NCBI GenBank assembly: GCA_025354405.1
Contig: JANXMY010000190.1
Coordinates: 1-64,000, forward strand
Reading direction: 5' to 3'
DNA: 64,000 nucleotides
Origin: Armatimonadota bacterium
Lineage (GTDB): Bacteria > Armatimonadota > Armatimonadia > Armatimonadales > Capsulimonadaceae
The notes below the pieces were generated by a model. That model did no database searches. It saw nothing but the letters and a program-made list of their open reading frames with translations, and was not told the DNA's origin. Each line of letters starts with the position of its first letter. Position 1 is the stretch's first letter. Made by a program: the position numbers and the translations under genes. Below are positions 1 to 64,000 of the stretch, piece after piece.

Positions 1-1
1 C

Positions 2-841
2 GCAATCATCGCGATATTGGCAGCAATTTTGTTCCCTGTTTTCCAGAAAGTACGCGAGAATGCCCGCCGTGCCTCTTGTCAGTCGAATGAGAAGCAGCTA
101 GGCCTTGCCCTAATCCAGTATACTCAGGACGCCGACGAGAAATATCCAGGTGGGGTTGGAGGGCTTTACAATAGCCGGTCCGGCTGGGCCGCCAAAATCT
201 ACCAGTATGTCAAGAGTACAGGTGTTTACAAATGCCCGGACGACTCCGGTACTCCGCAAACGCTTGCGGGAAACACGGCATCTTTTGTTCCAGTTTCGTA
301 TGCCATGAATGCGAACTTGGACCCCAACTTTTTCTACAGCACCGCGCTAAGCTCGATTCAGGCTCCTGCGTCAACCGTATTTTTGGTAGAAGTTCAAGGG
401 ATGTACGCTGATGTGACAAACACTGCGAATGATCCGGACAGCAATGGGACGACGGGAAACGGAAATGCCAGTACCTGGGGTTCCGAAGAGGTTCTGGGCG
501 GCGACAATGGCGACGGTTTCATGTACGAGATGAACAACCATAATGCTCGCTATGCCGCAGGGAGTTCGACGGGCAGCGGTATGGGCAACCCGCCTCGACA
601 TAGTGGCTGGGATCTCCCCGCAAGGCATACGGACGGTTCCAATTTCCTCCTTGCCGATGGTCATGTCAAGTACTTGCGGCCCATCGCAGTCTCGCCGGGC
701 TACAACAATGGTAGCTCAAACTGCGGTCAGGATCAGTCCGGCACCGGCTGCACAACAAGCGCTGGCTCTGGCATTGCCGCCAATACGGGCAGCCTAACCG
801 CGAATGGTGCGAACTTTGCAGCGACCTTCAGCTCGAATTAA
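2..841 (+). CDS. Type II secretion/type IV pilin-like prepilin (DUF1559-type), 5' truncated
   Basis: The reading frame is already open at the window edge and begins inside the hydrophobic N-terminal helix ([14 protein letters not shown]), so the start and prepilin cleavage site lie upstream. The helix is followed by [20 protein letters not shown], the hallmark of the large pseudopilin-like family common in Armatimonadota and Planctomycetes. The globular part ends with [12 protein letters not shown], an H-X9-DG motif typical of DUF1559 proteins. These proteins are inserted in the membrane by a class III signal peptide and are thought to form pilus-like or surface structures; the exact role is unknown. 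The tail after the motif is rich in Gly, Ser and Asn. It is convergent with a paralogue on the other strand, separated by a shared terminator. Confidence 0.85.
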
Positions 842-860
842 GCTTCGCTCACAATAGTAC

Positions 861-899
861 AAAAAAAGTGCCGGGGTCAGTGACCCCGGCGCTTTTTTT
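861..899. terminator. Bidirectional rho-independent terminator
   Basis: A G+C-rich stem (gccggggtca / tgaccccggc) is flanked on the left by seven A and on the right by seven T. It can therefore act as an intrinsic terminator for both convergent prepilin genes, ending at 841 (plus) and 921 (minus). Confidence 0.9.
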
Positions 900-920
900 C
901 GTCAAATTTCTTCGCAATGA

Positions 921-1826
921 CTAATCTGGGTCGGCCTGCACTGTAAACTCTGACAGGACATCGAATCCACCTGCGCCGGGCAAGTTACTTTTGTGACTTG
1001 CAAGTATCCCCAAATCGACGGCTTTCACATGTCCATCACACCACAAGATATTGCAGCGACTATTGTGGCGAGCGACCAGATTGCCCAGCTTTTTATACCC
1101 ATGCCAAGTAGAGATTGCGGGGGCTGTGTCGCTGAACTGTCCCCGCGCTTCGCCCAGGGAAATCACTCCGTAACCGTCCGCGGAGAACGCTCCATCACCG
1201 TCCGCGACCCAAACGGTTGTAGAAGGCGATTCGAGCTTTGCAAGGCTGTAAACATCGGGTGGATAAGCGTCGCTGACGGGCGGACGTCCAGCACCATGGG
1301 ACGTGCTGTAGTAGGCAGAATTCATGCAGTAGGAACCAGGCCGAAGCGACGGAACTCCGTCGGTGAGTTGTGTCCACGGAACATACGAGCCGAACGAAGT
1401 GGGTCCCGGAACTCTCACGCTGGCCGGGGTCGAGCCGCTGAGCCTCGTATCGGCGGGGTCAAGGTAATCACCACCACCGTTTTGGTCCGGGCAGCTAAAT
1501 ATCTGCGCATTTTTGACGTAAGGCTGGATGGCATCCATCCATTGATAGTGCTGTCCAAAAGCGTCTCCGGCGGGGGAGTAGCGCGCCCCACCCTGCCAGG
1601 TGCCGTAGTAGTGATTGACCATAGCCTCGTCGTTGTCCTGGGAATACTGGACCAAAGCCATTCCCATCTGCTTCAGGTTAGATTCGCAGGAGATGGCGCG
1701 CGCATTCTCGCGTACCTTTTGGAAAACTGGGAAGAGTATTGCCGCGAGAATCGCGATAATGGCGATGACGACGAGCAGCTCAATCAATGTGAAAGCTCGG
1801 CGATTTAGGACTAAATTACGTTCCAT
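921..1826 (-). CDS. Prepilin-like protein with N-terminal methylation helix (DUF1559-type)
   Basis: Complete 301-residue paralogue of the gene at the left edge. The N-terminus has the class III signal: [19 protein letters not shown], with cleavage expected before Phe12, followed by [12 protein letters not shown]. The C-terminal region holds [12 protein letters not shown], an H-X9-DG motif around residues 257-268. The family is processed by prepilin peptidase and anchored in the inner membrane; its function is not established. The start ATG at 1826 follows an AAAGAA element. The 15-base gap to the upstream MFS gene allows co-transcription. Paired convergent pseudopilin genes point to local duplication. 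Confidence 0.88.
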
Positions 1827-1841
1827 TTTAATTCTTTCTAT

Positions 1842-3113
1842 TCAGACAAAGTCGCGCCGCGTCAGGATAGAGCGCGGAATGAGTGGGACTGCCAGCAGAG
1901 CCAGCAGCGTTGTCCCTGCACTGAGACAGATAAGGGCGGGGAGAGAGACATGGAGACTTTCATACAGCCAGGACCCCAGAATATCCGAGCCGGTGCCGCC
2001 CAGATTGGCTGCACTCATCAGCAGCGAATAAGACATTGCTTCGGTGCCACGCGGCGATGCCCGTGCCGCAAGATCCATTAGAGCTACGGAGACTAAAACT
2101 CCCATCAACCCACTCAAGCCCTGAATGAGCAGCGCGGAAGCAGGCGTTTTGTACCCAAGAAACAACAGTGTACCCATCGCGCTGAGCACAATCCCAATAG
2201 TCAGCAATCGGCCAAGCGGCACGCGAGTACATAGCCAGGCGTAAATCAATGCGCCGATGATTGCGGCACCATTGGAGAGGCCGCCGAGCCAGCCGATGAA
2301 TTTGGGGTCGAAATGCAGAAGGTTAGTTTGGTAATAAAAGAGGGGTGTTCCAAACCCCGGCGAGAGATCTTTCAGGAAAATAAAAGCGGCAGCAAGCCAC
2401 AAAGCTCGGGACTGAAAGACGGGGCGCAGGTGCAGGAGTATTTCTTCCCCACTAAGATGCACTTTTTGCAGCTGTGTCGGCTCACGCAGCAATAGAAAAG
2501 TCGCGGGCACGAGGGCAAAAAACAGGACAGCACCGATCCCACAGGTCCAGCCGAATGCATGACCAACAAGGTAGCCACCCACAGGCTGGGCAACTAAGAT
2601 GGTACCGGCGATGATCGTCTCGCGCAGTGCGCCCATCCGCCCGGTCCAGCCTTGCTGCTGACCGGTTTCCACCAAAAGGCCTCCTGAGACGCTGCTGGCG
2701 AGCACGGCGAAGGCATTGGCTCCCACAAGTATCCAAACGAGCGGACCGTAATGACGGGGTACGACTGCAAGCAGAGCCCACAAGCTGCCGGCTGCTAAAC
2801 CGCTCAGCATCAAATAGTTCCGGCGCCGGGATCCCCAGAGCGGCACTACATCCGAGAGCAGCCCTGCAACGGGCTTGAAGTACCAGGCCAGGCTGGTCAG
2901 GCCGAAAAACGCTGCCATCGCCGTAGGGCCGAGATGCAGATGGTTTTTGAGCAGAAATTGCAGTGGGAGTTTCGCGTGGCGGCTGTCGCTGACAAAAGTA
3001 GAGATGAGCAGTCCGACTACAATCATCGCAAACAGCCGGCGGGAAGAGTTCAACTGCGGCTTATCTTCGGTGGGCTGAGCTGTAGCGGCAATCGGGGACA
3101 TTTTGGCTGACAC
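1842..3113 (-). CDS. Major facilitator superfamily transporter, BT1/folate-biopterin-like
   Basis: A 423-residue polytopic protein with about 12 hydrophobic segments. The first cytoplasmic loop reads FKPVAGLLSDVVPLWGSRRRNY, close to the KPxxGxxSDxxPxxGxRRxxY pattern of the BT1 (folate/biopterin transporter) branch of the MFS. Substrate is not predictable; BT1 proteins move pterins or related aromatics in protists and plants, while bacterial members are uncharacterised. The longest reading frame starts with GTG at 3113; an ATG four codons later (3101) is an equally good start. A TAGAAT sequence sits immediately before the GTG, so transcription may begin very close to the start. It is divergent from gnd. 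Confidence 0.72.
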   Translation of the reverse strand: MSAKMSPIAATAQPTEDKPQLNSSRRLFAMIVVGLLISTFVSDSRHAKLPLQFLLKNHLHLGPTAMAAFFGLTSLAWYFKPVAGLLSDVVPLWGSRRRNYLMLSGLAAGSLWALLAVVPRHYGPLVWILVGANAFAVLASSVSGGLLVETGQQQGWTGRMGALRETIIAGTILVAQPVGGYLVGHAFGWTCGIGAVLFFALVPATFLLLREPTQLQKVHLSGEEILLHLRPVFQSRALWLAAAFIFLKDLSPGFGTPLFYYQTNLLHFDPKFIGWLGGLSNGAAIIGALIYAWLCTRVPLGRLLTIGIVLSAMGTLLFLGYKTPASALLIQGLSGLMGVLVSVALMDLAARASPRGTEAMSYSLLMSAANLGGTGSDILGSWLYESLHVSLPALICLSAGTTLLALLAVPLIPRSILTRRDFV

Positions 3114-3276
3114 ATTCTAAGTGACAAGCCAGTCAAACAGCTTACCACGTGGAGGGTATACCCCAACACTGAATTTTCAAACCTGTATCCAAAACAAATA
3201 CCGTCAAGCGATAGGGGCAGGAAAAACAGCAATCAAAGGTGAACAAGCGGATGAATAACGCCGAGGGGGAACTCGC

Positions 3277-4335
3277 ATGGAAATCGCAATAGTCGGGCTG
3301 GGCCGCATGGGCATGAATATGCTGGAGCGGCTGGCAGCCGATGGACATAAAGTGTATGGGTTCGATACATCGCCGGATAAGGTGCCAGAGGTGGAGAAGC
3401 GGGGCGGAGTCGGCGTCACCGATCTGGCCGAAGCTATCCATCGGCAGCAGCAAACTCCGAAAATCGCCTGGATCATGGTTCCCCAAGGCAAACCGGTAGA
3501 TGAAACTATTGAGAGGCTAAAAGCAGTATTATCACCTGGGGATATTATCATTGATGGGGGAAATTCGTACTTCAAAGACAGCGTTCGTCGTGGAAAGCTT
3601 CTGGAAGAATCCGGCATTCAATATATTGACTGCGGGACTTCCGGGGGTATCTGGGGACTGAAAGAGGGGTACTGCTTGATGTACGGCGGAAACCCGGAAG
3701 CGGCGAAGATTTGCGAGCCAATCTTTAAGACGCTTGCCCCGCCGGACGGATATGTCTACACAGGGGCCTCAGGATCGGGTCACTATGTCAAGATGATTCA
3801 TAACGGTATCGAGTATGGCATGCTCCAAGCTTACGGCGAGGGCTTCGACATTCTCCATGCCAGCGAGTATAAACTTGACTTGACACATATCGCCTCCGCC
3901 TGGCGTTTTGGCAGCGTGGTGCGCTCGTGGCTGCTGGACCTGCTGGTGCTGGCATTCAAGAGCGACGAGAATTTGCAGAAAGTCCGCGGATATGTCGAAG
4001 ACTCCGGGGAAGGCCGCTGGACGATCCAGGAGGCCATCGATCACAATGTCCCGGCACCGGTCATCACAGCCTCGCTGTACGAGCGGTTCCACTCGCGGCA
4101 GCCGGAAAATTTCGCGGCCAAAGTGATCGCCTCGCTGCGAAACGAATTTGGCGGCCATGCCGTCAAGTCGACAGACAGCACGGTTCAGGATGCCACAGGC
4201 TCTGGCGACTCTGTGACTTACCGCGGAACATCGGACAGCACGGCAGATCAGATTCAGCCAGGGGCGACAGCAACTGAAGCGGCGCAAACGATCGCGGCTA
4301 CTGCGACGGCACTGGAAAATTCTAGTAAAGGCTAG
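3277..4335 (+). CDS. gnd: 6-phosphogluconate dehydrogenase, decarboxylating, short NAD-type
   Basis: Catalyses oxidative decarboxylation of 6-phosphogluconate to ribulose 5-phosphate in the cytoplasm. The Rossmann motif GLGRMG is at residues 7-12, DGGNSYF at 93-99, the CGTSGG substrate loop at about 119-124 and the catalytic segment GHYVKMIHNGIEYG at 168-181 with the expected Lys172 and Asn176. The length fits the short (about 300-residue) YqeC/GntZ class. About 55 extra C-terminal residues rich in Ser, Thr, Ala and Gly are not part of the family fold. The ATG at 3277 follows GAGGGGGA. It is first in a six-gene operon with zwf, so both oxidative steps of the pentose phosphate pathway are co-transcribed; the intervening lactonase gene is absent here. 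Confidence 0.93.
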   Translation: MEIAIVGLGRMGMNMLERLAADGHKVYGFDTSPDKVPEVEKRGGVGVTDLAEAIHRQQQTPKIAWIMVPQGKPVDETIERLKAVLSPGDIIIDGGNSYFKDSVRRGKLLEESGIQYIDCGTSGGIWGLKEGYCLMYGGNPEAAKICEPIFKTLAPPDGYVYTGASGSGHYVKMIHNGIEYGMLQAYGEGFDILHASEYKLDLTHIASAWRFGSVVRSWLLDLLVLAFKSDENLQKVRGYVEDSGEGRWTIQEAIDHNVPAPVITASLYERFHSRQPENFAAKVIASLRNEFGGHAVKSTDSTVQDATGSGDSVTYRGTSDSTADQIQPGATATEAAQTIAATATALENSSKG

Positions 4336-4341
4336 GTATAT

Positions 4342-4758
4342 TTGGAAAAACTCTGGGCTAATCTGCATGGTGGAAGTACGCATTTCCCAATCGCTCTGAT
4401 GATCGCTTCGGTGATCTTTGACGGATTGGCCTTTCTAATCAATCGCGATCCAATAAAACGCGATCTCCACGCCGCTGGGTTTTATGCACTGCTGCTCGGA
4501 GCAGCAGCAACTCTGGTCGCCACTTTATCCGGCCTGGCCATCTCGGCCTGGCAGTTTTTTGGCGAGGGAATATTGGCGAAGCATCACGATTTCGTCTGGC
4601 CCGCCTTTGGGCTGATGATTGGTTTGGCCGTTTGGAGGGTGGTCGTACGTGGCGAAGCCACTCGCACTGCCTTCGGTATTTATCTCGTGGTCGCCGGACT
4701 GACGGCCGGGCTGATGGCAGCGGCCGGTTATTTTGGCGGCGAACTTTTAGGAAGTTGA
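4342..4758 (+). CDS. DUF2231 integral membrane protein
   Basis: 138 residues with four predicted membrane helices. HGGSTHFPIAL near residues 9-19, a conserved histidine in KHHDFVW and the C-terminal GYFGGELL are characteristic of the DUF2231 family. Some members are found with cytochromes and are suspected of binding haem through the conserved histidines; that role is inferred, not shown. The start is TTG at 4342, seven bases after the gnd stop. The neighbour downstream encodes a c-type cytochrome eight bases away, which supports a joint redox function in the membrane. Confidence 0.8.
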   Translation: MEKLWANLHGGSTHFPIALMIASVIFDGLAFLINRDPIKRDLHAAGFYALLLGAAATLVATLSGLAISAWQFFGEGILAKHHDFVWPAFGLMIGLAVWRVVVRGEATRTAFGIYLVVAGLTAGLMAAAGYFGGELLGS

Positions 4759-4765
4759 TACACTC

Positions 4766-5170
4766 ATGGCACGTGAACTTAAGGGCCTCGGAGCCGGCCT
4801 GATTGCCGGACTCGGCGTTGTCGGGGCAGCCTTCGGCGTCTCGGCGATTGCGACCCATGGCCAATCGGCGGAGCCGCAGGATAAGCCGCAGACGAAAAAT
4901 CAGAGCGTCGCGGCAAGCAATGCGTCGCTGACCAATGTTTCGCAGCTGGTCGCGACTGGGCATGGCTTTTATACGACTTCCTGTGCCAGCTGTCACGGCA
5001 AGGACGGCAAGGGAGTCATTGGACCGAATCTTCACAATTTAGGCGACCCGGATGCCAAGATCGCGCTTAATATTAAGAACGGGTTTAAAGGCCAGATGCC
5101 TCCTTACAGGGACAAATATACAGACCCACAGATTGCGGCACTTGTAGCCTATATTCAGTCTCTCACTTAA
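4766..5170 (+). CDS. Monohaem cytochrome c, membrane-anchored or secreted
   Basis: A 134-residue class I cytochrome c. An N-terminal hydrophobic segment (residues 9-29) acts as signal peptide or anchor. The haem attachment site CASCH is at residues 73-77 and the distal methionine is Met111 in GQMPPY. It would act on the periplasmic side as a one-electron carrier. It lies between the DUF2231 membrane protein and zwf in the gnd-zwf operon, an unusual position for a cytochrome. No reductase or oxidase is nearby, so its partners are unknown. Confidence 0.87.
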   Translation: MARELKGLGAGLIAGLGVVGAAFGVSAIATHGQSAEPQDKPQTKNQSVAASNASLTNVSQLVATGHGFYTTSCASCHGKDGKGVIGPNLHNLGDPDAKIALNIKNGFKGQMPPYRDKYTDPQIAALVAYIQSLT

Positions 5171-5184
5171 CTTTTGGAGTCACA

Positions 5185-6747
5185 ATGCCCGAAATTGAAA
5201 ACACGGACCAGACGGCGGCAGTAGACACATTGCTGATCGAACGGCCCATTCCGCCCTGTAATATCGTCATTTTTGGTGCGACGGGAGATCTGACCCATCG
5301 CAAGCTCATTCCGGCCCTGTTTTCGCTGGATACTCAGGGCCTCCTGCCGGATCATCTGAAAATCACTGGGTTCGCCCGGCGCGATTTTTCCGACCATTCT
5401 TTCCGGGATGAGCTGAGAGCCTCGGTTCAAGAGTACGCGCCTGACCTGTGGAAAGAAGCCGAAGCGTCTTGGCCTAAGTTTGCCCGGCGCGTGGTATTCC
5501 ACCGGTCGGACTTCGACAATGCCCAGGGCTTTACCTGGCTGAAAGAGCGGCTGGATAAATTCGATCAGACCGAAGGTACGCTGGGCAATCGCCTTTACTA
5601 CCTCGCAACACCTCCCAGCACTTACACGACCGTGGTACAGCAGCTCGGGATAGCAGGTCTGGTGCGAAGCGGCACGGACAAAGACACCGATGGATTCCGG
5701 CGAATTATCGTTGAGAAGCCTTTCGGCTCCGACCTTTCGAGTGCCCGAACATTAAACACCGAGCTGAAACAAGTTTTCGATGAAGAACAAATTTATCGCA
5801 TAGACCACTACCTGGGCAAAGAGACCGTTCAAAATATCTTTGTATTCCGTTTTGCTAACCTTCTGTTCGAGCCGCTGTGGAACAGCAAATATGTCGACAG
5901 TGTGCAGGTGACGGTCGCCGAGACTGTCGGAGTCGAGCTGAGGGCCGGATATTTCGACCACGCCGGTGAGCTGCGAGATATGGTGCAGAGCCATGCCCTG
6001 CAGATGCTGGCACTTATTGCGATGGAACCGCCGAACACGCTAAGCGCCAGTGATATTCGTGACGAAAAGGCAAAAGTGCTTCGGGCGATCTCGCCGATAG
6101 TTGGAGCTGGCTGTAATGATTGTGTCGTGCGCGGCCAGTATGGGGCAGGCCAGAACGGCGGCAAAGATGTTCCCGCCTATCGCGATGAACCGAATGTCCC
6201 GGCGGATTCGGTCACGGATTCGTTTGTCGCATTGAAGCTGGAGATCAAAAACTGGCGCTGGGCCGGTGTCCCCTTCTATATTCGGGCTGGAAAGCGGATG
6301 CCCGAGCGGGTAACGGAAGTTAACATTATCTTTAAAGATATCCCGCAGGCACTGCTGGCAAACGAAAAGGAAGACGCTGCCGAACCGAATGTCATCACAA
6401 TCCGCGTCCAGCCAAACGAAGGCATCTCTATGCGCCTGGGGGCTAAACCGCCCGGCCAGAAAACAGTCGTGCGCCCAGTTGATATGAACTTCACCTATGG
6501 CACAAGCTTTGGGCAGCGTATTCACGACGCCTACGAGCGGTTGATCATGGACGCCTTACTCGGCGACGCCGCCCTGTTTACGCGCGATGACGAAGTGGAG
6601 GCCGAATGGGGCTTAATCACGCCGATCCTGGAGCACTGGGACGCAAATCCCGCTCCCGAACTGCCAAATTACGCGGCAGGAACCTGGGGACCTGAAGCCG
6701 CCGATAAGCTGCTGACCGATTCGGGCCGCAAGTGGTGGAATAGATAA
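5185..6747 (+). CDS. zwf: Glucose-6-phosphate 1-dehydrogenase
   Basis: A 520-residue cytoplasmic enzyme oxidising glucose 6-phosphate to 6-phosphogluconolactone with reduction of NAD(P). The dinucleotide motif GATGDL lies at residues 31-36, and the signature RIDHYLGK with catalytic His at 205-212. Length is normal for the family. The start ATG at 5185 has TTTTGGAG eight bases upstream. Together with gnd it encodes the oxidative branch of the pentose phosphate pathway, the main source of cytosolic NADPH; the ferredoxin immediately downstream suggests a link to low-potential electron transfer. Confidence 0.95.
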   Translation: MPEIENTDQTAAVDTLLIERPIPPCNIVIFGATGDLTHRKLIPALFSLDTQGLLPDHLKITGFARRDFSDHSFRDELRASVQEYAPDLWKEAEASWPKFARRVVFHRSDFDNAQGFTWLKERLDKFDQTEGTLGNRLYYLATPPSTYTTVVQQLGIAGLVRSGTDKDTDGFRRIIVEKPFGSDLSSARTLNTELKQVFDEEQIYRIDHYLGKETVQNIFVFRFANLLFEPLWNSKYVDSVQVTVAETVGVELRAGYFDHAGELRDMVQSHALQMLALIAMEPPNTLSASDIRDEKAKVLRAISPIVGAGCNDCVVRGQYGAGQNGGKDVPAYRDEPNVPADSVTDSFVALKLEIKNWRWAGVPFYIRAGKRMPERVTEVNIIFKDIPQALLANEKEDAAEPNVITIRVQPNEGISMRLGAKPPGQKTVVRPVDMNFTYGTSFGQRIHDAYERLIMDALLGDAALFTRDDEVEAEWGLITPILEHWDANPAPELPNYAAGTWGPEAADKLLTDSGRKWWNR

Positions 6748-6775
6748 TACGTAATTCGAGAAGGAAGAAAACAGT

Positions 6776-7096
6776 ATGCCGACAGTGACAATTGAGGGTG
6801 GACAGACATTTGAAGTCGAGAGCGGTAAAAAGCTCGTTCTGGGAATTGAGGACGCTGGGATCGATATCCTCCACCGCTGCGGCGGGCAGGCCCGCTGCAC
6901 CACCTGTAAAGTGCATTTTATCTCTGGAGAACCGACAGAGATAAACTCGCTGGAACATGACTCGCTGGAAGAGGATGGTCTGCTCGGCCAGTACCGCCTT
7001 TCCTGCCAGATCCGCGTCACGGGTGACATGACGATCGCTCCCCCCGAGCTTGCCAGTGTGCGTGGAATTACACCCGGCAGCCGCCCGGAAGATTAG
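6776..7096 (+). CDS. 2Fe-2S ferredoxin, adrenodoxin-like cysteine spacing
   Basis: A 106-residue soluble electron carrier with a beta-grasp ferredoxin fold. The cluster ligands are Cys35, Cys41, Cys44 and Cys77. The spacing C-X5-C-X2-C-X32-C is that of the adrenodoxin/vertebrate-type group rather than the C-X4-C of plant-type ferredoxins, though the X32 arm is slightly short. There is a good ribosome site (GAAGGAAG) before ATG 6776. It sits directly behind zwf, so NADPH made by Zwf could feed it through an unlinked reductase; this is inference. Confidence 0.85.
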   Translation: MPTVTIEGGQTFEVESGKKLVLGIEDAGIDILHRCGGQARCTTCKVHFISGEPTEINSLEHDSLEEDGLLGQYRLSCQIRVTGDMTIAPPELASVRGITPGSRPED

Positions 7097-7105
7097 AGAG
7101 AAAAT

Positions 7106-8182
7106 ATGGCAGAGAAGCGTGTCGGCTTCCTCTATGATCCGGTTGTGCTGGAGCATCAGCCGCCTGAAGGACATCCGGAGCGGCCAGACCGGGCCAGTGA
7201 GACTTTTGCGTTTCTGGACCAGTCCGGTATTCTGGAGCGGCTGACACTTCTGCCAGTCACCCCTGCGACTCGCGAGCAGCTGGAGCGGGTCCATACACCT
7301 GCGTATCTCGATCATGTCGAAAGAATCGTGGCCCAGGGCGGCGGCATTCTCGATGCCGGGGACACCGCGGCTTCGCCCGGCTCCTGGGCTGCGGCCACGG
7401 CAGCTGCAGGTGCCTCCCTAGGGGCTGTGGATGCCGTCATGGCCGGCGGCATGGAGGCGGCCTTCGCTCTTGTCCGGCCTCCTGGCCACCATGCCCCACC
7501 CGATCAAGCGATGGGCTTTTGCATCCTCAACAACGCCGCTCTCGCCGCCACGCATGCCCTCGCACACTACGATATCTCCCGAGTATTGTTGGTGGATTTC
7601 GATGTTCACCACGGTAATGGCACGCAGGACGCGTTTTACAGCTCCCCTGACGTGCTTTATTTCTCTACACATCAATCGCCCGCTTACCCGTTCACAGGGT
7701 CAATTGAAGAAATGGGTGACGGTCCGGGCCTTGGCTACACCGTGAACGTGCCCCTGCCACCTGATATCGGCGACGCTGGTTTTCAGGCGGCATTCGAAAC
7801 CATTCTTCGCCCTCTGGCCCAGCGTTTCCAGCCGGAGTTGGTAATCGTATCAGCGGGCTACGATGCTCACTGGCGCAATAGTCGCTATGTTGCTGGTATT
7901 CGGGAACGCCTCACAATAAAGGGTCTCTGTGCACTCTCAGCCATCTTGTTGGAGATTTCCGACACGTACTGCCCGGGACGCCTGGTGGGAATATTAGAAG
8001 GGGGGTACGATCTGGAATCTCTAGCCCTGGGTGTTGCAGGGACGCTAAAAGTTTGGCTTGGTGATACCGAGTTCGAGGATCCGCTGGGTCCGGCCCCTGC
8101 TCATGTACGCGAACCGAATATTGCGCCGCTGCTTGCCGAGATCAGGACCCTGCATGACCTCTCAGCAGACGCTTTGTCATAA
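7106..8182 (+). CDS. Histone-deacetylase-fold amidohydrolase (acetoin utilisation/class II HDAC family)
   Basis: 358 residues of the arginase/deacetylase superfamily. The zinc site and catalytic histidines are visible: RPPGHH at 124-129, DFDVHHGNGT at 164-173 and VSAGYDAH near 249-256. Bacterial members hydrolyse acetylated amines or polyamines, or deacetylate proteins; the substrate here is unknown. The ATG is ten bases after the ferredoxin stop, so it ends the gnd operon. Its last 41 bases overlap the convergent glycosidase gene. N-acetyl-polyamine deacetylase activity is an alternative that sequence alone cannot separate. Confidence 0.88.
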   Translation: MAEKRVGFLYDPVVLEHQPPEGHPERPDRASETFAFLDQSGILERLTLLPVTPATREQLERVHTPAYLDHVERIVAQGGGILDAGDTAASPGSWAAATAAAGASLGAVDAVMAGGMEAAFALVRPPGHHAPPDQAMGFCILNNAALAATHALAHYDISRVLLVDFDVHHGNGTQDAFYSSPDVLYFSTHQSPAYPFTGSIEEMGDGPGLGYTVNVPLPPDIGDAGFQAAFETILRPLAQRFQPELVIVSAGYDAHWRNSRYVAGIRERLTIKGLCALSAILLEISDTYCPGRLVGILEGGYDLESLALGVAGTLKVWLGDTEFEDPLGPAPAHVREPNIAPLLAEIRTLHDLSADALS

Positions 8183-9179
8183 GAACCGGGCCGCTTTCGA
8201 GGTCGTGGATTGGTTTCGGACTAAAAATCGTCGGTGGCTTGCTGAAAAGTGGCGGCGGCTTGCTGAAAAGCACGAGGGCATGGGGGATCGGTCGACTGGG
8301 GATGCCGGGAGAAGTATGACCGGTGACGAGGATTTTCTGACCGTAAACTAGCGAGGTGCTGAAACCCGAGTCGAGAAGTACGGCTTCCTGAATTCCCTGC
8401 TCCTGCAAAGCGCGGGCAAGGCGGGCGGAGGGAGTTACGTAGGTGGTAGCCCCCACCCCGAGGCGACCATCGGGCAAGAGGCAGAAGAAGGCACGTCGGC
8501 GCGGATCTTCGGCATCGTGCACGTGGAAGGTCTCTATTCGGGCATGGTCGGCTGCGAGGCCGCCGTGGACTAACCAGACCCCTCCCAGAAAGACGTCGGT
8601 TAGGCCGGGCAGCCGGGCCGCAAGAGAGTTCTGAGTTCGCATCGTATCCGGATGATAAGGAAGGATGCGGGTCCGCCCCGGCGCGAGCAGCACCAAAGGG
8701 CGCCCCTCCAGCGCGGCGGCGTTATCCGCCCGGTTGAAGACAGCACAGGTCTCATCACCACAAAGAGACGGACCGATCAGAATATTGTCCGTGCCCTGCA
8801 CCGATGCATCCGCGAAGAATGTCCCATTGACGCCTGCTTGTGCCCCTGCCTGCTGCACAAGGGCATCGACCCCGCAGCGCAGCGCAGAGCGGCGGGTCTG
8901 TGCAACCCCTCCTTCGATTACGATAAATGGGACTCCCGCTTTGTGCGAAGTCACAACCCGCAAGGGCGGCTGCGGATTCCGCAGGTCGGCCCCGGTGCGA
9001 ACTTCTTCAGGGTCAAGAACGGGCGCGGAGACAAAAGCGGATTGAATCTGCCGAGCGTGGTGGTGTGGAGGCATGAAAAAAGCGACTGCAAACGCAGCCG
9101 CCCCTGTCCATACACCCAGTACAGCTAGCCCAAGGGCCAGCCGCTTCCGCTTGATCGAGGTGGTGCAGCGCAGAATCAT
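8142..9179 (-). CDS. Phosphodiester glycosidase family protein (NAGPA/DUF2233 domain)
   Basis: 345 residues. A membrane anchor or uncleaved signal lies at residues 14-36, followed by a periplasmic domain. The fold is recognised by VNGTFF (117-122), the VFLGGVWLVHGG stretch (197-208) and DSGFST (270-275), matching the exopolysaccharide/NAGPA-type phosphodiester glycosidase domain. Such enzymes remove GlcNAc from phosphodiesters in vertebrates; bacterial homologues probably act on cell-envelope polymers. The last 40 residues contain a duplicated FSKPP motif and look unstructured; they are encoded over the 41-base convergent overlap. The start ATG 9179 is preceded at seven bases by a -10-like CATACT and has no Shine-Dalgarno, consistent with a leaderless transcript. 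Confidence 0.8.
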   Translation of the reverse strand: MILRCTTSIKRKRLALGLAVLGVWTGAAAFAVAFFMPPHHHARQIQSAFVSAPVLDPEEVRTGADLRNPQPPLRVVTSHKAGVPFIVIEGGVAQTRRSALRCGVDALVQQAGAQAGVNGTFFADASVQGTDNILIGPSLCGDETCAVFNRADNAAALEGRPLVLLAPGRTRILPYHPDTMRTQNSLAARLPGLTDVFLGGVWLVHGGLAADHARIETFHVHDAEDPRRRAFFCLLPDGRLGVGATTYVTPSARLARALQEQGIQEAVLLDSGFSTSLVYGQKILVTGHTSPGIPSRPIPHALVLFSKPPPLFSKPPTIFSPKPIHDLESGPVLMTKRLLRGHAGS

Positions 9180-9186
9180 TAAGTTC

Positions 9187-9216
9187 AGTATGACATAGGG
9201 AGGCGGTGTTTGTCAA
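9187..9216 (-). promoter_or_regulatory. Leaderless-type promoter of the phosphodiester glycosidase gene
   Basis: On the minus strand TTGACA (9216-9211) is followed after 18 bases by CATACT (9192-9187). The ATG at 9179 begins eight bases past the last T of the -10 box, at the expected transcription start. Its -35 box lies 13 bp from the -35 box of the divergent secDF promoter. Confidence 0.6.
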
Positions 9217-9229
9217 ACGCGAAGAAACC

Positions 9230-9258
9230 TTGACATCCCCTCGCTCGTACTGTATACT
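9230..9258 (+). promoter_or_regulatory. Strong sigma-70-type promoter of secDF
   Basis: A perfect -35 TTGACA at 9230-9235, a 17-base spacer and TATACT at 9253-9258. Transcription should begin near 9265, giving a leader of about 83 bases before the TTG start of secDF. Confidence 0.85.
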
Positions 9259-9270
9259 ATGGCAAAGTCA

Positions 9271-9292
9271 CGCGCGGGGCCTCTCCCGCGCG
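9271..9292 (+). promoter_or_regulatory. Stable hairpin at the 5' end of the secDF leader
   Basis: cgcgcggg (9271-9278) pairs perfectly with cccgcgcg (9285-9292) around a six-base loop, about six bases downstream of the predicted transcription start. No T run follows, so it is more likely an mRNA-stabilising or regulatory hairpin than a terminator. Confidence 0.6.
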
Positions 9293-9347
9293 ATTTGGCA
9301 TTTCTATTTCAGTCGAGTTTGAAGCATTTGTCTTCGCGGAGGAAGAG

Positions 9348-12080
9348 TTGAAGCAGGAAAAAATCTGGGCCTTGATCATTTTGGTACTGACCGTCTTTGC
9401 GGTACTGATCGTTACCGACCGTACCATCAAAGTGGGAAACACCACCATTCTGAGGCATCATCCAACCAAATATGGTCTGGACATCAAGGGCGGCCTCCGC
9501 GCCGTGCTGCAGGCCCGTCCGGACAAGGCTCCGGGAGTCAAGTACGATGAGGCGACCGTACAGCGTATTCTGGAAGGCCGCATCAACAACTTTGGTGTCG
9601 GGGAAGCCTCGGTCCAGCCGCGCCCGCAGCAGAAGCAGTTTATTATCGAGCTGCCAGACGTCAGGAACAAAGACGATATTCTCAAGCAGCTTGGCACGAC
9701 GGCGCAGATGACGTTTTATTACTTCAAAGACGTTGCGGCTACTGCTCAGGACAACAAACCGATTCGGATGTCGGAAGCGCTAGATCCAGTGAGTAAGCAG
9801 CGAAAGCCGATATTCTTCGATCAGCGTAACCAGCAGACATTTCGCGACGGCTCGCAGATCAAGTCTGAATTCAACGCGCTTCTTACGGCTGGAGCAACCC
9901 AGCGCTCTGGAGCGACACCCTATCTTGTTCCTTCTCCTCTGACTGGAGATCCGGCAGTTGGCACGGTTTACTTTACGCCCGACCAGCAGAAAAGGGCGAC
10001 CGAGCTAAATCAGGAGCTGACTGTCTGGCAGGCATTTCTGGCGAGCTGCCCGGTGATCCTTTACGGAGCCGACATTCTGCCGAAATCATCTGCCCAACTG
10101 ACGGGACAGGGAGCGATCCCGGGTGTTTCGCAAGCGTTTAATGAAAACGGCACCAAGGCATTCGCCAAGTTTACAAGCGAGCACACAGGGGAGCTGAACG
10201 GCATTGTGCTGGACGACTCCGTGATCTCCGCGCCAGTCATCAACGAACCCATCCTGAATGGCGAGGCAGTGATCAGTGGCGGATTCGCCAATCTGGCGGA
10301 AGCGCAGAACCTGGCGAATCTGCTGAATGCGGGCGCACTTCCGGTTCCCCTGGAGCAGGTGCAGGTGCAGAGTGTTGAGGCCAGCCTCGGCGACGGGGCG
10401 GTGCATGCCAGCTTGATTGCGGGCGGCGTCGGCCTCGCGCTGGTCCTGCTATTCATGCTGATATATTACCGCCTGCCGGGCCTGGTAGCGGATGTTGCGC
10501 TGTTGATTTACGCCGTCTTTACGCTGGCGATTTTCAAAGGGGCTTTGGACTGGCTCTTCCCAGGCCTTGTCGTGACACTCACGCTGCCGGGTATCGCGGG
10601 CTTTATTCTGTCCATTGGTATGGCAGTCGATGCGAACATCTTGATCTTCGAGCGTTTGAAAGAAGAGCTTCGGGCCGGAAAAGCCCTCCGGCCAGCGATT
10701 GACGCAGCCTTCAAGAGAGCTTTCACCGCGATTCGCGATTCCAACATCTGTACCTGTATCACCTGTATCGTGCTGCTCTCGCTTGGCACGGCCAGTGTGC
10801 GCGGCTTTGCACTGACACTCCTGATCGGTGTACTTGTGTCGCTCTTCTCGGCAATCACGATCACCCGAACACTGCTCTACCTGCTGGTGGATGCGGGCAT
10901 TGGCAACAACGTTGCCCTGTTTGGCCTGAACGTCCGCACCCTGCGCGGCACGGATAACCCGGTGAGCGATGCGCCGGTCTCGCAAGGCCCGAATATCATT
11001 GGACGCCGCAAGTTCTTCTACACCTTGAGCCTGGCAATCATCCTCCCTGGCTTGGTCTTCTGGGCGATGGGCGGCCTGAAGCGCAGTATTGAGTTTACGG
11101 GCGGTACGCAGATCCAGGTGAAATACCCGACACGCGTTTCGTCGGCGGACGTCCAGAAATCCCTCACGGAGTCTGGCTTTGCACACGATACGATCCAGAT
11201 CGCCGATGAAGGCCGGACTGCGATCGTGAGTGTCCCGGATGCCAGCAGCGAAAGCAGCAAGTTCCAAAATCCCGTTTATCTGCGTTTGACAAAGGCGCTT
11301 AACACACTCGGCCCGGCGACCGAAGAGCAGTTCGGGAATGTCGGCGGGGTGATTTCAGCGGAGCTGACACGCAATGCTGTGGAAGCGGTGATTATCGCTT
11401 CCCTGCTGATCATTCTGTATCTGGCACTCGTCTTCGGGATCGGTGACTTTGTGGCTGGCCTACGGCTGGGAACATCGGCGATTGTCGCACTTCTGCACGA
11501 CATTCTGGTGCTGATCGGTGTCTTCGCGATCTTCGGCTACTTCTTAGGCTGGGAGATTGACAGCCTTTTCGTCACCGCCCTGCTGACTGTGATCGGTTTC
11601 TCCGTACATGATACAGTGGTGATCTTTGACCGAGTTCGCGAAAACTTACACCATAAGGGACGTGGGGAGAACTTCGAATCACTGGTCAACCGCAGTATCG
11701 GCCAGACGCTGGCCCGTTCCATCAACACGTCTTTGACGGTGGTGATGACACTTCTGGCACTGGTCATTCTTGGCGGCCAAACGACTCGTCTCCTGAATGT
11801 CGCACTGCTGATTGGAATCGTCAGCGGAACGTACTCGTCTATCTTCAATGCCGCTTCAATTCTGGTCGACTGGGAAAACTGGCTAGCTAGGCGCCGCGCC
11901 GCGGCCCCAGTTCTCGCGGCAGCAGGTGGCGGGGATACTGGATACCCGCCCTCAAACGGCGGCAGTGTGCGCCCGCCACAAGTAAATACAACCGCGGTAC
12001 CGCGCCCACCTGCCTCGCCTGGTGAGATACAGATTTCGGCAGTGCGGGCAAAGAAGAAACGACCAGCAAAGCGGTTTTAG
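9348..12080 (+). CDS. secDF: SecD-SecF fusion, protein translocase accessory subunit
   Basis: 910 residues joining SecD and SecF, the proton-motive-force-driven membrane proteins that help the SecYEG translocase release exported proteins. The first transmembrane helix spans about residues 7-23, then DIKGGL (45-50) marks the SecD periplasmic domain. A six-helix RND-type bundle begins near residue 345. A second first helix and the SecF signature with FTGGTQI begin near residue 550, followed by the SecF helices including the FSVHDTVVIFDRVREN loop. About 55 basic and proline-rich residues extend the C-terminus. The TTG start at 9348 is supported by GGAGGAAGAG just upstream. yajC is not adjacent. 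Fused SecDF is known in Bacillus and other phyla. Confidence 0.95.
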   Translation: MKQEKIWALIILVLTVFAVLIVTDRTIKVGNTTILRHHPTKYGLDIKGGLRAVLQARPDKAPGVKYDEATVQRILEGRINNFGVGEASVQPRPQQKQFIIELPDVRNKDDILKQLGTTAQMTFYYFKDVAATAQDNKPIRMSEALDPVSKQRKPIFFDQRNQQTFRDGSQIKSEFNALLTAGATQRSGATPYLVPSPLTGDPAVGTVYFTPDQQKRATELNQELTVWQAFLASCPVILYGADILPKSSAQLTGQGAIPGVSQAFNENGTKAFAKFTSEHTGELNGIVLDDSVISAPVINEPILNGEAVISGGFANLAEAQNLANLLNAGALPVPLEQVQVQSVEASLGDGAVHASLIAGGVGLALVLLFMLIYYRLPGLVADVALLIYAVFTLAIFKGALDWLFPGLVVTLTLPGIAGFILSIGMAVDANILIFERLKEELRAGKALRPAIDAAFKRAFTAIRDSNICTCITCIVLLSLGTASVRGFALTLLIGVLVSLFSAITITRTLLYLLVDAGIGNNVALFGLNVRTLRGTDNPVSDAPVSQGPNIIGRRKFFYTLSLAIILPGLVFWAMGGLKRSIEFTGGTQIQVKYPTRVSSADVQKSLTESGFAHDTIQIADEGRTAIVSVPDASSESSKFQNPVYLRLTKALNTLGPATEEQFGNVGGVISAELTRNAVEAVIIASLLIILYLALVFGIGDFVAGLRLGTSAIVALLHDILVLIGVFAIFGYFLGWEIDSLFVTALLTVIGFSVHDTVVIFDRVRENLHHKGRGENFESLVNRSIGQTLARSINTSLTVVMTLLALVILGGQTTRLLNVALLIGIVSGTYSSIFNAASILVDWENWLARRRAAAPVLAAAGGGDTGYPPSNGGSVRPPQVNTTAVPRPPASPGEIQISAVRAKKKRPAKRF

Positions 12081-12087
12081 GAACCTT

Positions 12088-12280
12088 ACCCCGCAGATTA
12101 CTGCGGGGTGAATTCCGTTCTACATTAGACCTCTTGCGTCAGTACCCTGCACTGGAAGTGCAGGTCTTTTGAGGTGCGATTGTCTGCCTTCGCAGACATA
12201 AGAGCTGGCCCTTCGCAAGTGATCTTATGTCTGCGAAGGCAGACAATCGCTTTGCAGAAGACCCGGATTTCTAATCCGGG
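12088..12280. repeat. Block of four stacked palindromic hairpins between secDF and recJ
   Basis: No gene is seen in 12081-12312. Instead there are four perfect palindromes: accccgcag-atta-ctgcggggt (12088-12109); cctgcac-N5-gtgcagg (12146-12164) followed by TCTTTT; a 27-base perfect inverted repeat (12176-12202 against 12224-12250) whose two arms each also fold into a 7-bp stem with a four-base loop (tgtctgc-cttc-gcagaca); and cccggatt-tct-aatccggg (12262-12280). The second could terminate secDF. The similarity of the modules to sequence at the right end of the window suggests a dispersed repeat family. Confidence 0.8.
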
Positions 12281-12312
12281 CACGGCAAGACGACTTATGC
12301 AACAGGTCTAGT

Positions 12313-14070
12313 ATGTTAACCGAATCAAGTCAAAACTACAAACTTTGGACCGAGCCAGTGCGCAATCCGAAGGCGGAGGAAACTTTGACTCGCGAGCTGC
12401 GTGTTCATCCCCTGACGGCGCGGCTCCTCTGCAACCGGGGGCTGACCGATCCGGCGGAGGCGGATGCGTTTCTGCGGCCTGATTTAAAGCAGCTTCACGA
12501 TCCATTTGGCCTCCCGGATATGGACAAAGCGGCCCATCGGATACAAGAGGCGCTGGCGAACGGCGAAACGATCTTCATTCATGGCGATTATGACGTCGAT
12601 GGAGTCACTTCGACAGCACTTTACGTTCGGGCACTGACTGCGCTAGGCGCGAAACTGGTGTACCGGATCCCTCATCGTAAAAACGATGGCTACGATATCA
12701 AGATCCCGGCGATCGATTGGGCGAATGAACAGGGCGCAACCCTGGTCATAACATCTGACTGTGGTATTCAGGCACGGGAGTCAGTAGCCCATGCTAACAG
12801 CCTCGGGCTGACGGTGATTATTACCGACCACCACGAGCCGGGTGAAGTTCTCCCAGCGGCATTTGCCATCGTTAACCCGCACCGGCACGATTCCACCTAT
12901 CCTTTCCCCCAGCTCGCCGGTGTCGGCGTGGCGTTTAAAACCATGCAGGCGGTAGTGCGTTTGGTGGATCCGACCCACGAAAATGCATTTATTCAGAAGT
13001 TTCTCGACCTGGTCGCCTGCGGGACGGTTGCCGACGTCATGCCGCTGCTCGGGGAAAACCGAGTTTTTGCCTACTTCGGCCTGAAGCAGCTTGCGATAAC
13101 TCGCAAAGTCGGTCTTCGTGCGCTGCTGGCCGGGGCTGGAATTGATACGACCAAGCCCCTCTCCGCCGAATCGGTGGGCTTTGGCATCGGCCCGCGTATC
13201 AACGCCGTCGGGCGCCTGGATGATGCCGCCCTGGCTCTCGACTTGATGCTCACGGGCGACCCGGAAGAAGCGCAGCTTCTGGTCGAGAAGATGAATGCAT
13301 TTAATGTCGAGCGGCAGCTGACACAGAAACGGATATTGGAAGAAGCGAAAAAGATCGTCGAGAGCCGTGACCTGGAGCTGACACGCATTCTGGTTGTGGC
13401 ATCTCCCGGCTGGAATGCGGGCGTCGTCGGCATTGTCGCCGGAAAACTTGTCGATGCCTACTATAGGCCCGCGATAGTCATCGGGGTGAGTGACGATGAA
13501 TCACGCGGCAAAGGCTCAGCACGCTCTATTCCGGGCTTCGATATGTTCGAGGGTATCCAGTTATGCCGGGAGCTGCTGGAAAGCTGCGGCGGGCATGAGA
13601 TGGCGGCAGGATTATCCCTGACGATGGACAATCTGGAGGCTTTCGAGGCCAAGATCAATGCCCATGCCCATGCGACCATGACTGACGACGATTTTGTGCC
13701 GCGCCTCCTGCACGATGGATTGATTGAGCCGGGCGATTTGTCCCTCTCCCTTCTGGAAGAATGGTCAGCGTTTGCGCCGTTTGGCCAGGCCAATCCAGAG
13801 CCTCGCTTCGCTTCGCAGAGCCTTTTGATCTGTGAAGCTCGGCGGATCGGCAAAGACATGACGCATTTGAAGATGCGCGTCCGAGCTACCGCTATGGACC
13901 CGACCGACTGCGTGGCCTGGGGTCAAGGTGACTGGGCTGACCGCGCCGGACCGGGCGATACTCTGGAGGCGGTTTATACGCCGCAGGTCAATGAATGGAA
14001 TGGGCGGCGCCTGATGCAGCTCAATATTAAAGACCTTCGTAAGCCTTTGCTGTCGGAACTTCTGCCCTGA
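12313..14070 (+). CDS. recJ: Single-stranded-DNA-specific 5'-3' exonuclease RecJ
   Basis: 585 residues of the DHH phosphoesterase family, acting in recombinational and mismatch repair. Motifs: HGDYDVDGVTS (from residue 90), ITDHHEPGE (about 169) with the DHH metal site, VNPHRHDSTYPF, the DHHA1 domain with GWNAGVVGIVAGKL (about 365) and the GGHEMAAG segment (about 425). A C-terminal OB-like region completes the protein. Length matches the family. The ATG 12313 lies behind AACAGGT; it is preceded by the hairpin block and followed 20 bases later by an unknown exported protein. Confidence 0.94.
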   Translation: MLTESSQNYKLWTEPVRNPKAEETLTRELRVHPLTARLLCNRGLTDPAEADAFLRPDLKQLHDPFGLPDMDKAAHRIQEALANGETIFIHGDYDVDGVTSTALYVRALTALGAKLVYRIPHRKNDGYDIKIPAIDWANEQGATLVITSDCGIQARESVAHANSLGLTVIITDHHEPGEVLPAAFAIVNPHRHDSTYPFPQLAGVGVAFKTMQAVVRLVDPTHENAFIQKFLDLVACGTVADVMPLLGENRVFAYFGLKQLAITRKVGLRALLAGAGIDTTKPLSAESVGFGIGPRINAVGRLDDAALALDLMLTGDPEEAQLLVEKMNAFNVERQLTQKRILEEAKKIVESRDLELTRILVVASPGWNAGVVGIVAGKLVDAYYRPAIVIGVSDDESRGKGSARSIPGFDMFEGIQLCRELLESCGGHEMAAGLSLTMDNLEAFEAKINAHAHATMTDDDFVPRLLHDGLIEPGDLSLSLLEEWSAFAPFGQANPEPRFASQSLLICEARRIGKDMTHLKMRVRATAMDPTDCVAWGQGDWADRAGPGDTLEAVYTPQVNEWNGRRLMQLNIKDLRKPLLSELLP

Positions 14071-14090
14071 GGAAAGGGGAACGACCCACG

Positions 14091-14864
14091 ATGCCGAAGA
14101 TACTCCGGCAGCGACTTTTCCAATTGACGCTGATCCCTGCGCTTTTAACGGCCCTGATCCTGCCTGCTCCCGCCAGAGGGCCAGTGCTGCATTGGGAGAA
14201 AATCCACGTCCTGCACGTGGATGCCACGACTGTATTCAAGCGCCTGGGGATGACCCATAGCACCAAGAATGGCTACACGCGCGATGGAAAAAAAGGTATC
14301 GCTGACCCCGACTTCCCGCCTGGCCTAACCGATGTCGTCCCGAGCGACGCCGAGCACATTCTGCTGGTGAGGGGCACTGAGGGTGGATTGTCACTCTTCC
14401 GTATCCGTGTAGCTGCGGCCGATGCCGTAGTTCTCCCGCAGCACTTGAAAGCGGAACTGTCGAGGCGCGATGGCAGCGGGGAAACGGTGATTGGGACAGC
14501 GAAGGTAGACGCAGTCTTGGACGGCATCCCTGCCGTGATTAGCCTGGAAGACGAGCAGACAAAGCGGACTTACCAGATCACAACCCGTCTGAATGCTGAT
14601 GGAACGCGATGGGTCTCCTGCCGTATCAGCCTGCCATTGCCACCCAGCCTAACCGATTCCACAAATGCGGAGATACCGTCAGCGGTGTTCGTTCCAAATC
14701 AAGTTTGGACCGACCCGCTCAGCCGTAAGATCAAACCCGGCGAAATCGCCTTGTTCGAGGACCTAGCGTCCTTCCGACAAGCTGCGAGCCGGCGACTGAA
14801 CCGGATGGAAATCGATACGACGGCGGACTTTACCCTCCGCATTTCACTGAACCCAATCACTTAG
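14091..14864 (+). CDS. Exported protein of unknown function, possible secretin-like N1 fold
   Basis: 257 residues with a cleavable signal peptide (hydrophobic residues about 10-26, ending in APARG). The segment IHVLHVDATTVFKRLG followed later by DAEHILLVRGT resembles the short beta-alpha N1/STN domains of secretins and related envelope proteins, and TTRLNADGTRWVSCRIS resembles the beta strands of the secretin core, but the match is too weak for a function. The ATG 14091 has a strong ribosome site (GGAAAGGGGAA). It follows recJ by 20 bases and precedes a methyltransferase by 15, so it probably shares their transcript. Confidence 0.55.
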   Translation: MPKILRQRLFQLTLIPALLTALILPAPARGPVLHWEKIHVLHVDATTVFKRLGMTHSTKNGYTRDGKKGIADPDFPPGLTDVVPSDAEHILLVRGTEGGLSLFRIRVAAADAVVLPQHLKAELSRRDGSGETVIGTAKVDAVLDGIPAVISLEDEQTKRTYQITTRLNADGTRWVSCRISLPLPPSLTDSTNAEIPSAVFVPNQVWTDPLSRKIKPGEIALFEDLASFRQAASRRLNRMEIDTTADFTLRISLNPIT

Positions 14865-14879
14865 AGGCTTTAACTGCTT

Positions 14880-15689
14880 ATGCTTCCCTCATTTCTGCCA
14901 CTTCTTGCTTCTCCGGAAACCGGCGGACCGCTGACTCTCACCGTTCGCCGACGAGAGGGCGAAGAAATCATTGAAGGCAGCCTGTGCGACGATGCCGGGC
15001 AGAGCTATCCAATCGAGCAGGGGATTCCGCGCCTCCTGCCCCGCGAGATGCGGGAAGCACAGATATCTGAGATTGCTGCCCGGGATGCCCAGGTCGAAGA
15101 TTATGACCGGATGGCATTTCTCAACTGGTTCGGCAAAGTGGAAATTCCGCTGACACGCCAGGCACTTGGCGCACTTCCAGCGGATATCCTGCTGGAAGCG
15201 GGATGCGGCACCGGCCGGATGAGTCAGATACTGGCGGGGAGTGTTCGGGAGATGGTCGCCGTCGATTTCTCTTTTGAGTCCCTTCGCGTTGCTCAGAAAA
15301 AGCTGCGGGCGGCAGGGATTACGAATGTCCATCTCGCTCAGGCAGATCTCTGCAGCCTGCCTTTTGCTTGTGGCGCCTTTGACCGGGTTGTCTCCTGTCA
15401 GGTACTGGAGCATGTCCCCGGCCCGGAGGCCCGTGCCGCCGCTGTGGCAAGCCTGGCGCGTGTGGTGAAGCCATCCGGCACGCTGGCACTATCGGCCTAC
15501 AAACACTCTCTGCTGACAAAGACCTTCGGCAAAAAAGAGGGTTTACACGAGGGTGGCATTCCCTTCTTCCGGTTTACAAAGACCGAGCTGAGCGAGACTC
15601 TCAGCATAGATTTCAAGGTGCACAGCATCACCGGTGCATTGGTCTACCTCTACCTAGCGCGATGCACGCGAGAGCAGCTCCCGGCCTAA
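14880..15689 (+). CDS. Class I SAM-dependent methyltransferase with N-terminal Trm112-like segment
   Basis: 269 residues. The first 60 resemble a Trm112p-like domain (SYPIEQGIPRLLP) but without the zinc cysteines. The SAM-binding motif I is LLEAGCGTGRMSQ (about residues 104-116), motif II includes VAVDFS, and motif post-I has FDRVVSCQVLEHV, typical of Methyltransf_11 proteins. Substrate unknown; the arrangement is common among quinone, lipid and natural-product methyltransferases. Its stop overlaps the end of the convergent MFS gene by four bases. The ATG 14880 follows an AGAGG element 12 bases upstream. Confidence 0.8.
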   Translation: MLPSFLPLLASPETGGPLTLTVRRREGEEIIEGSLCDDAGQSYPIEQGIPRLLPREMREAQISEIAARDAQVEDYDRMAFLNWFGKVEIPLTRQALGALPADILLEAGCGTGRMSQILAGSVREMVAVDFSFESLRVAQKKLRAAGITNVHLAQADLCSLPFACGAFDRVVSCQVLEHVPGPEARAAAVASLARVVKPSGTLALSAYKHSLLTKTFGKKEGLHEGGIPFFRFTKTELSETLSIDFKVHSITGALVYLYLARCTREQLPA

Positions 15690-17017
15690 GCCGCTTTCAC
15701 CGTCACTTCCATCTCACGCAGTCCGCCGGGACGAAAGACGATATACGCTGTGGTCAGCAGTGAAATCACCGCACAGATCACGATAGTCGTCGGGGCACCA
15801 ATAAACTTGGCGAGCCAGCCTGCAAACAGAGAGCCGAACGGAATTGTACCGATAAACATGAGTGTATAGATACTCATCACCCGTCCTCGAAGATGATCCG
15901 GAACATGCAGCTGCATCAGCGTATTGCTGGTCGCGAAGCAGAGCACGAAGCCATACGAGACGATGGCCATAGTCGCGTAGGCAAGCCAGAGCGTGCGGGA
16001 TAGGCCGAAGACGATCAGCACTAATGTTGCCAGCAGGCTGCCAGTAATCAGCATTTTCCGCTGCCGAGCCGCATTCCCCAGCAAGGCGACGGTCAAAGCC
16101 CCGCCTAAGGCCCCCACCCCACGCACGGTTTCCATAAACCCAAAGGACTTCACCTGCATCGCATCGGTTGCATTGGGCAGCAGCGTGTAGCGCACAAACA
16201 CGGGGATCAGTACATTGAAGGAGAAGGCAAAAACGCCGAACGAGCCGACAAGGATCACAAGGTTTCGCACGGTCGGGGTATTCTTGACATAATCGAAGCC
16301 TTCTCGCGTGCTGTTCCAAACGCCGCGCAAAGTGTTATCCGCCTTTGTCTTAGTTCCCTCGGGGAAACGGGGCGCCACACGGATCAGCAGCAGTCCGACA
16401 ATCACCGCAAGCGATAGAAATGCATTTCCGAGGAATGCTGCCCCGATTGACACTCTGGCCGCCAGCAGCAAACCGGCCACGGCCGGGCCCAAAGCTCGGG
16501 CCGCATTGAATATGCTGGAATTCAGAGCAACAGCACTCGGCATGTCTTCTTTACCGACCATTTCTGCCACAAATGACTGGCGGGTCGGCATATCAAACGC
16601 CGCAAACAGACCGGACAGAACTGCAAAAAAGAGGACGTGCCAGATCTTCACAACCCCCTCAGTCGCGAGTATGCCCAGGCCAAATGCGGATAATATCAGC
16701 CCAGACTGCGTGACCAGCAGCATTTTACGCTTATCCACACGGTCTGCAACGACCCCGGCTAAGAGTGTAAATAAGAAGATCGGCATTCCCCCAGCGAAGT
16801 TGACCCAGCCGGAATAGAAATTGGCGTCTGCCTCGACTGCTGGCGTGTGGGCACCGAGAGGATCGACCAGCAGCACAATTAACCAGCCCTGTGCCAGGCT
16901 CTGTGCCCAGGTACCGATCAATGAAATAAGCTGTCCGATCCAGAACAAGCGAAAGTTGCGATTGCTGAGTGCTCGAAATGCGCCAGGCTTGCGAGTTATC
17001 ATTTTTGTTTCTTGCAT
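15686..17017 (-). CDS. MFS transporter, MFS_3/enterobactin-exporter-like
   Basis: 443 residues with about 12 membrane segments and the loop GVVADRVDKRKML (motif A). The start NRNFRLFWIGQLISLIGTWAQSLAQ is diagnostic of the MFS_3 group, which includes EntS-type exporters and many uncharacterised efflux proteins. Substrate cannot be assigned. The ATG 17017 has AGGA five bases upstream. The gene is monocistronic and convergent with the methyltransferase. Confidence 0.83.
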   Translation of the reverse strand: MQETKMITRKPGAFRALSNRNFRLFWIGQLISLIGTWAQSLAQGWLIVLLVDPLGAHTPAVEADANFYSGWVNFAGGMPIFLFTLLAGVVADRVDKRKMLLVTQSGLILSAFGLGILATEGVVKIWHVLFFAVLSGLFAAFDMPTRQSFVAEMVGKEDMPSAVALNSSIFNAARALGPAVAGLLLAARVSIGAAFLGNAFLSLAVIVGLLLIRVAPRFPEGTKTKADNTLRGVWNSTREGFDYVKNTPTVRNLVILVGSFGVFAFSFNVLIPVFVRYTLLPNATDAMQVKSFGFMETVRGVGALGGALTVALLGNAARQRKMLITGSLLATLVLIVFGLSRTLWLAYATMAIVSYGFVLCFATSNTLMQLHVPDHLRGRVMSIYTLMFIGTIPFGSLFAGWLAKFIGAPTTIVICAVISLLTTAYIVFRPGGLREMEVTVKAA

Positions 17018-17177
17018 AAATATCCTATTCGCGTGCCCTCTCTATAGTTCATCTCCAATTTCGCCAATAATAAACTGTCAAGTATTCGGGTACAATTAAT
17101 GCTGACCGAAATCACCACAATGGCTGTGGCATCTTTTTATAGTGGCGCCTGCGAGGCGTCCGATAAGTGAAGTATAG

Positions 17178-19136
17178 ATGCACCAGACAGAAAACCAGCT
17201 CCGTCCCTTTCCCAAAGAGCTGCCCCAAACAAATTTCTTTCTTGACGCTATAGTTAACACTGTGGATGCACTGGTTGTTGTAATTGACCGAAGTGGCCAC
17301 ATCGTTCTCTTTAATCATGCCTGTGAGGTAGCGACGGGTTATAAATTTGACCAGGTTCAAGACCAGCCATTTTGGAAACTCTTTATCATCCCCGAAGAAC
17401 AGGATAGCTTTGAGGCGTATTTCAAGTTCGATGGTGGACCTCGCGTTCCCAACAAGCGCGAGAATGTTTGGCTCACCAAAAGTGGCTGCCAGGAAATGAT
17501 CGCCTGGTCTAATACGGTGCTGCACGATGATCAGGACCGAATGACGTTCGTCGTTGCCACCGGCCTTATCATCACCGAGCGAAAGCATGCGGAAGAGGCG
17601 TTGCAGGCGGCAGAGCATAACTACCGAAGTATGTTTGAGAATGCTCTTGACGGTATTTTCCAGACGACACGGGCGGGGCATTATCTGCGTGCCAACTCGG
17701 CTCTTGCTCGTATCTACGGCTATGAAACACCCGATGAGCTGATCGAAACTCTGCACGATATCAAGCAGCAGCTCTATGTGGACCCGCGCCGGCGGGCCGA
17801 GTTTGTCCGCTTGATGCGCATGCATGGATGTGTGACCGGCTTTGAGGCGCAGATCTACCGTCGAGATGGCAAGATCATCTGGATCACTGAAGATGCCCGT
17901 GCCGTTTACGATGCGGCTGATACTCTGCAATATTACGAGGGCCATGTCCAGGATATTACCCACCGGAAATCTCTGGAAGCAGAGAAAGAAAACCTTCTGG
18001 CCGAAGCCCTAGAGCGTGCCGATCATGATCCATTAACTGGACTGCTTAACCACCGAGCATTTCACAAAAGATACCAGGAAGAGACCGCGCGCGCATTGCG
18101 TGAGGGCACCCCTTTAGCAGTTGCAGTGATGGATCTTGACAACTTCAAGTTCTTCAACGATGCCTACGGTCATGCCGTCGGCGACGATGTGCTGCGCCGG
18201 GTCGCAGAAACACTGCTGAACGGCTGCCGGCCCTATGATACGCTGGCCCGTTTCGGTGGGGACGAGTTTGCATTGCTCATGCCAAACACGACACTCGGTG
18301 AAGCCACCGCCCTGACAACTCGCCTGCGAAAGAAACTTGCTTCTACCGGATACCGACCGTTGAATCTCGAGAGCCCTATTCCGCTGACATTATCCGCCGG
18401 TCTCGCCGTCTTTCCTGAGGATGGAGAAGAGAAACAGATTGTCCTGGAAGCCGCGGATGTCCGTTTGATGCGGACGAAGACCGGCGGAAGCGATGACGAC
18501 TCCATTGAAAGTCTGCGCGAGCTTCTCCTGCATTCGCATCAGGGGTTTCTAATGCTCGATGCCCTGGTGACGGCTGTAGACAATAAAGATCGTTACACAC
18601 GTCGCCACTCCGAAGATGTGATGCGCTACGCCATTCAGATCGCAAGCGATTTGAACCTTGACAAACACGCGCAGCACACCCTGCAGGTGGCAGCACTCCT
18701 GCACGATGTTGGTAAAATCGGTGTCCCAGACCGTATTCTGCGTAAGCCAGGACTTCTTACTGACGAAGAAATAGATGCGATCCGTCAGCATCCGATGATG
18801 GGAGCCGTCATTGTCGGAGCCGTTCCAGGGTTTGAAGAAACACTTGAGGCAATCCGTCACCATCATGAGCGATGGGATGGTAAAGGCTATCCCCTCGGCC
18901 TAGCCGGATGCGAAGTGCCGCTGCCCGCGCGAATCATGGCGGTGGCAGATGCGTACAGTGCCATGACGATGGACCGGCCCTACCGACAGGGAAAGCTGCC
19001 GGAAGATGCGCTTCGGATCCTATTGCTGGGGTCCGGCAGTCAGTGGGACCCGGATTGTGTGGCTGCATTCCAGCAAAGCTTCATCCGTCTGAATATCGAT
19101 TTGGACCGGGACAAAGCCGCGCACACTGTTGATTAG
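17178..19136 (+). CDS. PAS-PAS-GGDEF-HD-GYP cyclic-di-GMP signalling protein
   Basis: 652 residues without membrane segments. Two PAS sensor domains (about 20-130 and 140-260) precede a diguanylate cyclase domain with the intact GGDEF motif at 360-364 and an inhibitory I-site RPYD at 351-354. A short linker leads to an HD-GYP phosphodiesterase with HD at 509-510 and GYP at 570-572 (HHHERWDGKGYP). Both catalytic centres look intact, so the protein could make and break c-di-GMP according to its PAS signals. The last 117 bases overlap the convergent pabBC gene; only the non-conserved tails of both proteins lie in the shared stretch. Confidence 0.93.
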   Translation: MHQTENQLRPFPKELPQTNFFLDAIVNTVDALVVVIDRSGHIVLFNHACEVATGYKFDQVQDQPFWKLFIIPEEQDSFEAYFKFDGGPRVPNKRENVWLTKSGCQEMIAWSNTVLHDDQDRMTFVVATGLIITERKHAEEALQAAEHNYRSMFENALDGIFQTTRAGHYLRANSALARIYGYETPDELIETLHDIKQQLYVDPRRRAEFVRLMRMHGCVTGFEAQIYRRDGKIIWITEDARAVYDAADTLQYYEGHVQDITHRKSLEAEKENLLAEALERADHDPLTGLLNHRAFHKRYQEETARALREGTPLAVAVMDLDNFKFFNDAYGHAVGDDVLRRVAETLLNGCRPYDTLARFGGDEFALLMPNTTLGEATALTTRLRKKLASTGYRPLNLESPIPLTLSAGLAVFPEDGEEKQIVLEAADVRLMRTKTGGSDDDSIESLRELLLHSHQGFLMLDALVTAVDNKDRYTRRHSEDVMRYAIQIASDLNLDKHAQHTLQVAALLHDVGKIGVPDRILRKPGLLTDEEIDAIRQHPMMGAVIVGAVPGFEETLEAIRHHHERWDGKGYPLGLAGCEVPLPARIMAVADAYSAMTMDRPYRQGKLPEDALRILLLGSGSQWDPDCVAAFQQSFIRLNIDLDRDKAAHTVD

Positions 19137-20816
19137 CCACATACCAGTGGCGGTATTCAAATCTTCACAGCGCAGAATACGCTCAAACAGTTTGCCTTCA
19201 GAAAGAAGCGCGGCCCGAAGGACCCCCCCGAGCAGGCCGCACGCCCGCGGCGGTGTCCAAAGTCCCTCATCGTTCTTGAGAACGAGGTTCCCGATCGTAA
19301 ACTCGGTCAGCTCACCTTCTTCATTCCAGAGCAGCACATCGAACGCCTCCGGGTGTGCCTGCTTATGGGTTTCATAAACAGCTCGGTGCGTCGTCTTGTG
19401 GCAAAGAAACGGATCATTTTTGTTTATGGGGGTACTTGCCAGAACAACCGACAGCGGGTATTCCGGCAAAGGCAGCAGAAAGCAAGATTCAATGCGCGGC
19501 GGCCCCTCTGGTGAGACGAACAGTCGGACACGCATTTTCGCAGCGCCAAAGAGTGCGGCGGCATCATCCAGGGCGGCTTCGACTGCCGACCGCGACACTG
19601 GCACACGAAAATATTCAGCAGAGAGGAGGAGCCGCGCTATGTGGCGCTCACGCAGAAGATATCCCCCATCCTCCCAGCATAGGGTTTCGAACAGCTCAAA
19701 CTTCGGTGTCTCGGCCGCGAGAATAGCCGCTTTCGAGAGAGCTTCCTCATACTCACGCTCGGCGGTGGAATCCCACACGATGCCCCCTCCGACGCCGTAC
19801 TGAAGCCTGCCGGTTTCCGTATCGATAACTGCCGTGCGGATGGCAACGTTGAAGATGGCCTCCCCAGAAGGAGAAACAGTGCCAATCGCTCCGCAGTACG
19901 GCCCGCGCGGTGAGGTTTCGAGGGCAGCAATGCGTTTCATTGCACTGACTTTTGGGGCGCCGGTCACCGAGCCGCAGGGAAACAGTGCGGTTAAGATGTC
20001 AACCAGGCCCACAGCAGCGGGAATTTCTGCCTCGACGGTTGAGGTCATTTGCCAGAGTGTCGGATACTGCTCGATCTCAAATAGCTTTGGGACCTTTACC
20101 GAGCCATTGACGGCAATCCTGCCCAGATCGTTTCGCAGCAGATCGACGATCATCAAATTCTCTGCCCGATCCTTTTCGGCACAGGCCAATTCGGCAGCAA
20201 GGGCTTCGTCTTCGTCGCACCAGCGGCCACGAGGACGTGTCCCTTTCATTGGCCGGGTAGACAGCTGCTTACCTTGACGGTGAAAAAACAGCTCTGGAGA
20301 GGCCGAAAGAATCTGATGACGTCCCAGATTCAGAAATGCACTGTATTTTGCGCCTGAAATTTCTGTCAGCCGCTGGAACAGCCCCAGGCCATCCTCAGGC
20401 CACGGGGCGCCGAGGCGAAATGTGTGATTCACCTGATAAAAATCACCCGCTTCGATCCCTTGATGAATAGAGGCGATGGCTTCCTGATACTCTCTGAGGC
20501 CCATGTCGGGCAGCAAGTCTTCAACCGGGCCGCATAGAGTTTGCTTCGCTTTCGGCATATCTCGGGAGTTATCAAAAAGGCCAAACCAGAGCAAAGGCAT
20601 ACCGGGGAGTGGTGGATGGACAGAGAAGGCCGAATCAAATGCCGGAGCCGCCTCGTATGCGATATATCCAGCCGCATAAAACCCGGCTTCACTAGCCGCC
20701 TGTACTCGTCGGAGTGCTGGAATGACTTCGGCGACAGTTTCCGCAATAATTACTTCAACTGGCTCCGTAAAGCAGAGCGGCTGCGGGAAGTCAAATACTA
20801 GGAATGGCGGAGTCAT
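19020..20816 (-). CDS. pabBC: Aminodeoxychorismate synthase component I fused to aminodeoxychorismate lyase
   Basis: 598 residues combining two steps of p-aminobenzoate synthesis for folate. The PabB half (about 1-395) shows SASPELFF, PMKGTRPRG, IVDLLRNDLGR and PCGSVTGAPK of chorismate-utilising enzymes. The PabC half (about 400-575) is a PLP class IV aminotransferase-like lyase with HKTTHRAVYE carrying the likely PLP lysine, ELTEFTIGNLVL, and LLGGVLRAALL. The amidotransferase PabA is not in the window. The ATG follows directly on the TAA of the polysaccharide deacetylase gene, so translation is probably coupled. The last about 26 residues are beyond the conserved core and overlap the HD-GYP gene. 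Confidence 0.92.
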   Translation of the reverse strand: MTPPFLVFDFPQPLCFTEPVEVIIAETVAEVIPALRRVQAASEAGFYAAGYIAYEAAPAFDSAFSVHPPLPGMPLLWFGLFDNSRDMPKAKQTLCGPVEDLLPDMGLREYQEAIASIHQGIEAGDFYQVNHTFRLGAPWPEDGLGLFQRLTEISGAKYSAFLNLGRHQILSASPELFFHRQGKQLSTRPMKGTRPRGRWCDEDEALAAELACAEKDRAENLMIVDLLRNDLGRIAVNGSVKVPKLFEIEQYPTLWQMTSTVEAEIPAAVGLVDILTALFPCGSVTGAPKVSAMKRIAALETSPRGPYCGAIGTVSPSGEAIFNVAIRTAVIDTETGRLQYGVGGGIVWDSTAEREYEEALSKAAILAAETPKFELFETLCWEDGGYLLRERHIARLLLSAEYFRVPVSRSAVEAALDDAAALFGAAKMRVRLFVSPEGPPRIESCFLLPLPEYPLSVVLASTPINKNDPFLCHKTTHRAVYETHKQAHPEAFDVLLWNEEGELTEFTIGNLVLKNDEGLWTPPRACGLLGGVLRAALLSEGKLFERILRCEDLNTATGMWLINSVRGFVPVQIDIQTDEALLECSHTIRVPLTAGPQQ

Positions 20817-21599
20817 TTAGAAAACTCTCTCTAAAGGGACACAGGTAAAGTCCTGCTTCTGCAGACTGCGCAAAATCAACGGCAGAGCCTCCACTGTCGC
20901 ACTGCTGCATGGGCCATCGTGCAGCAGGATGATCGCCCCTGATCTGACTGTATGCGTCACGCGCTGCGCGATACTTTCCGGGTCGGTATCCCGGTAGTCA
21001 CGCGAGTCGCAGCTCCAGGCCGCGACCCGCAGCCCCTGCGCTTTGGCAAACCAGAGTGCCCGCAGCGATTTAAAGCCGTGTGGTGGTCGCAGCCACCGGG
21101 CAGGAGGCGCTTCAGGACAGGCCCGTCGAATAGCTTCCTGCGTACGATTGACTTCTTCGGCGATCCGGCGACTCCCCAGCCCCACAAACGCAGCATGCCG
21201 CCAGGCATGGATACCGACTGTATGACCTTCCGCGTTCATACGCCGGATCAGCTCGGGGTAGCGCTCCACTGCTTCGCCTAAAACGAAAAAAGTTGCCCGG
21301 TTTTTTTGTTCGTTGAGGCAATCCAAAATTGCGAAAGTCGTCTCCGAAGGACCATCATCGAATGAGAGCGCGACGATTTTTTCGACGGTCGCAAGGCGGT
21401 TTAAAATCGGCAATCCCCAGGACCACGGCGCGACGAACACAAAGACGAAGTACAGGCAGAGAACCGGTGTGAGAAACAGCCCGAGTGCGTAGGGACCGGT
21501 AAAGGACCAGCCAGTCAGCACATGCAGAGCGATGGCACAGAGAGAAGCCTGTATCGTTCTGACGAATATGATCCAAAAAACTGGGTTGTCACGGTTCAT
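20817..21599 (-). CDS. Polysaccharide deacetylase (NodB homology), membrane-anchored
   Basis: 260 residues of carbohydrate esterase family 4. Two N-terminal membrane helices (about 8-28 and 35-58) are followed by the NodB domain: SFDDGPS, HAWRH with the metal histidines, LRPPHG and the C-terminal LLHDGP. These enzymes remove N-acetyl groups from chitin-like or peptidoglycan sugars, using a divalent metal. Its ATG overlaps the end of the CrtC-like gene by four bases and its stop abuts the pabBC start, so the three genes form a tightly coupled operon. Deacetylation of a surface glycan or glycolipid is the likely role. Confidence 0.9.
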   Translation of the reverse strand: MNRDNPVFWIIFVRTIQASLCAIALHVLTGWSFTGPYALGLFLTPVLCLYFVFVFVAPWSWGLPILNRLATVEKIVALSFDDGPSETTFAILDCLNEQKNRATFFVLGEAVERYPELIRRMNAEGHTVGIHAWRHAAFVGLGSRRIAEEVNRTQEAIRRACPEAPPARWLRPPHGFKSLRALWFAKAQGLRVAAWSCDSRDYRDTDPESIAQRVTHTVRSGAIILLHDGPCSSATVEALPLILRSLQKQDFTCVPLERVF

Positions 21600-22633
21600 C
21601 GCACAGAGATCCGGGCTTTGGTCGCAGACGCTACAATCAATCCCGCCAGCATCTTTGGACGGAAATACTCACCGATCCCCTGCCCTATTTCAGTTTTCCC
21701 GGCCCTGGTAACTTTCGCGTCGCAAAAAACGCGCAGATAGAACGGCGCACTGTCCAGCCGTGTCCCAAGATCAAAGCAGACGGAGACGTCACCACTCTGC
21801 ACACTCAAACGAGTAGCGTAAATCGTGCCAAATCCATTGATCCTTCTTCGCGACAGCCGCACCTGAGCATTGAGGTCGTGCAGGATCAGTCGTCCAGCCT
21901 CGAACAGCAGCAAGTGGCTTACCGTTTTTGCGGAACCATGTGAGCGGACATGATACAAGATTACGGCCCGCTCGTCCTCCATTTCGGCCCTCGCCCAGTA
22001 CCAATCCTTGAGTTGAGTATCGAACGGAAGCCGCCCCCAGTTATGATCATGATAGCCATGGCCGGAGAACGAAATCTGTTCCACCGCGCTTCCGTTTTGC
22101 GGCGCAGTCAGAGAGATTTTTCCTTTGACTCGGCAGGAGGGTGCGGCAGGCAGCCAGAAATCCGAATGCCCCACCCCAGCCTCTTCCGTTTCCTGAAAGA
22201 GCAGAGGCGGGGAATCGAAGGTCAAAGACGCAGCAAGCCCTCGCCCATTGGCATTCTCATCTGTAACTATCAGCACGCTCCGGCCTTCTGAATTCAAATT
22301 CAGTAAATTCGGACCGAGCCGCAAGCGTCCCGGCAGGGAGGAAGGGATTTCGACTTCATCGCGCTCAAAACGCGTGAAATGATAGGCGTGGAGATGGCCG
22401 TTGCGGTAAAGCGCGAAAAACAGCGCGTTGTGCTCCAATGGGTCCACCGATTTCCCCTGTGCCGCAAGGCGGTAATACGGCGAAAAAGGATTGCCAAGAA
22501 ACCAGATCGCTGAGAATGCCCACTCCCCACAATCTGAGCGGGCATCAAAGTACCACCACTCATAGGCACCCGCAGTCTCACTCAGCCATTCTTTATGCGC
22601 GGCATCTTCCGCAGCATTCATCACAAGGCGCAT
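21596..22633 (-). CDS. CrtC-like carotenoid 1,2-hydratase / AttH-lipocalin family protein
   Basis: 345 residues. The N-terminal EWWYFDAR and the internal GYHDHNWG motif are hallmarks of the hydroxyneurosporene synthase (CrtC)/AttH family, which forms a double lipocalin barrel. CrtC hydrates the C1-C2 double bond of acyclic carotenoids; many family members outside phototrophs are uncharacterised, so the substrate may be another isoprenoid. The ATG 22633 lies seven bases after the last base of a perfect TATAAT and has no ribosome site, a leaderless arrangement. It opens an operon with a polysaccharide deacetylase and pabBC, divergent from a GT2 of the carotenoid-glycosyltransferase type. Confidence 0.82.
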   Translation of the reverse strand: MRLVMNAAEDAAHKEWLSETAGAYEWWYFDARSDCGEWAFSAIWFLGNPFSPYYRLAAQGKSVDPLEHNALFFALYRNGHLHAYHFTRFERDEVEIPSSLPGRLRLGPNLLNLNSEGRSVLIVTDENANGRGLAASLTFDSPPLLFQETEEAGVGHSDFWLPAAPSCRVKGKISLTAPQNGSAVEQISFSGHGYHDHNWGRLPFDTQLKDWYWARAEMEDERAVILYHVRSHGSAKTVSHLLLFEAGRLILHDLNAQVRLSRRRINGFGTIYATRLSVQSGDVSVCFDLGTRLDSAPFYLRVFCDAKVTRAGKTEIGQGIGEYFRPKMLAGLIVASATKARISVR

Positions 22634-22639
22634 GAAAGT

Positions 22640-22668
22640 ATTATACCCCGCTTCGTATCTGTGGTCGA
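22640..22668 (-). promoter_or_regulatory. Leaderless promoter of the CrtC-like operon
   Basis: On the minus strand TCGACC (22668-22663), a 17-base spacer and a perfect TATAAT (22645-22640); the ATG starts seven bases beyond the -10 box, coinciding with the predicted transcription start. Confidence 0.7.
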
Positions 22669-22716
22669 AGCAATGGAAAGAGTTCTTAACAAAGTGATTT
22701 TCACAAAGCCAGGGGG

Positions 22717-22722
22717 TATACT
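22717..22722 (+). promoter_or_regulatory. -10 box of the GT2 gene, near-leaderless
   Basis: TATACT ends ten bases before the ATG at 22732, leaving room for only about three untranslated bases and no Shine-Dalgarno. No clear -35 is seen. A small palindrome GTGA-N3-TCAC at 22694-22704 would overlap the -35 region and might be an operator. Confidence 0.5.
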
Positions 22723-22731
22723 GATACAGTC

Positions 22732-23880
22732 ATGGGGCTGATGTTTCTTTATCAAGCAATTGTCACTTTTTTCGCGCTGTCTCTCACCGGCACAGCTTTA
22801 CTCAATTTCCGATTCTTTCGTAAGCCACGCGCTTTTGTTAGCCCAGAGGGAGACAATGCCCTCCCCTTTATCTCCATACTCGTTCCAGCCCGGGACGAAG
22901 AGGAGAATATCGAAGCCTGTGTTCGGTCATTACTTTCCCTCAACTATCCCAACTTCGAAGTCATCGTACTCGATGACCGCTCTGCCGATAACACCTACGG
23001 TATCCTCTGTCGCCTGAGGGATCAAGACGAACGGCTTCGTGTACTCATTGGGGCGGAGCTGCCAGCCGACTGGTATGGGAAGCCGTTCGCCTGCTGGCAG
23101 ATGGCACAGGCCGCACAGGGAGAATATCTTCTCCTGACGGATGCCGACTGCGAGTTTTCTCCAGATGCGCTGCTGCTGGCTCTCGGGGCCGCGCAGGATC
23201 ATCAAACTGATCTTATCTCACTCGTCCCCAATCTGCGGGCAGAGGGCTTCTGGGAGAAGCTAATTATCCCGCTGCAATACTTTATCATCTTCGCATTTCT
23301 GCCGACTTTTTTGATCCGCAGCACCTCACACCCGTGGTTTGCGGCGGCCAACGGCGCGTTTTTGTTTCTGAAGCGTGAAACTTACTTTGCCGTTGATGGA
23401 CACCGGGCAGTTCGGCGGCAATTGGCGGAAGACGTCAAATTTGCCCAGCATGTCAAGCGCCAGGGAAAAACGCTCTGGTATGGCGATGGGTCCAGAACTT
23501 ATGGAGTGCGGATGTACCATGGCCTGCCGGAGATATGGGCGGGGTTTTCGAAGAATATCTTTCCAGCATTCTCAAAAAACATCGCGCTGCTGGGAGGCGT
23601 CATCCTGATGCTCCTTAATATATTTGTCCTGCCTATTTTGTGGGTGGCCGCAGGGTGGATTATCGGAGCAGGATGGGTTTGGCTGCCACTAGTCAGCTAT
23701 ATCTTACTGGTGGGAATTCGATTGGGGCTAACGGCGCGGTTCGGGCGCGATACGGGCGAATATGCTTTACTGAATCCTTTGGCTTGGACGGTTGTCATCG
23801 GCATCGCCATCAATTCTGCTTATCAGTCACTTTCTGGACGCGGGAATGCCTGGAAAGGACGTCTCTATCCGAAGAATTAG
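22732..23880 (+). CDS. Family 2 glycosyltransferase, CrtQ/HpnB-like, membrane-associated
   Basis: 382 residues. One N-terminal helix (about 4-22), a GT-A catalytic domain with SILVPARDEEENI, VIVLDDRSAD, the metal-binding LLTDADCEF and the base region LAEDVKFAQ, then three to four C-terminal helices. The arrangement is that of 4,4'-diaponeurosporenoate glycosyltransferase (CrtQ) and hopene-associated HpnB proteins, which glycosylate terpenoid lipids. It is divergent from the CrtC-like gene, so a glycosylated carotenoid or similar membrane isoprenoid is a reasonable inference. No phytoene synthase or desaturase lies in the window. Confidence 0.83.
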   Translation: MGLMFLYQAIVTFFALSLTGTALLNFRFFRKPRAFVSPEGDNALPFISILVPARDEEENIEACVRSLLSLNYPNFEVIVLDDRSADNTYGILCRLRDQDERLRVLIGAELPADWYGKPFACWQMAQAAQGEYLLLTDADCEFSPDALLLALGAAQDHQTDLISLVPNLRAEGFWEKLIIPLQYFIIFAFLPTFLIRSTSHPWFAAANGAFLFLKRETYFAVDGHRAVRRQLAEDVKFAQHVKRQGKTLWYGDGSRTYGVRMYHGLPEIWAGFSKNIFPAFSKNIALLGGVILMLLNIFVLPILWVAAGWIIGAGWVWLPLVSYILLVGIRLGLTARFGRDTGEYALLNPLAWTVVIGIAINSAYQSLSGRGNAWKGRLYPKN

Positions 23881-23961
23881 CGAGTTAGGATTAAGCGGTG
23901 AAATTGTCGGGTATATTTCCGATGACGAAAAGCAAAGCCTTGAAGCTGGAGAATATATACA

Positions 23962-24471
23962 ATGGCGGAAGATGTTAAGGAGCAGCTGCTCCGTTATCTC
24001 AGCGATGCTCATGCAGCCGAAGTCGGCGGACTTGCATCACTTAAAGATTTGGTCGAAGGCACGAGCGATGACAATGTGCGGCAAGTCATAGCCGAGCACA
24101 TTACGGTCACGCAGTCACAGATTGAGCGGCTGGAAGCGCGTATTCAGGCGCTGGGCGGCAGTAAATCTGAAGGCAAAGGACTGCTGAACACGATCATCGG
24201 AAAGGGCAGCGACCTGCTGAATATCTTCCACAGCCATGAAGACAAGCAGACGCAGGACCTCATTAAAGCCTACTCACTGGAGCACTTCGAAGTGGGGATG
24301 TACATGTCGCTCGAGGCCTACGCGGATGCGATTGGAGATACTGAAACGGCGCGTCTGACGACGGCGTTCATCGCTGAAGAGCAGATGGCTGCGGAGCGAG
24401 TGAGCCGATTAATTCCGGAAGTTGCAACTTCGGCACTCAAAAACAGCGAAGGTACCTCGTCAGCAGCCTGA
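23962..24471 (+). CDS. Ferritin-like DUF892 (YciE/YciF-type) protein
   Basis: 169 residues forming a four-helix bundle: HAAEVGGLASLKDLV, HITVTQSQIERLEARIQAL, LIKAYSLEHFEVGMYMSLEAYA and AFIAEEQMAAERV. Conserved Glu and His positions that bind a di-iron centre in this family are visible (for example EHFE). The proteins are stress-induced in enterobacteria; a role in oxidative stress is presumed. It has a GGAG ten bases before ATG 23962. A single gene, 81 bases after the GT2. Confidence 0.82.
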   Translation: MAEDVKEQLLRYLSDAHAAEVGGLASLKDLVEGTSDDNVRQVIAEHITVTQSQIERLEARIQALGGSKSEGKGLLNTIIGKGSDLLNIFHSHEDKQTQDLIKAYSLEHFEVGMYMSLEAYADAIGDTETARLTTAFIAEEQMAAERVSRLIPEVATSALKNSEGTSSAA

Positions 24472-24502
24472 AAACGTTCTGTCTTAAACGGTATTTTGCA
24501 GG

Positions 24503-24565
24503 TATAATGGAGAGACTGAAACAATTCCCGTCTCTTTTTCGATTTTAGACCGGGCGCTGTCGCCC
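24503..24565 (+). promoter_or_regulatory. Promoter and structured leader before the Spy-like gene
   Basis: A TATAAT lies at 24503-24508 without a good -35 box. Downstream are a weak hairpin agagac/gtctct followed by TTTTC (24511-24539) and a small hairpin gggcg-ctgt-cgccc (24552-24565), just before the AAAGGA ribosome site. The first may also act as terminator for the DUF892 gene. Confidence 0.4.
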
Positions 24566-24592
24566 TCAATATCTCCAAAGGAACTCCCAGAC

Positions 24593-25372
24593 TTGACACA
24601 CACACGATGCGCCTGGCTTGCCATTCCCGCAGCTCTTCTGACTTTGGTCAGCTTGCCTATTGCCTCACAGGCGCAGCGACCACCCATAACGTCAGCCTCG
24701 TCAGCCGAATCGGATCTGAGCGCGGCACAGAAGACGAAGGTTGCAGCGCGAAAAGCACGGTTTGAACAAGATATTGCCGCTCTGCGCGCTAACTCAAAGA
24801 TGACAAATGCACAGAAGCAGACAAAGTTTGAGGAAATGGCGCACTCTGCAGATAGTGACCTTATGGCTATTCTGACTCCTGAGCAGCGGGGGCAGGTAAC
24901 ACAGCGCAAAGCAATCAATGTACAGTTCAGCAATGACTTGGCGGCACTGCGCACGAATACGACTATGACCGAGGCGCAGAAAAAAGCCCGATTTCAGGTG
25001 ATGATGGCAGCGCGGCAAAATGCTCTGCTGGCGACACTCCCCCCGGCCCAGCGGGCGCGCGTGGAGCGAGAGCAGCAAGTAAAAACAGCGCAAGTCGCCA
25101 GCATGCGGCGACAGATCGAGGAGCTTGGAAATTCGATACAGAAATCGGAATCACCCGCACAGCTCAAAAAGATTCAGGCGATCAGTCAGAGTACGCGGGT
25201 GCAGGAACAGGCAGTAATCGCAGATAAGTCGCTGTCGGATCAGGCGAAAGGCTCACGTATTGAAGCGCTCCGCCGCTCTGCCCAGGCGAAAATCGACGCG
25301 CTGCTGACACCTGCACAGCGGGCACAATTCGCGCGGCTGCGGGCATTGATCACTACCCCGCCCCCTCAATAG
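24593..25372 (+). CDS. Periplasmic helical protein with Spy/CpxP-like LTxxQ motifs
   Basis: 259 residues: a signal peptide (about 1-27, cleaved after SQAQ-like sequence) and a charged, almost wholly alpha-helical mature part. It contains LTPEQR, LPPAQR and LTPAQR, reminiscent of the LTxxQ motif of Spy/CpxP chaperones. Two successive stretches (AALRANSKMTNAQK and AALRTNTTMTEAQK), each followed by an LTPEQR-like element, show an internal duplication of about 60 residues. A chaperone or envelope-stress role is inferred only. The TTG start at 24593 is supported by AAAGGA ten bases upstream. Confidence 0.65.
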   Translation: MTHTRCAWLAIPAALLTLVSLPIASQAQRPPITSASSAESDLSAAQKTKVAARKARFEQDIAALRANSKMTNAQKQTKFEEMAHSADSDLMAILTPEQRGQVTQRKAINVQFSNDLAALRTNTTMTEAQKKARFQVMMAARQNALLATLPPAQRARVEREQQVKTAQVASMRRQIEELGNSIQKSESPAQLKKIQAISQSTRVQEQAVIADKSLSDQAKGSRIEALRRSAQAKIDALLTPAQRAQFARLRALITTPPPQ

Positions 25373-25386
25373 AATGGGACAAAGCA

Positions 25387-26424
25387 TTAGAACTCAAATG
25401 CTTCATCGATTCGCCGCAGGTAATCGACTAGATCACCAATCTCCTCCGGCAGCGGCGCATGAAATTGCAGCCGCTTGCCGGAGCGTGGGTGATCGAAACT
25501 CAAGAAGTGCGCATGCAGCGCCTGTCCATGCAGCGCACCAAGCAATGCATTGACGGTCTGAAGCGGTGCTCCGCGCAGCAAATCCGCGCTGACTTTGCGC
25601 ATACCTCCGTACGTTGTATCCCCAACCACCGGGTAGCCTGCGAACGAGCAGTGGACACGTATTTGATGTGTACGGCCGGTTTGGAGGATTGCTTCCGTCC
25701 AGCTGAAGTCCGCGAGGTGCTCCATCAGCCGCAGCTCCGTTACCGCTTCCCGAACACCGGTAGGAAGTTCCCCACCCTCTCCCGACATACTATCTGTCTC
25801 AATGACCGTCATACGTTTTCGATCGCCCGGATGCCGGCCAATGGGGGCGTCAATCACCGCATGCTTGAAGGGAATTCGCCCCCAAAGCAGGGCATAGTAT
25901 TTGCGAACCGCTGTTCTTTCGCGGATCTGCGTGGAAAGGCTCTGATGCGACAGATCGTTCTTCGCGACGACCAGCAGACCGGACGTGTCTTTATCCAGGC
26001 GATGCACGATTCCAGGCCGCATCGTTCCGCCGATTCCTGAAAGACTGTCGCCGCAATGCGCCAGCAGGGCATTGACCAGCGTTCCCGTCTCTGAGCCGGG
26101 GGCGGGGTGAACGACGAGACCTTTGGCTTTGTTGATGACGATCAGATCGTCATCTTCGTAGACCACATCGAGCGGGATATCCTCGGGCTCCGCTTTTTCC
26201 AGCGGCCGAGCAGCAGGAATGTCCAGGAGAATTTTGTCGCCGGGACGGAGTCGGTAGCTTGCTTTCCCCGGCTTGTCATTCACAGTAATCGAATGTGTGC
26301 CGATGAGCCGCTGAATATGGGCACGAGAAATATCGGGCAGTCGCTCAGAGAGAAAGATGTCCAGTCGAAGATTCGTTTCTTCGTCTCCGACTTTCAGATT
26401 GTCACTTTTCAGATTATCACTCAA
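25387..26424 (-). CDS. rluD: 23S rRNA pseudouridine synthase, RluD family
   Basis: 345 residues. An N-terminal S4 RNA-binding domain (about 16-85) precedes the pseudouridine synthase domain with the catalytic HRLDKDTSGLLVVAK motif and the conserved GRTHQIRVH segment. It modifies uridines of helix 69 in 23S rRNA in characterised relatives. Its start overlaps the lgt stop by four bases, and it ends the rfbD-ileS operon. In Bacillus the homologue ylyB also follows lspA. The first residues contain a small duplication, SDNLK twice. Confidence 0.92.
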   Translation of the reverse strand: MSDNLKSDNLKVGDEETNLRLDIFLSERLPDISRAHIQRLIGTHSITVNDKPGKASYRLRPGDKILLDIPAARPLEKAEPEDIPLDVVYEDDDLIVINKAKGLVVHPAPGSETGTLVNALLAHCGDSLSGIGGTMRPGIVHRLDKDTSGLLVVAKNDLSHQSLSTQIRERTAVRKYYALLWGRIPFKHAVIDAPIGRHPGDRKRMTVIETDSMSGEGGELPTGVREAVTELRLMEHLADFSWTEAILQTGRTHQIRVHCSFAGYPVVGDTTYGGMRKVSADLLRGAPLQTVNALLGALHGQALHAHFLSFDHPRSGKRLQFHAPLPEEIGDLVDYLRRIDEAFEF

Positions 26425-27236
26425 AGGGTAGCGGCCTCTCTCGGCAGATGCGTCATCACTGGCCGAACGGGATATTTACGTCGCAGTATTGCCATCCCGA
26501 CCAATGCGACCGAAGCCATCGCCAGGCATAGCCACTGTACGTCGGTCAGGCCAAGGGCGACTACATCGGAAGTCGTTCCCGCACGCCATATCTCCATCAG
26601 GAATCGCTCAACCGAAGCGCCGATCAAATACCAGCAAAAGACCTGGCCGAGATACGACCTGCGGCGCTCCAGCCAGACCAACCCTATAAAGAAGACAAAG
26701 CTTAAGAGGCTGGCATACAGCTGCGTTGGATGGCTCCGAACAGTCAAATGTCCATCATCGAAAAAGCGCATGCCCCAGGGCATCTCCGTAGGCCCCCCAT
26801 AGCAGCAGCCATTGAGCAGGCAGCCGATACGTCCGATGGCATAGGCGACCATGACTGAGGGTGCAAATAAGTCAGCAATTTTCAGGATGGAAATTCGTTT
26901 AACAAGACAGTACACAACCGCCGCAGCGATTCCCCCGAAGAGGCCACCGTGGAACGATAGGCCGCCTTCCCAGACTTTGAAGATATTGCCGGGGAAGTCG
27001 GCTGCATGACGATACTGACTCCAGCTGATCGCGACAAACAGGAGACGTGCGCCCAGAACGCCGCAGCCGATCATCCAAATACCGACATCGAGAACGTGAT
27101 CGGGATGGATCCCCGGGTCATTCTGCCGCTTGGCAACCGTGTAAGCACGGCCTAGTGCCACCAAGAAAGCCAGCATGAGCACGACACCGTAGGTGTGCAC
27201 AACAAACGACCCATGTTGAAACAAAATAGGAAACAT
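26421..27236 (-). CDS. lgt: Prolipoprotein diacylglyceryl transferase
   Basis: Transfers diacylglycerol from phosphatidylglycerol to the lipobox cysteine of prolipoproteins in the inner membrane. 271 residues with seven hydrophobic helices. The family signature appears as IGRIGCLLNGCCYGGPT with the catalytic Arg, and an upstream HGGLFGG motif. A longer frame extends 30 codons upstream, but the ATG at 27236 (FPILFQHGSF) fits the family start and overlaps the lspA stop by one base (TGATG), so that start is chosen. It lies next to lspA, which performs the following step. Confidence 0.93.
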   Translation of the reverse strand: MFPILFQHGSFVVHTYGVVLMLAFLVALGRAYTVAKRQNDPGIHPDHVLDVGIWMIGCGVLGARLLFVAISWSQYRHAADFPGNIFKVWEGGLSFHGGLFGGIAAAVVYCLVKRISILKIADLFAPSVMVAYAIGRIGCLLNGCCYGGPTEMPWGMRFFDDGHLTVRSHPTQLYASLLSFVFFIGLVWLERRRSYLGQVFCWYLIGASVERFLMEIWRAGTTSDVVALGLTDVQWLCLAMASVALVGMAILRRKYPVRPVMTHLPREAATL

Positions 27237-27748
27237 CAGGGTTTCTCTTTCAGCACTGCGACCGATTCCGGCCTTGGTGCTTGCTGTCGACTGCCAATGA
27301 TTGCCAGCAGACCGACACCGATACAAATCGCACTATCTGCGAGATTAAAGATCGGGAAATGCCAGGAGGGTCCTGATCCGGCATGAAAATCCAGAAAGTC
27401 AATCACATATCCGCGCGTTATCCGGTCCCACATATTGCCCAGCGCACCGCCGAGCGGCAGCGCCAGTGCTACCGCCAGCAGGCGGGGCAAAGGACTTTGC
27501 ACACGCAGGCTATAGACGACGATAGCAAGGGCGGCAATTCCTGCGGCAACGGCCAGAAGCTGTGTGCCATGGGGCAAGATGCCAAATGCACCACCCGTGT
27601 TAACGCTAAAGGTCAGTGCGAAAAAGCCGGGAATAATCTCCCGGCCTTCCTCCGGCCAATGGAAATGAGACCAAAAGACCCAATGCTTCGCACCTTGATC
27701 AGCCGTAAAGACGAGCAGAGCCAGAACGTAGAGGCCAGCACGATTCAA
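27236..27748 (-). CDS. lspA: Lipoprotein signal peptidase (signal peptidase II)
   Basis: 170-residue aspartyl protease with four membrane helices that cleaves the signal peptide of diacylglyceryl-modified lipoproteins. Conserved boxes: NTGGAFG, GALGNMWDRI, VIDFLDFH and FNLADSAI, with the two catalytic aspartates in the last boxes. The start is TTG at 27748, overlapping the TGA of the YlyA-like gene, so translation is coupled. Lgt immediately downstream completes the lipoprotein maturation pair. Confidence 0.94.
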   Translation of the reverse strand: MNRAGLYVLALLVFTADQGAKHWVFWSHFHWPEEGREIIPGFFALTFSVNTGGAFGILPHGTQLLAVAAGIAALAIVVYSLRVQSPLPRLLAVALALPLGGALGNMWDRITRGYVIDFLDFHAGSGPSWHFPIFNLADSAICIGVGLLAIIGSRQQAPRPESVAVLKEKP

Positions 27749-28110
27749 ATTGTGTCGTCCTGATCCACGGTGGTCAATGCGTAAGGCAATGCCTCTAGAC
27801 GCGCCATCGGAATCGGCGCGCCATCGATATCGGAAAGCCCATACGTCCCATCTTGGATCTTTGCCAGCGCACGGTCGATCTTTGCCAGTATCCGGTTCAT
27901 GTTGTCAGTCGCCGCTCCGTCTCGCTCTCGATCAAAGAGGTTTGTGGCTTCATCCGCAGGATTGTTGCCGTCATTGTGCGAAAGCTCACTTGGGGCATCG
28001 TCTTCCGTATCGCTTTGGTCGTCCCGGATGTAACGGTCACGGTCTAATTCAATACGTTTTTTTTCTTTATGCAGCATTTGGGAGAAATGCGCGATTTTTT
28101 CTGCGGTCAT
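27745..28110 (-). CDS. YlyA/DksA-like protein without zinc-finger cysteines
   Basis: 121 residues. A helical coiled-coil N-terminus is followed by an acidic loop (DQSDTEDDAPSE) and the DksA/TraR-type C-terminal motif IQDGTYGLSDIDGAPIPMARLEALPYA. In the family this region reads GxYGxCxxCGxxIxxxRLxAxPxAxxCxxC; here the cysteine positions are Ser93, Asp96 and non-Cys residues, and the protein contains no Cys at all. Position between ileS and lspA matches B. subtilis ylyA, an RNA-polymerase-binding protein. The ATG 28110 has AAAGG six bases upstream; a longer GTG-initiated form (28143) is possible. Function is likely through RNA polymerase, with a fold not dependent on zinc. Confidence 0.78.
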   Translation of the reverse strand: MTAEKIAHFSQMLHKEKKRIELDRDRYIRDDQSDTEDDAPSELSHNDGNNPADEATNLFDRERDGAATDNMNRILAKIDRALAKIQDGTYGLSDIDGAPIPMARLEALPYALTTVDQDDTI

Positions 28111-28142
28111 GGATTGCCTTTCATTCACTAAATCAGAGGGCA

Positions 28143-30998
28143 CTAAATTAGCCGCCGCGATGCGACTTCGCCATCGCTCGACACTAACCAGCTTCGCGCA
28201 CAGCCGCTTGCACAGAATGCTGCCGGGTCGGTCGCTTGATCGCCTCCATCGGGTATGGCGATCCAGCAGCGCGCGCAGCGAATCCCCGGCGCAGGACCGC
28301 TGTTTTCGATTTGCAGGCCCGGCACTTTGCTTTCGCGCAGCGTGACACGAGAGACGAGAAATAGACTTGGAAGCTGATTAAGATACGGGTTCAGGGCAGC
28401 ATAAGTTTCCGCGTCGGCGGTTAGGGTCACACTGAGCTCCAGCCGCTTTTTTGTGCCTTCAAGTGCTTTGTTGACAGCATCCCTGGCCGCCAGCAATGGC
28501 TCCCACCGCTTTTCCAGCTCGTGATCACGCAGGTCAGCCCGGTAGGAAGGCATGGCTGCGAGCAGCACCGAGACCGGCTTGTTCGGCAGAGACAGTTTTT
28601 GCCAGACCTCCTCAGAGGTGAATGAGAGGATCGGTGCCAGCAAACGTGAGAGGCAGCTCGTAATCTCGAAGAGCACGGTTTGTGCCGAGCGGCGCTCGTC
28701 AGAAGTGGCTCCGAACGCATAGAGACGGTCTTTCAGGACGTCCAGATAAAACGCACTTAAGTCCTGAGCACAAAAGTGCAGCAAGGTCTGAGCGACGCGC
28801 GGATACTCATAAACTTCGTAGGATTGCAGGCACTTATGCACTACTTCGTTCAGCTTATGCATTGCCCAGCGGTCAATCTCGAGCAGCTTGTCTGTAGGCA
28901 CAGCGTGCAGCACCGGGTCGAAATCGTACAGATTGCTGAGGGTAAAGCGCAGCGTATTCCTCAGTGTCCGGTAGCTGGTGGCGGTCTGTTCCATCAGGGC
29001 ATTGCCAACGCGAACATCGGCGAAATAGTCCGAGAGGCAGACCCAGAGGCGCAGAACATCCGCCCCGTACTTCTCAACAACTGCCTGCGGAGCGACACCG
29101 TTCATCTGAGATTTGGACATTTTGCGTCCCTGTTCGTCCAGGGTCCAGCCATTTGTGACAACCTGCTTGTACGGAGCAGCGCCCCGAGTAGCGACACCGA
29201 TCATCAGCGAGGAATTAAACCAGCCCCGGTGCTGGTCACCTCCTTCAAGATAGGCGTCGGCAGGATAAGTCAGCCCCGGCCACTGCTCCAGAACCGTCCG
29301 GCAGGTAGAGCCTGAGTCGAACCAGACATCGAAGATATCGGTTTCTTTGATAAACTCGGTCTCGCCCGTTTCCGGATGCGCGTACCCATCTGGAAGGATG
29401 TCTTTGACATCAGTCTCGAACCAAGCGTCTGTGCCCCGCTCAGTGATCAAATCGCGAACGCAGCCAATGCTTTCCCGGTTGAGCAGCGGTGTCCCTGAAG
29501 GCTGGGCATAGAACACGGGAATTCCGACGCCCCAGGCCCGCTGCCGGGAAATACACCAGTCAGGACGCCCCGCGACCATTGCGGTAATTCTGTTCTTAGA
29601 CTCTTCTGGGAACCAGCGCACACTGTCAATGGCCTTCAGACACTTTTCACGATGGTTCTTGTTGTCAATACTGACGAACCATTGCACCGTCGCTCGATAA
29701 ACAAGCGGATCATGCGAGCGCCAGCCATGCGGATAGGAGTGAAAAATCTCCTCACGCGCGAGCAGTGCACCGGCTTCGGTCAGCCGCTCCATGACTTTTT
29801 CCTGCCCGGCGCCCAGCTTGAGGCCTTCGAAGTCCGGCCCAGCCTCCTCATTGAAGTACCCATTGCCGGTGAGCACCTGCAGGGTCGACAAGTTATACTT
29901 CTGGCCCGTAAGAAAGTCGTCTTTACCGTGTCCAGGAGCCGTATGGACCAGGCCGGTACCGTCGGTCGTAGTGACGTAGTCTGCCAGTACCAGTGGGGAA
30001 GCTCGCTCATACAGGGGATGCTGGAACATCAAATTGCTCAGGTCACGGCCTTTGAGTGTCTTGATGACTTCCCATCCCGCAAAGTTTGCGGCGGCCATGG
30101 TCGCCCCCAGCCGCTCGCTCGCAACTAAATACCACGACGTCTCATGCTTAACAATGACATAGTCGATATTCGGTCCAGCGGCGATCGCGACATTTGCGGG
30201 AATGGTCCAGGGCGTTGTCGTCCAGATAATCGTGCTGCAGGCACTATGGTCGGCATCTGCCCCGAATACACCGTCCGGGTCCGTTCGCAGGCCAAAGCGC
30301 ACGTAGATTGAAGGATCAGTACGGTCAGCGTACTCGATCTCTGCATCCGCCAGAGCTGTTTCATCGACCAGCGACCAGTAAACGGGCCGTAGGCCGCGAT
30401 AGATATAGCCGGACGCCACCATTTCCGCGAACACGTCAAGTTCTTTGGCCGCCATCTCCTTCGACATAGTCAAGTAGGGATGATCCCAATCGCCTCGGAT
30501 GCCGAGACGCTGGAACTGCAGTGATTGCTTGCCGACCCACTCTTCAGCCACTTCTCGGCAGCGGTGCCGAATTTCCATGCGTGTTGGGGTCAGGTTTTTG
30601 GCGCGAAATTCTTTGGCTACCAGGACTTCAATCGGCAGGCCGTTGTTATCCCACCCCGGCACATAGGGAGCGGAATAGCCTTCCATACTGCGGTACTTGG
30701 TGGTCACGTCTTTGAGAATTTTATTGAAAGCATGTCCGATATGGATGTCGCCATTAGAAAAGGGCGGCCCATCGTGCAGAACAAACGATCCCCGGCTAGT
30801 CCTCGGCTTGAGCGACTCTTTATAGACTTTATGGGTCTTCCAAAATTCCAGGGTCTGCGGCTCACGCTTGGGAAGGTTCGCACGCTGGGGAATGGAATCA
30901 GGATTCGTATCCATGCCGTCCGGGTTTTTAACGTCGGGCTTTGGCACATTTAAAGTGTGGCTGTAATTAATGGTCGTTGGGGTTTCTTCCGTCATCAC
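28143..30998 (-). CDS. ileS: Isoleucyl-tRNA synthetase
   Basis: 951-residue class I aminoacyl-tRNA synthetase charging tRNA-Ile. HIGH is at residues 86-89 and KMSKS near 621-625; the editing domain lies between (GTGLVHTAPGHGKDD). The C-terminal zinc site begins CARCW but the second half reads CASGC, a three-residue gap instead of the usual CxxC, so metal binding may be altered. Start ATG 30998 overlaps the rfbD stop by four bases. The order ileS-ylyA-lspA is shared with Firmicutes. Confidence 0.95.
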   Translation of the reverse strand: MMTEETPTTINYSHTLNVPKPDVKNPDGMDTNPDSIPQRANLPKREPQTLEFWKTHKVYKESLKPRTSRGSFVLHDGPPFSNGDIHIGHAFNKILKDVTTKYRSMEGYSAPYVPGWDNNGLPIEVLVAKEFRAKNLTPTRMEIRHRCREVAEEWVGKQSLQFQRLGIRGDWDHPYLTMSKEMAAKELDVFAEMVASGYIYRGLRPVYWSLVDETALADAEIEYADRTDPSIYVRFGLRTDPDGVFGADADHSACSTIIWTTTPWTIPANVAIAAGPNIDYVIVKHETSWYLVASERLGATMAAANFAGWEVIKTLKGRDLSNLMFQHPLYERASPLVLADYVTTTDGTGLVHTAPGHGKDDFLTGQKYNLSTLQVLTGNGYFNEEAGPDFEGLKLGAGQEKVMERLTEAGALLAREEIFHSYPHGWRSHDPLVYRATVQWFVSIDNKNHREKCLKAIDSVRWFPEESKNRITAMVAGRPDWCISRQRAWGVGIPVFYAQPSGTPLLNRESIGCVRDLITERGTDAWFETDVKDILPDGYAHPETGETEFIKETDIFDVWFDSGSTCRTVLEQWPGLTYPADAYLEGGDQHRGWFNSSLMIGVATRGAAPYKQVVTNGWTLDEQGRKMSKSQMNGVAPQAVVEKYGADVLRLWVCLSDYFADVRVGNALMEQTATSYRTLRNTLRFTLSNLYDFDPVLHAVPTDKLLEIDRWAMHKLNEVVHKCLQSYEVYEYPRVAQTLLHFCAQDLSAFYLDVLKDRLYAFGATSDERRSAQTVLFEITSCLSRLLAPILSFTSEEVWQKLSLPNKPVSVLLAAMPSYRADLRDHELEKRWEPLLAARDAVNKALEGTKKRLELSVTLTADAETYAALNPYLNQLPSLFLVSRVTLRESKVPGLQIENSGPAPGIRCARCWIAIPDGGDQATDPAAFCASGCARSWLVSSDGEVASRRLI

Positions 30999-31894
30999 TC
31001 AATCTTTCCGAAATCGCGTGCCGAGGCTAAGAATGCGTCCAAAGCCGATTCCCAGGGCCGCAATGTATCTTTTCCTTGTAGCTCCAATACGTAGTGGCGT
31101 AAAACGCTGTAGGCTGGTCGTTTTGTCGGTGAACCAAATCGCTGGGCGTATTCATCTGATGTTATCGGCGTCACCCGGGTGCCAACAAGACCATTCTTCC
31201 GAAGAATAGCTTCGGCAAACCCCTGCCAGTTCGTCTCGCCACCGTTGCTAACATGGTATACCCCGTACAGGGGTGATTGAATAATCCCGATAATCGCTTC
31301 CACCAGATCGACAGAATAAGTGGGGGTGCCAAACTGGTCGGCGACGATCGGAATTTCCGGCTTCGTCTTCGCCAGGCTGAGAATGGTGTAAGGAAAGTTT
31401 TTCCCGTGTGTCCCATACAGCCATGAAGTGCGCACCACATAGCAGCGCCGGCAGGCAGAGCGGGCCAGGTTTTCTCCGGCGAGCTTGGATGCTCCGTAAT
31501 GGCTGATCGGGTTCGGCAGGTCAAACTCTGTGTAACGAGCCCTTTTCGAGCCATCGAACACGAAATCTGTGGAAATTGCCACCAGTGCTGCACCAATTTC
31601 TTCCGCTGCACTCGCGACGTTCCAGGTCCCTATTGCATTGACTTTGTGCGCCAGATCCGGGTCACGCTCACAGCCGTCAACATTGGTATATGCTGCCCCA
31701 TGAAATACCAGATCGGGCCGAACTTCCGCGAATAATTTACGCGTTAGATCGTAATTTGTAATGTCCAGCGGCCGTATCTTGTCAGTCGCCGCCAGCTCAA
31801 CATCCGTGGGGATCACTTCATAACCATATTCGGAGAAAATGCGCCATGCATCTGTCCCCAGCATCCCTGCAGCCCCGGTAATTAAAATACGCAT
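30995..31894 (-). CDS. rfbD: dTDP-4-dehydrorhamnose reductase (RmlD family)
   Basis: 299-residue short-chain dehydrogenase of the extended type. The N-terminus MRILITGAAGMLG carries the NAD(P) GxxGxxG motif; STDFVFDGS and YGASKLAGE contain the catalytic Ser/Tyr/Lys set. It reduces dTDP-4-keto-L-rhamnose to dTDP-L-rhamnose for surface glycans. No other rml gene is nearby, so another sugar nucleotide reductase of the family is possible. As first gene of the ileS-lspA-lgt operon it has a near-leaderless start: TATAAT ends 11 bases before the ATG. Confidence 0.88.
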   Translation of the reverse strand: MRILITGAAGMLGTDAWRIFSEYGYEVIPTDVELAATDKIRPLDITNYDLTRKLFAEVRPDLVFHGAAYTNVDGCERDPDLAHKVNAIGTWNVASAAEEIGAALVAISTDFVFDGSKRARYTEFDLPNPISHYGASKLAGENLARSACRRCYVVRTSWLYGTHGKNFPYTILSLAKTKPEIPIVADQFGTPTYSVDLVEAIIGIIQSPLYGVYHVSNGGETNWQGFAEAILRKNGLVGTRVTPITSDEYAQRFGSPTKRPAYSVLRHYVLELQGKDTLRPWESALDAFLASARDFGKIE

Positions 31895-31904
31895 AATTGC
31901 GCCT

Positions 31905-31934
31905 ATTATACGCGATATCTACCCGGTGCGTCAA
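31905..31934 (-). promoter_or_regulatory. Promoter of the rfbD-ileS-lspA-lgt-rluD operon
   Basis: On the minus strand TTGACG (31934-31929), an 18-base spacer and a perfect TATAAT (31910-31905). The rfbD ATG at 31894 is only ten bases further, leaving a leader of a few bases and no ribosome site. Confidence 0.8.
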
Positions 31935-31953
31935 GAAACGCCCGGGACACAAA

Positions 31954-31992
31954 AAGACCGCCTGTGCTTTATAAAAAAGCACAGGCGGTCTT
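31954..31992 (-). terminator. Rho-independent terminator of the tRNA-Thr/tRNA-Tyr transcript
   Basis: A 16-bp perfect stem (31954-31969 with 31977-31992) around a seven-base loop. On the minus strand the stem is followed by a run of T, directly downstream of tRNA-Tyr. Confidence 0.9.
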
Positions 31993-31999
31993 CTCTTTA

Positions 32000-32082
32000 T
32001 GGGCCGGACAAGATTTGAACTTGTGTAGGCTTGCACCGACGATTTTACAGACCGCCTCCTTTAACCACTCGGACACCGACCC
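32000..32082 (-). tRNA. tRNA-Tyr (GTA)
   Basis: An 83-base class II tRNA. The acceptor stem GGGTCGG/CCGGCCC pairs with one G-T, the anticodon loop CTGTAAA gives anticodon GTA, the T arm is ACAAG-TTCAAAT-CTTGT, and the long variable arm is as expected for bacterial tRNA-Tyr. The discriminator is A; CCA is not encoded. Second gene of a two-tRNA transcript. Confidence 0.95.
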
Positions 32083-32116
32083 ATGTTATGCGCGAAAAAT
32101 ACCCCTAAGTGAAATC

Positions 32117-32189
32117 GGCCGGGAACAGGATTCGAACCCGCGACATGCGCTTTACAAAAGCGCCGCTCTACCAACTGAGCTATCCCGGC
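32117..32189 (-). tRNA. tRNA-Thr (TGT)
   Basis: A 73-base tRNA: acceptor GCCGGGA/TCCCGGC, D arm GCTC...GAGC, anticodon arm GCGCT-TTTGTAA-AGCGC with anticodon TGT for ACA codons, T arm GCGGG-TTCGAAT-CCTGT with two G-T pairs. The base after the acceptor stem (discriminator) reads C, which is unusual for threonine tRNAs, where A or T is expected. CCA is not encoded. It lies 34 bases upstream of tRNA-Tyr in the same transcript. Confidence 0.94.
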
Positions 32190-32244
32190 ATCTTGGTGTT
32201 TTCCTATTTCATCCCTGCGTCGTCCCTAACGCTTTTACAGAGGA

Positions 32245-32274
32245 AATATACCTTCTGACACCCGGCTTTGTCAA
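32245..32274 (-). promoter_or_regulatory. Strong promoter of the tRNA operon
   Basis: On the minus strand a perfect TTGACA (32274-32269), an 18-base spacer and TATATT (32250-32245). Transcription would start near 32238, about 49 bases before tRNA-Thr. Confidence 0.85.
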
Positions 32275-32289
32275 GGGCACAAAGCCGGG
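32261..32289 (-). terminator. 11-bp hairpin downstream of the GH2 gene, overlapping the tRNA promoter
   Basis: cccggctttgt (32261-32271) pairs perfectly with acaaagccggg (32279-32289). It starts 22 bases after the GH2 stop codon (minus strand) and could terminate that mRNA, although no T run follows. The tRNA -35 box lies inside the hairpin. Confidence 0.6.
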
Positions 32290-32310
32290 ATTGCTAATAC
32301 CAGAGGAATA

Positions 32311-34566
32311 TCAGGGGATTTTCTCATAGATCCCGACGTCGATATACTGGCCACCGTCGGTCTGGTGGCAATGGACGGCGAGCAAATTGTCAGTATTCGG
32401 CTTAAAACTTTGTTTGCTCCCATCGCTAAGCGGACGGTTTTCGTAGCTTGAAATGTACCCGGGTGATGAATAGGCTAAGACACCATTGATATAAATGTCG
32501 ATGTCCTCATCGTGGTAATCACGAACAACGAGACGGCCGATTTGGGCGGTAGTCAAGTTGCCCGGGTTGAACGAACGGCGAAGCCAGATGTCGCCGGGTG
32601 TATTCGTCCAAGGCGTACCGATTATGCCATGACCAGGAGCATCGTCCCCGAAGCCGCCAGGACCTTGCTTCCAGGCAGCATCGTCAAACGAAGTTTTGAA
32701 CCAGTCGGCAGCGACAGGCGAAGTCGTGTATTTCCACACCTGGCTCACTTTTTCTGACGTTGGAACGATCTCGCGGTAAGTCGGCACCGGATACTGAAAG
32801 CGGTTCGCCTTGGCGATCGCAGCGGGATCGCACTTCAAGAAGCGGTCGTACGTCAGCAAACCGTTGAGTTCGTTTTCTACATCCGTAATCTGGGTGTAGA
32901 CAGCTGCACTCATGCCCTTCTGGTCACGAAACGTTTTCAGCTGACCACTAAACTCTGCATAAAGCTCTTCCAGATCCGTACCTTTGGTGACATTTGTGTA
33001 TCCACCGCCTGCGGCAGTCCAGGTATGACCATTCACAAGGTAACCGATTCCGCCGTACTCCCCGCAAGCAAGAGCCTGCGTTGCGCTGGGAGCAGGACAG
33101 GCAGGAGGTGGGTAGCTGTGTATGTCTAAAACATCTCCGGAGCCAGAGTAGCCGCCACCGCTTGCTTCGTTCACGAGGCGTGACGGATCAAGTTTTTTGA
33201 CGACACTCACCAGCCGCGGCGTATCGTACTGCCCCTGGCTTTCGTTGTAGATCTCCCACATGATAATCGAAGGGGTATTTCCGAGGGCATAGACCATTTG
33301 CGTCAGCTCAGATTCAAATTCCGGCTTATCCACAGGGGGAACCGGTTGACCTGAACCTATATAGGAGTTGGGAGAAGGCATATCCTGCCAGACGAGGAGC
33401 CCGAGTTTGTCCGTCCAGTAATACCAGCGAGCCGGCTCGACTTTGATGTGCTTACGTACCATATTGAAGCCGAATGACTTCATCGACTGGATATCGGCCT
33501 TGAGTGCCCCTTCGGTGGGCTGGGTATAAATGCCGTCCGGCCAGAAGCCCTGATCGAGGGGGCCGATTTCGAAAACGAATTTATTGTTAAGCAGCATCTT
33601 CTTGATGCCATGATCGAGTCCTATCGAGATTTTACGCATTCCGAAATAGCTGCCGACTTGATCGATAGTCGTATTTCCGCTGACCAATTTGACGGTAATA
33701 TCGTATAGAAAGGGCGTATCCGGGGACCACAGCTTCGGATGGGCGACAGGGATGGCAAGCTCCATTCCAGGTATGCCGTTAACAGTTTTAACGACTGAGC
33801 CGGCGGCTAGAACGGTGACGACAACTTTCGCATCCGGCTCAGGCGAAGTTGTGTGAACCGTGATATGCACTCGCTGAGCGTCTACATCGGGAACGATCTT
33901 CAGGTCTTGGATCGCCGTTTTTGAGACCGGCTCTAGCCAGACTGTTTGCCAGATTCCGGTCGTCGGCGTGTACATAATCCCGCCGGGATGTATGGACTGC
34001 TTGCCGCGCGGCTCGCCCGCATTGTCGGTGTCATCAAAGACGCGCACGATCAATTCCTGCGCTCCCGTCTTCGCCAGGAACGGGGTAATATCGTAGCTAA
34101 ATGGCAGATAGCCGCCTTTGTGAATACCAACACTTTTGCCGTTGATGTAGACTTCAGACTCAAAATCCACTGCGCCGAAATTGAGCCGAACATGCTTTCC
34201 CTGCCAGGCGACGGGGACGCTAAAGCTGCGCCGGTACCAGAGACGGTCATGGTGCTCCATGACCCCCGACAGCGCCGACTCGACCGGATACGGCACAAGG
34301 ATCTCGCTGGCAAGTTTTTGGCCGGAGGGCACCGCATCGCCTTCGGCACCAGGCTGGTACTGCCAGATACCGTTAAGATTCTGCCAGTCAGTTCGGACCA
34401 GCTGGGGGCGAGGGTAGTCGGGCAGGGGATTCTTGGGATTCACCAGCTTGGCCCACTTCGTCATCAGGGGTGCCTGCTTAGGCTCCCATGCTTTCACCGC
34501 CCCCAGGGAGAAGCAAAGCAGGGCGCCAGTCAAACAGAACAGGCGCGACAGTAATTTTAAGCTCAT
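32311..34566 (-). CDS. Secreted glycoside hydrolase family 2 protein
   Basis: 751 residues from the chosen ATG. A signal peptide (SLKLLSRLFCLTGALLCFSLG) is followed by the GH2 jelly-roll sugar-binding domain, an immunoglobulin-like beta sandwich and a TIM barrel. The acid/base is in WEIYNESQG (Glu near 441) and the nucleophile is probably the Glu of CGEYGG (near 503). A further C-terminal beta-sandwich (WFKTSFDDAAWKQGPGGFGDD onward) may bind carbohydrate. Family activities include beta-galactosidase, beta-glucuronidase and beta-mannosidase; the exact one is not clear. The frame is open 23 codons upstream, but the signal peptide and a GGTGA element ten bases before ATG 34566 favour this start. 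Confidence 0.86.
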   Translation of the reverse strand: MSLKLLSRLFCLTGALLCFSLGAVKAWEPKQAPLMTKWAKLVNPKNPLPDYPRPQLVRTDWQNLNGIWQYQPGAEGDAVPSGQKLASEILVPYPVESALSGVMEHHDRLWYRRSFSVPVAWQGKHVRLNFGAVDFESEVYINGKSVGIHKGGYLPFSYDITPFLAKTGAQELIVRVFDDTDNAGEPRGKQSIHPGGIMYTPTTGIWQTVWLEPVSKTAIQDLKIVPDVDAQRVHITVHTTSPEPDAKVVVTVLAAGSVVKTVNGIPGMELAIPVAHPKLWSPDTPFLYDITVKLVSGNTTIDQVGSYFGMRKISIGLDHGIKKMLLNNKFVFEIGPLDQGFWPDGIYTQPTEGALKADIQSMKSFGFNMVRKHIKVEPARWYYWTDKLGLLVWQDMPSPNSYIGSGQPVPPVDKPEFESELTQMVYALGNTPSIIMWEIYNESQGQYDTPRLVSVVKKLDPSRLVNEASGGGYSGSGDVLDIHSYPPPACPAPSATQALACGEYGGIGYLVNGHTWTAAGGGYTNVTKGTDLEELYAEFSGQLKTFRDQKGMSAAVYTQITDVENELNGLLTYDRFLKCDPAAIAKANRFQYPVPTYREIVPTSEKVSQVWKYTTSPVAADWFKTSFDDAAWKQGPGGFGDDAPGHGIIGTPWTNTPGDIWLRRSFNPGNLTTAQIGRLVVRDYHDEDIDIYINGVLAYSSPGYISSYENRPLSDGSKQSFKPNTDNLLAVHCHQTDGGQYIDVGIYEKIP

Positions 34567-34621
34567 AGCTCCCATTTCACCAAAGGGGAATCTCTGACCT
34601 TTTATTGCGTGAAAATAATAA

Positions 34622-34650
34622 TTGCACACATTCAAAAGGCATGGTATAAT
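34622..34650 (+). promoter_or_regulatory. Promoter of the RRM gene
   Basis: TTGCAC (34622-34627), a 17-base spacer and a perfect TATAAT (34645-34650). Transcription is expected from about 34657, giving an unusually long leader of some 217 bases before the ATG at 34874. Confidence 0.85.
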
Positions 34651-34659
34651 AGCGGCGAT

Positions 34660-34873
34660 ACCGGGAACAGGCCCGGTTGCCTTTCTTTTTCGCTGTCGGT
34701 TTCGTGCCTGCGTGCGTGTCCCCCGGTTCTCTTCGGTGCTGCCGATGTGTCCGAGACCTCCGAAATGTTGGCTGTCCTAAGACGATAAGAAGGCCTGTCA
34801 GTTCAGCTTCCACATGTTCTTGTTTCGAGATGCAGCGGGAGCGCGTCACACATCGAAAGGAGCCATTCCTTCA
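34660..34873 (+). promoter_or_regulatory. Long 5' leader of the RRM gene with a hairpin and U-rich stretch at its start
   Basis: The stretch 34567-34873 holds no gene. The leader opens with hairpin accggg/cccggt (34660-34677), followed closely by a U-rich run (ctttcttttt). This resembles an attenuator. The rest shows no known riboswitch; long structured leaders are typical of cold-induced mRNAs, which fits the encoded protein. The ribosome site AAAGGAG is at 34856-34862. Confidence 0.5.
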
Positions 34874-35314
34874 ATGGCAACCAAACTTTACGTCGGCAAT
34901 CTGAGCTACCAGATGACCGACCAGGAACTTAACGATCTGTTCGCGGAAGCGGGCAATGTCTCCAGCGCACAGGTTGTCACCGACCGTTACACAGGGCAGT
35001 CGCGCGGCTTCGGGTTCGTCGAAATGGCGAGCGAAGATGAAGCGCAGCAGGCAATCGCCGCGATCAATGGCCGAAATGTCGGCAACCGCGCTCTCGTTGT
35101 CAACGAGTCTCGCCCGCGTGAAGGCGGAGCCGGTGGCGGCGGCAGCCGAGGCGGCGGCGGCGGTGGTGGCGGAAGTTACGGCGGCGGCGGTGGTGGCGGA
35201 AGTTACGGCGGCGGTGGCGGTGGCGGAAGCTACGGTGGCGGTGGCGGTGGCGGTGGGAATCGCGGTGGCGGAGGCCGCGGCGGGGATCGCGGCGGCGGCA
35301 ACGATCGCTATTAG
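34874..35314 (+). CDS. Glycine-rich RNA-binding protein with one RRM domain
   Basis: 146 residues. The RRM occupies about 1-80 with RNP2 LYVGNL at 5-10 and RNP1 RGFGFVEM at 44-51. The C-terminal third is almost pure glycine, with SYGGGGGGG-type units repeated three times and an end of RGG/RGGD elements. This layout is that of cyanobacterial and plant cold-inducible glycine-rich RNA-binding proteins, which act as RNA chaperones. Although the frame runs 20 codons upstream, ATG 34874 fits the family and has AAAGGAG upstream. A strong terminator follows. Confidence 0.93.
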   Translation: MATKLYVGNLSYQMTDQELNDLFAEAGNVSSAQVVTDRYTGQSRGFGFVEMASEDEAQQAIAAINGRNVGNRALVVNESRPREGGAGGGGSRGGGGGGGGSYGGGGGGGSYGGGGGGGSYGGGGGGGGNRGGGGRGGDRGGGNDRY

Positions 35315-35321
35315 TTCAATC

Positions 35322-35360
35322 CAGAAAGGCCCGGAGGAATATCTCCTCCGGGCCTTTCTG
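35322..35360. terminator. Strong terminator after the RRM gene
   Basis: A 17-bp perfect stem (35322-35338 with 35344-35360) around a five-base loop, followed by TTTCATTT on the plus strand. It lies between the RRM gene and the convergent membrane-protein gene ending at 35363 and may serve both. Confidence 0.88.
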
Positions 35361-35362
35361 TT

Positions 35363-35962
35363 TCATTTGGAGAATCGCTGGTACAGAGTCCCCAGTATTG
35401 CCCCATAGAGAAGATGAACTCCCAAAAGCTGCAGCGTCGCCAGCGCAGACCACCCGAGCAGGAAAAGCCCGGTATCTGGAAGAGCGTTTCGCAGCACCGC
35501 TGGATGCAGGCCGTTAGCGAGCGTGATTGTCAGCGCAAGACCAACGAACAATGCTGCCCCAAAGCCAGCACCATGGAAAAGACTCGAACTCTGCAATGTC
35601 CATGATAGTAAAAACGCATACACAACTCCGAGAGAAACCAAAGATCCAGCGAGCACCAAGAGGCCAAGCCACCAGGTCAGGGGGGAAGGGATCGGTGGGT
35701 AGATCATGGATCCCAAAAACTGTGCCAGGTCCATTCGAGTCGCCCAGCCAGCATATGGATAGAGTGTGGTGGGGTATCCGGTCGCTGGCGGAAGCAGCGC
35801 CAGGGTGGCATAGTAAGCAATCAGAAATGACACGCTGGCAGCCGTGCCTGCGGCTAAAGCAGCAAACAAGTGCATACGCTTATCAACCAGCAGGCGCCTC
35901 GGCTGCTCCGCAGCCCCCGACGTTTGTCTCATGAAATGGAGCATCGCCACAAAACCTGCCAT
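35363..35962 (-). CDS. Integral membrane protein of unknown function
   Basis: 199 residues with four to five hydrophobic helices separated by short loops; the second loop contains AGWATRMDLAQFLGSMIYPP. No catalytic motif is recognised. The ATG abuts the TAA of the preceding small membrane protein, so it is the third gene of a coupled minus-strand operon divergent from the alternative complex III operon. A role in respiration or oxidase assembly is guessed from context only. Confidence 0.6.
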   Translation of the reverse strand: MAGFVAMLHFMRQTSGAAEQPRRLLVDKRMHLFAALAAGTAASVSFLIAYYATLALLPPATGYPTTLYPYAGWATRMDLAQFLGSMIYPPIPSPLTWWLGLLVLAGSLVSLGVVYAFLLSWTLQSSSLFHGAGFGAALFVGLALTITLANGLHPAVLRNALPDTGLFLLGWSALATLQLLGVHLLYGAILGTLYQRFSK

Positions 35963-36238
35963 TTAAATTCCTATCCCCTCAATCCCGGTCCAGACGATAT
36001 AAACGACTGCCCAGACTACCACCCCAATAAAAGTCCAGTGAATAAAACGTGGGAGCGGAGCACGATCTTCTTCAAGCACTCCGTAACGTTCGACAGTTTC
36101 CTCGCCGCGTCGCTGCTTGTGGTGCGGTCGATCGCGTCCGACAGTCACGTAAAACCAGGTCGCCAGACTGCCCGCAAGTGTTGCCACGAGTGTTATCCAA
36201 AACCAGAACCACGTATCCGCCCCTTGCATAATTACCAT
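35963..36238 (-). CDS. Small membrane protein, CcoP/FixP N-terminal-like
   Basis: 91 residues with two helices. The linker ERYGVLEEDRAPLPRF followed by IHWTFIGVVVWAVVYIVW resembles the N-terminal anchor of cbb3 oxidase subunit CcoP (EEYDNPLPRWW and helix), but no haem motif follows. The start ATG 36238 is chosen because GGGGAG lies about nine bases upstream. Together with the CcoS-like gene before it, it suggests a cytochrome-oxidase-related role, although no CcoN or CcoO is in the window. Confidence 0.5.
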   Translation of the reverse strand: MVIMQGADTWFWFWITLVATLAGSLATWFYVTVGRDRPHHKQRRGEETVERYGVLEEDRAPLPRFIHWTFIGVVVWAVVYIVWTGIEGIGI

Positions 36239-36251
36239 CAGTTGCTCTCCC

Positions 36252-36578
36252 CTAAAAAGGACATTTTCCACCGGCAGCAATCGGATGTGATGGAGCATGA
36301 AGCGCAATGACCATTGTCAGCACAATCGATGAGAACATCATCACGGCGAATGTCAGCAATACTGCCATCATCAGGCGAACTTTGCGAGCATTAACCGGAA
36401 CAGTTTCCTGCCTGGTCGGCTGCCACTCGGCATCATTGAGTGACCAGGACCTTTGCTCTGCACCGCTGAACTGTTTATGCCGCATAGCCCAGTAGAAAGC
36501 GGGCAAGGCAAGCAGGTGAAATGCCACAAATACGAAGCAGAGTGTTGTCAGCTGGGAAGGATTAAGTGCGTCATTCAT
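36252..36578 (-). CDS. Small membrane protein with CcoS-like motif
   Basis: 108 residues, two membrane helices (about 12-30 and 70-92). Between them lies AMRHKQFSGAEQRSWSLNDAE, similar to the short cytoplasmic GQFDDLEGPA-type motif of CcoS, a cbb3 oxidase assembly factor. The match is partial. It is the first gene of the minus-strand triplet and divergent from actA, with 136 bases between the starts, so joint regulation with alternative complex III is plausible. Confidence 0.5.
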   Translation of the reverse strand: MNDALNPSQLTTLCFVFVAFHLLALPAFYWAMRHKQFSGAEQRSWSLNDAEWQPTRQETVPVNARKVRLMMAVLLTFAVMMFSSIVLTMVIALHAPSHPIAAGGKCPF

Positions 36579-36714
36579 AACAACCCGACTTTACCCGAAA
36601 ACAAGCGTCGGCAAACGTTTGACGCCGGACCGGGCAGGGTACTACTAGGCTAAAGTTTGGCACTCTTTGCTTGACTGCATTAACTTATTTTCGTCTTAGA
36701 AAAGGGTCTCCTGC

Positions 36715-37275
36715 GTGAGCCGCCCCGTCCTCATCCGCTTCATTCTAATCGCCAGCCTGTTATTGCCTGCGTCTCTCTGCATGGCCTTTTTCTGGCCCGA
36801 GACTACCCATGAGCGCAAAACTAACTGGGTCGGTGCACCGGGTCCAACTCAGCCGATCGCCTTCTATCACCATGTCCATGTGAATGAACTTCACATCCCC
36901 TGCGCCTACTGTCACTGGACAGCGGCAAATTCCCGGTATGCCAACTACCCGCCCGTGGAAGTTTGCTGGGGCTGTCACAAGAACATTTCTGTGACCCACC
37001 CACAGATCGCCCGTGTCCGGCAATATTACATCGATAAGAAGCCGATCCCCTGGGTACGGGTCAATCAGCAGCCTGGCTACGTACATTTTGTCCATTCGTC
37101 GCACATCGGGGCGGGAATCGCCTGTGCCACCTGTCATGGCAACGTTGGAAGCATGTATGCGGTCTATCAGCCCATTGAAATGAATATGGGCTGGTGTATC
37201 AGCTGCCACAGACAGTACCAAAAGAAATTCCATCCGTATCAAGCCTCGGTGGATTGTTACACCTGTCATTATTAG
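36715..37275 (+). CDS. actA: Alternative complex III subunit A, pentahaem cytochrome c
   Basis: 186 residues, anchored by one N-terminal helix. Five haem attachment sites: CAYCH 63-67, CWGCH 84-88, CATCH 137-141, CISCH 161-165 and CYTCH 181-185, exactly as in ActA of Rhodothermus and Chloroflexus. It passes electrons from the quinol-oxidising complex toward cytochrome c or an oxidase in the periplasm. The start is GTG at 36715 behind AAAAGGG. It opens a seven-gene operon. Confidence 0.92.
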   Translation: MSRPVLIRFILIASLLLPASLCMAFFWPETTHERKTNWVGAPGPTQPIAFYHHVHVNELHIPCAYCHWTAANSRYANYPPVEVCWGCHKNISVTHPQIARVRQYYIDKKPIPWVRVNQQPGYVHFVHSSHIGAGIACATCHGNVGSMYAVYQPIEMNMGWCISCHRQYQKKFHPYQASVDCYTCHY

Positions 37276-37296
37276 AGATTCGTCTACAAAAATACT

Positions 37297-39753
37297 ATGA
37301 CCGAAATCAGCCGCCGAAAATTCATACAGTTATCCGTACTCGGGAGTGCCGTGGCAGCGTCCGGCTGTGAGATTAAGCCGCTGACCCGGTACCAGCCCGG
37401 AGTCTACCGTTCGGAGGTGACGGGTCAGTACGGCGGATACGACAACCGTGTTTACCCCTATCTGAACCAGCCCGATGGCCTCATGGACGGCGTCCCGCAG
37501 TATTTCGCGACCGTTTGCCGCATGTGCCCCGCCGGCTGCGGCCTCTTTGTCCGCACCATGGGCGGACGTGCCATCAAAATCGAAGGCAATCCCGCCCACC
37601 CGGTCAATCGCGGTGCGACCTGTGCCCGTGCTCAGTCTGCTCTGCAGCACCTCTATAACCCAGATCGTTTGCGCGGACCAGTGCTGCATGCGGAGCGCGG
37701 TGCGGTGAAGTCACGGGAGCGGGGCAACGCCGCAAACCCACCGGATGGGCGGAAGATGATCACGGATATAGTCTCGCAGCCGATTGACTGGGAAGCGGCA
37801 TTGGAAAAGGTTTCGGCAGGGCTCAAATCCGCGACGGGAAACATTGCGATTCTGGCTGACGCACAGGAGTTTTCCGGCAGCCCGACCCTGGGGCGGCAGC
37901 TCCAGCAGTTTGCCCAAAACGCCCAGGCATCGGTCTTTAGTTACTCACTGCTCGACGATGCCCCTTGGCGTGCCGCCGCCAAAGTCGTCTACGGGCAAGA
38001 CCAGCTTCCAGCCTATCAGCTCGACCAGGCAGATGTGATTGTCTCCTTCGGAGGCGACTTCCTGGAAGCGTGGCCATCCCCTGTCTTTTACAGCAGACTC
38101 TTTGGGGAGTTCCGGCAGGGACCGCGCCGAACCCAGGGTGAGCATGGAAAGTTTATCTACGTTGGCCCACGCATGAGCATGACCGCGGCGAAAGCCGATA
38201 CCTGGCTGCCCTGCAATCCGGGAACCGAGAGCGTCGTCGCCCAGGCGGTTGCAAGTGTGCTTCAGGATGCAGGATTTTCTCTGGTTGAGGCAGCATCAGC
38301 GTCAGGCCTGTCCGCCGAGCAGCTGCAGATGCTGGCCGAGGATTTCCGGAATGGCGGAACCCGTGCCGTCGCAGTCGGAGGAAATGGTCTTTTGACATCA
38401 CCCGACGCCACCGCCGCCTTTACGGTTGTTGAGGCACTGAATAAACAGGTCAAGAGCCAGTGTGTTGGATTCGGAAGCGCGGCAATCCCCCTTCCAAATT
38501 CCAGGGCCTCCGGATTTAAGAACATACAGCAGCTTGTCCGTTCGATGCAAAGCGGGCAAGTGGGAGCATTGCTGATCCTGGGCCAACCCAATCCAGTTTT
38601 TACTTTGCCGAATGCGTCGGGGTTTCTGGCGGCGATGCAGAAAGTTCCCTTTGTCGCGGCGCTGACGCCGTTTGAGGATGAAACAACCGCCTGGGCTAAT
38701 ATCGTACTCCCGACACGGACCTTTTTGGAAGATTGGGGCGACCATGTGCCGCCAGTGATCCCACAGGGGATACATTTGGCGACTTTGCAGCAGCCGATCA
38801 TCAACCCGCAGTTTGTTGGTGGTGACGGTATCAACACCCTTGACCCACCCGCTTCCTGGATGGACACGCGCCCATTGGCCGACCTGCTTGTCGACCTCGC
38901 CGCACGTCTGGGCAAGCCGCTCACAGACAGCGATTCGCGCTCAGCCGTTCGCACAACCTGGGCTAAGCTGGGCCAAGCTGACCTTAAGTCATTGACGACA
39001 AACAACGATCCAAGCTGGGTAGCGGCGCTGTCTAAAGGCGGTCTCTGGCAGGAGGTTGCCTCCCAGCCCAGATTTGGGGGGGGTGGAGATGTAGGGGCGG
39101 GGCTTGCCCCTGCCCTCCCTTCCGCTTCCACACCCCAGAATTGGGGCGGGGGGGCATCTTACGCCCTCCACCTGTACCCACAGATCTACAACCACGATGG
39201 CCGTCACGCCAATCTTGGCTGGATGCAGGAAAATCCGGACCCGATGACCATGGCGGTCTGGAACTCCTGGGTGGAGATCAATATGCAGGTGGCACATGAA
39301 CTGGGAATTCGCACGGGAGACATCATTCGTATATCTTCGGCGCACGGTTCGATTGACGTGCCTGCTATCCCCTACCCTGGTCTGCACCCGGGTGCTGTCG
39401 CCATGCCGATCGGCCAGGGACACACGCTTTACGGTCGCAACGCCGAAGCGCGGGGCGTCAATCCGCTGGCGATTTTAGACCCGACGACTGATAGGGTCAC
39501 CGGCGCACTGGCCCTCGGTGCCACACGGGTACGGATCACAAAGATCGCCTCGGCTCAGTCTGGATATCAGATTGACGGCTCGACACTGATACTGGCTCAG
39601 GACCGACCCGGAGGCGCGGAGCCGGAGGCAGTCAAAGATTTGATCCATACGACGGCCAAAGAGTGGAAGACAGCAAAGCCTGTTACCGGCGCACCAAAAA
39701 CACCTGGTTCCATTTTTAACCGCAAAAGTGAGACGGAAGCGCCGCCCCAGTAG
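37297..39753 (+). CDS. actB: Alternative complex III subunit B, molybdopterin-oxidoreductase-like half (split ActB)
   Basis: 818 residues. A Tat signal SRRKF (5-9) is followed by a lipobox ending in Cys24, so the protein is exported folded and lipid-anchored. Cys74, Cys77, Cys81 and Cys109 could bind an iron-sulfur cluster; the rest is the molybdopterin-oxidoreductase fold, which in ActB binds no molybdenum. In described complexes this half is fused to the four-cluster ferredoxin half; here it ends at a TAG at 39751 and the ferredoxin part starts 12 bases later in the same frame. Residues about 585-620 (GGGGDVGAGLAPALPSAS) are a low-complexity insertion made by a palindromic repeat. Confidence 0.9.
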   Translation: MTEISRRKFIQLSVLGSAVAASGCEIKPLTRYQPGVYRSEVTGQYGGYDNRVYPYLNQPDGLMDGVPQYFATVCRMCPAGCGLFVRTMGGRAIKIEGNPAHPVNRGATCARAQSALQHLYNPDRLRGPVLHAERGAVKSRERGNAANPPDGRKMITDIVSQPIDWEAALEKVSAGLKSATGNIAILADAQEFSGSPTLGRQLQQFAQNAQASVFSYSLLDDAPWRAAAKVVYGQDQLPAYQLDQADVIVSFGGDFLEAWPSPVFYSRLFGEFRQGPRRTQGEHGKFIYVGPRMSMTAAKADTWLPCNPGTESVVAQAVASVLQDAGFSLVEAASASGLSAEQLQMLAEDFRNGGTRAVAVGGNGLLTSPDATAAFTVVEALNKQVKSQCVGFGSAAIPLPNSRASGFKNIQQLVRSMQSGQVGALLILGQPNPVFTLPNASGFLAAMQKVPFVAALTPFEDETTAWANIVLPTRTFLEDWGDHVPPVIPQGIHLATLQQPIINPQFVGGDGINTLDPPASWMDTRPLADLLVDLAARLGKPLTDSDSRSAVRTTWAKLGQADLKSLTTNNDPSWVAALSKGGLWQEVASQPRFGGGGDVGAGLAPALPSASTPQNWGGGASYALHLYPQIYNHDGRHANLGWMQENPDPMTMAVWNSWVEINMQVAHELGIRTGDIIRISSAHGSIDVPAIPYPGLHPGAVAMPIGQGHTLYGRNAEARGVNPLAILDPTTDRVTGALALGATRVRITKIASAQSGYQIDGSTLILAQDRPGGAEPEAVKDLIHTTAKEWKTAKPVTGAPKTPGSIFNRKSETEAPPQ
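39091..39115 (+). repeat. Palindromic repeat inserted in frame inside actB
   Basis: The stretch gtaggggcgg-ggcttgcccc-tgccc forms a stem-loop and encodes residues 599-606 (VGAGLAPA) of ActB. It is bracketed by outer inverted sequences (ggggggtgga and tccacacccc). A related palindrome with the same GTAGGG head and GCTTGC centre lies on the minus strand at 48949-48929. Confidence 0.7.
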
Positions 39754-39765
39754 AAAGAATTTATT

Positions 39766-40569
39766 ATGCCGGATGCCAAAGAATTAGCCGCAGAACGCTC
39801 CTCCGGTCCTAGTGGATCGGGCGAAGGGCAGCTGGAAAGAGATTCGCTTCCCTATAGCAAGGATACGGAAGGCGGTCGTCCGACGCGCAAATGGGCTATG
39901 ACCATCGACCTCGACCGCTGTACAGGCTGCCACGCCTGCGAGACTGCCTGCGCCGCTGAAAACAACATTCCCGTCGTGGGGGAACAGCAGGCACATCAGG
40001 GCAGACTGCATCAGTGGATTCGTGTCGAGCGTTACTGGGAGGGCAGCTATCCCAATGTCAAAGCCCGTTTCATGCCTATTCCCTGTCAGCACTGCGACAA
40101 TGCTCCCTGCGAGCCGGTCTGTCCGGTTTATGCGACGTACCATAACCCGGAAGGCCTGAATGCAATGGCTTATAACCGCTGCGTCGGGACTCGCTACTGC
40201 GGCAACAATTGCCCTTACGACGTTCGAATGTTCAACTGGTTTGAGCACTCCTGGGACGAGCCGTTGAACCAGCACCTGAACCCGGACGTCACCGTACGCG
40301 AAAAAGGCGTCATGGAGAAATGCACGTTTTGCGTTCAGCGTATCCGCCGCGCTGAAGAAAAGTCTGATGCCGAGGGCCGGGAGCTGGAGCCTGACGAATT
40401 TACCACGGCCTGCGCTCAGGCCTGCCCACCAAAAGCGATTACGTTTGGCAATGTCAAAGATGACCGCTGGAGCGTCTCGAAGCTCTGGAATGACCCACGC
40501 CGCTTCCGCCTTCTGGAAGAGCTCGGAACGTCGCCCGCCGTGGTGTACCTAAAGACCGTGGAAGACTAA
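39766..40569 (+). CDS. Alternative complex III subunit B, ferredoxin half with four Fe-S clusters (split ActB)
   Basis: 267 residues with four cysteine groups: CTGCHACETAC, CQHCDNAPCEPVCP, CVGTRYCGNNCPYD and CTFC...CAQACPP, matching the NrfC/DmsB-like half of ActB that carries [3Fe-4S] and [4Fe-4S] clusters. It moves electrons between the quinol site and ActA. It follows the larger half by 12 bases in the same reading frame and has only a weak AAAGAA ribosome site, so it may be made by coupling or partial readthrough. Confidence 0.9.
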   Translation: MPDAKELAAERSSGPSGSGEGQLERDSLPYSKDTEGGRPTRKWAMTIDLDRCTGCHACETACAAENNIPVVGEQQAHQGRLHQWIRVERYWEGSYPNVKARFMPIPCQHCDNAPCEPVCPVYATYHNPEGLNAMAYNRCVGTRYCGNNCPYDVRMFNWFEHSWDEPLNQHLNPDVTVREKGVMEKCTFCVQRIRRAEEKSDAEGRELEPDEFTTACAQACPPKAITFGNVKDDRWSVSKLWNDPRRFRLLEELGTSPAVVYLKTVED

Positions 40570-40577
40570 AGGCGCTC

Positions 40578-41972
40578 ATGTTTGACAACGACAACATTTT
40601 AACGTCACCCCGCAGCATTGCACTCAGTGTCGACGCTTCTTCTCCGCTCCAACTGGTGCTGGACGAGCCGCAGCAGTCGCGCCTGACAAAGCTGCGCCTC
40701 ATGACACTCATTTGCGTCGGCCTGGTGCTTGCGGCTGGTGTGGCGATTTACGGCTATGCTTATTTTGGCCACCACAGAAACGACCCCAGCTTCTGGCACA
40801 TCTCGCTGGTATCCCTGCTGTTCTGGATTGGGCTCAGCCAGGGAATGGTTGCCCTCTCGGCACTCCTGCGGATCACTCACGCTTCCTGGCGATACCCACT
40901 GAACCGCCTGCTGGATATAGGCTCCCTTTTTGGCCTGTGGGGCCCACTTCTGCTGCCAGTCCTGGTGATCACTCGCCGCCAGATTTATGCGCTCGGATCG
41001 TCGGACTACCGGGATAATGTCTGGCGTCTCTCCGGCCCAATCTTCTGGGATGCCCTGACCATCGGTACGGCGTTTCTCGCCGGCTGGATGCTGCTCTATT
41101 TGACGTCACTCCCCGACTTCGCCATTTTGCGGGACCGCGCCGGCGAAGGGTCAAAAGAGAAAAAGTTTTATACGCGCCTGGCCTGGTTTTGGCGCGGCTC
41201 TGAACATCAGTGGCGGGTACTGCGCCGAGCGGAGGGGGTGCTGGTGGTCGGCATTCTGACGACCTTTGTCGGGTCCCAGACCGTGCTGGGCTGGGACTTT
41301 CAGTTGGCAGCGGCCCGAAACTGGGATTCAAGTATCTTCGCGCCACTCTATACGCTTAGCTCGCTGCTGGGGGCATTGGCACTGGCAGTGCTGTTGATGA
41401 CGATCGCAAATCGTATCCTTCGCGGCCGCGGGTTCTTCAACTCAGAACATTACAACAATCTCGGCCGTTTCATGGTCGCAATCGGACTCGTCTGGTTTTA
41501 TTTCCGTTTCTGCGACTATTTAACGGCCTGGTACGGACACCTGCCGGAAGAGTGGCTGATTCAGCAGAGCCGAACTAGCACGTTTCCAGTCCTTGTATTG
41601 CTCATGATTATCGGGTGCTTTGGAGCCCCTGTCTTTGGCAATATGATTCCGGCCATTCGCAAACAGCCCTGGGCCTCCTGCACGATCAGCCTGCTGGTGC
41701 TGGTGGGGCTGGCTGCGCAGCGGTACCTGGACACTGTGCCAACTTTTGCTCCAAGATACGGGACGCAGGCGCTGCTGCCGACCCTGCCGGCGATCGTCGT
41801 ATTTTTCGGCATTGCGGCAATGTTTATTTTGACTTATCTGCTGGCGATTCGCTACATCCCGATCATATCCTGGTGGGGAATCGGGAAAAGCCAGACACGC
41901 ATCGCCCAGCGCAAAATGGGAAATACGATCGTCACTGTCATGGTCGAAGATCCACCGCTATGGGAGACTTAA
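40578..41972 (+). CDS. NrfD-type membrane subunit of alternative complex III (first of two)
   Basis: 464 residues with about ten helices. The pattern SLPDFAILRDR, LAWFWRGSEHQW and LGWDFQ parallels the SxxPDxxxLRxR, GWRGS and VSxDFA positions of the NrfD/PsrC quinol-binding subunit ActC, but the N-terminal part differs from ActC. It may fill the role of ActF or be a lineage-specific second ActC. It starts eight bases after the ferredoxin half and ends three bases before actC. Confidence 0.78.
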   Translation: MFDNDNILTSPRSIALSVDASSPLQLVLDEPQQSRLTKLRLMTLICVGLVLAAGVAIYGYAYFGHHRNDPSFWHISLVSLLFWIGLSQGMVALSALLRITHASWRYPLNRLLDIGSLFGLWGPLLLPVLVITRRQIYALGSSDYRDNVWRLSGPIFWDALTIGTAFLAGWMLLYLTSLPDFAILRDRAGEGSKEKKFYTRLAWFWRGSEHQWRVLRRAEGVLVVGILTTFVGSQTVLGWDFQLAAARNWDSSIFAPLYTLSSLLGALALAVLLMTIANRILRGRGFFNSEHYNNLGRFMVAIGLVWFYFRFCDYLTAWYGHLPEEWLIQQSRTSTFPVLVLLMIIGCFGAPVFGNMIPAIRKQPWASCTISLLVLVGLAAQRYLDTVPTFAPRYGTQALLPTLPAIVVFFGIAAMFILTYLLAIRYIPIISWWGIGKSQTRIAQRKMGNTIVTVMVEDPPLWET

Positions 41973-41975
41973 ACT

Positions 41976-43346
41976 ATGTACGATGAACTTCCGGTTCCGC
42001 TGACAGCGGCTCAAGTCAACACAGATCTTACGCGGAACATCACCCAGACCGGCTGGCTCTGGTGGGCTATATTAGGCTTATTCGGCTCTGTTTTTGGGTG
42101 GGGGGCGCTGGTCTTCGCCTACCAGATCTACAATGGCATGGGAGCGTACGGCAATAACCGCCCGATTTACTGGGCATTGCCCATCATCAACTTCGTCTTC
42201 TGGGCCGGAGTTGCCCTCTCGGGAACGATGATCTCCGCGATCTTACGCCTACTGCACGCTGGCTGGCGACGATCCCTGACACGAATGACCGAGACGCTGA
42301 CCGTCTGCGCCCTGGCCGTAGCGGGTGTCTTTCCACTGCTGCATATTGGGCGAAACTGGACATTTTTCTGGATGCTGGCCTACCCCAATGAGCGGCAGCT
42401 CTGGCCAAACTACAAAAGCCCACTGCTCTGGGATGCAACGGCAATCTCGGTCTATCTGACGACCAGTGTTATCTTCTGGTACAGCGGTTTGATCCCCGAC
42501 TTTGCAATCCTGCGCGAACGGACACAGGGTTGGCGGCGGACACTGTACACGGTACTTTGTTTGGGCTGGCGCGGGACAGACCGGGAATGGCGACGTCTGA
42601 AAGTGCTGTTCGGTATCTTGACTGTCATGATTATCCCAGTCTTCGTGTCGCTGCACACGATCGTCGGCTGGGACTTTGGAATGAGTATCGTCCCTGGCTG
42701 GCACTCAAACATCTTTGCACCTTACTTCGTCTGCGGGGCACTCTATTCCGGCTGCGGTGCCGTACTGATTATCATGTACTGTGTCCGCCGTTCGTTCCAC
42801 CTGGAACAGTACATTCTGCCGAAGCATTTCGACAATATCGGCAAGGTGCTTTTCTCGATCTCGCTGCTCTGGTTCTACTTTTTTGCCGGCGATGCCTGGT
42901 CCGACTGGTTCTCGCGGGACCCGAGCCATATCAACTGGCTGTATTTCATGTTCCACGGCTACAAATGGGTACTGGCTTTGATACTCGTATTTGGTATCCT
43001 CGTGCCCTTTTCGATGCTGGCGTTCGGAAAAGTGCGCCGAACACCCTGGCTGATGCTGCTGGTGGGGATCTCAGTCAATATCGCCATGTTCTCGGAGCGG
43101 GTCACGGTCGTAATTCCCGCGCCATCTCGCAACATACTCACCTGGGGAAACTATACTCCCAACTGGGTGGGGATTTCCGTGACGGCCGGGGCGATCGGCC
43201 TGTTTGGCTTTCTGTATACGCTTCTGAGCAAGTTTATCCCAATCGTCTCGATCTGGGAGTTCCGGGAAGGCGACCATGCCGAAGGGCTGGAGCGTGTCGG
43301 CGGCGGCGAGATGCCGGTAGTAATTCGTGAGGAGGCGATAGGCTGA
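41976..43346 (+). CDS. actC: Alternative complex III subunit C, NrfD-type quinol-binding membrane protein
   Basis: 456 residues, about ten helices. Clear ActC features: ITQTGWLWWAIL near the start, IYNGMGAYGNNRPIYWALPIINFVFW, GTMISAILRLLHAGWRR, HIGRNW, YPNERQLWPNYKSPLLWD, GLIPDFAILRER, VSLHTIVGWDF and PGWHSNIFAPYFV. These regions line the menaquinol pocket and proton path in solved ACIII structures. Its ATG lies three bases after the preceding gene, and actD begins two bases after its stop. Confidence 0.9.
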   Translation: MYDELPVPLTAAQVNTDLTRNITQTGWLWWAILGLFGSVFGWGALVFAYQIYNGMGAYGNNRPIYWALPIINFVFWAGVALSGTMISAILRLLHAGWRRSLTRMTETLTVCALAVAGVFPLLHIGRNWTFFWMLAYPNERQLWPNYKSPLLWDATAISVYLTTSVIFWYSGLIPDFAILRERTQGWRRTLYTVLCLGWRGTDREWRRLKVLFGILTVMIIPVFVSLHTIVGWDFGMSIVPGWHSNIFAPYFVCGALYSGCGAVLIIMYCVRRSFHLEQYILPKHFDNIGKVLFSISLLWFYFFAGDAWSDWFSRDPSHINWLYFMFHGYKWVLALILVFGILVPFSMLAFGKVRRTPWLMLLVGISVNIAMFSERVTVVIPAPSRNILTWGNYTPNWVGISVTAGAIGLFGFLYTLLSKFIPIVSIWEFREGDHAEGLERVGGGEMPVVIREEAIG

Positions 43347-43347
43347 G

Positions 43348-43875
43348 ATGGCGGAAACAACAGTGTTAGGTTTGTTTGAAGAGATTGAACAGGCGGCTTC
43401 CGCGCTCAACCGACTGCGCGGGGAAGGCGGCAAAGCGACCGAAGACCTGATGGTGATGTCCTCGGTTCCCTTCCCGGAAGGTGTACTGGAGTCAGACAAA
43501 TCGCCGATCCGTCTGACGACGGTAACGGCAGTGTTTGCGTTTGTGGGCATCGCTTTCGGCATCCTGCTGGCAGGCGGTACGGCCCAGCTATACTTGATTC
43601 CCGGGGGGGGCAAGCCGATCTCCCCGGCTCCCTCTATCGGCATTATTGCCTACGAGATGATGATGCTCTTCGCACTTACGGCGGCCTTCATCGCCGCGCT
43701 GTACGAAATGCGTCTTCCGAGCTGGCGATCAAAAGTGTACGATACGCGGATATCGGAGGGACTGATTGGTATCGCCGCACACTGCGCCGATGAAGAGCAA
43801 GCGGAAAAAGCGGAGCAGCTTTGCCGGGATGCCGGGGCTGCCGATGTCCGGCGCGATGCGAGGGCATTCGAATGA
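43348..43875 (+). CDS. actD: Alternative complex III subunit D (DUF3341)
   Basis: 175 residues of the DUF3341 family: an N-terminal cytoplasmic alpha/beta domain (TTVLGLFEEIEQAASALNRL) and two membrane helices (about 55-75 and 95-118), with the conserved MRLPSW segment following. It is a structural subunit linking ActB and ActC. The stop overlaps the actE start in an ATGA. Confidence 0.9.
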   Translation: MAETTVLGLFEEIEQAASALNRLRGEGGKATEDLMVMSSVPFPEGVLESDKSPIRLTTVTAVFAFVGIAFGILLAGGTAQLYLIPGGGKPISPAPSIGIIAYEMMMLFALTAAFIAALYEMRLPSWRSKVYDTRISEGLIGIAAHCADEEQAEKAEQLCRDAGAADVRRDARAFE

Positions 43876-44702
43876 GACGGATTGCGCCACTTTTACTTTT
43901 GACGATTCTTCTGACGGGCTGCGGCAACCAGATGTACCGGCAGGCTTCTTACTCACCTTTGGAGACGCCGCGCGCCGCGCCGCCGGTCGAGTCGGTCACG
44001 GTCAGTAATGCCCTGACGCCGATTGACGGGCAGCCCGTTGCGTCAGCCGCTTACGGTGCCCGTGTCGCGCTGCCCGGTGAAACGCACACGGAAGCAGTCG
44101 CTGCGAACTTCACCAAATATCCGCCCAAAGAGCCAATTCTGCCACCGGCTAATCTTTCCGACAATGCTCGTTACGAAAAAGCCCCGGCGGCCGTCGATTT
44201 AATCAAAAGCCCACTGCCGAACGACCCGCGTATCGTTCGTTCCGGGAGCATACTATTTGCGAACCGGTGTGTCCAGTGCCATAATCCCAGCGGCTACGGC
44301 TATGGCGCAGTCGGGGCGTACCTGGTGCCGCACCCACCGGATCTGGCTTCTCCGCTGGTACAAAACATCACCGACGGGGCCATGTTCTGGCATATCACCA
44401 TGGGGCAAGGGAAAATGCCCGGCTTTCGGACCTGGACCACCCCCACTGAGCGGTGGGCAATGAGCCAGTATGTCCGCAGCCTCAAAGGCAGCACGAATAT
44501 TGCGGACGCCCATAATCCAGACGCCTGGACCCAAACTCGCACCGCCCCGTATCCTGTGTACGGACTGACGGGCTACCAGGATGGCAAGAGTGCATATCCG
44601 TTCAAAGTCCTCAACCCGCAGGCCAGAGACCCGGATAGCCTGGGCGATGTGCAGAACCAGGGATTTGGTCAGCCGCCGCAGGAAGAATCGCGGACGAAGT
44701 GA
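43872..44702 (+). CDS. actE: Alternative complex III subunit E, lipoprotein monohaem cytochrome c
   Basis: 276 residues. A lipoprotein signal peptide ends at LLTGC (Cys17), and lgt/lspA to process it are elsewhere in the window. The haem site CVQCH is at residues 133-137, with a methionine ligand likely at Met182 in GKMPGF. The segments GSILFANRC and ITMGQGKMP are typical of ActE. The frame extends 17 codons upstream, but ATG 43872 overlaps the actD stop and directly precedes the signal peptide. Last gene of the operon; no intrinsic terminator is evident after it. Confidence 0.9.
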   Translation: MRRIAPLLLLTILLTGCGNQMYRQASYSPLETPRAAPPVESVTVSNALTPIDGQPVASAAYGARVALPGETHTEAVAANFTKYPPKEPILPPANLSDNARYEKAPAAVDLIKSPLPNDPRIVRSGSILFANRCVQCHNPSGYGYGAVGAYLVPHPPDLASPLVQNITDGAMFWHITMGQGKMPGFRTWTTPTERWAMSQYVRSLKGSTNIADAHNPDAWTQTRTAPYPVYGLTGYQDGKSAYPFKVLNPQARDPDSLGDVQNQGFGQPPQEESRTK

Positions 44703-44731
44703 CTTGCAGAGAGGCAGCTTTCAGTGTAAAA

Positions 44732-44808
44732 TAGCCCATCGGGGATTTGAACCACCGGTTTCCGCGCCGAGAAGCGCGGCGTCCTGGGCCAGACTGGACG
44801 AATGGGCC
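44732..44808 (-). tRNA. Degenerate tRNA-Glu-like gene (CTC-like anticodon)
   Basis: A 77-base cloverleaf on the minus strand. The acceptor GGCCCAT/ATGGGCT, D arm GTCC...GGAC, and TTCAAAT loop match bacterial tRNA-Glu. The anticodon stem CCGCG/CGCGG closes an eight-base loop, CTTCTCGG, one base too long, in which CTC follows a T. The T stem (CGG-T-GG against CCCCG) has one bulged T or two mismatches. A TATACT lies ten bases before the 5' end on the same strand (44823-44818), so it may still be transcribed. It is best read as a decaying tRNA-Glu, or as an intact gene with two sequence errors. Confidence 0.5.
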
Positions 44809-44825
44809 TTCGCACTCAGTATACC

Positions 44826-46142
44826 TCACGCGAAGCGTGGGAGCAGCAGCCCGAAGAGTGTGTAGACGTTCAAACCGATCAGGCCCGTGACCATTAAACC
44901 TGAAAACACCCGAAACCAGAGCGTCTGTGTAAACAGCCCCGACCAGCCCCAGACGAAGAAAAACGACAGCGGCAGCAGTGCCGGATACAGATACCGACCC
45001 TGGGCCTGAAAGAAGTGAAGATTATAATTCAGAAATGCGATGCCGGTAAAGAGTACTTGGATCGCCAGAGCGGCCAGGGCAAGCGAGCGGGTGAAACTCT
45101 CGCGGCTGCGCCGCAGCCGAAAAACAATTCCTGAGAGCGGCAGCAGCGAGAAGGCCAGGAGCCATAAGTAAGTCGGCGACAGGCCAGCCAAGAAATTCGG
45201 ATGCGCTTTAGACGGGTTCTGATCCCAGAAGAGGCGCATCGAGTCGAAACCACCCCAGTAAGAAGCAAACGTCCACTGCGCGACTTTGACAAAATAGCCG
45301 CCGAGGCCGCCGAATAGGGCGATCATCTGGTCAAGAGGGACGTTATTGCCTCCATTGTTTAGCTGGACAAAGAGTACGTGCTGGGCCAGTGCATCGCCGT
45401 ACAAAACGGTATTTCGCGCCAGCCAAGGCAGCCCCAGCAAGGCCCCCACCCCCACCACATAAGTGGCGCCCAGAGCCGCCTCTTGCCCAGAGATCTTTCC
45501 GGAACGGGCGAGCAGCAGAAATGCGATCAAAACAGTAGGAAACAGCGAAAGTGTCAGGGACTTTGTCCAGATTCCCACCCCGAGAGTAACCCCCAGCCAG
45601 ATCGCCTGCCTTCGCCAATCCCCCGGAAATGCGCTGCCCTCTAGGTGCCGTATCAAGCGTATCAGCTGCCAGAGCGCGACAGCGCAGATCAACGTCGTCA
45701 GCGAGTCGTTAGTCACGGACGCCGAAACGGCTAGGTTCGACGGAAGCAGACCGACCACTGCGGACGCTGCCAGTGCCAGCAGGGGCTCCTCGGGCACCAG
45801 CGCAGTGACGGCGAGAAATGTCACCCAGATCAGCACTCCCCCCAGCAGAATCGAGACACAACGTACGGCTTTTGTCGCAATCCCTTCCCCCTGGCCACGC
45901 GTCGCCAGGTAGACAGGAACGCAGAGGGCGTAGTAAAGGGGCGGCTGATGAAACTCATAGCCGTGCTGCGGATCCGTGAAAACCGGCAGATGCCCCGAGG
46001 CCATCTTGGCGACATATTCCATATGCGCATTCTCATCCGGATTATGCTGGTCCGCCGTCGCCGCTGGGGTCACGATGCTGTAGCCAGCGGCCAGAGCGAA
46101 ATACACGAGAATCAATAGTGGCAGGAAGATGCGCTTTTCCAT
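44826..46142 (-). CDS. Polytopic membrane protein, GT-C glycosyltransferase/DUF2142-like
   Basis: 438 residues with 10-11 helices. The first periplasmic loop contains NPDENAHMEYVAKMASGHLPV and the later HQPPLYY, the acidic DE and HxPP positions of ArnT/PMT-like GT-C transferases and DUF2142 proteins that use polyprenyl-phosphate sugars. Its ATG abuts the TAA of a second GT-C-type protein. Role: probably transfer of a sugar to a lipid or protein on the outer face of the inner membrane. Confidence 0.75.
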   Translation of the reverse strand: MEKRIFLPLLILVYFALAAGYSIVTPAATADQHNPDENAHMEYVAKMASGHLPVFTDPQHGYEFHQPPLYYALCVPVYLATRGQGEGIATKAVRCVSILLGGVLIWVTFLAVTALVPEEPLLALAASAVVGLLPSNLAVSASVTNDSLTTLICAVALWQLIRLIRHLEGSAFPGDWRRQAIWLGVTLGVGIWTKSLTLSLFPTVLIAFLLLARSGKISGQEAALGATYVVGVGALLGLPWLARNTVLYGDALAQHVLFVQLNNGGNNVPLDQMIALFGGLGGYFVKVAQWTFASYWGGFDSMRLFWDQNPSKAHPNFLAGLSPTYLWLLAFSLLPLSGIVFRLRRSRESFTRSLALAALAIQVLFTGIAFLNYNLHFFQAQGRYLYPALLPLSFFFVWGWSGLFTQTLWFRVFSGLMVTGLIGLNVYTLFGLLLPRFA

Positions 46143-48104
46143 TTATTTCTTCTCCAATGGCAAAGCGTATACTGCCAGGCCGTGCGATTCGAAAAGAGGT
46201 GGCCCGCTGCCGTCGGTCAGTGCGTAGACCTTATGCAGATACCCGGACGATTCCGGACCAATTGAAAAATACCGGCGATTCACCAGAATATGCGTCACGC
46301 CCATTCCCTGCAAATTCGCCCGCAGATCGTCCGCAGTTTTCAGCTGTGCATAGGGAATCAGCGTGCTATGCTGAGCGTCCCCCCAAAGATAGGAACGATC
46401 GCAGTAGAAGCCCATCGGATTACCGTAGAACACGACCTTTGAGTTTTCCGGAAGCTGCGTGTTGATATAGTCCATGGCTGGATACGTCGTCTCGTTCTGC
46501 CTAAGGTATGCCGTTCGAGACTGCAGTCCAAAGGCAACCGGAATTTCCACGGTCAAAAGACTGACCCCAATATACCCTGTCCAGCCCAGTGAACAGACAC
46601 CAAGGGCAGCCAGCGCCATCCCGGCGAGGGAGCGAACTGCGACTGCCTGCACCAGCACCCAGGCCGCGAGCAGGCAGAGCACGGGGACAAGTGGCAGCAA
46701 GTAGCGGGCATACTGCATCGTCGCAAACCACACGAGTACCGAGAGGACAGCAAAGATACTCAGAGCTTTCAGTCCTATCGGTGCTGCAGGCCCGCGTCGA
46801 AAGACTGGAAAGAACAGCGCGGCCAGCAGGACGGGCGACAGGGCGGAGAGCACCGTCTGGATATCGGTAAAAGGCTGAAGCGATGCCGATGGCGCTTTAC
46901 CGGGCAAAGCTATTCCCGAAGGGGGAAGATGTCCGGGGACAGGGTACATCGTCAGGTTCCAGGGCAGCAAAACCGCCTGCGCGGCACTGCGCGCATCTTG
47001 GGGCGAGGTGCCAACACCAAAGTTTGCCTGTGCCGCACTATACTGTTTTGCGAGATCTGAATTCCAGTAGTTGCCACCTAAGAGATGATAATAAAAGGGG
47101 TAAATCGGGTTCCCTGTCGTAATTGTGGACTTGATGAACCAGGGAGAGCCGACGATCAGTGCCAGCCCGCACCAGAGTGCCACGGACGAGATTGCTTTCA
47201 CCGGAGCTTCGCGCTTGAAGCGCAGCCGCCAGAGCAGCAGCCCAAGTGCCAGCAGCAGCAGGGTCGAGAGGGAAGTCGCTTTCGTGCTCAGAGTCAGGCC
47301 CATCAGCACCGCCCCAGTCTGAAGCCAGCGCTCTTCGCGCCTGACGATACCAGTTCCAACCGCCAGCAGCGTCGCTGTCGCAAAAAAGGTCGGGGCCAGG
47401 TCCGCATACGCGATCCCCGCTTCCCAGAGGGCCAGCGGGGTGGAGGCGAACAGGAGTGCGGCGACCTGCCCGACACGCGGCGAAGAAAGCCGCACTCCGA
47501 AAGCATATATGGCGAGGCATGTGCCTATCCCGCAGCTGAAATGGAACAGCTTTGCCAGCACCACGCCGCTTTCCGTCCCCCGCACTAAGAAACTAAACAG
47601 GTACCACATCTCGGCGGTAAACGCAAAATTTGAGTGGTGTTCCCAAGGTAGTGAGTAGATACGATGCGCCTGCAGATAGATCTTCGGATCGGCCAGGTGG
47701 TAGGAGAGAGCGTCCCATTCCAGGTTCAGCGTCGGGGGGGTCCAGACGCCGATCAGGGCCACACTCGCCAGCAAAGCGAAGCACGCTGCGAGCCCCCACC
47801 CCCAGCGTGTGAGGCGGATCCCCGCCCGGATTGTCGCCTGTATTTCCAAAGCCATCGCCCGGTGCTGCCCGGCACCCAGCCCTGCCAGCAGCACAATTAG
47901 CCCCCAGCCTGCCGCCAAATAAAGACCGCCCAGCAAGCCGAGGGACAGCATCGCATACGCCAGCAGGCCCAGGCCCAGGGCGTAGCCAAAAAGGTTTCGC
48001 TCCAGCCGTGTCGCCGTATCCGGCAGCCTCAGCAGCTTTAGGACTGTCCGTCCTGCGGCTGTTGCCGCCCATGCCGTCAAAACGAACAAGAGAAATTCCA
48101 GCAC
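46143..48104 (-). CDS. Large polytopic membrane protein, GT-C/family 39-like glycosyltransferase
   Basis: 653 residues with 12 or more helices and a soluble C-terminal domain (about 560-653). The first large loop has NLEWDALSYHLADPKIYLQ, with the acidic Asp and the SYH motif of family 39-like GT-C proteins. The start is GTG at 48104, sharing a base with the TAG of the metallophosphoesterase gene (TAGTG) and preceded by AAGGAAA; a longer frame upstream lacks support. It forms an operon with the next GT-C protein and the metallophosphoesterase. Confidence 0.75.
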   Translation of the reverse strand: MLEFLLFVLTAWAATAAGRTVLKLLRLPDTATRLERNLFGYALGLGLLAYAMLSLGLLGGLYLAAGWGLIVLLAGLGAGQHRAMALEIQATIRAGIRLTRWGWGLAACFALLASVALIGVWTPPTLNLEWDALSYHLADPKIYLQAHRIYSLPWEHHSNFAFTAEMWYLFSFLVRGTESGVVLAKLFHFSCGIGTCLAIYAFGVRLSSPRVGQVAALLFASTPLALWEAGIAYADLAPTFFATATLLAVGTGIVRREERWLQTGAVLMGLTLSTKATSLSTLLLLALGLLLWRLRFKREAPVKAISSVALWCGLALIVGSPWFIKSTITTGNPIYPFYYHLLGGNYWNSDLAKQYSAAQANFGVGTSPQDARSAAQAVLLPWNLTMYPVPGHLPPSGIALPGKAPSASLQPFTDIQTVLSALSPVLLAALFFPVFRRGPAAPIGLKALSIFAVLSVLVWFATMQYARYLLPLVPVLCLLAAWVLVQAVAVRSLAGMALAALGVCSLGWTGYIGVSLLTVEIPVAFGLQSRTAYLRQNETTYPAMDYINTQLPENSKVVFYGNPMGFYCDRSYLWGDAQHSTLIPYAQLKTADDLRANLQGMGVTHILVNRRYFSIGPESSGYLHKVYALTDGSGPPLFESHGLAVYALPLEKK

Positions 48105-48856
48105 TACTTTTCCTTCAGCGGCACAAGCCGCCCCGTAACACGCGGCTTGACGCCAGCGATATCCCACTCAAGGGTTGTCTGGCCCAGCCAATGCCCGAAC
48201 CAGCCCGCCTGCGCGATCGGCACACCCGCGACGACTTTGAGTTCTTCTAATACATTGTGGCTGTGTCCGCCGACAATCAGGTCCAGTTCCGGGCAGGCCG
48301 CCGCGAGCCGTTCATCTTCACGCAGACCGATATGAGTGAGAGCGATCAAAGCATCTACGTTTGGCCGCATGAGCGCGATTTGCTCCTGCGCTGCACGCAC
48401 CGGGTCATCAAAAACGAACGCGCTCACCAGCCGAGCTGCCATGCGAGTAGTTACCATCGGCACGGTCAGCCCAAAGACACCCACGCGCAGACCATTTGGT
48501 AGGGTTTTGAGGAAGTGCGGGACGGTTGGCAAACTCTCTCCCTGGTCGTCGCGCCAGCGGATATTGGCGGATAAAATAGGGAAGCTCGCTTTGCTGATCT
48601 TAAGCCGCAGCAGCGCATCGGCGATATGAAACTCCCGGTTGCCCAAGGTCATCGCATCGTAGCCGGTTTCGGACATCAGCGTTAAAATCGGCTCGCCGCC
48701 GGGCCGAACCCCGACATTGCCCGCCGAGATCGCATCCCCTGAGTCGAGCAGAAGCACGTTTTCATGGCTGGCCTTTGCTTGCCGTATCGTCTCAGCCTGA
48801 AGGTGGCTGAGATGGTTATGGAAATCGTTGGTGTGGAGAAGATGGAGAGTTTTCAT
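48104..48856 (-). CDS. 5'-nucleotidase-family metallophosphoesterase domain without C-terminal domain, altered catalytic dyad
   Basis: 250 residues, no signal peptide. HTNDFHNHL carries metal ligands Asp11 and His13, LLLDSGDAIS Asp38, and GGHSH the last histidines. Where 5'-nucleotidases have GNHEFD, with the His-Asp catalytic dyad, this protein has GNREFH (72-77): the metal-binding Asn is kept but both dyad residues are replaced. The substrate-binding C-terminal domain is missing; a stand-alone copy of that domain is encoded at 62035-62709. ATG 48856 is chosen since the longer frame upstream is encoded by repeat DNA. Confidence 0.82.
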   Translation of the reverse strand: MKTLHLLHTNDFHNHLSHLQAETIRQAKASHENVLLLDSGDAISAGNVGVRPGGEPILTLMSETGYDAMTLGNREFHIADALLRLKISKASFPILSANIRWRDDQGESLPTVPHFLKTLPNGLRVGVFGLTVPMVTTRMAARLVSAFVFDDPVRAAQEQIALMRPNVDALIALTHIGLREDERLAAACPELDLIVGGHSHNVLEELKVVAGVPIAQAGWFGHWLGQTTLEWDIAGVKPRVTGRLVPLKEK

Positions 48857-48884
48857 TGTGATGTTTCGGAGTTCGGAGCTCGCC

Positions 48885-49200
48885 TCGCAGCATTTTGGAA
48901 TCCACCTCGCAGCCTTAGGAACCCACCCCGCAGCAAGCTGCGACCCTACCCGAAACGGGAGGGTGGACGGTTGGTAGACAGTGTGTTTAGCGATCTTAGT
49001 GGGAGGCATTCTCAAGAGCCTATCTTAAGAGCCTATTTGTAGGCGACAAGACTCAACAAATCTCTTCCCGCTCACCCTCCCGTTTCGGGAGGATCGACAC
49101 GGAGTGTCGGGGTGGGTTCCGAAAGGTCACGGGGTGGATTCCCAAATGCTGCGAGGTGGGTTCCTATCCTGCGGGGCGAGTTCCTAAATGCTGCGAGATG
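48885..49200. repeat. Repeat island: degenerate 20-22-bp units in inverted arms
   Basis: The 349-base gap 48857-49205 has no gene. The right arm (49100-49200) holds about five tandem copies of a unit close to CGAGGTGGGTTCCTAAATGCTG. The left arm (48885-48950) holds two copies in inverse orientation and a GTAGGG/GCTTGC palindrome (48929-48949). Inside are the palindromes cccgaaacggg (48950-48960), cctcccg-ttt-cgggagg (49077-49093) and cgacac-gga-gtgtcg. The central part contains aagagcctat twice (49014-49023 and 49027-49036). It looks like an accumulation of mobile palindromic repeats. Confidence 0.75.
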
Positions 49201-49205
49201 TGCTC

Positions 49206-49742
49206 CTATTGCTTTACTGTTCCGTCATTGACTCTCGCCTGTTCCAAAAACGCAGATTCGGCCTCTTCCAGCCGGCCCTGACGCCGTAAAATCTCCTCGA
49301 TTGCATCCCGTACCGCCCCTGCCCCGCCGGACCGCGGTGTTACCCAGTCCGCTTTAGCCTTCAGAGTTTCCGCAGCATTCGCGACGGCGATTTTGACGCC
49401 CGCGACTTCAAATGCCGGCAAGTCATTAATATCGTCGCCAACATAGGCGACTTCGTTTGACTGCAGCTCATACTTACTCATCAAGACGCGCATGGCGCTA
49501 GCTTTATCGCCGCACTTCTGCACTAAATCCTTGACTTTCAGCTCCGCCATGCGGTTTTCCACAGCACGGCTTGTCCGGCCCGAAATGACCGCAACCCGTA
49601 GGCCTACCGCCTGCGCCATCACGATCCCCAGGCCATCGGCAACATGGAAAGCTTTTGCCTGCACACCGTCGTCGCCATACAAAATCGTCCCATCAGTTAG
49701 AGTGCCATCGACATCAAGAACGATGAGCTTAACGTATCGCAT
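49206..49742 (-). CDS. kdsC: 3-deoxy-D-manno-octulosonate 8-phosphate phosphatase
   Basis: 178-residue HAD phosphatase releasing Kdo from Kdo 8-phosphate for the lipopolysaccharide inner core. DVDGTLTDG (9-17) holds the nucleophilic Asp, ISGRTS is motif II, KASAM has the motif III lysine, and GDDINDLPAF motif IV. The small size without a cap domain fits the tetrameric KdsC family. Starts five bases after the kdsD stop, so the two Kdo genes are co-transcribed. Confidence 0.92.
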   Translation of the reverse strand: MRYVKLIVLDVDGTLTDGTILYGDDGVQAKAFHVADGLGIVMAQAVGLRVAVISGRTSRAVENRMAELKVKDLVQKCGDKASAMRVLMSKYELQSNEVAYVGDDINDLPAFEVAGVKIAVANAAETLKAKADWVTPRSGGAGAVRDAIEEILRRQGRLEEAESAFLEQARVNDGTVKQ

Positions 49743-49747
49743 AACCC

Positions 49748-50749
49748 TTAGACAATCCCCGCCTTGACTAAATCTTTGAGCATCAGCATACCAACAGGCT
49801 TGCCTTCGGTATCTACGACCGGGGCATCGCCGGCTTTCTGGCCGGGGAGCGGGTGGAAGTCGTCAAGTTTTCGCAGGCCTTCAGTCGCAAGGAGATCGGC
49901 AGTGATGACGCCGGGGTTAGGGGTCATGGCGGCGGTTGCAAGACGCGAAAGGAGCTGCGGATCGTCCAGCAGATGCCGTCGAATGTCGCCATCGGTGATG
50001 AGACCGGAGACACGGCCATCGGCATCGGTCACAATCGTTGCTCCGGCGTGGGCCTGCGTAATGGCAAACATCGCTTCCAGCACGGTGCAGGTCTCCGGAA
50101 CCACCGCAACGGCCTCGGCAGTGCGCATCACGTCGGCGACGCGCAGGGTCAGGCGGCGGCCCAGAGTCCCCGCCGGGTGCAGGTGCGCGTACTGCTCGGG
50201 GGTGAAATGACGGGCTCCCATCACGGCCACTGCTAGAGCATCGCTGAGAGCCAGCATCGCGGTGGTGCTGGTCGTCGGGGCAAGGTTCAGGTAGCAGGCT
50301 TCGCGATCGACACGGACATCGAGCACGACGGCGGCGGCGCGGCCTAAGGTCGAGTTTGGCTGGCTGGTAAAAGCGATCAGCGGCGTCTCCATCTGACGAA
50401 TGGCGGGCAGGATGGCGGCGATCTCATCACTTTCGCCGCTGTAAGAAAACGCAATCACAACATCTCCAGGCTGGAGCATTCCCAGATCGCCATGAACTCC
50501 CTCGGCAGGGTGTAGATACAGGGCGGGTGTCCCGGTGCTGGCAAGAGTCGCCGCCATTTTTCCGGCGATTTTCCCGCTTTTACCCATGCCGGTCACGACG
50601 ACCCGTCCCTTTGTTGCCAGAAGCAGCCGAATGGCAGCGGCCCAGGCTTCCGAGTCCAGCGTTTCTGCCAGCGAATTCAGCGCGAGAGCCGCTTCGGTCA
50701 GGACACGCCGTCCTTCCGCCGCCCATTCATTTTTGCCGCTCAGTGACAT
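49748..50749 (-). CDS. kdsD: D-arabinose 5-phosphate isomerase
   Basis: 333 residues. A SIS sugar-isomerase domain (about 40-185, with GMGKSGKIAGKMAATLASTG) is followed by paired CBS domains (about 205-330, VMRTAEAVAV and GLITDGDIRRHL). It converts ribulose 5-phosphate to arabinose 5-phosphate, the first step of Kdo synthesis. Ribulose 5-phosphate is the product of gnd at 3.3 kb. The gene lies upstream of kdsC and three bases downstream of a propeller protein. Confidence 0.93.
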   Translation of the reverse strand: MSLSGKNEWAAEGRRVLTEAALALNSLAETLDSEAWAAAIRLLLATKGRVVVTGMGKSGKIAGKMAATLASTGTPALYLHPAEGVHGDLGMLQPGDVVIAFSYSGESDEIAAILPAIRQMETPLIAFTSQPNSTLGRAAAVVLDVRVDREACYLNLAPTTSTTAMLALSDALAVAVMGARHFTPEQYAHLHPAGTLGRRLTLRVADVMRTAEAVAVVPETCTVLEAMFAITQAHAGATIVTDADGRVSGLITDGDIRRHLLDDPQLLSRLATAAMTPNPGVITADLLATEGLRKLDDFHPLPGQKAGDAPVVDTEGKPVGMLMLKDLVKAGIV

Positions 50750-50752
50750 AGT

Positions 50753-52078
50753 TTAATTTTTCTGCACCTGGGGGGAGAGTGCGTAGCTCGTGACATCCGC
50801 TTTGCCATCGGAGACGCGGGAAGGGCTGGTTCCATCTGGGCTGATGCGCCAGAGGTCGTGGCCGCCATTCGGCCGCCGCGCCAGGAAGTAGACGTATTTC
50901 CCGTCCAGTGAGAACTGTGCTGCTCCGGCATCGCCCCGGGCGAGAGGCTGGACCGTCCCACTGCCATCTGTAGGAACCCTGAAGAGCCCGAGGCGTTTGC
51001 GGGAAGCGAGATCGGGCTGCTGCCACAGCTCAAAGAGTAGGGCGCTGCCATCAGGCGAAAACACCGGGGCCTGCGGGCCAATCGCGGGGTCTGCAATCGG
51101 AGGGACCAGGCTGCGCTGAGCGATTCCTGACGCATCAAACTGCGCAAGAAGCGAACCTTTGCGGCCGCCGGGAAGTCCCTGCACATGCAGCAGGGCCACC
51201 GCAAGCCGCGCACCGTCTGGTGCCCAGGCTGGGTTGACAGAATCCGCGGAGGCGAGAGGAGGTCCACCTGCCTGACCGTTCTGCGTGCGGATGAGAGAGC
51301 TGCCAAGATCCGGAAGAACGACAAGGTTCTGCACCCCCGCATTTTCCTCGACGGCGGCCAGGCCAGGATTGGTACTGTCCGCTGTTTTTCGCCAGGCAAA
51401 GCCCGTGATGACTGCCTCCGCCTCCGGCTGCTGACTTTTGTCCACAGAACCCGGATGAGCACTTTGCAGGGAGGAGGGCAGGAGCGGGGAGCTTTCACCC
51501 TTTGTGACGTCACCCACGACCAGGGTTCCGCCGGCCAGATACCCCAGCAGAGAGTTGCTGGCAGGCGCAAAGGCGGGCTGGGCTTTCGCCCCAGGGTTAT
51601 GCGTGATCTGGGCAACATTCTTGCCATCGCCGTCCATCACATAAATTTGGTTTTGGCCTTGGGTACGGTCCGAGACGAACGCCAGCTGATACCCGTCCGC
51701 CGTCCAGGCTGGACTCGCGTCCGAGAAGGCTCCGGAAGTCAGTGGATGCGCCCCGGTGCCATCGGCCTGAGACAGCCAGAGGTGCGAAATTCCCGGTGAG
51801 TTGGCATCGGACGCGTAAATTAGCGTTCCGGCTGTCGCGACGGCGTGACGCGGTTTCGGAGCAAAGAGGAGGAAATAAAGAAGGGCAGCCAGTGCGATTA
51901 GCAGGGTCGGGATAACTAGCCAGGGAGAAAATCGACGACGTTTATGGGTTGTCAGAGCCGCTGGCTCGTAGATGGGACGACCGGTCGGACGCGCGGCATT
52001 CAAGTTGAAACGCTCACTGCCGGTACGGACTTCAGGTTCCGCTGAAGAATTGTGATCAGGATTTGGAAGGTCGGTCAT
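50753..52078 (-). CDS. Membrane-anchored TolB-like beta-propeller protein
   Basis: 441 residues. A cytoplasmic N-terminus and one helix (about 51-70) precede a periplasmic propeller built of PD40/WD40-like blades: SPAWTADGYQLAFVSDR, NPAWAPDGARLAVA, APVFSPDGSALLFE and AQFSLDGKYVYFLARR. Such blades occur in TolB, which works with Pal at the outer membrane, but there is no TolB N-terminal domain. The ATG 52078 follows GAGG five bases upstream. As first gene before kdsD-kdsC it may have an envelope role. Confidence 0.75.
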   Translation of the reverse strand: MTDLPNPDHNSSAEPEVRTGSERFNLNAARPTGRPIYEPAALTTHKRRRFSPWLVIPTLLIALAALLYFLLFAPKPRHAVATAGTLIYASDANSPGISHLWLSQADGTGAHPLTSGAFSDASPAWTADGYQLAFVSDRTQGQNQIYVMDGDGKNVAQITHNPGAKAQPAFAPASNSLLGYLAGGTLVVGDVTKGESSPLLPSSLQSAHPGSVDKSQQPEAEAVITGFAWRKTADSTNPGLAAVEENAGVQNLVVLPDLGSSLIRTQNGQAGGPPLASADSVNPAWAPDGARLAVALLHVQGLPGGRKGSLLAQFDASGIAQRSLVPPIADPAIGPQAPVFSPDGSALLFELWQQPDLASRKRLGLFRVPTDGSGTVQPLARGDAGAAQFSLDGKYVYFLARRPNGGHDLWRISPDGTSPSRVSDGKADVTSYALSPQVQKN

Positions 52079-52246
52079 AATGCCTCTTTGCAAAGGAGCG
52101 TATTTTGAGCCCTATTATACCCGTCACCGCAATGCCTTTATTTACTTTTCTGAATCCCTTCCGCTAAAATGTCCTGGGCCGCGAGAGCTCCCGGAGATTG
52201 GGGGTGAGTTTTGGGCAAATATTTCTCGCCGTAAGCGTCACCAAAG

Positions 52247-52732
52247 TCATAAATTTTTCCCAACAGTCCGTGATTTTCTGAGGCGGACCGTCGTATTGAC
52301 GCCATCAGACAACACCTCAACGGAATCGACCAGAGCCGTTATCAGGCAGAAACCCCGGCCATGAGTCGCGAATTCATCGGCTTCCGGCAGGCGCGCGAGA
52401 ACGTCGAGGTCGGGGTGAAACCCGTTGCCTTGATTGCTGATATCGACGCGCAGTTCGTCGCTGCTCAGGCGTGAACAGGCGACGGTGAGAAGAGGATCAA
52501 GAACATCCTTCTGTCCATAATTGATCGCGTTATTACAGGCCTCGCCAACCGCCAGCAAAAGGGCGTCGGCGTCATCTACGCCCCAGAGCTGACGGCGCGT
52601 GAAGTCCGCGACCTGACGCCGCACCAAGCCCACCTGTTCTGGCATGGCGGGGACTTGAAGAAAGAGGTGGTCGGAGTCAGCGAATTCGCTGTGATCATCG
52701 GAATGGATTGGCTGAGGAGAATAGCTGTACAT
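52247..52732 (-). CDS. RsbW-type anti-sigma factor/serine-threonine kinase
   Basis: 161 residues of the HATPase_c_2 family. The N box AVGEACNNAINYG, G1 box VDISNQGNGFHPD and G2 box HGRGFCLI are complete, so ATP binding is expected. In partner-switching systems such kinases hold a sigma factor and phosphorylate an STAS anti-sigma antagonist; neither partner gene is adjacent. An AGGA lies 11 bases before ATG 52732. The gene lies 115 bases downstream of a five-GAF protein on the same strand, a likely sensory input. Confidence 0.85.
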   Translation of the reverse strand: MYSYSPQPIHSDDHSEFADSDHLFLQVPAMPEQVGLVRRQVADFTRRQLWGVDDADALLLAVGEACNNAINYGQKDVLDPLLTVACSRLSSDELRVDISNQGNGFHPDLDVLARLPEADEFATHGRGFCLITALVDSVEVLSDGVNTTVRLRKSRTVGKNL

Positions 52733-52847
52733 CTTTTACTAGTTCCTAAAAATAGACGATAGGTGATCGAAATGTAAGTGAGTGTCAAAACCAGAATAAC
52801 GTGTTAAACATAATCGGCATTTTCCAGGTAATTAAACAGTAACAGAG

Positions 52848-55421
52848 TCAATGCAGACGAGCAGACAGCAGATTGGCAGCCGTTTCTGCAAACTGCCGCT
52901 CGTGTCCATCGAATCCATGGCTCTGGGGTGCACGCACAAAAATGAAAACAGCACGCTGAGTTTCTCCTGCGAGCACGGGCACGACCAGCGCCGGAGCGGC
53001 CGGGTCGGAGGGGAGCTGGCTCAATTGATGCGAACTCTCCACTTGTGTGGCCAGATCCCGAAGCAGCGTGTCTATCGCCTCCGCTTGTTCTAAATCCAAT
53101 GCCTCCACGCGGCGATACAGGTGTGTTTCAGATGATGGAGCAAACCACCGCAGCACACCGGCATCGGCACGTATCGCGCTACCCACCAAGCGTAGGACAT
53201 CAGGGAGAAGTTCCGGAGCAGCCTGTGCAAGGCGTGAAGCAAGTGCGCTCAGGGCTTCGAGGTCGTCTAGGCGGCGGCTTGCCTGTTCGACCAGCAGTGC
53301 ATTTTGCAGCCCGATACTCGCCTGGCTGGCAAATGTCAGCATCAGCCGCATCTCATCCGGTGTAAAGCGGCGAGGCTCCCGTGTGTAGACTTCCAGCACA
53401 CCGAGCATATCTTTTCCCAGCTTCAGAGGGACCCCTAAATAGCCTGTGATCCGCTCCCGAATCGCAAAGGATGGCAGAACAAAGCGCAGGTCCTGAGAAA
53501 AATCTTCCACGGTCAGAGAGCGGCAGCGACGCGCAACAAACGCCGTGGGAGTCTCCGGGCCCCGTCCGCTTTCGGAGGCAGCAACCGTCGGCAGTGCCGA
53601 AAGTGCCGATTTAAAATTTGACGCTGCACGGGGAACGAGGTTCCCCTGAGCATCGAGTGCCAGCAGAATACTCCGGTCGGCTCCGGTCATTTCCAGTGCC
53701 AGGTCTGCGATTGTCTGCGCCGTCTTGCGGCCATCCAGCGAAGACCCCAGGGCACGGGCGATGCGCCGAACCCCTTTTCGAATCTCCTCCGTCTTATGCC
53801 GCGCCTCTTCATACATCTGGGCGTTCGCGATCGCCGCCCCGACTTGATTGGCAATGGTGTACAGCAGCTCCATTTCGCCGACCGTAAAGAGGCGGCGGCG
53901 GCTGCTCATGGCATGGAGAACGCCGATCACATGATCGCCCGATTGAAGCGGCACGCTGACTAGTGATGTTACGCCTTCACTGTGGATCGGGCAGGAACGA
54001 TTTCGATGGTCTGCAGAGACGTCCTGAACTGCGGTCGGGGTTTCAAATTCCAGCACCCACCCGGCAATACCTTCGCCCATGCGCGGCTTCATACTCTGGG
54101 CCGTTTCGCTGCGAATATTGCGGGAGACTTTGATTTCCAGGCAGTCGTCATTGGGATTATAGAGGAAGAGGGCGAACTTGTCCACATGCAAAAGTGCCAG
54201 GACGCTGTCAGCGACGAAATGGATCACACGGTTAAGGCTAAGGGTCGCTCCAATGGACTGCGACAGTTCATAGAGTGCCGCCGCTTCCTGCGCCCGCCTC
54301 GTGGCATCCTCGTAGAGCCAGGCATTTTCGAGGGCGACTGCCGCCTGACTGGCCACTGCCGAAAGAAGCGATGCGTCCGCTGCACTGTAAGCACCCGCCT
54401 GCCGGGAGCCGACCACGAGAAGACCCTCCGCGACTGACCGGGCCACCATCGGTGCCAGCAGCAGAGAACGCATTCCTGGCAACGGCGTGTCATCCTGGGA
54501 ATCTTCCTGGACATCGTTCAAAAGAAGCGGCTGACCCGCCGCCAGGGTCCGTGCAGCCAGCCCCGTTCCTTCGCCGGACATCTGCCGATCGTGGTCTTCC
54601 TCGCCGAGGCCGCGATCTGCTCCAATATAAAAACGGGTGCGCTCATCGTTTAGCAGGTAGACAGCCCCCGCTGTCATCTCCATGCTGTCAGAGACGGTCG
54701 CGAGAACGCTGCCGAGGACTTCCTGCACGTTCAGGGAGGAGGAAGTTGTCTGGGCAGCTCGGAAGAGGATATCGCGCTCCTGCTGCTTCTGGGTCGCCAG
54801 TTTTTTAAGTTCGTCGGTATAAAGAGCCTGCGCGGCGAGATTGGCCAGAGTTTGCAGGCAAAGGAGATCCGCCCCACTGAAGGCACCGTCATCCAGCCGG
54901 TTAAGAACGCTGAGTGCTCCGGCGGGCCGTCCGCCAAGAAAGACAGGGACGACCAGCGCAGAGCGCAATCCGATGGCAGCAATCGTGGGATCAGAAGGTT
55001 CAGCCGTTGTCGGCTCCGGGTGGTGGGAAAGATACAGCTCTCCGGTAAGGGCAGTATGTCCCGCGAGGGCATCTTCCACACGCACAGTCTGGCCGACGAT
55101 GTCTGCAGCGTCCAGCCCCGAAACGGCAGCGAAATCCAGCAGGGAGCGTGTGGGGTCGAGCAGACACACCGCAGCACTGCCGGCTTCGGTGAGTGCTCGG
55201 GCCTTTTCGGCGATCAGTGCCAGGGGCAGGCGCGGGTCGGTCTGCCGCGCAACGGCTCCAACCACCTCATGAAGTGCAGTCAGATGGCGGTCCAGCGTCA
55301 GGCCTCTGGGCAGCGGCACAAGCACTGCTGACAGCGTACCGGCAGAGGCTTCTGAGCCGGAGATATTTTCAGAATTTTGGGCGGTTTCGGAAACGATCGA
55401 GGGCAACAGTCTGTCCTTCAT
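52848..55421 (-). CDS. Multi-GAF sensor protein without recognisable output domain
   Basis: 857 residues, no membrane segment. Five GAF-type modules follow each other at about 60-215, 230-385, 400-555, 565-720 and 735-857; for example SVPLQSGDHVIGVLHAMSS and GVPLKLGKDMLGVLEVYT are typical GAF core strands. No kinase, GGDEF, PP2C or helix-turn-helix domain is present. GAF domains bind small molecules, nucleotides or haem. Because an RsbW-type kinase lies downstream, the protein may relay a signal by protein contact. It starts at ATG 55421 with GAGG upstream and is divergent from the porin-like gene. Confidence 0.85.
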   Translation of the reverse strand: MKDRLLPSIVSETAQNSENISGSEASAGTLSAVLVPLPRGLTLDRHLTALHEVVGAVARQTDPRLPLALIAEKARALTEAGSAAVCLLDPTRSLLDFAAVSGLDAADIVGQTVRVEDALAGHTALTGELYLSHHPEPTTAEPSDPTIAAIGLRSALVVPVFLGGRPAGALSVLNRLDDGAFSGADLLCLQTLANLAAQALYTDELKKLATQKQQERDILFRAAQTTSSSLNVQEVLGSVLATVSDSMEMTAGAVYLLNDERTRFYIGADRGLGEEDHDRQMSGEGTGLAARTLAAGQPLLLNDVQEDSQDDTPLPGMRSLLLAPMVARSVAEGLLVVGSRQAGAYSAADASLLSAVASQAAVALENAWLYEDATRRAQEAAALYELSQSIGATLSLNRVIHFVADSVLALLHVDKFALFLYNPNDDCLEIKVSRNIRSETAQSMKPRMGEGIAGWVLEFETPTAVQDVSADHRNRSCPIHSEGVTSLVSVPLQSGDHVIGVLHAMSSRRRLFTVGEMELLYTIANQVGAAIANAQMYEEARHKTEEIRKGVRRIARALGSSLDGRKTAQTIADLALEMTGADRSILLALDAQGNLVPRAASNFKSALSALPTVAASESGRGPETPTAFVARRCRSLTVEDFSQDLRFVLPSFAIRERITGYLGVPLKLGKDMLGVLEVYTREPRRFTPDEMRLMLTFASQASIGLQNALLVEQASRRLDDLEALSALASRLAQAAPELLPDVLRLVGSAIRADAGVLRWFAPSSETHLYRRVEALDLEQAEAIDTLLRDLATQVESSHQLSQLPSDPAAPALVVPVLAGETQRAVFIFVRAPQSHGFDGHERQFAETAANLLSARLH

Positions 55422-55471
55422 GCCCTCTTCCCACCGGGAAAGACTCGGCGTGACAAAATGGGGGCGGGTGC

Positions 55472-55500
55472 TTGCACGAATGTCGTCATTGTGTCATAAT
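55472..55500 (+). promoter_or_regulatory. Promoter of the porin-like gene
   Basis: TTGCAC (55472-55477), a 17-base spacer and CATAAT (55495-55500). Predicted start near 55507, leader about 66 bases. Confidence 0.75.
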
Positions 55501-55512
55501 CAGACCAGTCTG
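55501..55512 (+). promoter_or_regulatory. Candidate operator at the porin promoter start site
   Basis: The perfect 12-bp palindrome CAGAC-CA-GTCTG lies immediately after the -10 box, over the predicted transcription start. Its AGACC..GTCT core resembles operators of several TetR-family repressors; no such regulator gene is in the window. Confidence 0.4.
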
Positions 55513-55572
55513 TCAAGTCGTCTTTCGGGTTGGTGACGGAAGTCTCTCCCCGGGAACCCATAAAGTGCTTTT

Positions 55573-56754
55573 ATGTCTTTCGTCCGCCTGATGAACCACA
55601 CGGCTCTGCTTCTGCTCGCACTCTCCCCGCTCGCAGTGACCGAGGCACAGACCCCGGCAGTGATTTCCCTCAAACCAAATCCTGCGACGATAATTTCTTT
55701 GCCGCCGCCAACGGACCAGCCTCCGCCGGAATCTCCACTCCCCGACCCCATTCCAATCGGACCGGGTTTTCTGATCAATGGGGCATTGGACCTTCGCACA
55801 CGAACGGCTGACACCGGGCGAACGGGCGGATTCTGGCTCAACACGGCAGAACTGGATATTCAGCACAACATCACGCACCGTAAAACGGCCAGGGGAAATA
55901 TTTACCTGCAGCTTCTCGCAGAGGATGCACCGGACATTCCACACGGCAGCGACATTCAGATTGGCGAAGCCTATGTCACCTACCGCCTCCCTATCGAGGC
56001 GGATTTCAATTCGACGGCCTATGTTAAAGCGGGGCAATTTCAGATCCCATTCGGCCTGCTGGCCGTTTATGACCCGCACCTGCAGATACTTCAGCCGCTG
56101 AATGCACAGTCTCTCGGCCTTCGGACTGACTTCGGACTCGCAGTCTCCGGTCGGCTCTATGGCTATTTAAACTATGACTTTTCGCTAACCACCGGCACCG
56201 GCCCAAACCATATTGATGTCAACCCGAGCCGAGTGGTCTGCTTCCGGCTGGGCCGGACATTCACGACCCGTAACGGCGTCGTCAACATCGGAGGATCGCT
56301 GCTTCAAGGCCGTCTTCCCAACACGGATCTGACTGACGACAATCCGTTTGCTGTCGAGCTGCCGCCGTCAGGTCGAGTTCGTGCTGACCGCCTCGTCAAT
56401 GGAGATCGTTTCGTCAGTAAAAGTCGTATTGCCGGAGACGTCTCATATGGGTATAACCGAGTAACGGCACGCGGCGAGATCGTCGCAGGTGCCGACAAAG
56501 ACCAGCGTGTGCTGGGTTACTATGCCGAGGGTAACTACCGATTCACGCGTCGTCTGAGCGCCGCAGTCGCACGCTCCCTGTTTATCTACCCGACCGGAAA
56601 CAGTAATGCCACTCGCGAGTCAGTCGGCCTGACTTATGCTGGCAGCCGCAACTTGACTATTCGCGGCCTGTATCAATATTTACGCGATGTCCCACGTGAT
56701 GAAGACGGCCGTGTCCGGCACCGCTTCACCGTGCAAGTTTTATTACGATTCTAA
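55573..56754 (+). CDS. Outer-membrane beta-barrel protein, phosphate-selective-porin-like
   Basis: 393 residues with a signal peptide (about 1-25) and a proline-rich linker (PPPTDQPPPESPLPDPIP). The rest alternates hydrophobic and polar residues in barrel strands and ends in FTVQVLLRF, with the terminal Phe needed for BAM-dependent insertion. Segments such as AYVKAGQFQIPFG and YGYLNYDFSL are like OprO/OprP-type porins. It supports a true outer membrane. Substrate unknown. The ATG 55573 lacks a good ribosome site. Confidence 0.8.
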   Translation: MSFVRLMNHTALLLLALSPLAVTEAQTPAVISLKPNPATIISLPPPTDQPPPESPLPDPIPIGPGFLINGALDLRTRTADTGRTGGFWLNTAELDIQHNITHRKTARGNIYLQLLAEDAPDIPHGSDIQIGEAYVTYRLPIEADFNSTAYVKAGQFQIPFGLLAVYDPHLQILQPLNAQSLGLRTDFGLAVSGRLYGYLNYDFSLTTGTGPNHIDVNPSRVVCFRLGRTFTTRNGVVNIGGSLLQGRLPNTDLTDDNPFAVELPPSGRVRADRLVNGDRFVSKSRIAGDVSYGYNRVTARGEIVAGADKDQRVLGYYAEGNYRFTRRLSAAVARSLFIYPTGNSNATRESVGLTYAGSRNLTIRGLYQYLRDVPRDEDGRVRHRFTVQVLLRF

Positions 56755-56789
56755 ATTTTTACGTCACGCACTAGAAAGTACTTGCAACC

Positions 56790-57446
56790 ATGATGATTCG
56801 TTCTTGGCATCTTGCCACGGCCTTCACGGCCACTGTTTTTGTCGGAGCAGGCCTTCAGGCTGCACCCTCCCCCGCACTTCATATTCGCGGTACGATTCAG
56901 CTCGTACAAGGCAAAGTCCTGTCCCTCTCGACGGCAGCCGGGCCCATCCGTGTACAGCTTCCCCCAAAACCCTTCATCGTCGCCGTCATCCCCTCTGACC
57001 GGGCACATATCAAGGACGGCACATTTCTCGGTATCGCCTCCGTGCCGGGACTAGGCGGAACCCAGCGTGCTCGAGAAGTCGTCGTTTTCCCGGAAGCGGG
57101 TCGCGGCACAGGCGAAGGCAGCTACGCCTGGGATCTGCCCGGTGGCGGAGCGGCAGGCCATTCCAAGATGACCAATGGCACCGCGATGCACTCCAAGATG
57201 ACCAATGGCACCGCTCATAAGTCCAGTGGTGACGCCCTGACTTTGCAGTACAAGAGTGGCACTGGAACCGGATCGCAGACCATCACTCTCCCGGCGAATA
57301 TCCCCATCGTCACCTTTGCTCCGGGTCAAATGTCGCTGCTCAAGCCGGGTGCACACGTCTTTATCGCCGGCCATCATCTGCCAAACGGCATGACAATCGC
57401 CGACCGTGTCCTTGTTGGAAAGAACGGCCTTGTACCGCCAATGTAA
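56790..57446 (+). CDS. Exported protein of unknown function with a 10-residue tandem repeat
   Basis: 218 residues with a signal peptide (about 1-24). The first half reads like a small beta barrel (IRGTIQLVQGKVLSLSTAAG), and the C-terminal half has PGQMSLLKPGAHVFIAGHHLPNG, reminiscent of exported OB-fold proteins that modulate metal or ion binding, though no family is certain. Between them HSKMTNGTA is repeated twice with a 10-residue period. It follows the porin-like gene by 35 bases and probably shares its transcript. Confidence 0.6.
   Translation: MMIRSWHLATAFTATVFVGAGLQAAPSPALHIRGTIQLVQGKVLSLSTAAGPIRVQLPPKPFIVAVIPSDRAHIKDGTFLGIASVPGLGGTQRAREVVVFPEAGRGTGEGSYAWDLPGGGAAGHSKMTNGTAMHSKMTNGTAHKSSGDALTLQYKSGTGTGSQTITLPANIPIVTFAPGQMSLLKPGAHVFIAGHHLPNGMTIADRVLVGKNGLVPPM
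57162..57214 (+). repeat. Exact 23-base direct repeat inside the exported protein gene
   Basis: The 23 bases at 57162-57184 recur exactly at 57192-57214 (period 30), adding one ten-residue unit (HSKMTNGTA) to the protein. Length variation between strains is likely by slippage. Confidence 0.85.
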
Positions 57447-57559
57447 GGTAACCTGACACACGCAGACTGGAAGTCATCAGCCTGCCTTCCAATCCGAAGT
57501 TTAGCCCAGTGACTGCCCACCAGGATATTCTGCATTTCTAAAGCATTCAGGAGAAATCA

Positions 57560-58546
57560 ATGAATTACGCTAAGCTGGGAAAAACCGGCCTCAAAGTCTC
57601 GAGAATCTGCCTCGGGTGCATGACTTATGGCATCCCTGAACGCGGCAATCATCCCTGGACACTCGACGAATCGGAGAGCCGCCCATTTATCGAACGGGCA
57701 TTAGAGCTAGGTATCAATTTCTTTGATACGGCCAATGTCTATTCCGATGGCACCAGCGAAGAGATTTTAGGCCGCGCCCTGCGCGACTTCAGCACACGCG
57801 ACTCGGTGGTCATCGCGACGAAGGTACATGGCCGTATGCGCCCCGGCCCGAATGGAGCAGGTCTGTCGCGCAAGGCAATATTCGCGGAGATCGATGCCAG
57901 CCTGCGACGACTGGGCACAGATTATGTGGACCTGTACCAGATACACCGATGGGACGGCGAAACGCCAATTGAGGAGACTTTGGAGGCACTGCACGATCTG
58001 GTGAAAGCCGGCAAAGTGCGTTATCTCGGGGCATCCTCGATGTACGCCTGGCAGTTCTGTCAATCCCTTTATCTGGCTGACCTGCATGGCTGGACACGCT
58101 TCGTTTCCATGCAAGACCACCTGAATCTCCTCAGCCGCGAAGAGGAGCGGGAGATGCTCGGGCTCTGCACAGCGGAAGGCATCGGGGTGCTGCCCTGGAG
58201 TCCTCTGGCTCGGGGCCGTCTGACCAGGCCCTGGGAGGACGAACCCAGCACAAAACGGGGCGAGACGGACGAGTTCGGCAAAACCCTATACCAGGGAGCG
58301 GAAGATTCCGATCGCGCAATTGTGAAGCAGGTAGGCCTGATTGCGGCGGCAAGGGGAGTTCCCCGCGCACAGGTCGCGCTGGCCTGGGTGCTTTCCAAAC
58401 CGGTGGTAACGTCACCGATCATCGGAGCGTCGAAGCCGCATCATTTGGAAGACGCCGTAGCGGCACTGGAAATCAAACTTACGCGAGAAGAGATCGCCGC
58501 TCTGGAAGGGCCGTATGTGCCGCATGCTGTGAGCGGGTTTTCGTGA
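57560..58546 (+). CDS. Aldo/keto reductase
   Basis: 328-residue NADP-dependent oxidoreductase with a TIM barrel. Catalytic residues are Asp and Tyr in NFFDTANVYSDG, Lys in VIATKVHG and His in LYQIHRWD. The C-terminal SPIIGASKPHHLEDA binds the cofactor phosphate. Similar to E. coli YajO and plant-type general reductases; the substrate is unknown. ATG 57560 follows AGGAGAAATC. Confidence 0.92.
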   Translation: MNYAKLGKTGLKVSRICLGCMTYGIPERGNHPWTLDESESRPFIERALELGINFFDTANVYSDGTSEEILGRALRDFSTRDSVVIATKVHGRMRPGPNGAGLSRKAIFAEIDASLRRLGTDYVDLYQIHRWDGETPIEETLEALHDLVKAGKVRYLGASSMYAWQFCQSLYLADLHGWTRFVSMQDHLNLLSREEEREMLGLCTAEGIGVLPWSPLARGRLTRPWEDEPSTKRGETDEFGKTLYQGAEDSDRAIVKQVGLIAAARGVPRAQVALAWVLSKPVVTSPIIGASKPHHLEDAVAALEIKLTREEIAALEGPYVPHAVSGFS

Positions 58547-58557
58547 CACGCGGCAGG

Positions 58558-58563
58558 TATAAT
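58558..58563 (+). promoter_or_regulatory. -10 box with leaderless start
   Basis: A perfect TATAAT is followed after six bases by the ATG at 58570, so the mRNA would start at the start codon. No -35 box is evident. It has the same spacing as the CrtC-like promoter. Confidence 0.5.
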
Positions 58564-58569
58564 AGACCT

Positions 58570-59049
58570 ATGCCCTCTGCTGACACACTTCCTGCATCAC
58601 CGATAAAACCCACCGCCTCACCTTTCTGGAAATGGCTGATGCGTCTTTCCGGCACGCTCGCGATTGCGCTGTTTCTGACGCCCTCGTTTTATGTCGTCAA
58701 GTACTACGCCTTTGACTTGCCACGAGAGAAAGCAATTGCCGCGCCGGGTTCTGCGAAGTGGAATAACGATCCACAGAACCCGGATTCGATGATGGCTGAA
58801 GTTCAGGCGGCGAAGCAGCCGCCTCACGGAGAGGCCGCGCAGGGGCAGTCTGATCGCATTCAAGCAATTCGGGAATTAGGAAAAACGCTTCGTCTGCCAG
58901 GTATGGGCTGGCGCCGCCCTATGGAATCACTTTCGGCAAAAGCCGCACTGGCAGAGTTGGCTTCTCATTGCATCGATCCAAAAGTCAAATCAGCGGCAGC
59001 AGAGGAACTCAGAAACCTAGCGCGTGGCGGGGCGACCCTTCAGCGATAA
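58570..59049 (+). CDS. Small membrane-anchored protein of unknown function
   Basis: 159 residues. A single helix (about 24-42) follows a proline/serine-rich N-terminus; the remaining part is periplasmic or cytoplasmic and partly disordered (AAKQPPHGEAAQGQS), with a helical C-terminus (SAKAALAELASHCIDPK...). No known domain. Two starts are possible: the leaderless ATG 58570, or a GTG at 58543 that overlaps the aldo/keto reductase stop. I prefer the ATG because the extra residues are encoded by the -10 region. Confidence 0.55.
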   Translation: MPSADTLPASPIKPTASPFWKWLMRLSGTLAIALFLTPSFYVVKYYAFDLPREKAIAAPGSAKWNNDPQNPDSMMAEVQAAKQPPHGEAAQGQSDRIQAIRELGKTLRLPGMGWRRPMESLSAKAALAELASHCIDPKVKSAAAEELRNLARGGATLQR

Positions 59050-59077
59050 CGAGGTGGCGGGTTGAAAAGGTCGATAT

Positions 59078-60301
59078 TTGAAACGAACGCCGGGACTGGC
59101 TTTTATCTTTGTTACACTGCTGATCGATGTTCTCGGGTTCGGACTGCTGGTTCCCATTCTGCCGAAGTTCGTCGCGATGCTTTCCCACGGCAGCATCAGT
59201 GCCGGAGCACGGGACTACGGCTGGTTGTTGTCGCTTTACGGGGCGATGCAATTTTTGTTTTCCCCACTCTTAGGATCATTGAGTGACCGCTTTGGACGCC
59301 GCCCGGTGCTGCTGCTGTCCCTGTTCTTTACAGGTGTCGACTATGTGATCATGGCACTCGCCCCAAGCCTGATCTGGCTTTACATCGGGCGCACACTCTC
59401 GGGAATCACTGGGGCAAGTTTCACGGCGGCCTCAGCATATATCGCGGATGTCAGCCCGCCGGAGAAGCGGGCGCAGAACTTTGGGCTGATCGGCGCCGCC
59501 TTCGGGGTCGGTTTTATCATTGGCCCTGCTCTCGGCGGCCTGCTGGGTGAATGGGGCGAACGTGTGCCGTTCTGGGCTGCTGCGGGATTGTCGTTTGCAA
59601 ATCTTCTCTATGGGATATTTATCCTGCCGGAGTCGCTGAAACCGGAAAACCGGCGTCCGCTTCGCATCAGGGAAGCGAATCCTATCGGAGTCTTCACCGT
59701 GCTGGGAAAATACCCGCTGGTCTGGGGCCTCGCCGGGACCCTGGCGGCGAGCAACTTGGCTCTTCAGTGCCTTGCCAGTACCTGGGTGCTCTGGGGGACA
59801 GATCAATTCGGCTGGGGCACGCGTGCAAACGGCCTCTCTTTAGGGGCCTTTGGGGCAGTCTCCCTGATCTTCCAGGCAGGACTGGCCCGCTATTTACTGC
59901 CCCGCCTTGGCGAAAAGCGGGCAGTCATCATCGGCCTTGCCGTCGGGGTGCTGGAATATGCCGGCTATGGCCTGGCGACACAGGGATGGATGGTCTATGT
60001 GATTATGCTGATGGCAGGCCTCTCCTATCTGGTCGGACAGGCAGCGCAGAGCATTCTGTCGCATCAAGTCGGCGATGATGCCCAGGGAACACTCCAAGGG
60101 GGACTGACAAGTCTGAACAGCCTCACAGGGATCGCTGGCCCGATACTCGCGACAGCGCTGTTTGCCTATTACACCCGTCCCCATGCCCCTCTGCACCTCC
60201 CAGGCATTCCGTTCTTTTTGGCCTCGGCTCTGGATGCCGTCGCTCTTGTCCTAGCTATTCGTGCGCTGGCCACGCGCCGAGGCCCTGTTTCTGCCACATG
60301 A
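59078..60301 (+). CDS. MFS transporter of the TetA (TCR) type
   Basis: 407 residues with 12 helices and motif A as [16 protein letters not shown], plus [31 protein letters not shown], the typical segment of tetracycline/H+ antiporter-like transporters. Many bacterial members do not confer resistance, so the substrate remains open. The TTG start (59078) is supported by AAAAGG seven bases upstream. The stop overlaps the next gene in an ATGA. Confidence 0.88.
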
Positions 60302-60966
60302 AGAACCGATTTCAGACTGCGAGAACGCACTGGGTCCCGGCGGCGGGGATGCCTGAATGGCCGCAGGGCGAAGTACATCTCTGGCGCATAGATCTCCGAA
60401 CTGCTCCCACTAACACCTCCGTTCTCTCGTCCGATGAGCAGGCACGGCCAGCGCATTTCCAGCAGACTCGCAGCCTCCTGCGCACCCTGCTTGGGCACTA
60501 TTATAGTCAGCCGCCCCAAAGTCTGCACTTCGACTATGGAACCAGCGGCAAGCCATTTCTCTCCTCTCCTCCGTTACTCTCCCCTCAGCCGACACGGGAA
60601 ATATTGCATTTCAACCTTTCCCACGCAGACGAAATGGCACTGATTGCAATAACGGCGAGCGCCGAGGTTGGGGTCGATGTGGAAAGACTTCGGTCGGTCG
60701 GCCATGCCCAAAAAATCGCCCGGCGCTTTTTCACCGCGAAAGACCTGAGTTGGCTTGAGGAAGAGCCAAGCGAAGAGCGGTTTTTTCAGGCCTGGACCCG
60801 CACGGAAGCCAGGCTGAAAGCGCGGGGAAGGGGGGTATTTGCAGCGTTGAGCGAAGCCGCCCCCGTTTCGGTGCTGAATATCGACGCTCAGGTGGGCTAT
60901 GCCGCCGCTGTCGCCGTGCATGGCGAGATGCCGATTCTCAGGTTTTGGGAGTGGAAGCCAGAATAG
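60298..60966 (+). CDS. 4'-phosphopantetheinyl transferase, Sfp type
   Basis: 222 residues. GVDVERLR (from residue 125) contains the Mg-binding Asp and Glu, and FNLSHADEMALIA the N-terminal half-motif. The third motif reads FFQAWTRTEARLKARGRG, where the usual KEA lysine is Thr. The enzyme moves phosphopantetheine from CoA to carrier proteins of polyketide, peptide or fatty-acid synthases. No such megasynthase lies in the window, so the target is encoded elsewhere. Its start overlaps the TetA-like gene, suggesting joint expression. Confidence 0.85.
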   Translation: MKNRFQTARTHWVPAAGMPEWPQGEVHLWRIDLRTAPTNTSVLSSDEQARPAHFQQTRSLLRTLLGHYYSQPPQSLHFDYGTSGKPFLSSPPLLSPQPTREILHFNLSHADEMALIAITASAEVGVDVERLRSVGHAQKIARRFFTAKDLSWLEEEPSEERFFQAWTRTEARLKARGRGVFAALSEAAPVSVLNIDAQVGYAAAVAVHGEMPILRFWEWKPE

Positions 60967-60971
60967 TTCTA

Positions 60972-61007
60972 CTCTTCAGGAACTTCGGACTCTTCAGGAA
61001 CTTCGGA
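60972..61007 (+). repeat. Perfect 18-base tandem duplication before the LLM gene
   Basis: ctcttcaggaacttcgga occurs twice without a gap (60972-60989 and 60990-61007) in the gap between the transferase and the monooxygenase gene. Confidence 0.9.
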
Positions 61008-61031
61008 TCTGCCAGCAAGTGTTATTGCCGT

Positions 61032-62048
61032 ATGGCATTACCGCTTTCGATTCTTGATCTGTCCCCCGTCAGCTCCGGCATGACGGCAGGGCAGGCACTA
61101 AATAACACGCTGGAGCTGGCACAGACAGCGGAGCGGCTAGGATATCACCGATTCTGGCTCGCGGAGCACCATAACATGCCCGGCATCGCGTCTTCGTCGC
61201 CGGAAATACTCATCGGCCAGGTCGCCCGCATGACTTCGAGAATACGCGTTGGGTCGGGCGGGGTGATGCTGCCAAATCATGCACCGCTCAAAGTCGCTGA
61301 GTCGTTCCTCACGCTGGAAGCACTTTTTCCGGGCCGGATCGATCTGGGAATTGGGCGCGCTCCCGGCAGCGACCCACGAACTGCACAGGCATTGCGTCGA
61401 TCACAGAAAATTGGGAGCGAGCTGCCCGAATTGCTGGAGGATCTGTTTGCCTTTGCCGGCGGAGGTTTCCCGGAGGGGCATCCATTCCAGTCCGTTTCGG
61501 CAGTTCCAATGGGGGTAGCCCTGCCTCCAGTATGGCTCCTCGGTTCGAGCGATTACAGCGCCCGGGTCGCGGGGCAGATGGGCCTCGGATTTGTGTTCGC
61601 CCATCATATCAACCCACACGGAGCGGCTGCTGCGATGCAAATTTACCGCGATCACTGGGCAGCCGCAGGGTATCAAACTGATCCGCGGTCGATAGTGACC
61701 ACTTCCGTAATCTGCGCCGACACGGATGCCGAGGCAGACGTTTTGGCCTCATCGTTCGACCTGGCCTGGCTGCGGCTTGCGGCGGGTCGTCCGAGCCAGT
61801 TCCCCAGTGTCGCCGAGGCGCAGGCCTATCGTTACACGGGTCGGGAGCGAATGATGGTGAAGGAGACGCGGGCGCGGCTGATCGCAGGTTCACCGCAGAC
61901 CGTCCGCAGTGGAATATGCGCCCTTGGAGGCCAAACCGGAGCTGATGAAGTAATGGTCACGACCATGGTTCACGGCCATGCTGAACGCCTGCGCACTTAT
62001 GAACTGCTTGCGGAGGCGTTCGAGCTGGATCATGCTACCGGGTCGTAA
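61032..62048 (+). CDS. Luciferase-like (LLM class) flavin-dependent monooxygenase
   Basis: 338 residues forming a TIM barrel. The start LPLSILDLSPVSSG, RFWLAEHHNMPG, RVGSGGVMLPNHAPLKVAE and GRIDLGIGRAPGSD are characteristic of the MsnO8-like LLM subfamily, which uses FMN and oxygen on small substrates. The longer frame (29 more codons) passes through the 18-base duplication, so the ATG at 61032 is taken. The end overlaps the convergent nucleotidase-domain gene by 14 bases. Confidence 0.86.
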   Translation: MALPLSILDLSPVSSGMTAGQALNNTLELAQTAERLGYHRFWLAEHHNMPGIASSSPEILIGQVARMTSRIRVGSGGVMLPNHAPLKVAESFLTLEALFPGRIDLGIGRAPGSDPRTAQALRRSQKIGSELPELLEDLFAFAGGGFPEGHPFQSVSAVPMGVALPPVWLLGSSDYSARVAGQMGLGFVFAHHINPHGAAAAMQIYRDHWAAAGYQTDPRSIVTTSVICADTDAEADVLASSFDLAWLRLAAGRPSQFPSVAEAQAYRYTGRERMMVKETRARLIAGSPQTVRSGICALGGQTGADEVMVTTMVHGHAERLRTYELLAEAFELDHATGS

Positions 62049-62709
62049 TCCGGTCTTCCACCACGGTGGTGATCGTGGGATGCGCTGCAAGATAGCTGCT
62101 GAGACTTTTTGCGATCGGAATCCCTGTGTCTTCGGTGATGTCTTTTTGACCAAATATCTGGAAATAGCCCAGGCTGCCTCCGGCCAAAGGACGAGGGACT
62201 GCCACACGGTAGGTTTTCCCGGCATCCATCTCCCCGCCACCCACACCAACCAGCGAAACGCGGCTGCCAGCGGCCTGCGTTGGATTATAACGAATCTGCA
62301 GCCCGGAGATCTGGAGAAATCCATCGAACGGCTGCGGGGCACGGGAGACCGACCGCTCGGCAACTTTGAGCAGCTGGGCCCCGGTGAGGTTCAGCACAAC
62401 TACGGTATCACTCGGGTCGGCAGCATACCGAAGCGTGGCAACAAGGGTGCTGATCTCCACTTTACCGGCGGAGATTTTTGCGCTGCCGTCGATTTCGTCC
62501 GCAGGGATTAAAGCAATCTGTGTATGCCCAGTCTGACGCAAAGCATCGGCGATGAGATTACCTAAGCTGGTTTCCCGTGATGACACACCAGACGCCGACA
62601 AAGCATTCTGCACCTGCACGGTGTCCTTGGTCGAGGCAGCCGGAGAAGCCGCGAAAGCCGGCATAGCCATCAGCACCAAGCCAAAGATTGTCATAGGGAG
62701 CGTTTTCAT
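62035..62709 (-). CDS. Stand-alone 5'-nucleotidase C-terminal domain, exported
   Basis: 224 residues: a signal peptide (about 1-20) and only the C-terminal substrate-binding domain of the UshA/5'-nucleotidase family, with RETSLGNLIADALRQ, VVVLNLTGAQLLKVAE and QISGLQIRYN. The catalytic metallophosphoesterase domain is absent; a separate gene for such a domain without its C-terminal partner lies at 48104-48856, but that one has no signal peptide. The protein may bind nucleotides in the periplasm. It follows prfB by ten bases. Confidence 0.83.
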   Translation of the reverse strand: MKTLPMTIFGLVLMAMPAFAASPAASTKDTVQVQNALSASGVSSRETSLGNLIADALRQTGHTQIALIPADEIDGSAKISAGKVEISTLVATLRYAADPSDTVVVLNLTGAQLLKVAERSVSRAPQPFDGFLQISGLQIRYNPTQAAGSRVSLVGVGGGEMDAGKTYRVAVPRPLAGGSLGYFQIFGQKDITEDTGIPIAKSLSSYLAAHPTITTVVEDRITTR

Positions 62710-62719
62710 AAGTGTTCCG

Positions 62720-63829
62720 TTAATCCTGCATCTTCTGGGTCTGCTGCCAGCGCAAAAAGTCGTCGATAAAGTCGTCGAATTCCCCGTTCATCACACGCTG
62801 AATATCGCCAGTTTCATGGGCGGTTCGCGTATCTTTCACCAGCGTATAAGGCTGAAACACATAATTCCGAGTTTGGTGCCCGAAGGCGATATCTTTGCGC
62901 TCGCCGCGCAGATCGTCGATCCCCGTGCGCTGTTCCAGCCGGGCGATTTCCAGCAGCCGGGCCTTCAGGACGCGCAGGGCGCGTTCATAGTTCTGCAGCT
63001 GTGAGCGCTGATCCTGGCAGGTCACCACGATATTTGTTGGCAGATGGGTCAGGCGGACCGCCGTTTCGTTTTTCTGGACATTCTGCCCGCCCGCACCTCG
63101 GCTCAGCGTATGCTCGCGCTTCAGGTCTTTGGCGGGTATGTCCACGTCTTCGACTTCCGCAACTTCCGGCACGACATTTACGCCCGCAAAGGACGTTTCA
63201 CGCGTTTTGTTGAACGGCGACATCCGCACCAGCCGGTGGACGCCATGTTCGCCCTGCAAAAGTCCATACGCATTCTTGCCTTCGATGCGCAGCGACGTAC
63301 TTTTCAGTCCAGCGACATCCCCTTCAACTTCATCCATAATCTCGGCTTTAAAGTGGTGGCGGTCCGCCCAGCGCAGGTACATCCGCTGCAGCATGGAAGT
63401 CCAGTCATTGGCATCCGCCCCACCCGCGCCGGCATTGATCTCTAAAATAGCCGGGGCCGCATCGTGTGCTCCGGAAAGGAGTGTTTCGACTTCCAGCTTA
63501 TCCAACGCCGCGCTCAGCGAGGCCAGCTCAGTGGACAGCTCAGGGGCGTAAGTATCGGGATCGTCTTCCATCCCCGCCAGCTCGGCCATCGTCCGCGCAT
63601 CTTCCAGCCGTTTTCGAGCCGCCACCCACGGAGCCAGACTCTCTTTCAGCACATTCAGGCGCTGCATCTGTGCCTGCGCCCCGATGGGATCATCCCAGAA
63701 CTGCGCCCCACCTGCCGCTTCTTCCAGCGATTGAATCTCCGCGCTTCGGGCTTCCAGGTCGAGCGGCTTGCTCAGCGATTCCAGCCGACTCCCCACATCT
63801 CCAATTGCTTTGACGACTTCTTCGAGCAC
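62720..63829 (-). CDS. prfB: Peptide chain release factor 2
   Basis: 369 residues. The stop-codon recognition motif is SPF (about 203-205 in RMSPFNKTRETSF) and the peptidyl hydrolysis motif GGQ (about 248-250 in RGAGGQNVQKNETAVRLTH), which identifies RF2, reading UGA and UAA. The start is GTG 63829 with GAGGG seven bases upstream; the frame is open further upstream to 63970 but that part is coded by a repeat hairpin. No in-frame UGA or frameshift site is present near the start, so the usual autoregulatory frameshift of prfB is missing. Confidence 0.93.
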   Translation of the reverse strand: MLEEVVKAIGDVGSRLESLSKPLDLEARSAEIQSLEEAAGGAQFWDDPIGAQAQMQRLNVLKESLAPWVAARKRLEDARTMAELAGMEDDPDTYAPELSTELASLSAALDKLEVETLLSGAHDAAPAILEINAGAGGADANDWTSMLQRMYLRWADRHHFKAEIMDEVEGDVAGLKSTSLRIEGKNAYGLLQGEHGVHRLVRMSPFNKTRETSFAGVNVVPEVAEVEDVDIPAKDLKREHTLSRGAGGQNVQKNETAVRLTHLPTNIVVTCQDQRSQLQNYERALRVLKARLLEIARLEQRTGIDDLRGERKDIAFGHQTRNYVFQPYTLVKDTRTAHETGDIQRVMNGEFDDFIDDFLRWQQTQKMQD

Positions 63830-63849
63830 TTCGTTCCCTCTTTGGGTAC

Positions 63850-63855
63850 AGTATA
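63850..63855 (-). promoter_or_regulatory. -10 box of prfB
   Basis: TATACT on the minus strand (63855-63850), 21 bases before the GTG start; it leaves a leader of about 14 bases containing the GAGGG ribosome site. The -35 region is not clear. Confidence 0.45.
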
Positions 63856-63947
63856 CCTGATGGCTGTACGCATGAGGAATTTGGCGGGTGGATGTCAAAG
63901 TTTTTACCCCAGAGATGGCCCTCACATCATCCAAACTCAGGCTTTTG

Positions 63948-64000
63948 CCCGCGAAGGCGGGGATCTGCACTTTCCAGGCACGGGGGTTTAGACCCGCGCT
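63948..64000. repeat. Second, truncated copy of the modular hairpin repeat
   Basis: cccgc-gaag-gcggg (63948-63961) has the same GAAG loop as the tgtctgc-gaag-gcagaca hairpins at 12.2 kb (read on the minus strand). It is followed by ctgcactttccaggcac and by gggtttagaccc, parallel to the ctgcacttccagtgcag and ggattagaaatcc modules there. The block runs off the window edge. Confidence 0.6.

Follow-up and report, generated by a model that had tools for sequence, protein, structure and literature searches.

The multi-GAF and RsbW-like genes

The window, by which is meant the whole stretch of DNA that was analysed, comprises 64,000 nucleotides, positions 1-64000 of contig C102, in the 3.6-Mb draft genome of a member of the Capsulimonadaceae, Armatimonadota (JANXMY010000190.1, GCA_025354405.1). 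Two of its genes are the subject of this work. One encodes an 857-residue multi-GAF protein, P0001, and the other, 115 nt downstream on the same strand, a 161-residue protein with the fold of RsbW and SpoIIAB. A preliminary description of this DNA had placed an RsbW-type gene after the GAF gene on the same strand, and both open reading frames and their order were recovered here. The features of the locus are as follows:

55488..55516 (-), promoter-like site preceding the GAF gene, TTGACA-17-CACAAT, with a TG just ahead of its second hexamer (consensus match only)
52848..55421 (-), multi-GAF protein P0001, 857 aa (open reading frame and Pfam; AlphaFold2 mean pLDDT 84.7)
54810..55286 (-), GAF1, residues 46-204 (Pfam and AlphaFold2 model)
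54315..54782 (-), GAF2, residues 214-369 (Pfam and AlphaFold2 model)
53811..54287 (-), GAF3, residues 379-537 (AlphaFold2 model; the most conserved of the P0001 modules)
53295..53786 (-), GAF4, residues 546-709 (Pfam and AlphaFold2 model)
52851..53276 (-), divergent fifth GAF-like module, residues 716-857 (AlphaFold2 topology; under the Pfam cut-off)
52733..52847 (-), intergenic gap of 115 nt, alignable with the gap of the corresponding pair in genome G017
52247..52732 (-), RsbW/SpoIIAB-fold (HATPase_c_2) protein, 161 aa, Asn at the G1 Asp position (open reading frame, Pfam, alignment, AlphaFold2, Foldseek)
52526..52555 (-), N-box LAVGEACNNA, with Glu64 and Asn68 retained (alignment)
52412..52441 (-), G1 box ISNQGNGFHP, with Asn100 in place of the canonical Asp (Asn codon AAT at 52433-52435)
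52349..52363 (-), G2 box HGRGF, with Gly125 and Gly127 retained (alignment)

No promoter- or terminator-like match occurs in the 115-nt gap. Together with the promoter-like site before the GAF gene, this would fit co-transcription of the two genes.

Four stretches of P0001 match the Pfam families GAF, GAF_2, and GAF_3. The fifth GAF module that the preliminary description counted is recognized by its modeled topology only; taken alone, it scores 20.5 bits against GAF_2 (cut-off 28.6 bits), and it is not matched by a profile built from the first four modules of P0001 itself. In the AlphaFold2 model, residues ~736-856 adopt GAF topology with a block pLDDT of 70-91, and the five GAF-fold modules are linked by helices of ~45 residues. 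The earlier statement that P0001 has no effector domain holds, since neither Pfam nor the model reveals any domain beyond the GAF modules. A degenerate SpoIIE domain at the C-terminus was also considered, and is rejected because a local SpoIIE profile and Pfam give no match there and the modeled topology is that of a GAF module.

The nucleotide-binding site of the RsbW-like protein

The 161-residue protein belongs to HATPase_c_2 (PF13581, E=1e-23) and has the GHKL (Bergerat) fold; its top Foldseek matches are RsbW and SpoIIAB, with E about 1e-10 to both. The preliminary description had credited it with intact ATP motifs. This does not hold for the G1 box. The N-box Glu64 and Asn68 and the G2 glycines are kept, but the G1 box reads SNQGNGF, so that alignment with SpoIIAB places Asn100 at the position of the adenine-contacting Asp. 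The scores against the NCBIfam equivalogs are far below their cut-offs, both for RsbW (50.6 bits, cut-off 145) and for SpoIIAB (40.1 bits, cut-off 135). We do not file the protein as an RsbW because it lacks two defining traits, namely the G1 Asp and a STAS or sigma factor gene as neighbor, although it may work like one.

Precedents for the substitution come from other GHKL proteins, in which the G1 Asp makes contact with the amino group of adenine (PMC10017428). The histidine kinase VanS is a natural Asn variant whose affinity for ATP is only low millimolar, while in ThkA, also a natural variant, the Asn forms a hydrogen bond with adenine (PMC10017428). A preference for GTP has been reported for one histidine kinase with an Asp-to-Asn change (PMC10017428), and the D79N variant of Hsp90 is defective in nucleotide binding (PMC10148809). 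With a conserved Asn at this position, and VanS, ThkA, and Hsp90 as precedents, nucleotide binding by the RsbW-like protein is probably weak or atypical, and loss of kinase activity is possible. The effect of the Asn on ATP binding should not be read as fixed, since reverting the Asn of VanS to Asp yielded an unstable protein and did not raise its affinity for ATP (PMC10017428).

Conservation of the gene pair

Of 291 genomes examined from the phylum, 50 contain an ortholog of P0001 (E <= 1e-80). The RsbW-like gene follows the GAF gene on the same strand in six of these, G000 and G017 of family f1 and G012, G003, G011, and G008 of family f2. The six pairs thus span two families of the source organism's order, with kinase identities to the 161-residue protein from 79% down to about 33%, and none of them has a STAS gene beside it. 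Clustering of the neighboring genes identifies the RsbW-like gene as a gene family common to the loci of both f1 and f2. At least three further genomes of the order (G018, G013, and G009) carry the GAF gene without an adjacent RsbW-like gene, the downstream DNA being known, and the contigs of G016 and G010 stop shortly past the GAF gene. Nearly 40 orthologs in other families of the phylum have no RsbW-like neighbor. These proteins contain four GAF modules, and their neighbors depend on the lineage (thioredoxin reductase, FolD and LarE, or TetR). Conservation of the pair across Armatimonadota, raised as a check in the preliminary description, is therefore real within two families but does not extend to most GAF orthologs of the phylum. 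Since most orthologs, along with those of G018, G013, and G009, lack the RsbW-like partner, the GAF protein can evidently do without it.

The presence of the fifth module goes with that of the kinase gene. At least 100 residues follow GAF4 in all six kinase-linked GAF proteins, P0001 included, compared with 3 of 41 unlinked ones, and G009 has neither the additional stretch nor the adjacent kinase. This co-occurrence suggests that the fifth, C-terminal module may be the point at which the two proteins meet.

A few related loci deserve mention. In G049, an in-frame stop splits the GAF ortholog into two open reading frames (L162:3230-5299). G012 encodes a second Asn-type copy of the RsbW-like protein (L166:7425-7997, on G012:C93) with no adjoining GAF gene and an unrelated C-terminus, which looks like a decaying duplicate. 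A search of wider genome contigs with the kinase returned four Verrucomicrobia loci only.

Asparagine at the G1 position among RsbW-like proteins

For each of 138 distinct RsbW-like proteins, the amino acid at the G1 Asp position was recorded along with the domain that is encoded upstream or fused to it. Most of these proteins come from this phylum and four from Verrucomicrobia; they were collected by their similarity to Asn-type sequences, so that the sample is enriched for Asn. Asn is present in all 20 proteins whose gene comes immediately after a multi-GAF gene (6) or a GAFn-SpoIIE gene (14), compared with 3 of the 72 that follow or are fused to STAS. Single chains combining RsbW, GAF, and SpoIIE have Asp in six of six cases, and so GAF linkage as such does not require the Asn. 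Proteins with no recognized GAF, SpoIIE, or STAS gene within 400 nt are divided into 7 with Asn, 3 with Ser, and 29 with Asp. A Fisher test of GAF-linked against STAS-linked proteins gives 2e-17, a value that ignores relatedness. The order of a multi-GAF gene followed by an RsbW-like gene recurs elsewhere in the phylum as GAFx3-SpoIIE followed by an RsbW-like gene (families f32-f35, 14 cases).

None of the 20 GAF-linked proteins departs from the N-box Glu and Asn or from the G2 glycines, and every one of them has Asn, never another residue, at the G1 Asp position. Such uniformity suggests that Asn is selected and function retained, and speaks against decay. In the source organism's order, the glycines of the G1 box persist, with Cys at the second in one protein of six; in the SpoIIE-linked proteins they are mostly degraded. 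The 161-residue protein has Asn like every GAF-linked homolog sampled, and so its kinase activity cannot be assumed.

Trees built with the G1 region masked place the Asn proteins at several positions and do not unite those of f1 and f2. The trees thus suggest independent origins of the Asn, yet a single clade is not rejected either for the GAF-linked set (p-AU 0.44) or for all Asn-type proteins in a reduced set (p-AU 0.14). Descent from one event being possible, the 20 GAF-linked proteins do not amount to 20 independent observations.

A different residue is found at the same position in L171-L174 (G004-G007), where open reading frames of about 130-190 aa encode a small RsbW-like protein with Ser (DVDSAGEY). 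The neighborhood is common to the four genomes, all of them without the P0001-type GAF gene.

Partner-switching genes elsewhere in the genome

In the usual account of partner switching, an RsbW kinase, a STAS antagonist, a PP2C phosphatase, and a sigma factor act together. The genome was searched family by family for STAS, SpoIIE, and sigma factor genes, and 7 STAS and 12 SpoIIE matches were obtained in total. The earlier statement that no STAS, phosphatase, or sigma factor gene lies near the pair is correct for the 64-kb window, in which STAS, SpoIIE, and sigma-70 region 2 have no match. A canonical STAS-RsbW-sigma operon with its own RsbW lies outside the window on the same contig (C102:89991-91578), about 38 kb from the pair. 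The 161-residue protein is unlikely to be a partner of this operon, because the operon already has its own RsbW. The search for orphan genes that the preliminary description had proposed also yielded three STAS genes without a recognized RsbW or SpoIIE neighbor (C185:20.3 kb, C185:57.7 kb, and C58:63.3 kb).

The RsbW of the operon (C102:90785-91228, L071:6786-7229) has peculiarities of its own: its N-box (EACTHAV) has His where Asn is usual, and the glycine motif of its G1 box is degraded. Homologs such as L041, L042, L244, L265, and L266 are of this kind, and His, Thr, or Ser stands at the N-box Asn position in 15 of 54 proteins encoded after STAS in the phylum sample. Within the window, 17178-19136 (+) encodes a 652-residue protein in which PAS, GGDEF, and HD-type phosphodiesterase modules can be read by eye.

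Proposed direct control by the GAF array and its alternatives

The preliminary description proposed that a multi-GAF protein directly controls an RsbW-type kinase. The first half of this proposal is plausible, and direct control by the GAF array is the best reading of the locus, since the pair is kept in six genomes, the order GAFx3-SpoIIE followed by an RsbW-like gene recurs, and the STAS-sigma operon has its own RsbW. The second half, an ordinary RsbW kinase, is not supported in view of Asn100. We therefore favor, at a probability of roughly 50%, a two-gene sensor and switch module whose GAF array would bind a non-canonical, Asn-type RsbW-like protein directly and so regulate it. Also in favor of such a module are the Asn of all 20 GAF-linked proteins, the co-occurrence of the fifth module with the kinase gene, and the single chains of G202, G203, and Verrucomicrobia that unite RsbW, GAF, and SpoIIE.

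In such a module, P0001 would be soluble and probably a dimer, an array whose GAF modules sense ligands and have long signaling helices between them. It would have no enzymatic output of its own, the adjoining RsbW-fold protein serving as output instead. P0001 would bind this protein, probably through the fifth, C-terminal module, and ligand binding in the array would cause the RsbW-like protein to be held or released, making it able or unable to bind its own target. That target may be an orphan STAS protein or a sigma factor encoded elsewhere.

Three other explanations have to be weighed. The 161-residue protein could be a working RsbW-type serine kinase despite Asn100, with an orphan STAS protein as its substrate and one of the 12 SpoIIE proteins as its opponent, in which case the GAF protein would be a regulator or an unrelated neighbor. 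The two N-box residues, Glu and Asn, are intact together with the glycines of G2 and, in the source organism's order, those of G1; a natural Asn can still reach adenine as in ThkA (PMC10017428), and the three STAS genes without an RsbW neighbor could supply the substrate. However, none of the six pairs adjoins a STAS gene, the RsbW-like proteins that are linked to STAS nearly all keep the Asp, and the NCBIfam scores fall well short for RsbW and SpoIIAB alike. We regard this explanation as unlikely, and a role as a standard STAS kinase is likewise unlikely judging from the conserved Asn. Somewhat more doubtful is a role like that of RsbT, an RsbW-fold protein that activates the phosphatase RsbU (PMC12143880). 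The 161-residue protein would then activate a SpoIIE phosphatase in trans and be sequestered or released by the GAF protein. The 12 SpoIIE matches in the genome and the 14 Asn-type homologs of f32-f35 that directly follow GAFx3-SpoIIE genes speak for such a role, but no SpoIIE gene lies near the pair, the GAF-SpoIIE proteins have arrays that are not collinear orthologs of P0001, and the trees give no firm relationship between the f1 proteins and those linked to SpoIIE.

Finally, the two genes could be functionally unrelated neighbors that have stayed together because rearrangement is slow. The other, lineage-specific neighbors of most GAF orthologs and the three genomes of the order that lack an adjacent kinase would agree with this. 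Against it, the genes have remained adjacent and in the same orientation in two families whose kinases are about 40% identical, the loci of both families have the RsbW-like gene in common, the fifth module goes with the kinase, and the 115-nt gap is free of terminator-like matches. A chance association of this kind appears improbable.

A broader form of the favored module, direct control by the GAF array, would extend it to the Asn-type RsbW-like proteins at large as a STAS-independent branch of partner switching. Having given up the Asp, these proteins would have a low affinity for ATP, favor a different nucleotide, or work chiefly as protein switches, serving as the output subunits of multi-GAF sensors; in the source organism's order, the GAF array would exert control directly, with no phosphatase domain. 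This generalization is tentative, and we hold it to be rather doubtful as a whole.

Many times in the sample, the gene of an RsbW-fold protein adjoins that of a multi-GAF sensor in place of STAS, and the change at the adenine-reading residue is then always one and the same. The open-access literature searched yielded no description of GAF-linked RsbW-like proteins with a G1 Asn. As the Asn marks RsbW-like proteins beside GAF sensors and not those beside STAS, they probably represent an undescribed branch of partner-switching signaling. If the Asn alters nucleotide binding, a single residue would separate two branches of the RsbW family, and the GAF-linked branch could be recognized among genes whose present annotation is just "anti-sigma factor / serine kinase." Both the gene pair and the residue are clearly delimited and open to testing.

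Comparison with known systems

The RsbW and SpoIIAB serine kinases (PF13581; B. subtilis RsbW 6m36, Bacillus SpoIIAB 1til/1l0o) resemble the 161-residue protein in fold, size, N-box Glu and Asn, and G2 box. The latter differs in having Asn100 for the G1 Asp, a multi-GAF partner gene, and no adjoining STAS antagonist or sigma factor gene. RsbT offers a second likeness, since it too has the GHKL fold and is partnered by a sensor protein and not by STAS alone, and in relatives of the 161-residue protein the adjoining gene encodes a SpoIIE phosphatase. RsbT retains the G1 Asp. The partner of the 161-residue protein differs from that of RsbT in having GAF modules, with no phosphatase domain in the window.

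The same kinds of part are also found joined in single chains. An RsbW domain, four GAF modules, and a SpoIIE phosphatase form one protein in L165:4891-8076 (G202, 1062 residues) and L175:3836-7405 (G203, 1190 residues), and comparable RsbW-GAF-SpoIIE chains occur in Verrucomicrobia (L067-L070); the RsbU and RsbW domains of Rv1364c (3ke6) may also be compared. These chains have the canonical Asp and a phosphatase, whereas the pair described here is split and has no phosphatase.

P0001 itself compares with the four-GAF orthologs of other families (e.g., L127, L137), whose GAF1-GAF4 are collinear orthologs of GAF1-GAF4 of P0001. They differ in lacking both the fifth, C-terminal module and an adjoining RsbW-like gene. 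Derivation of the pair from GAF-SpoIIE and RsbW by loss of the phosphatase is not supported, because the modules of P0001 are collinear with this four-GAF family and not with the GAF-SpoIIE proteins. For the same reason, the combination of a multi-GAF protein with an Asn-type RsbW-like protein seems to have been assembled with at least two different GAF arrays.
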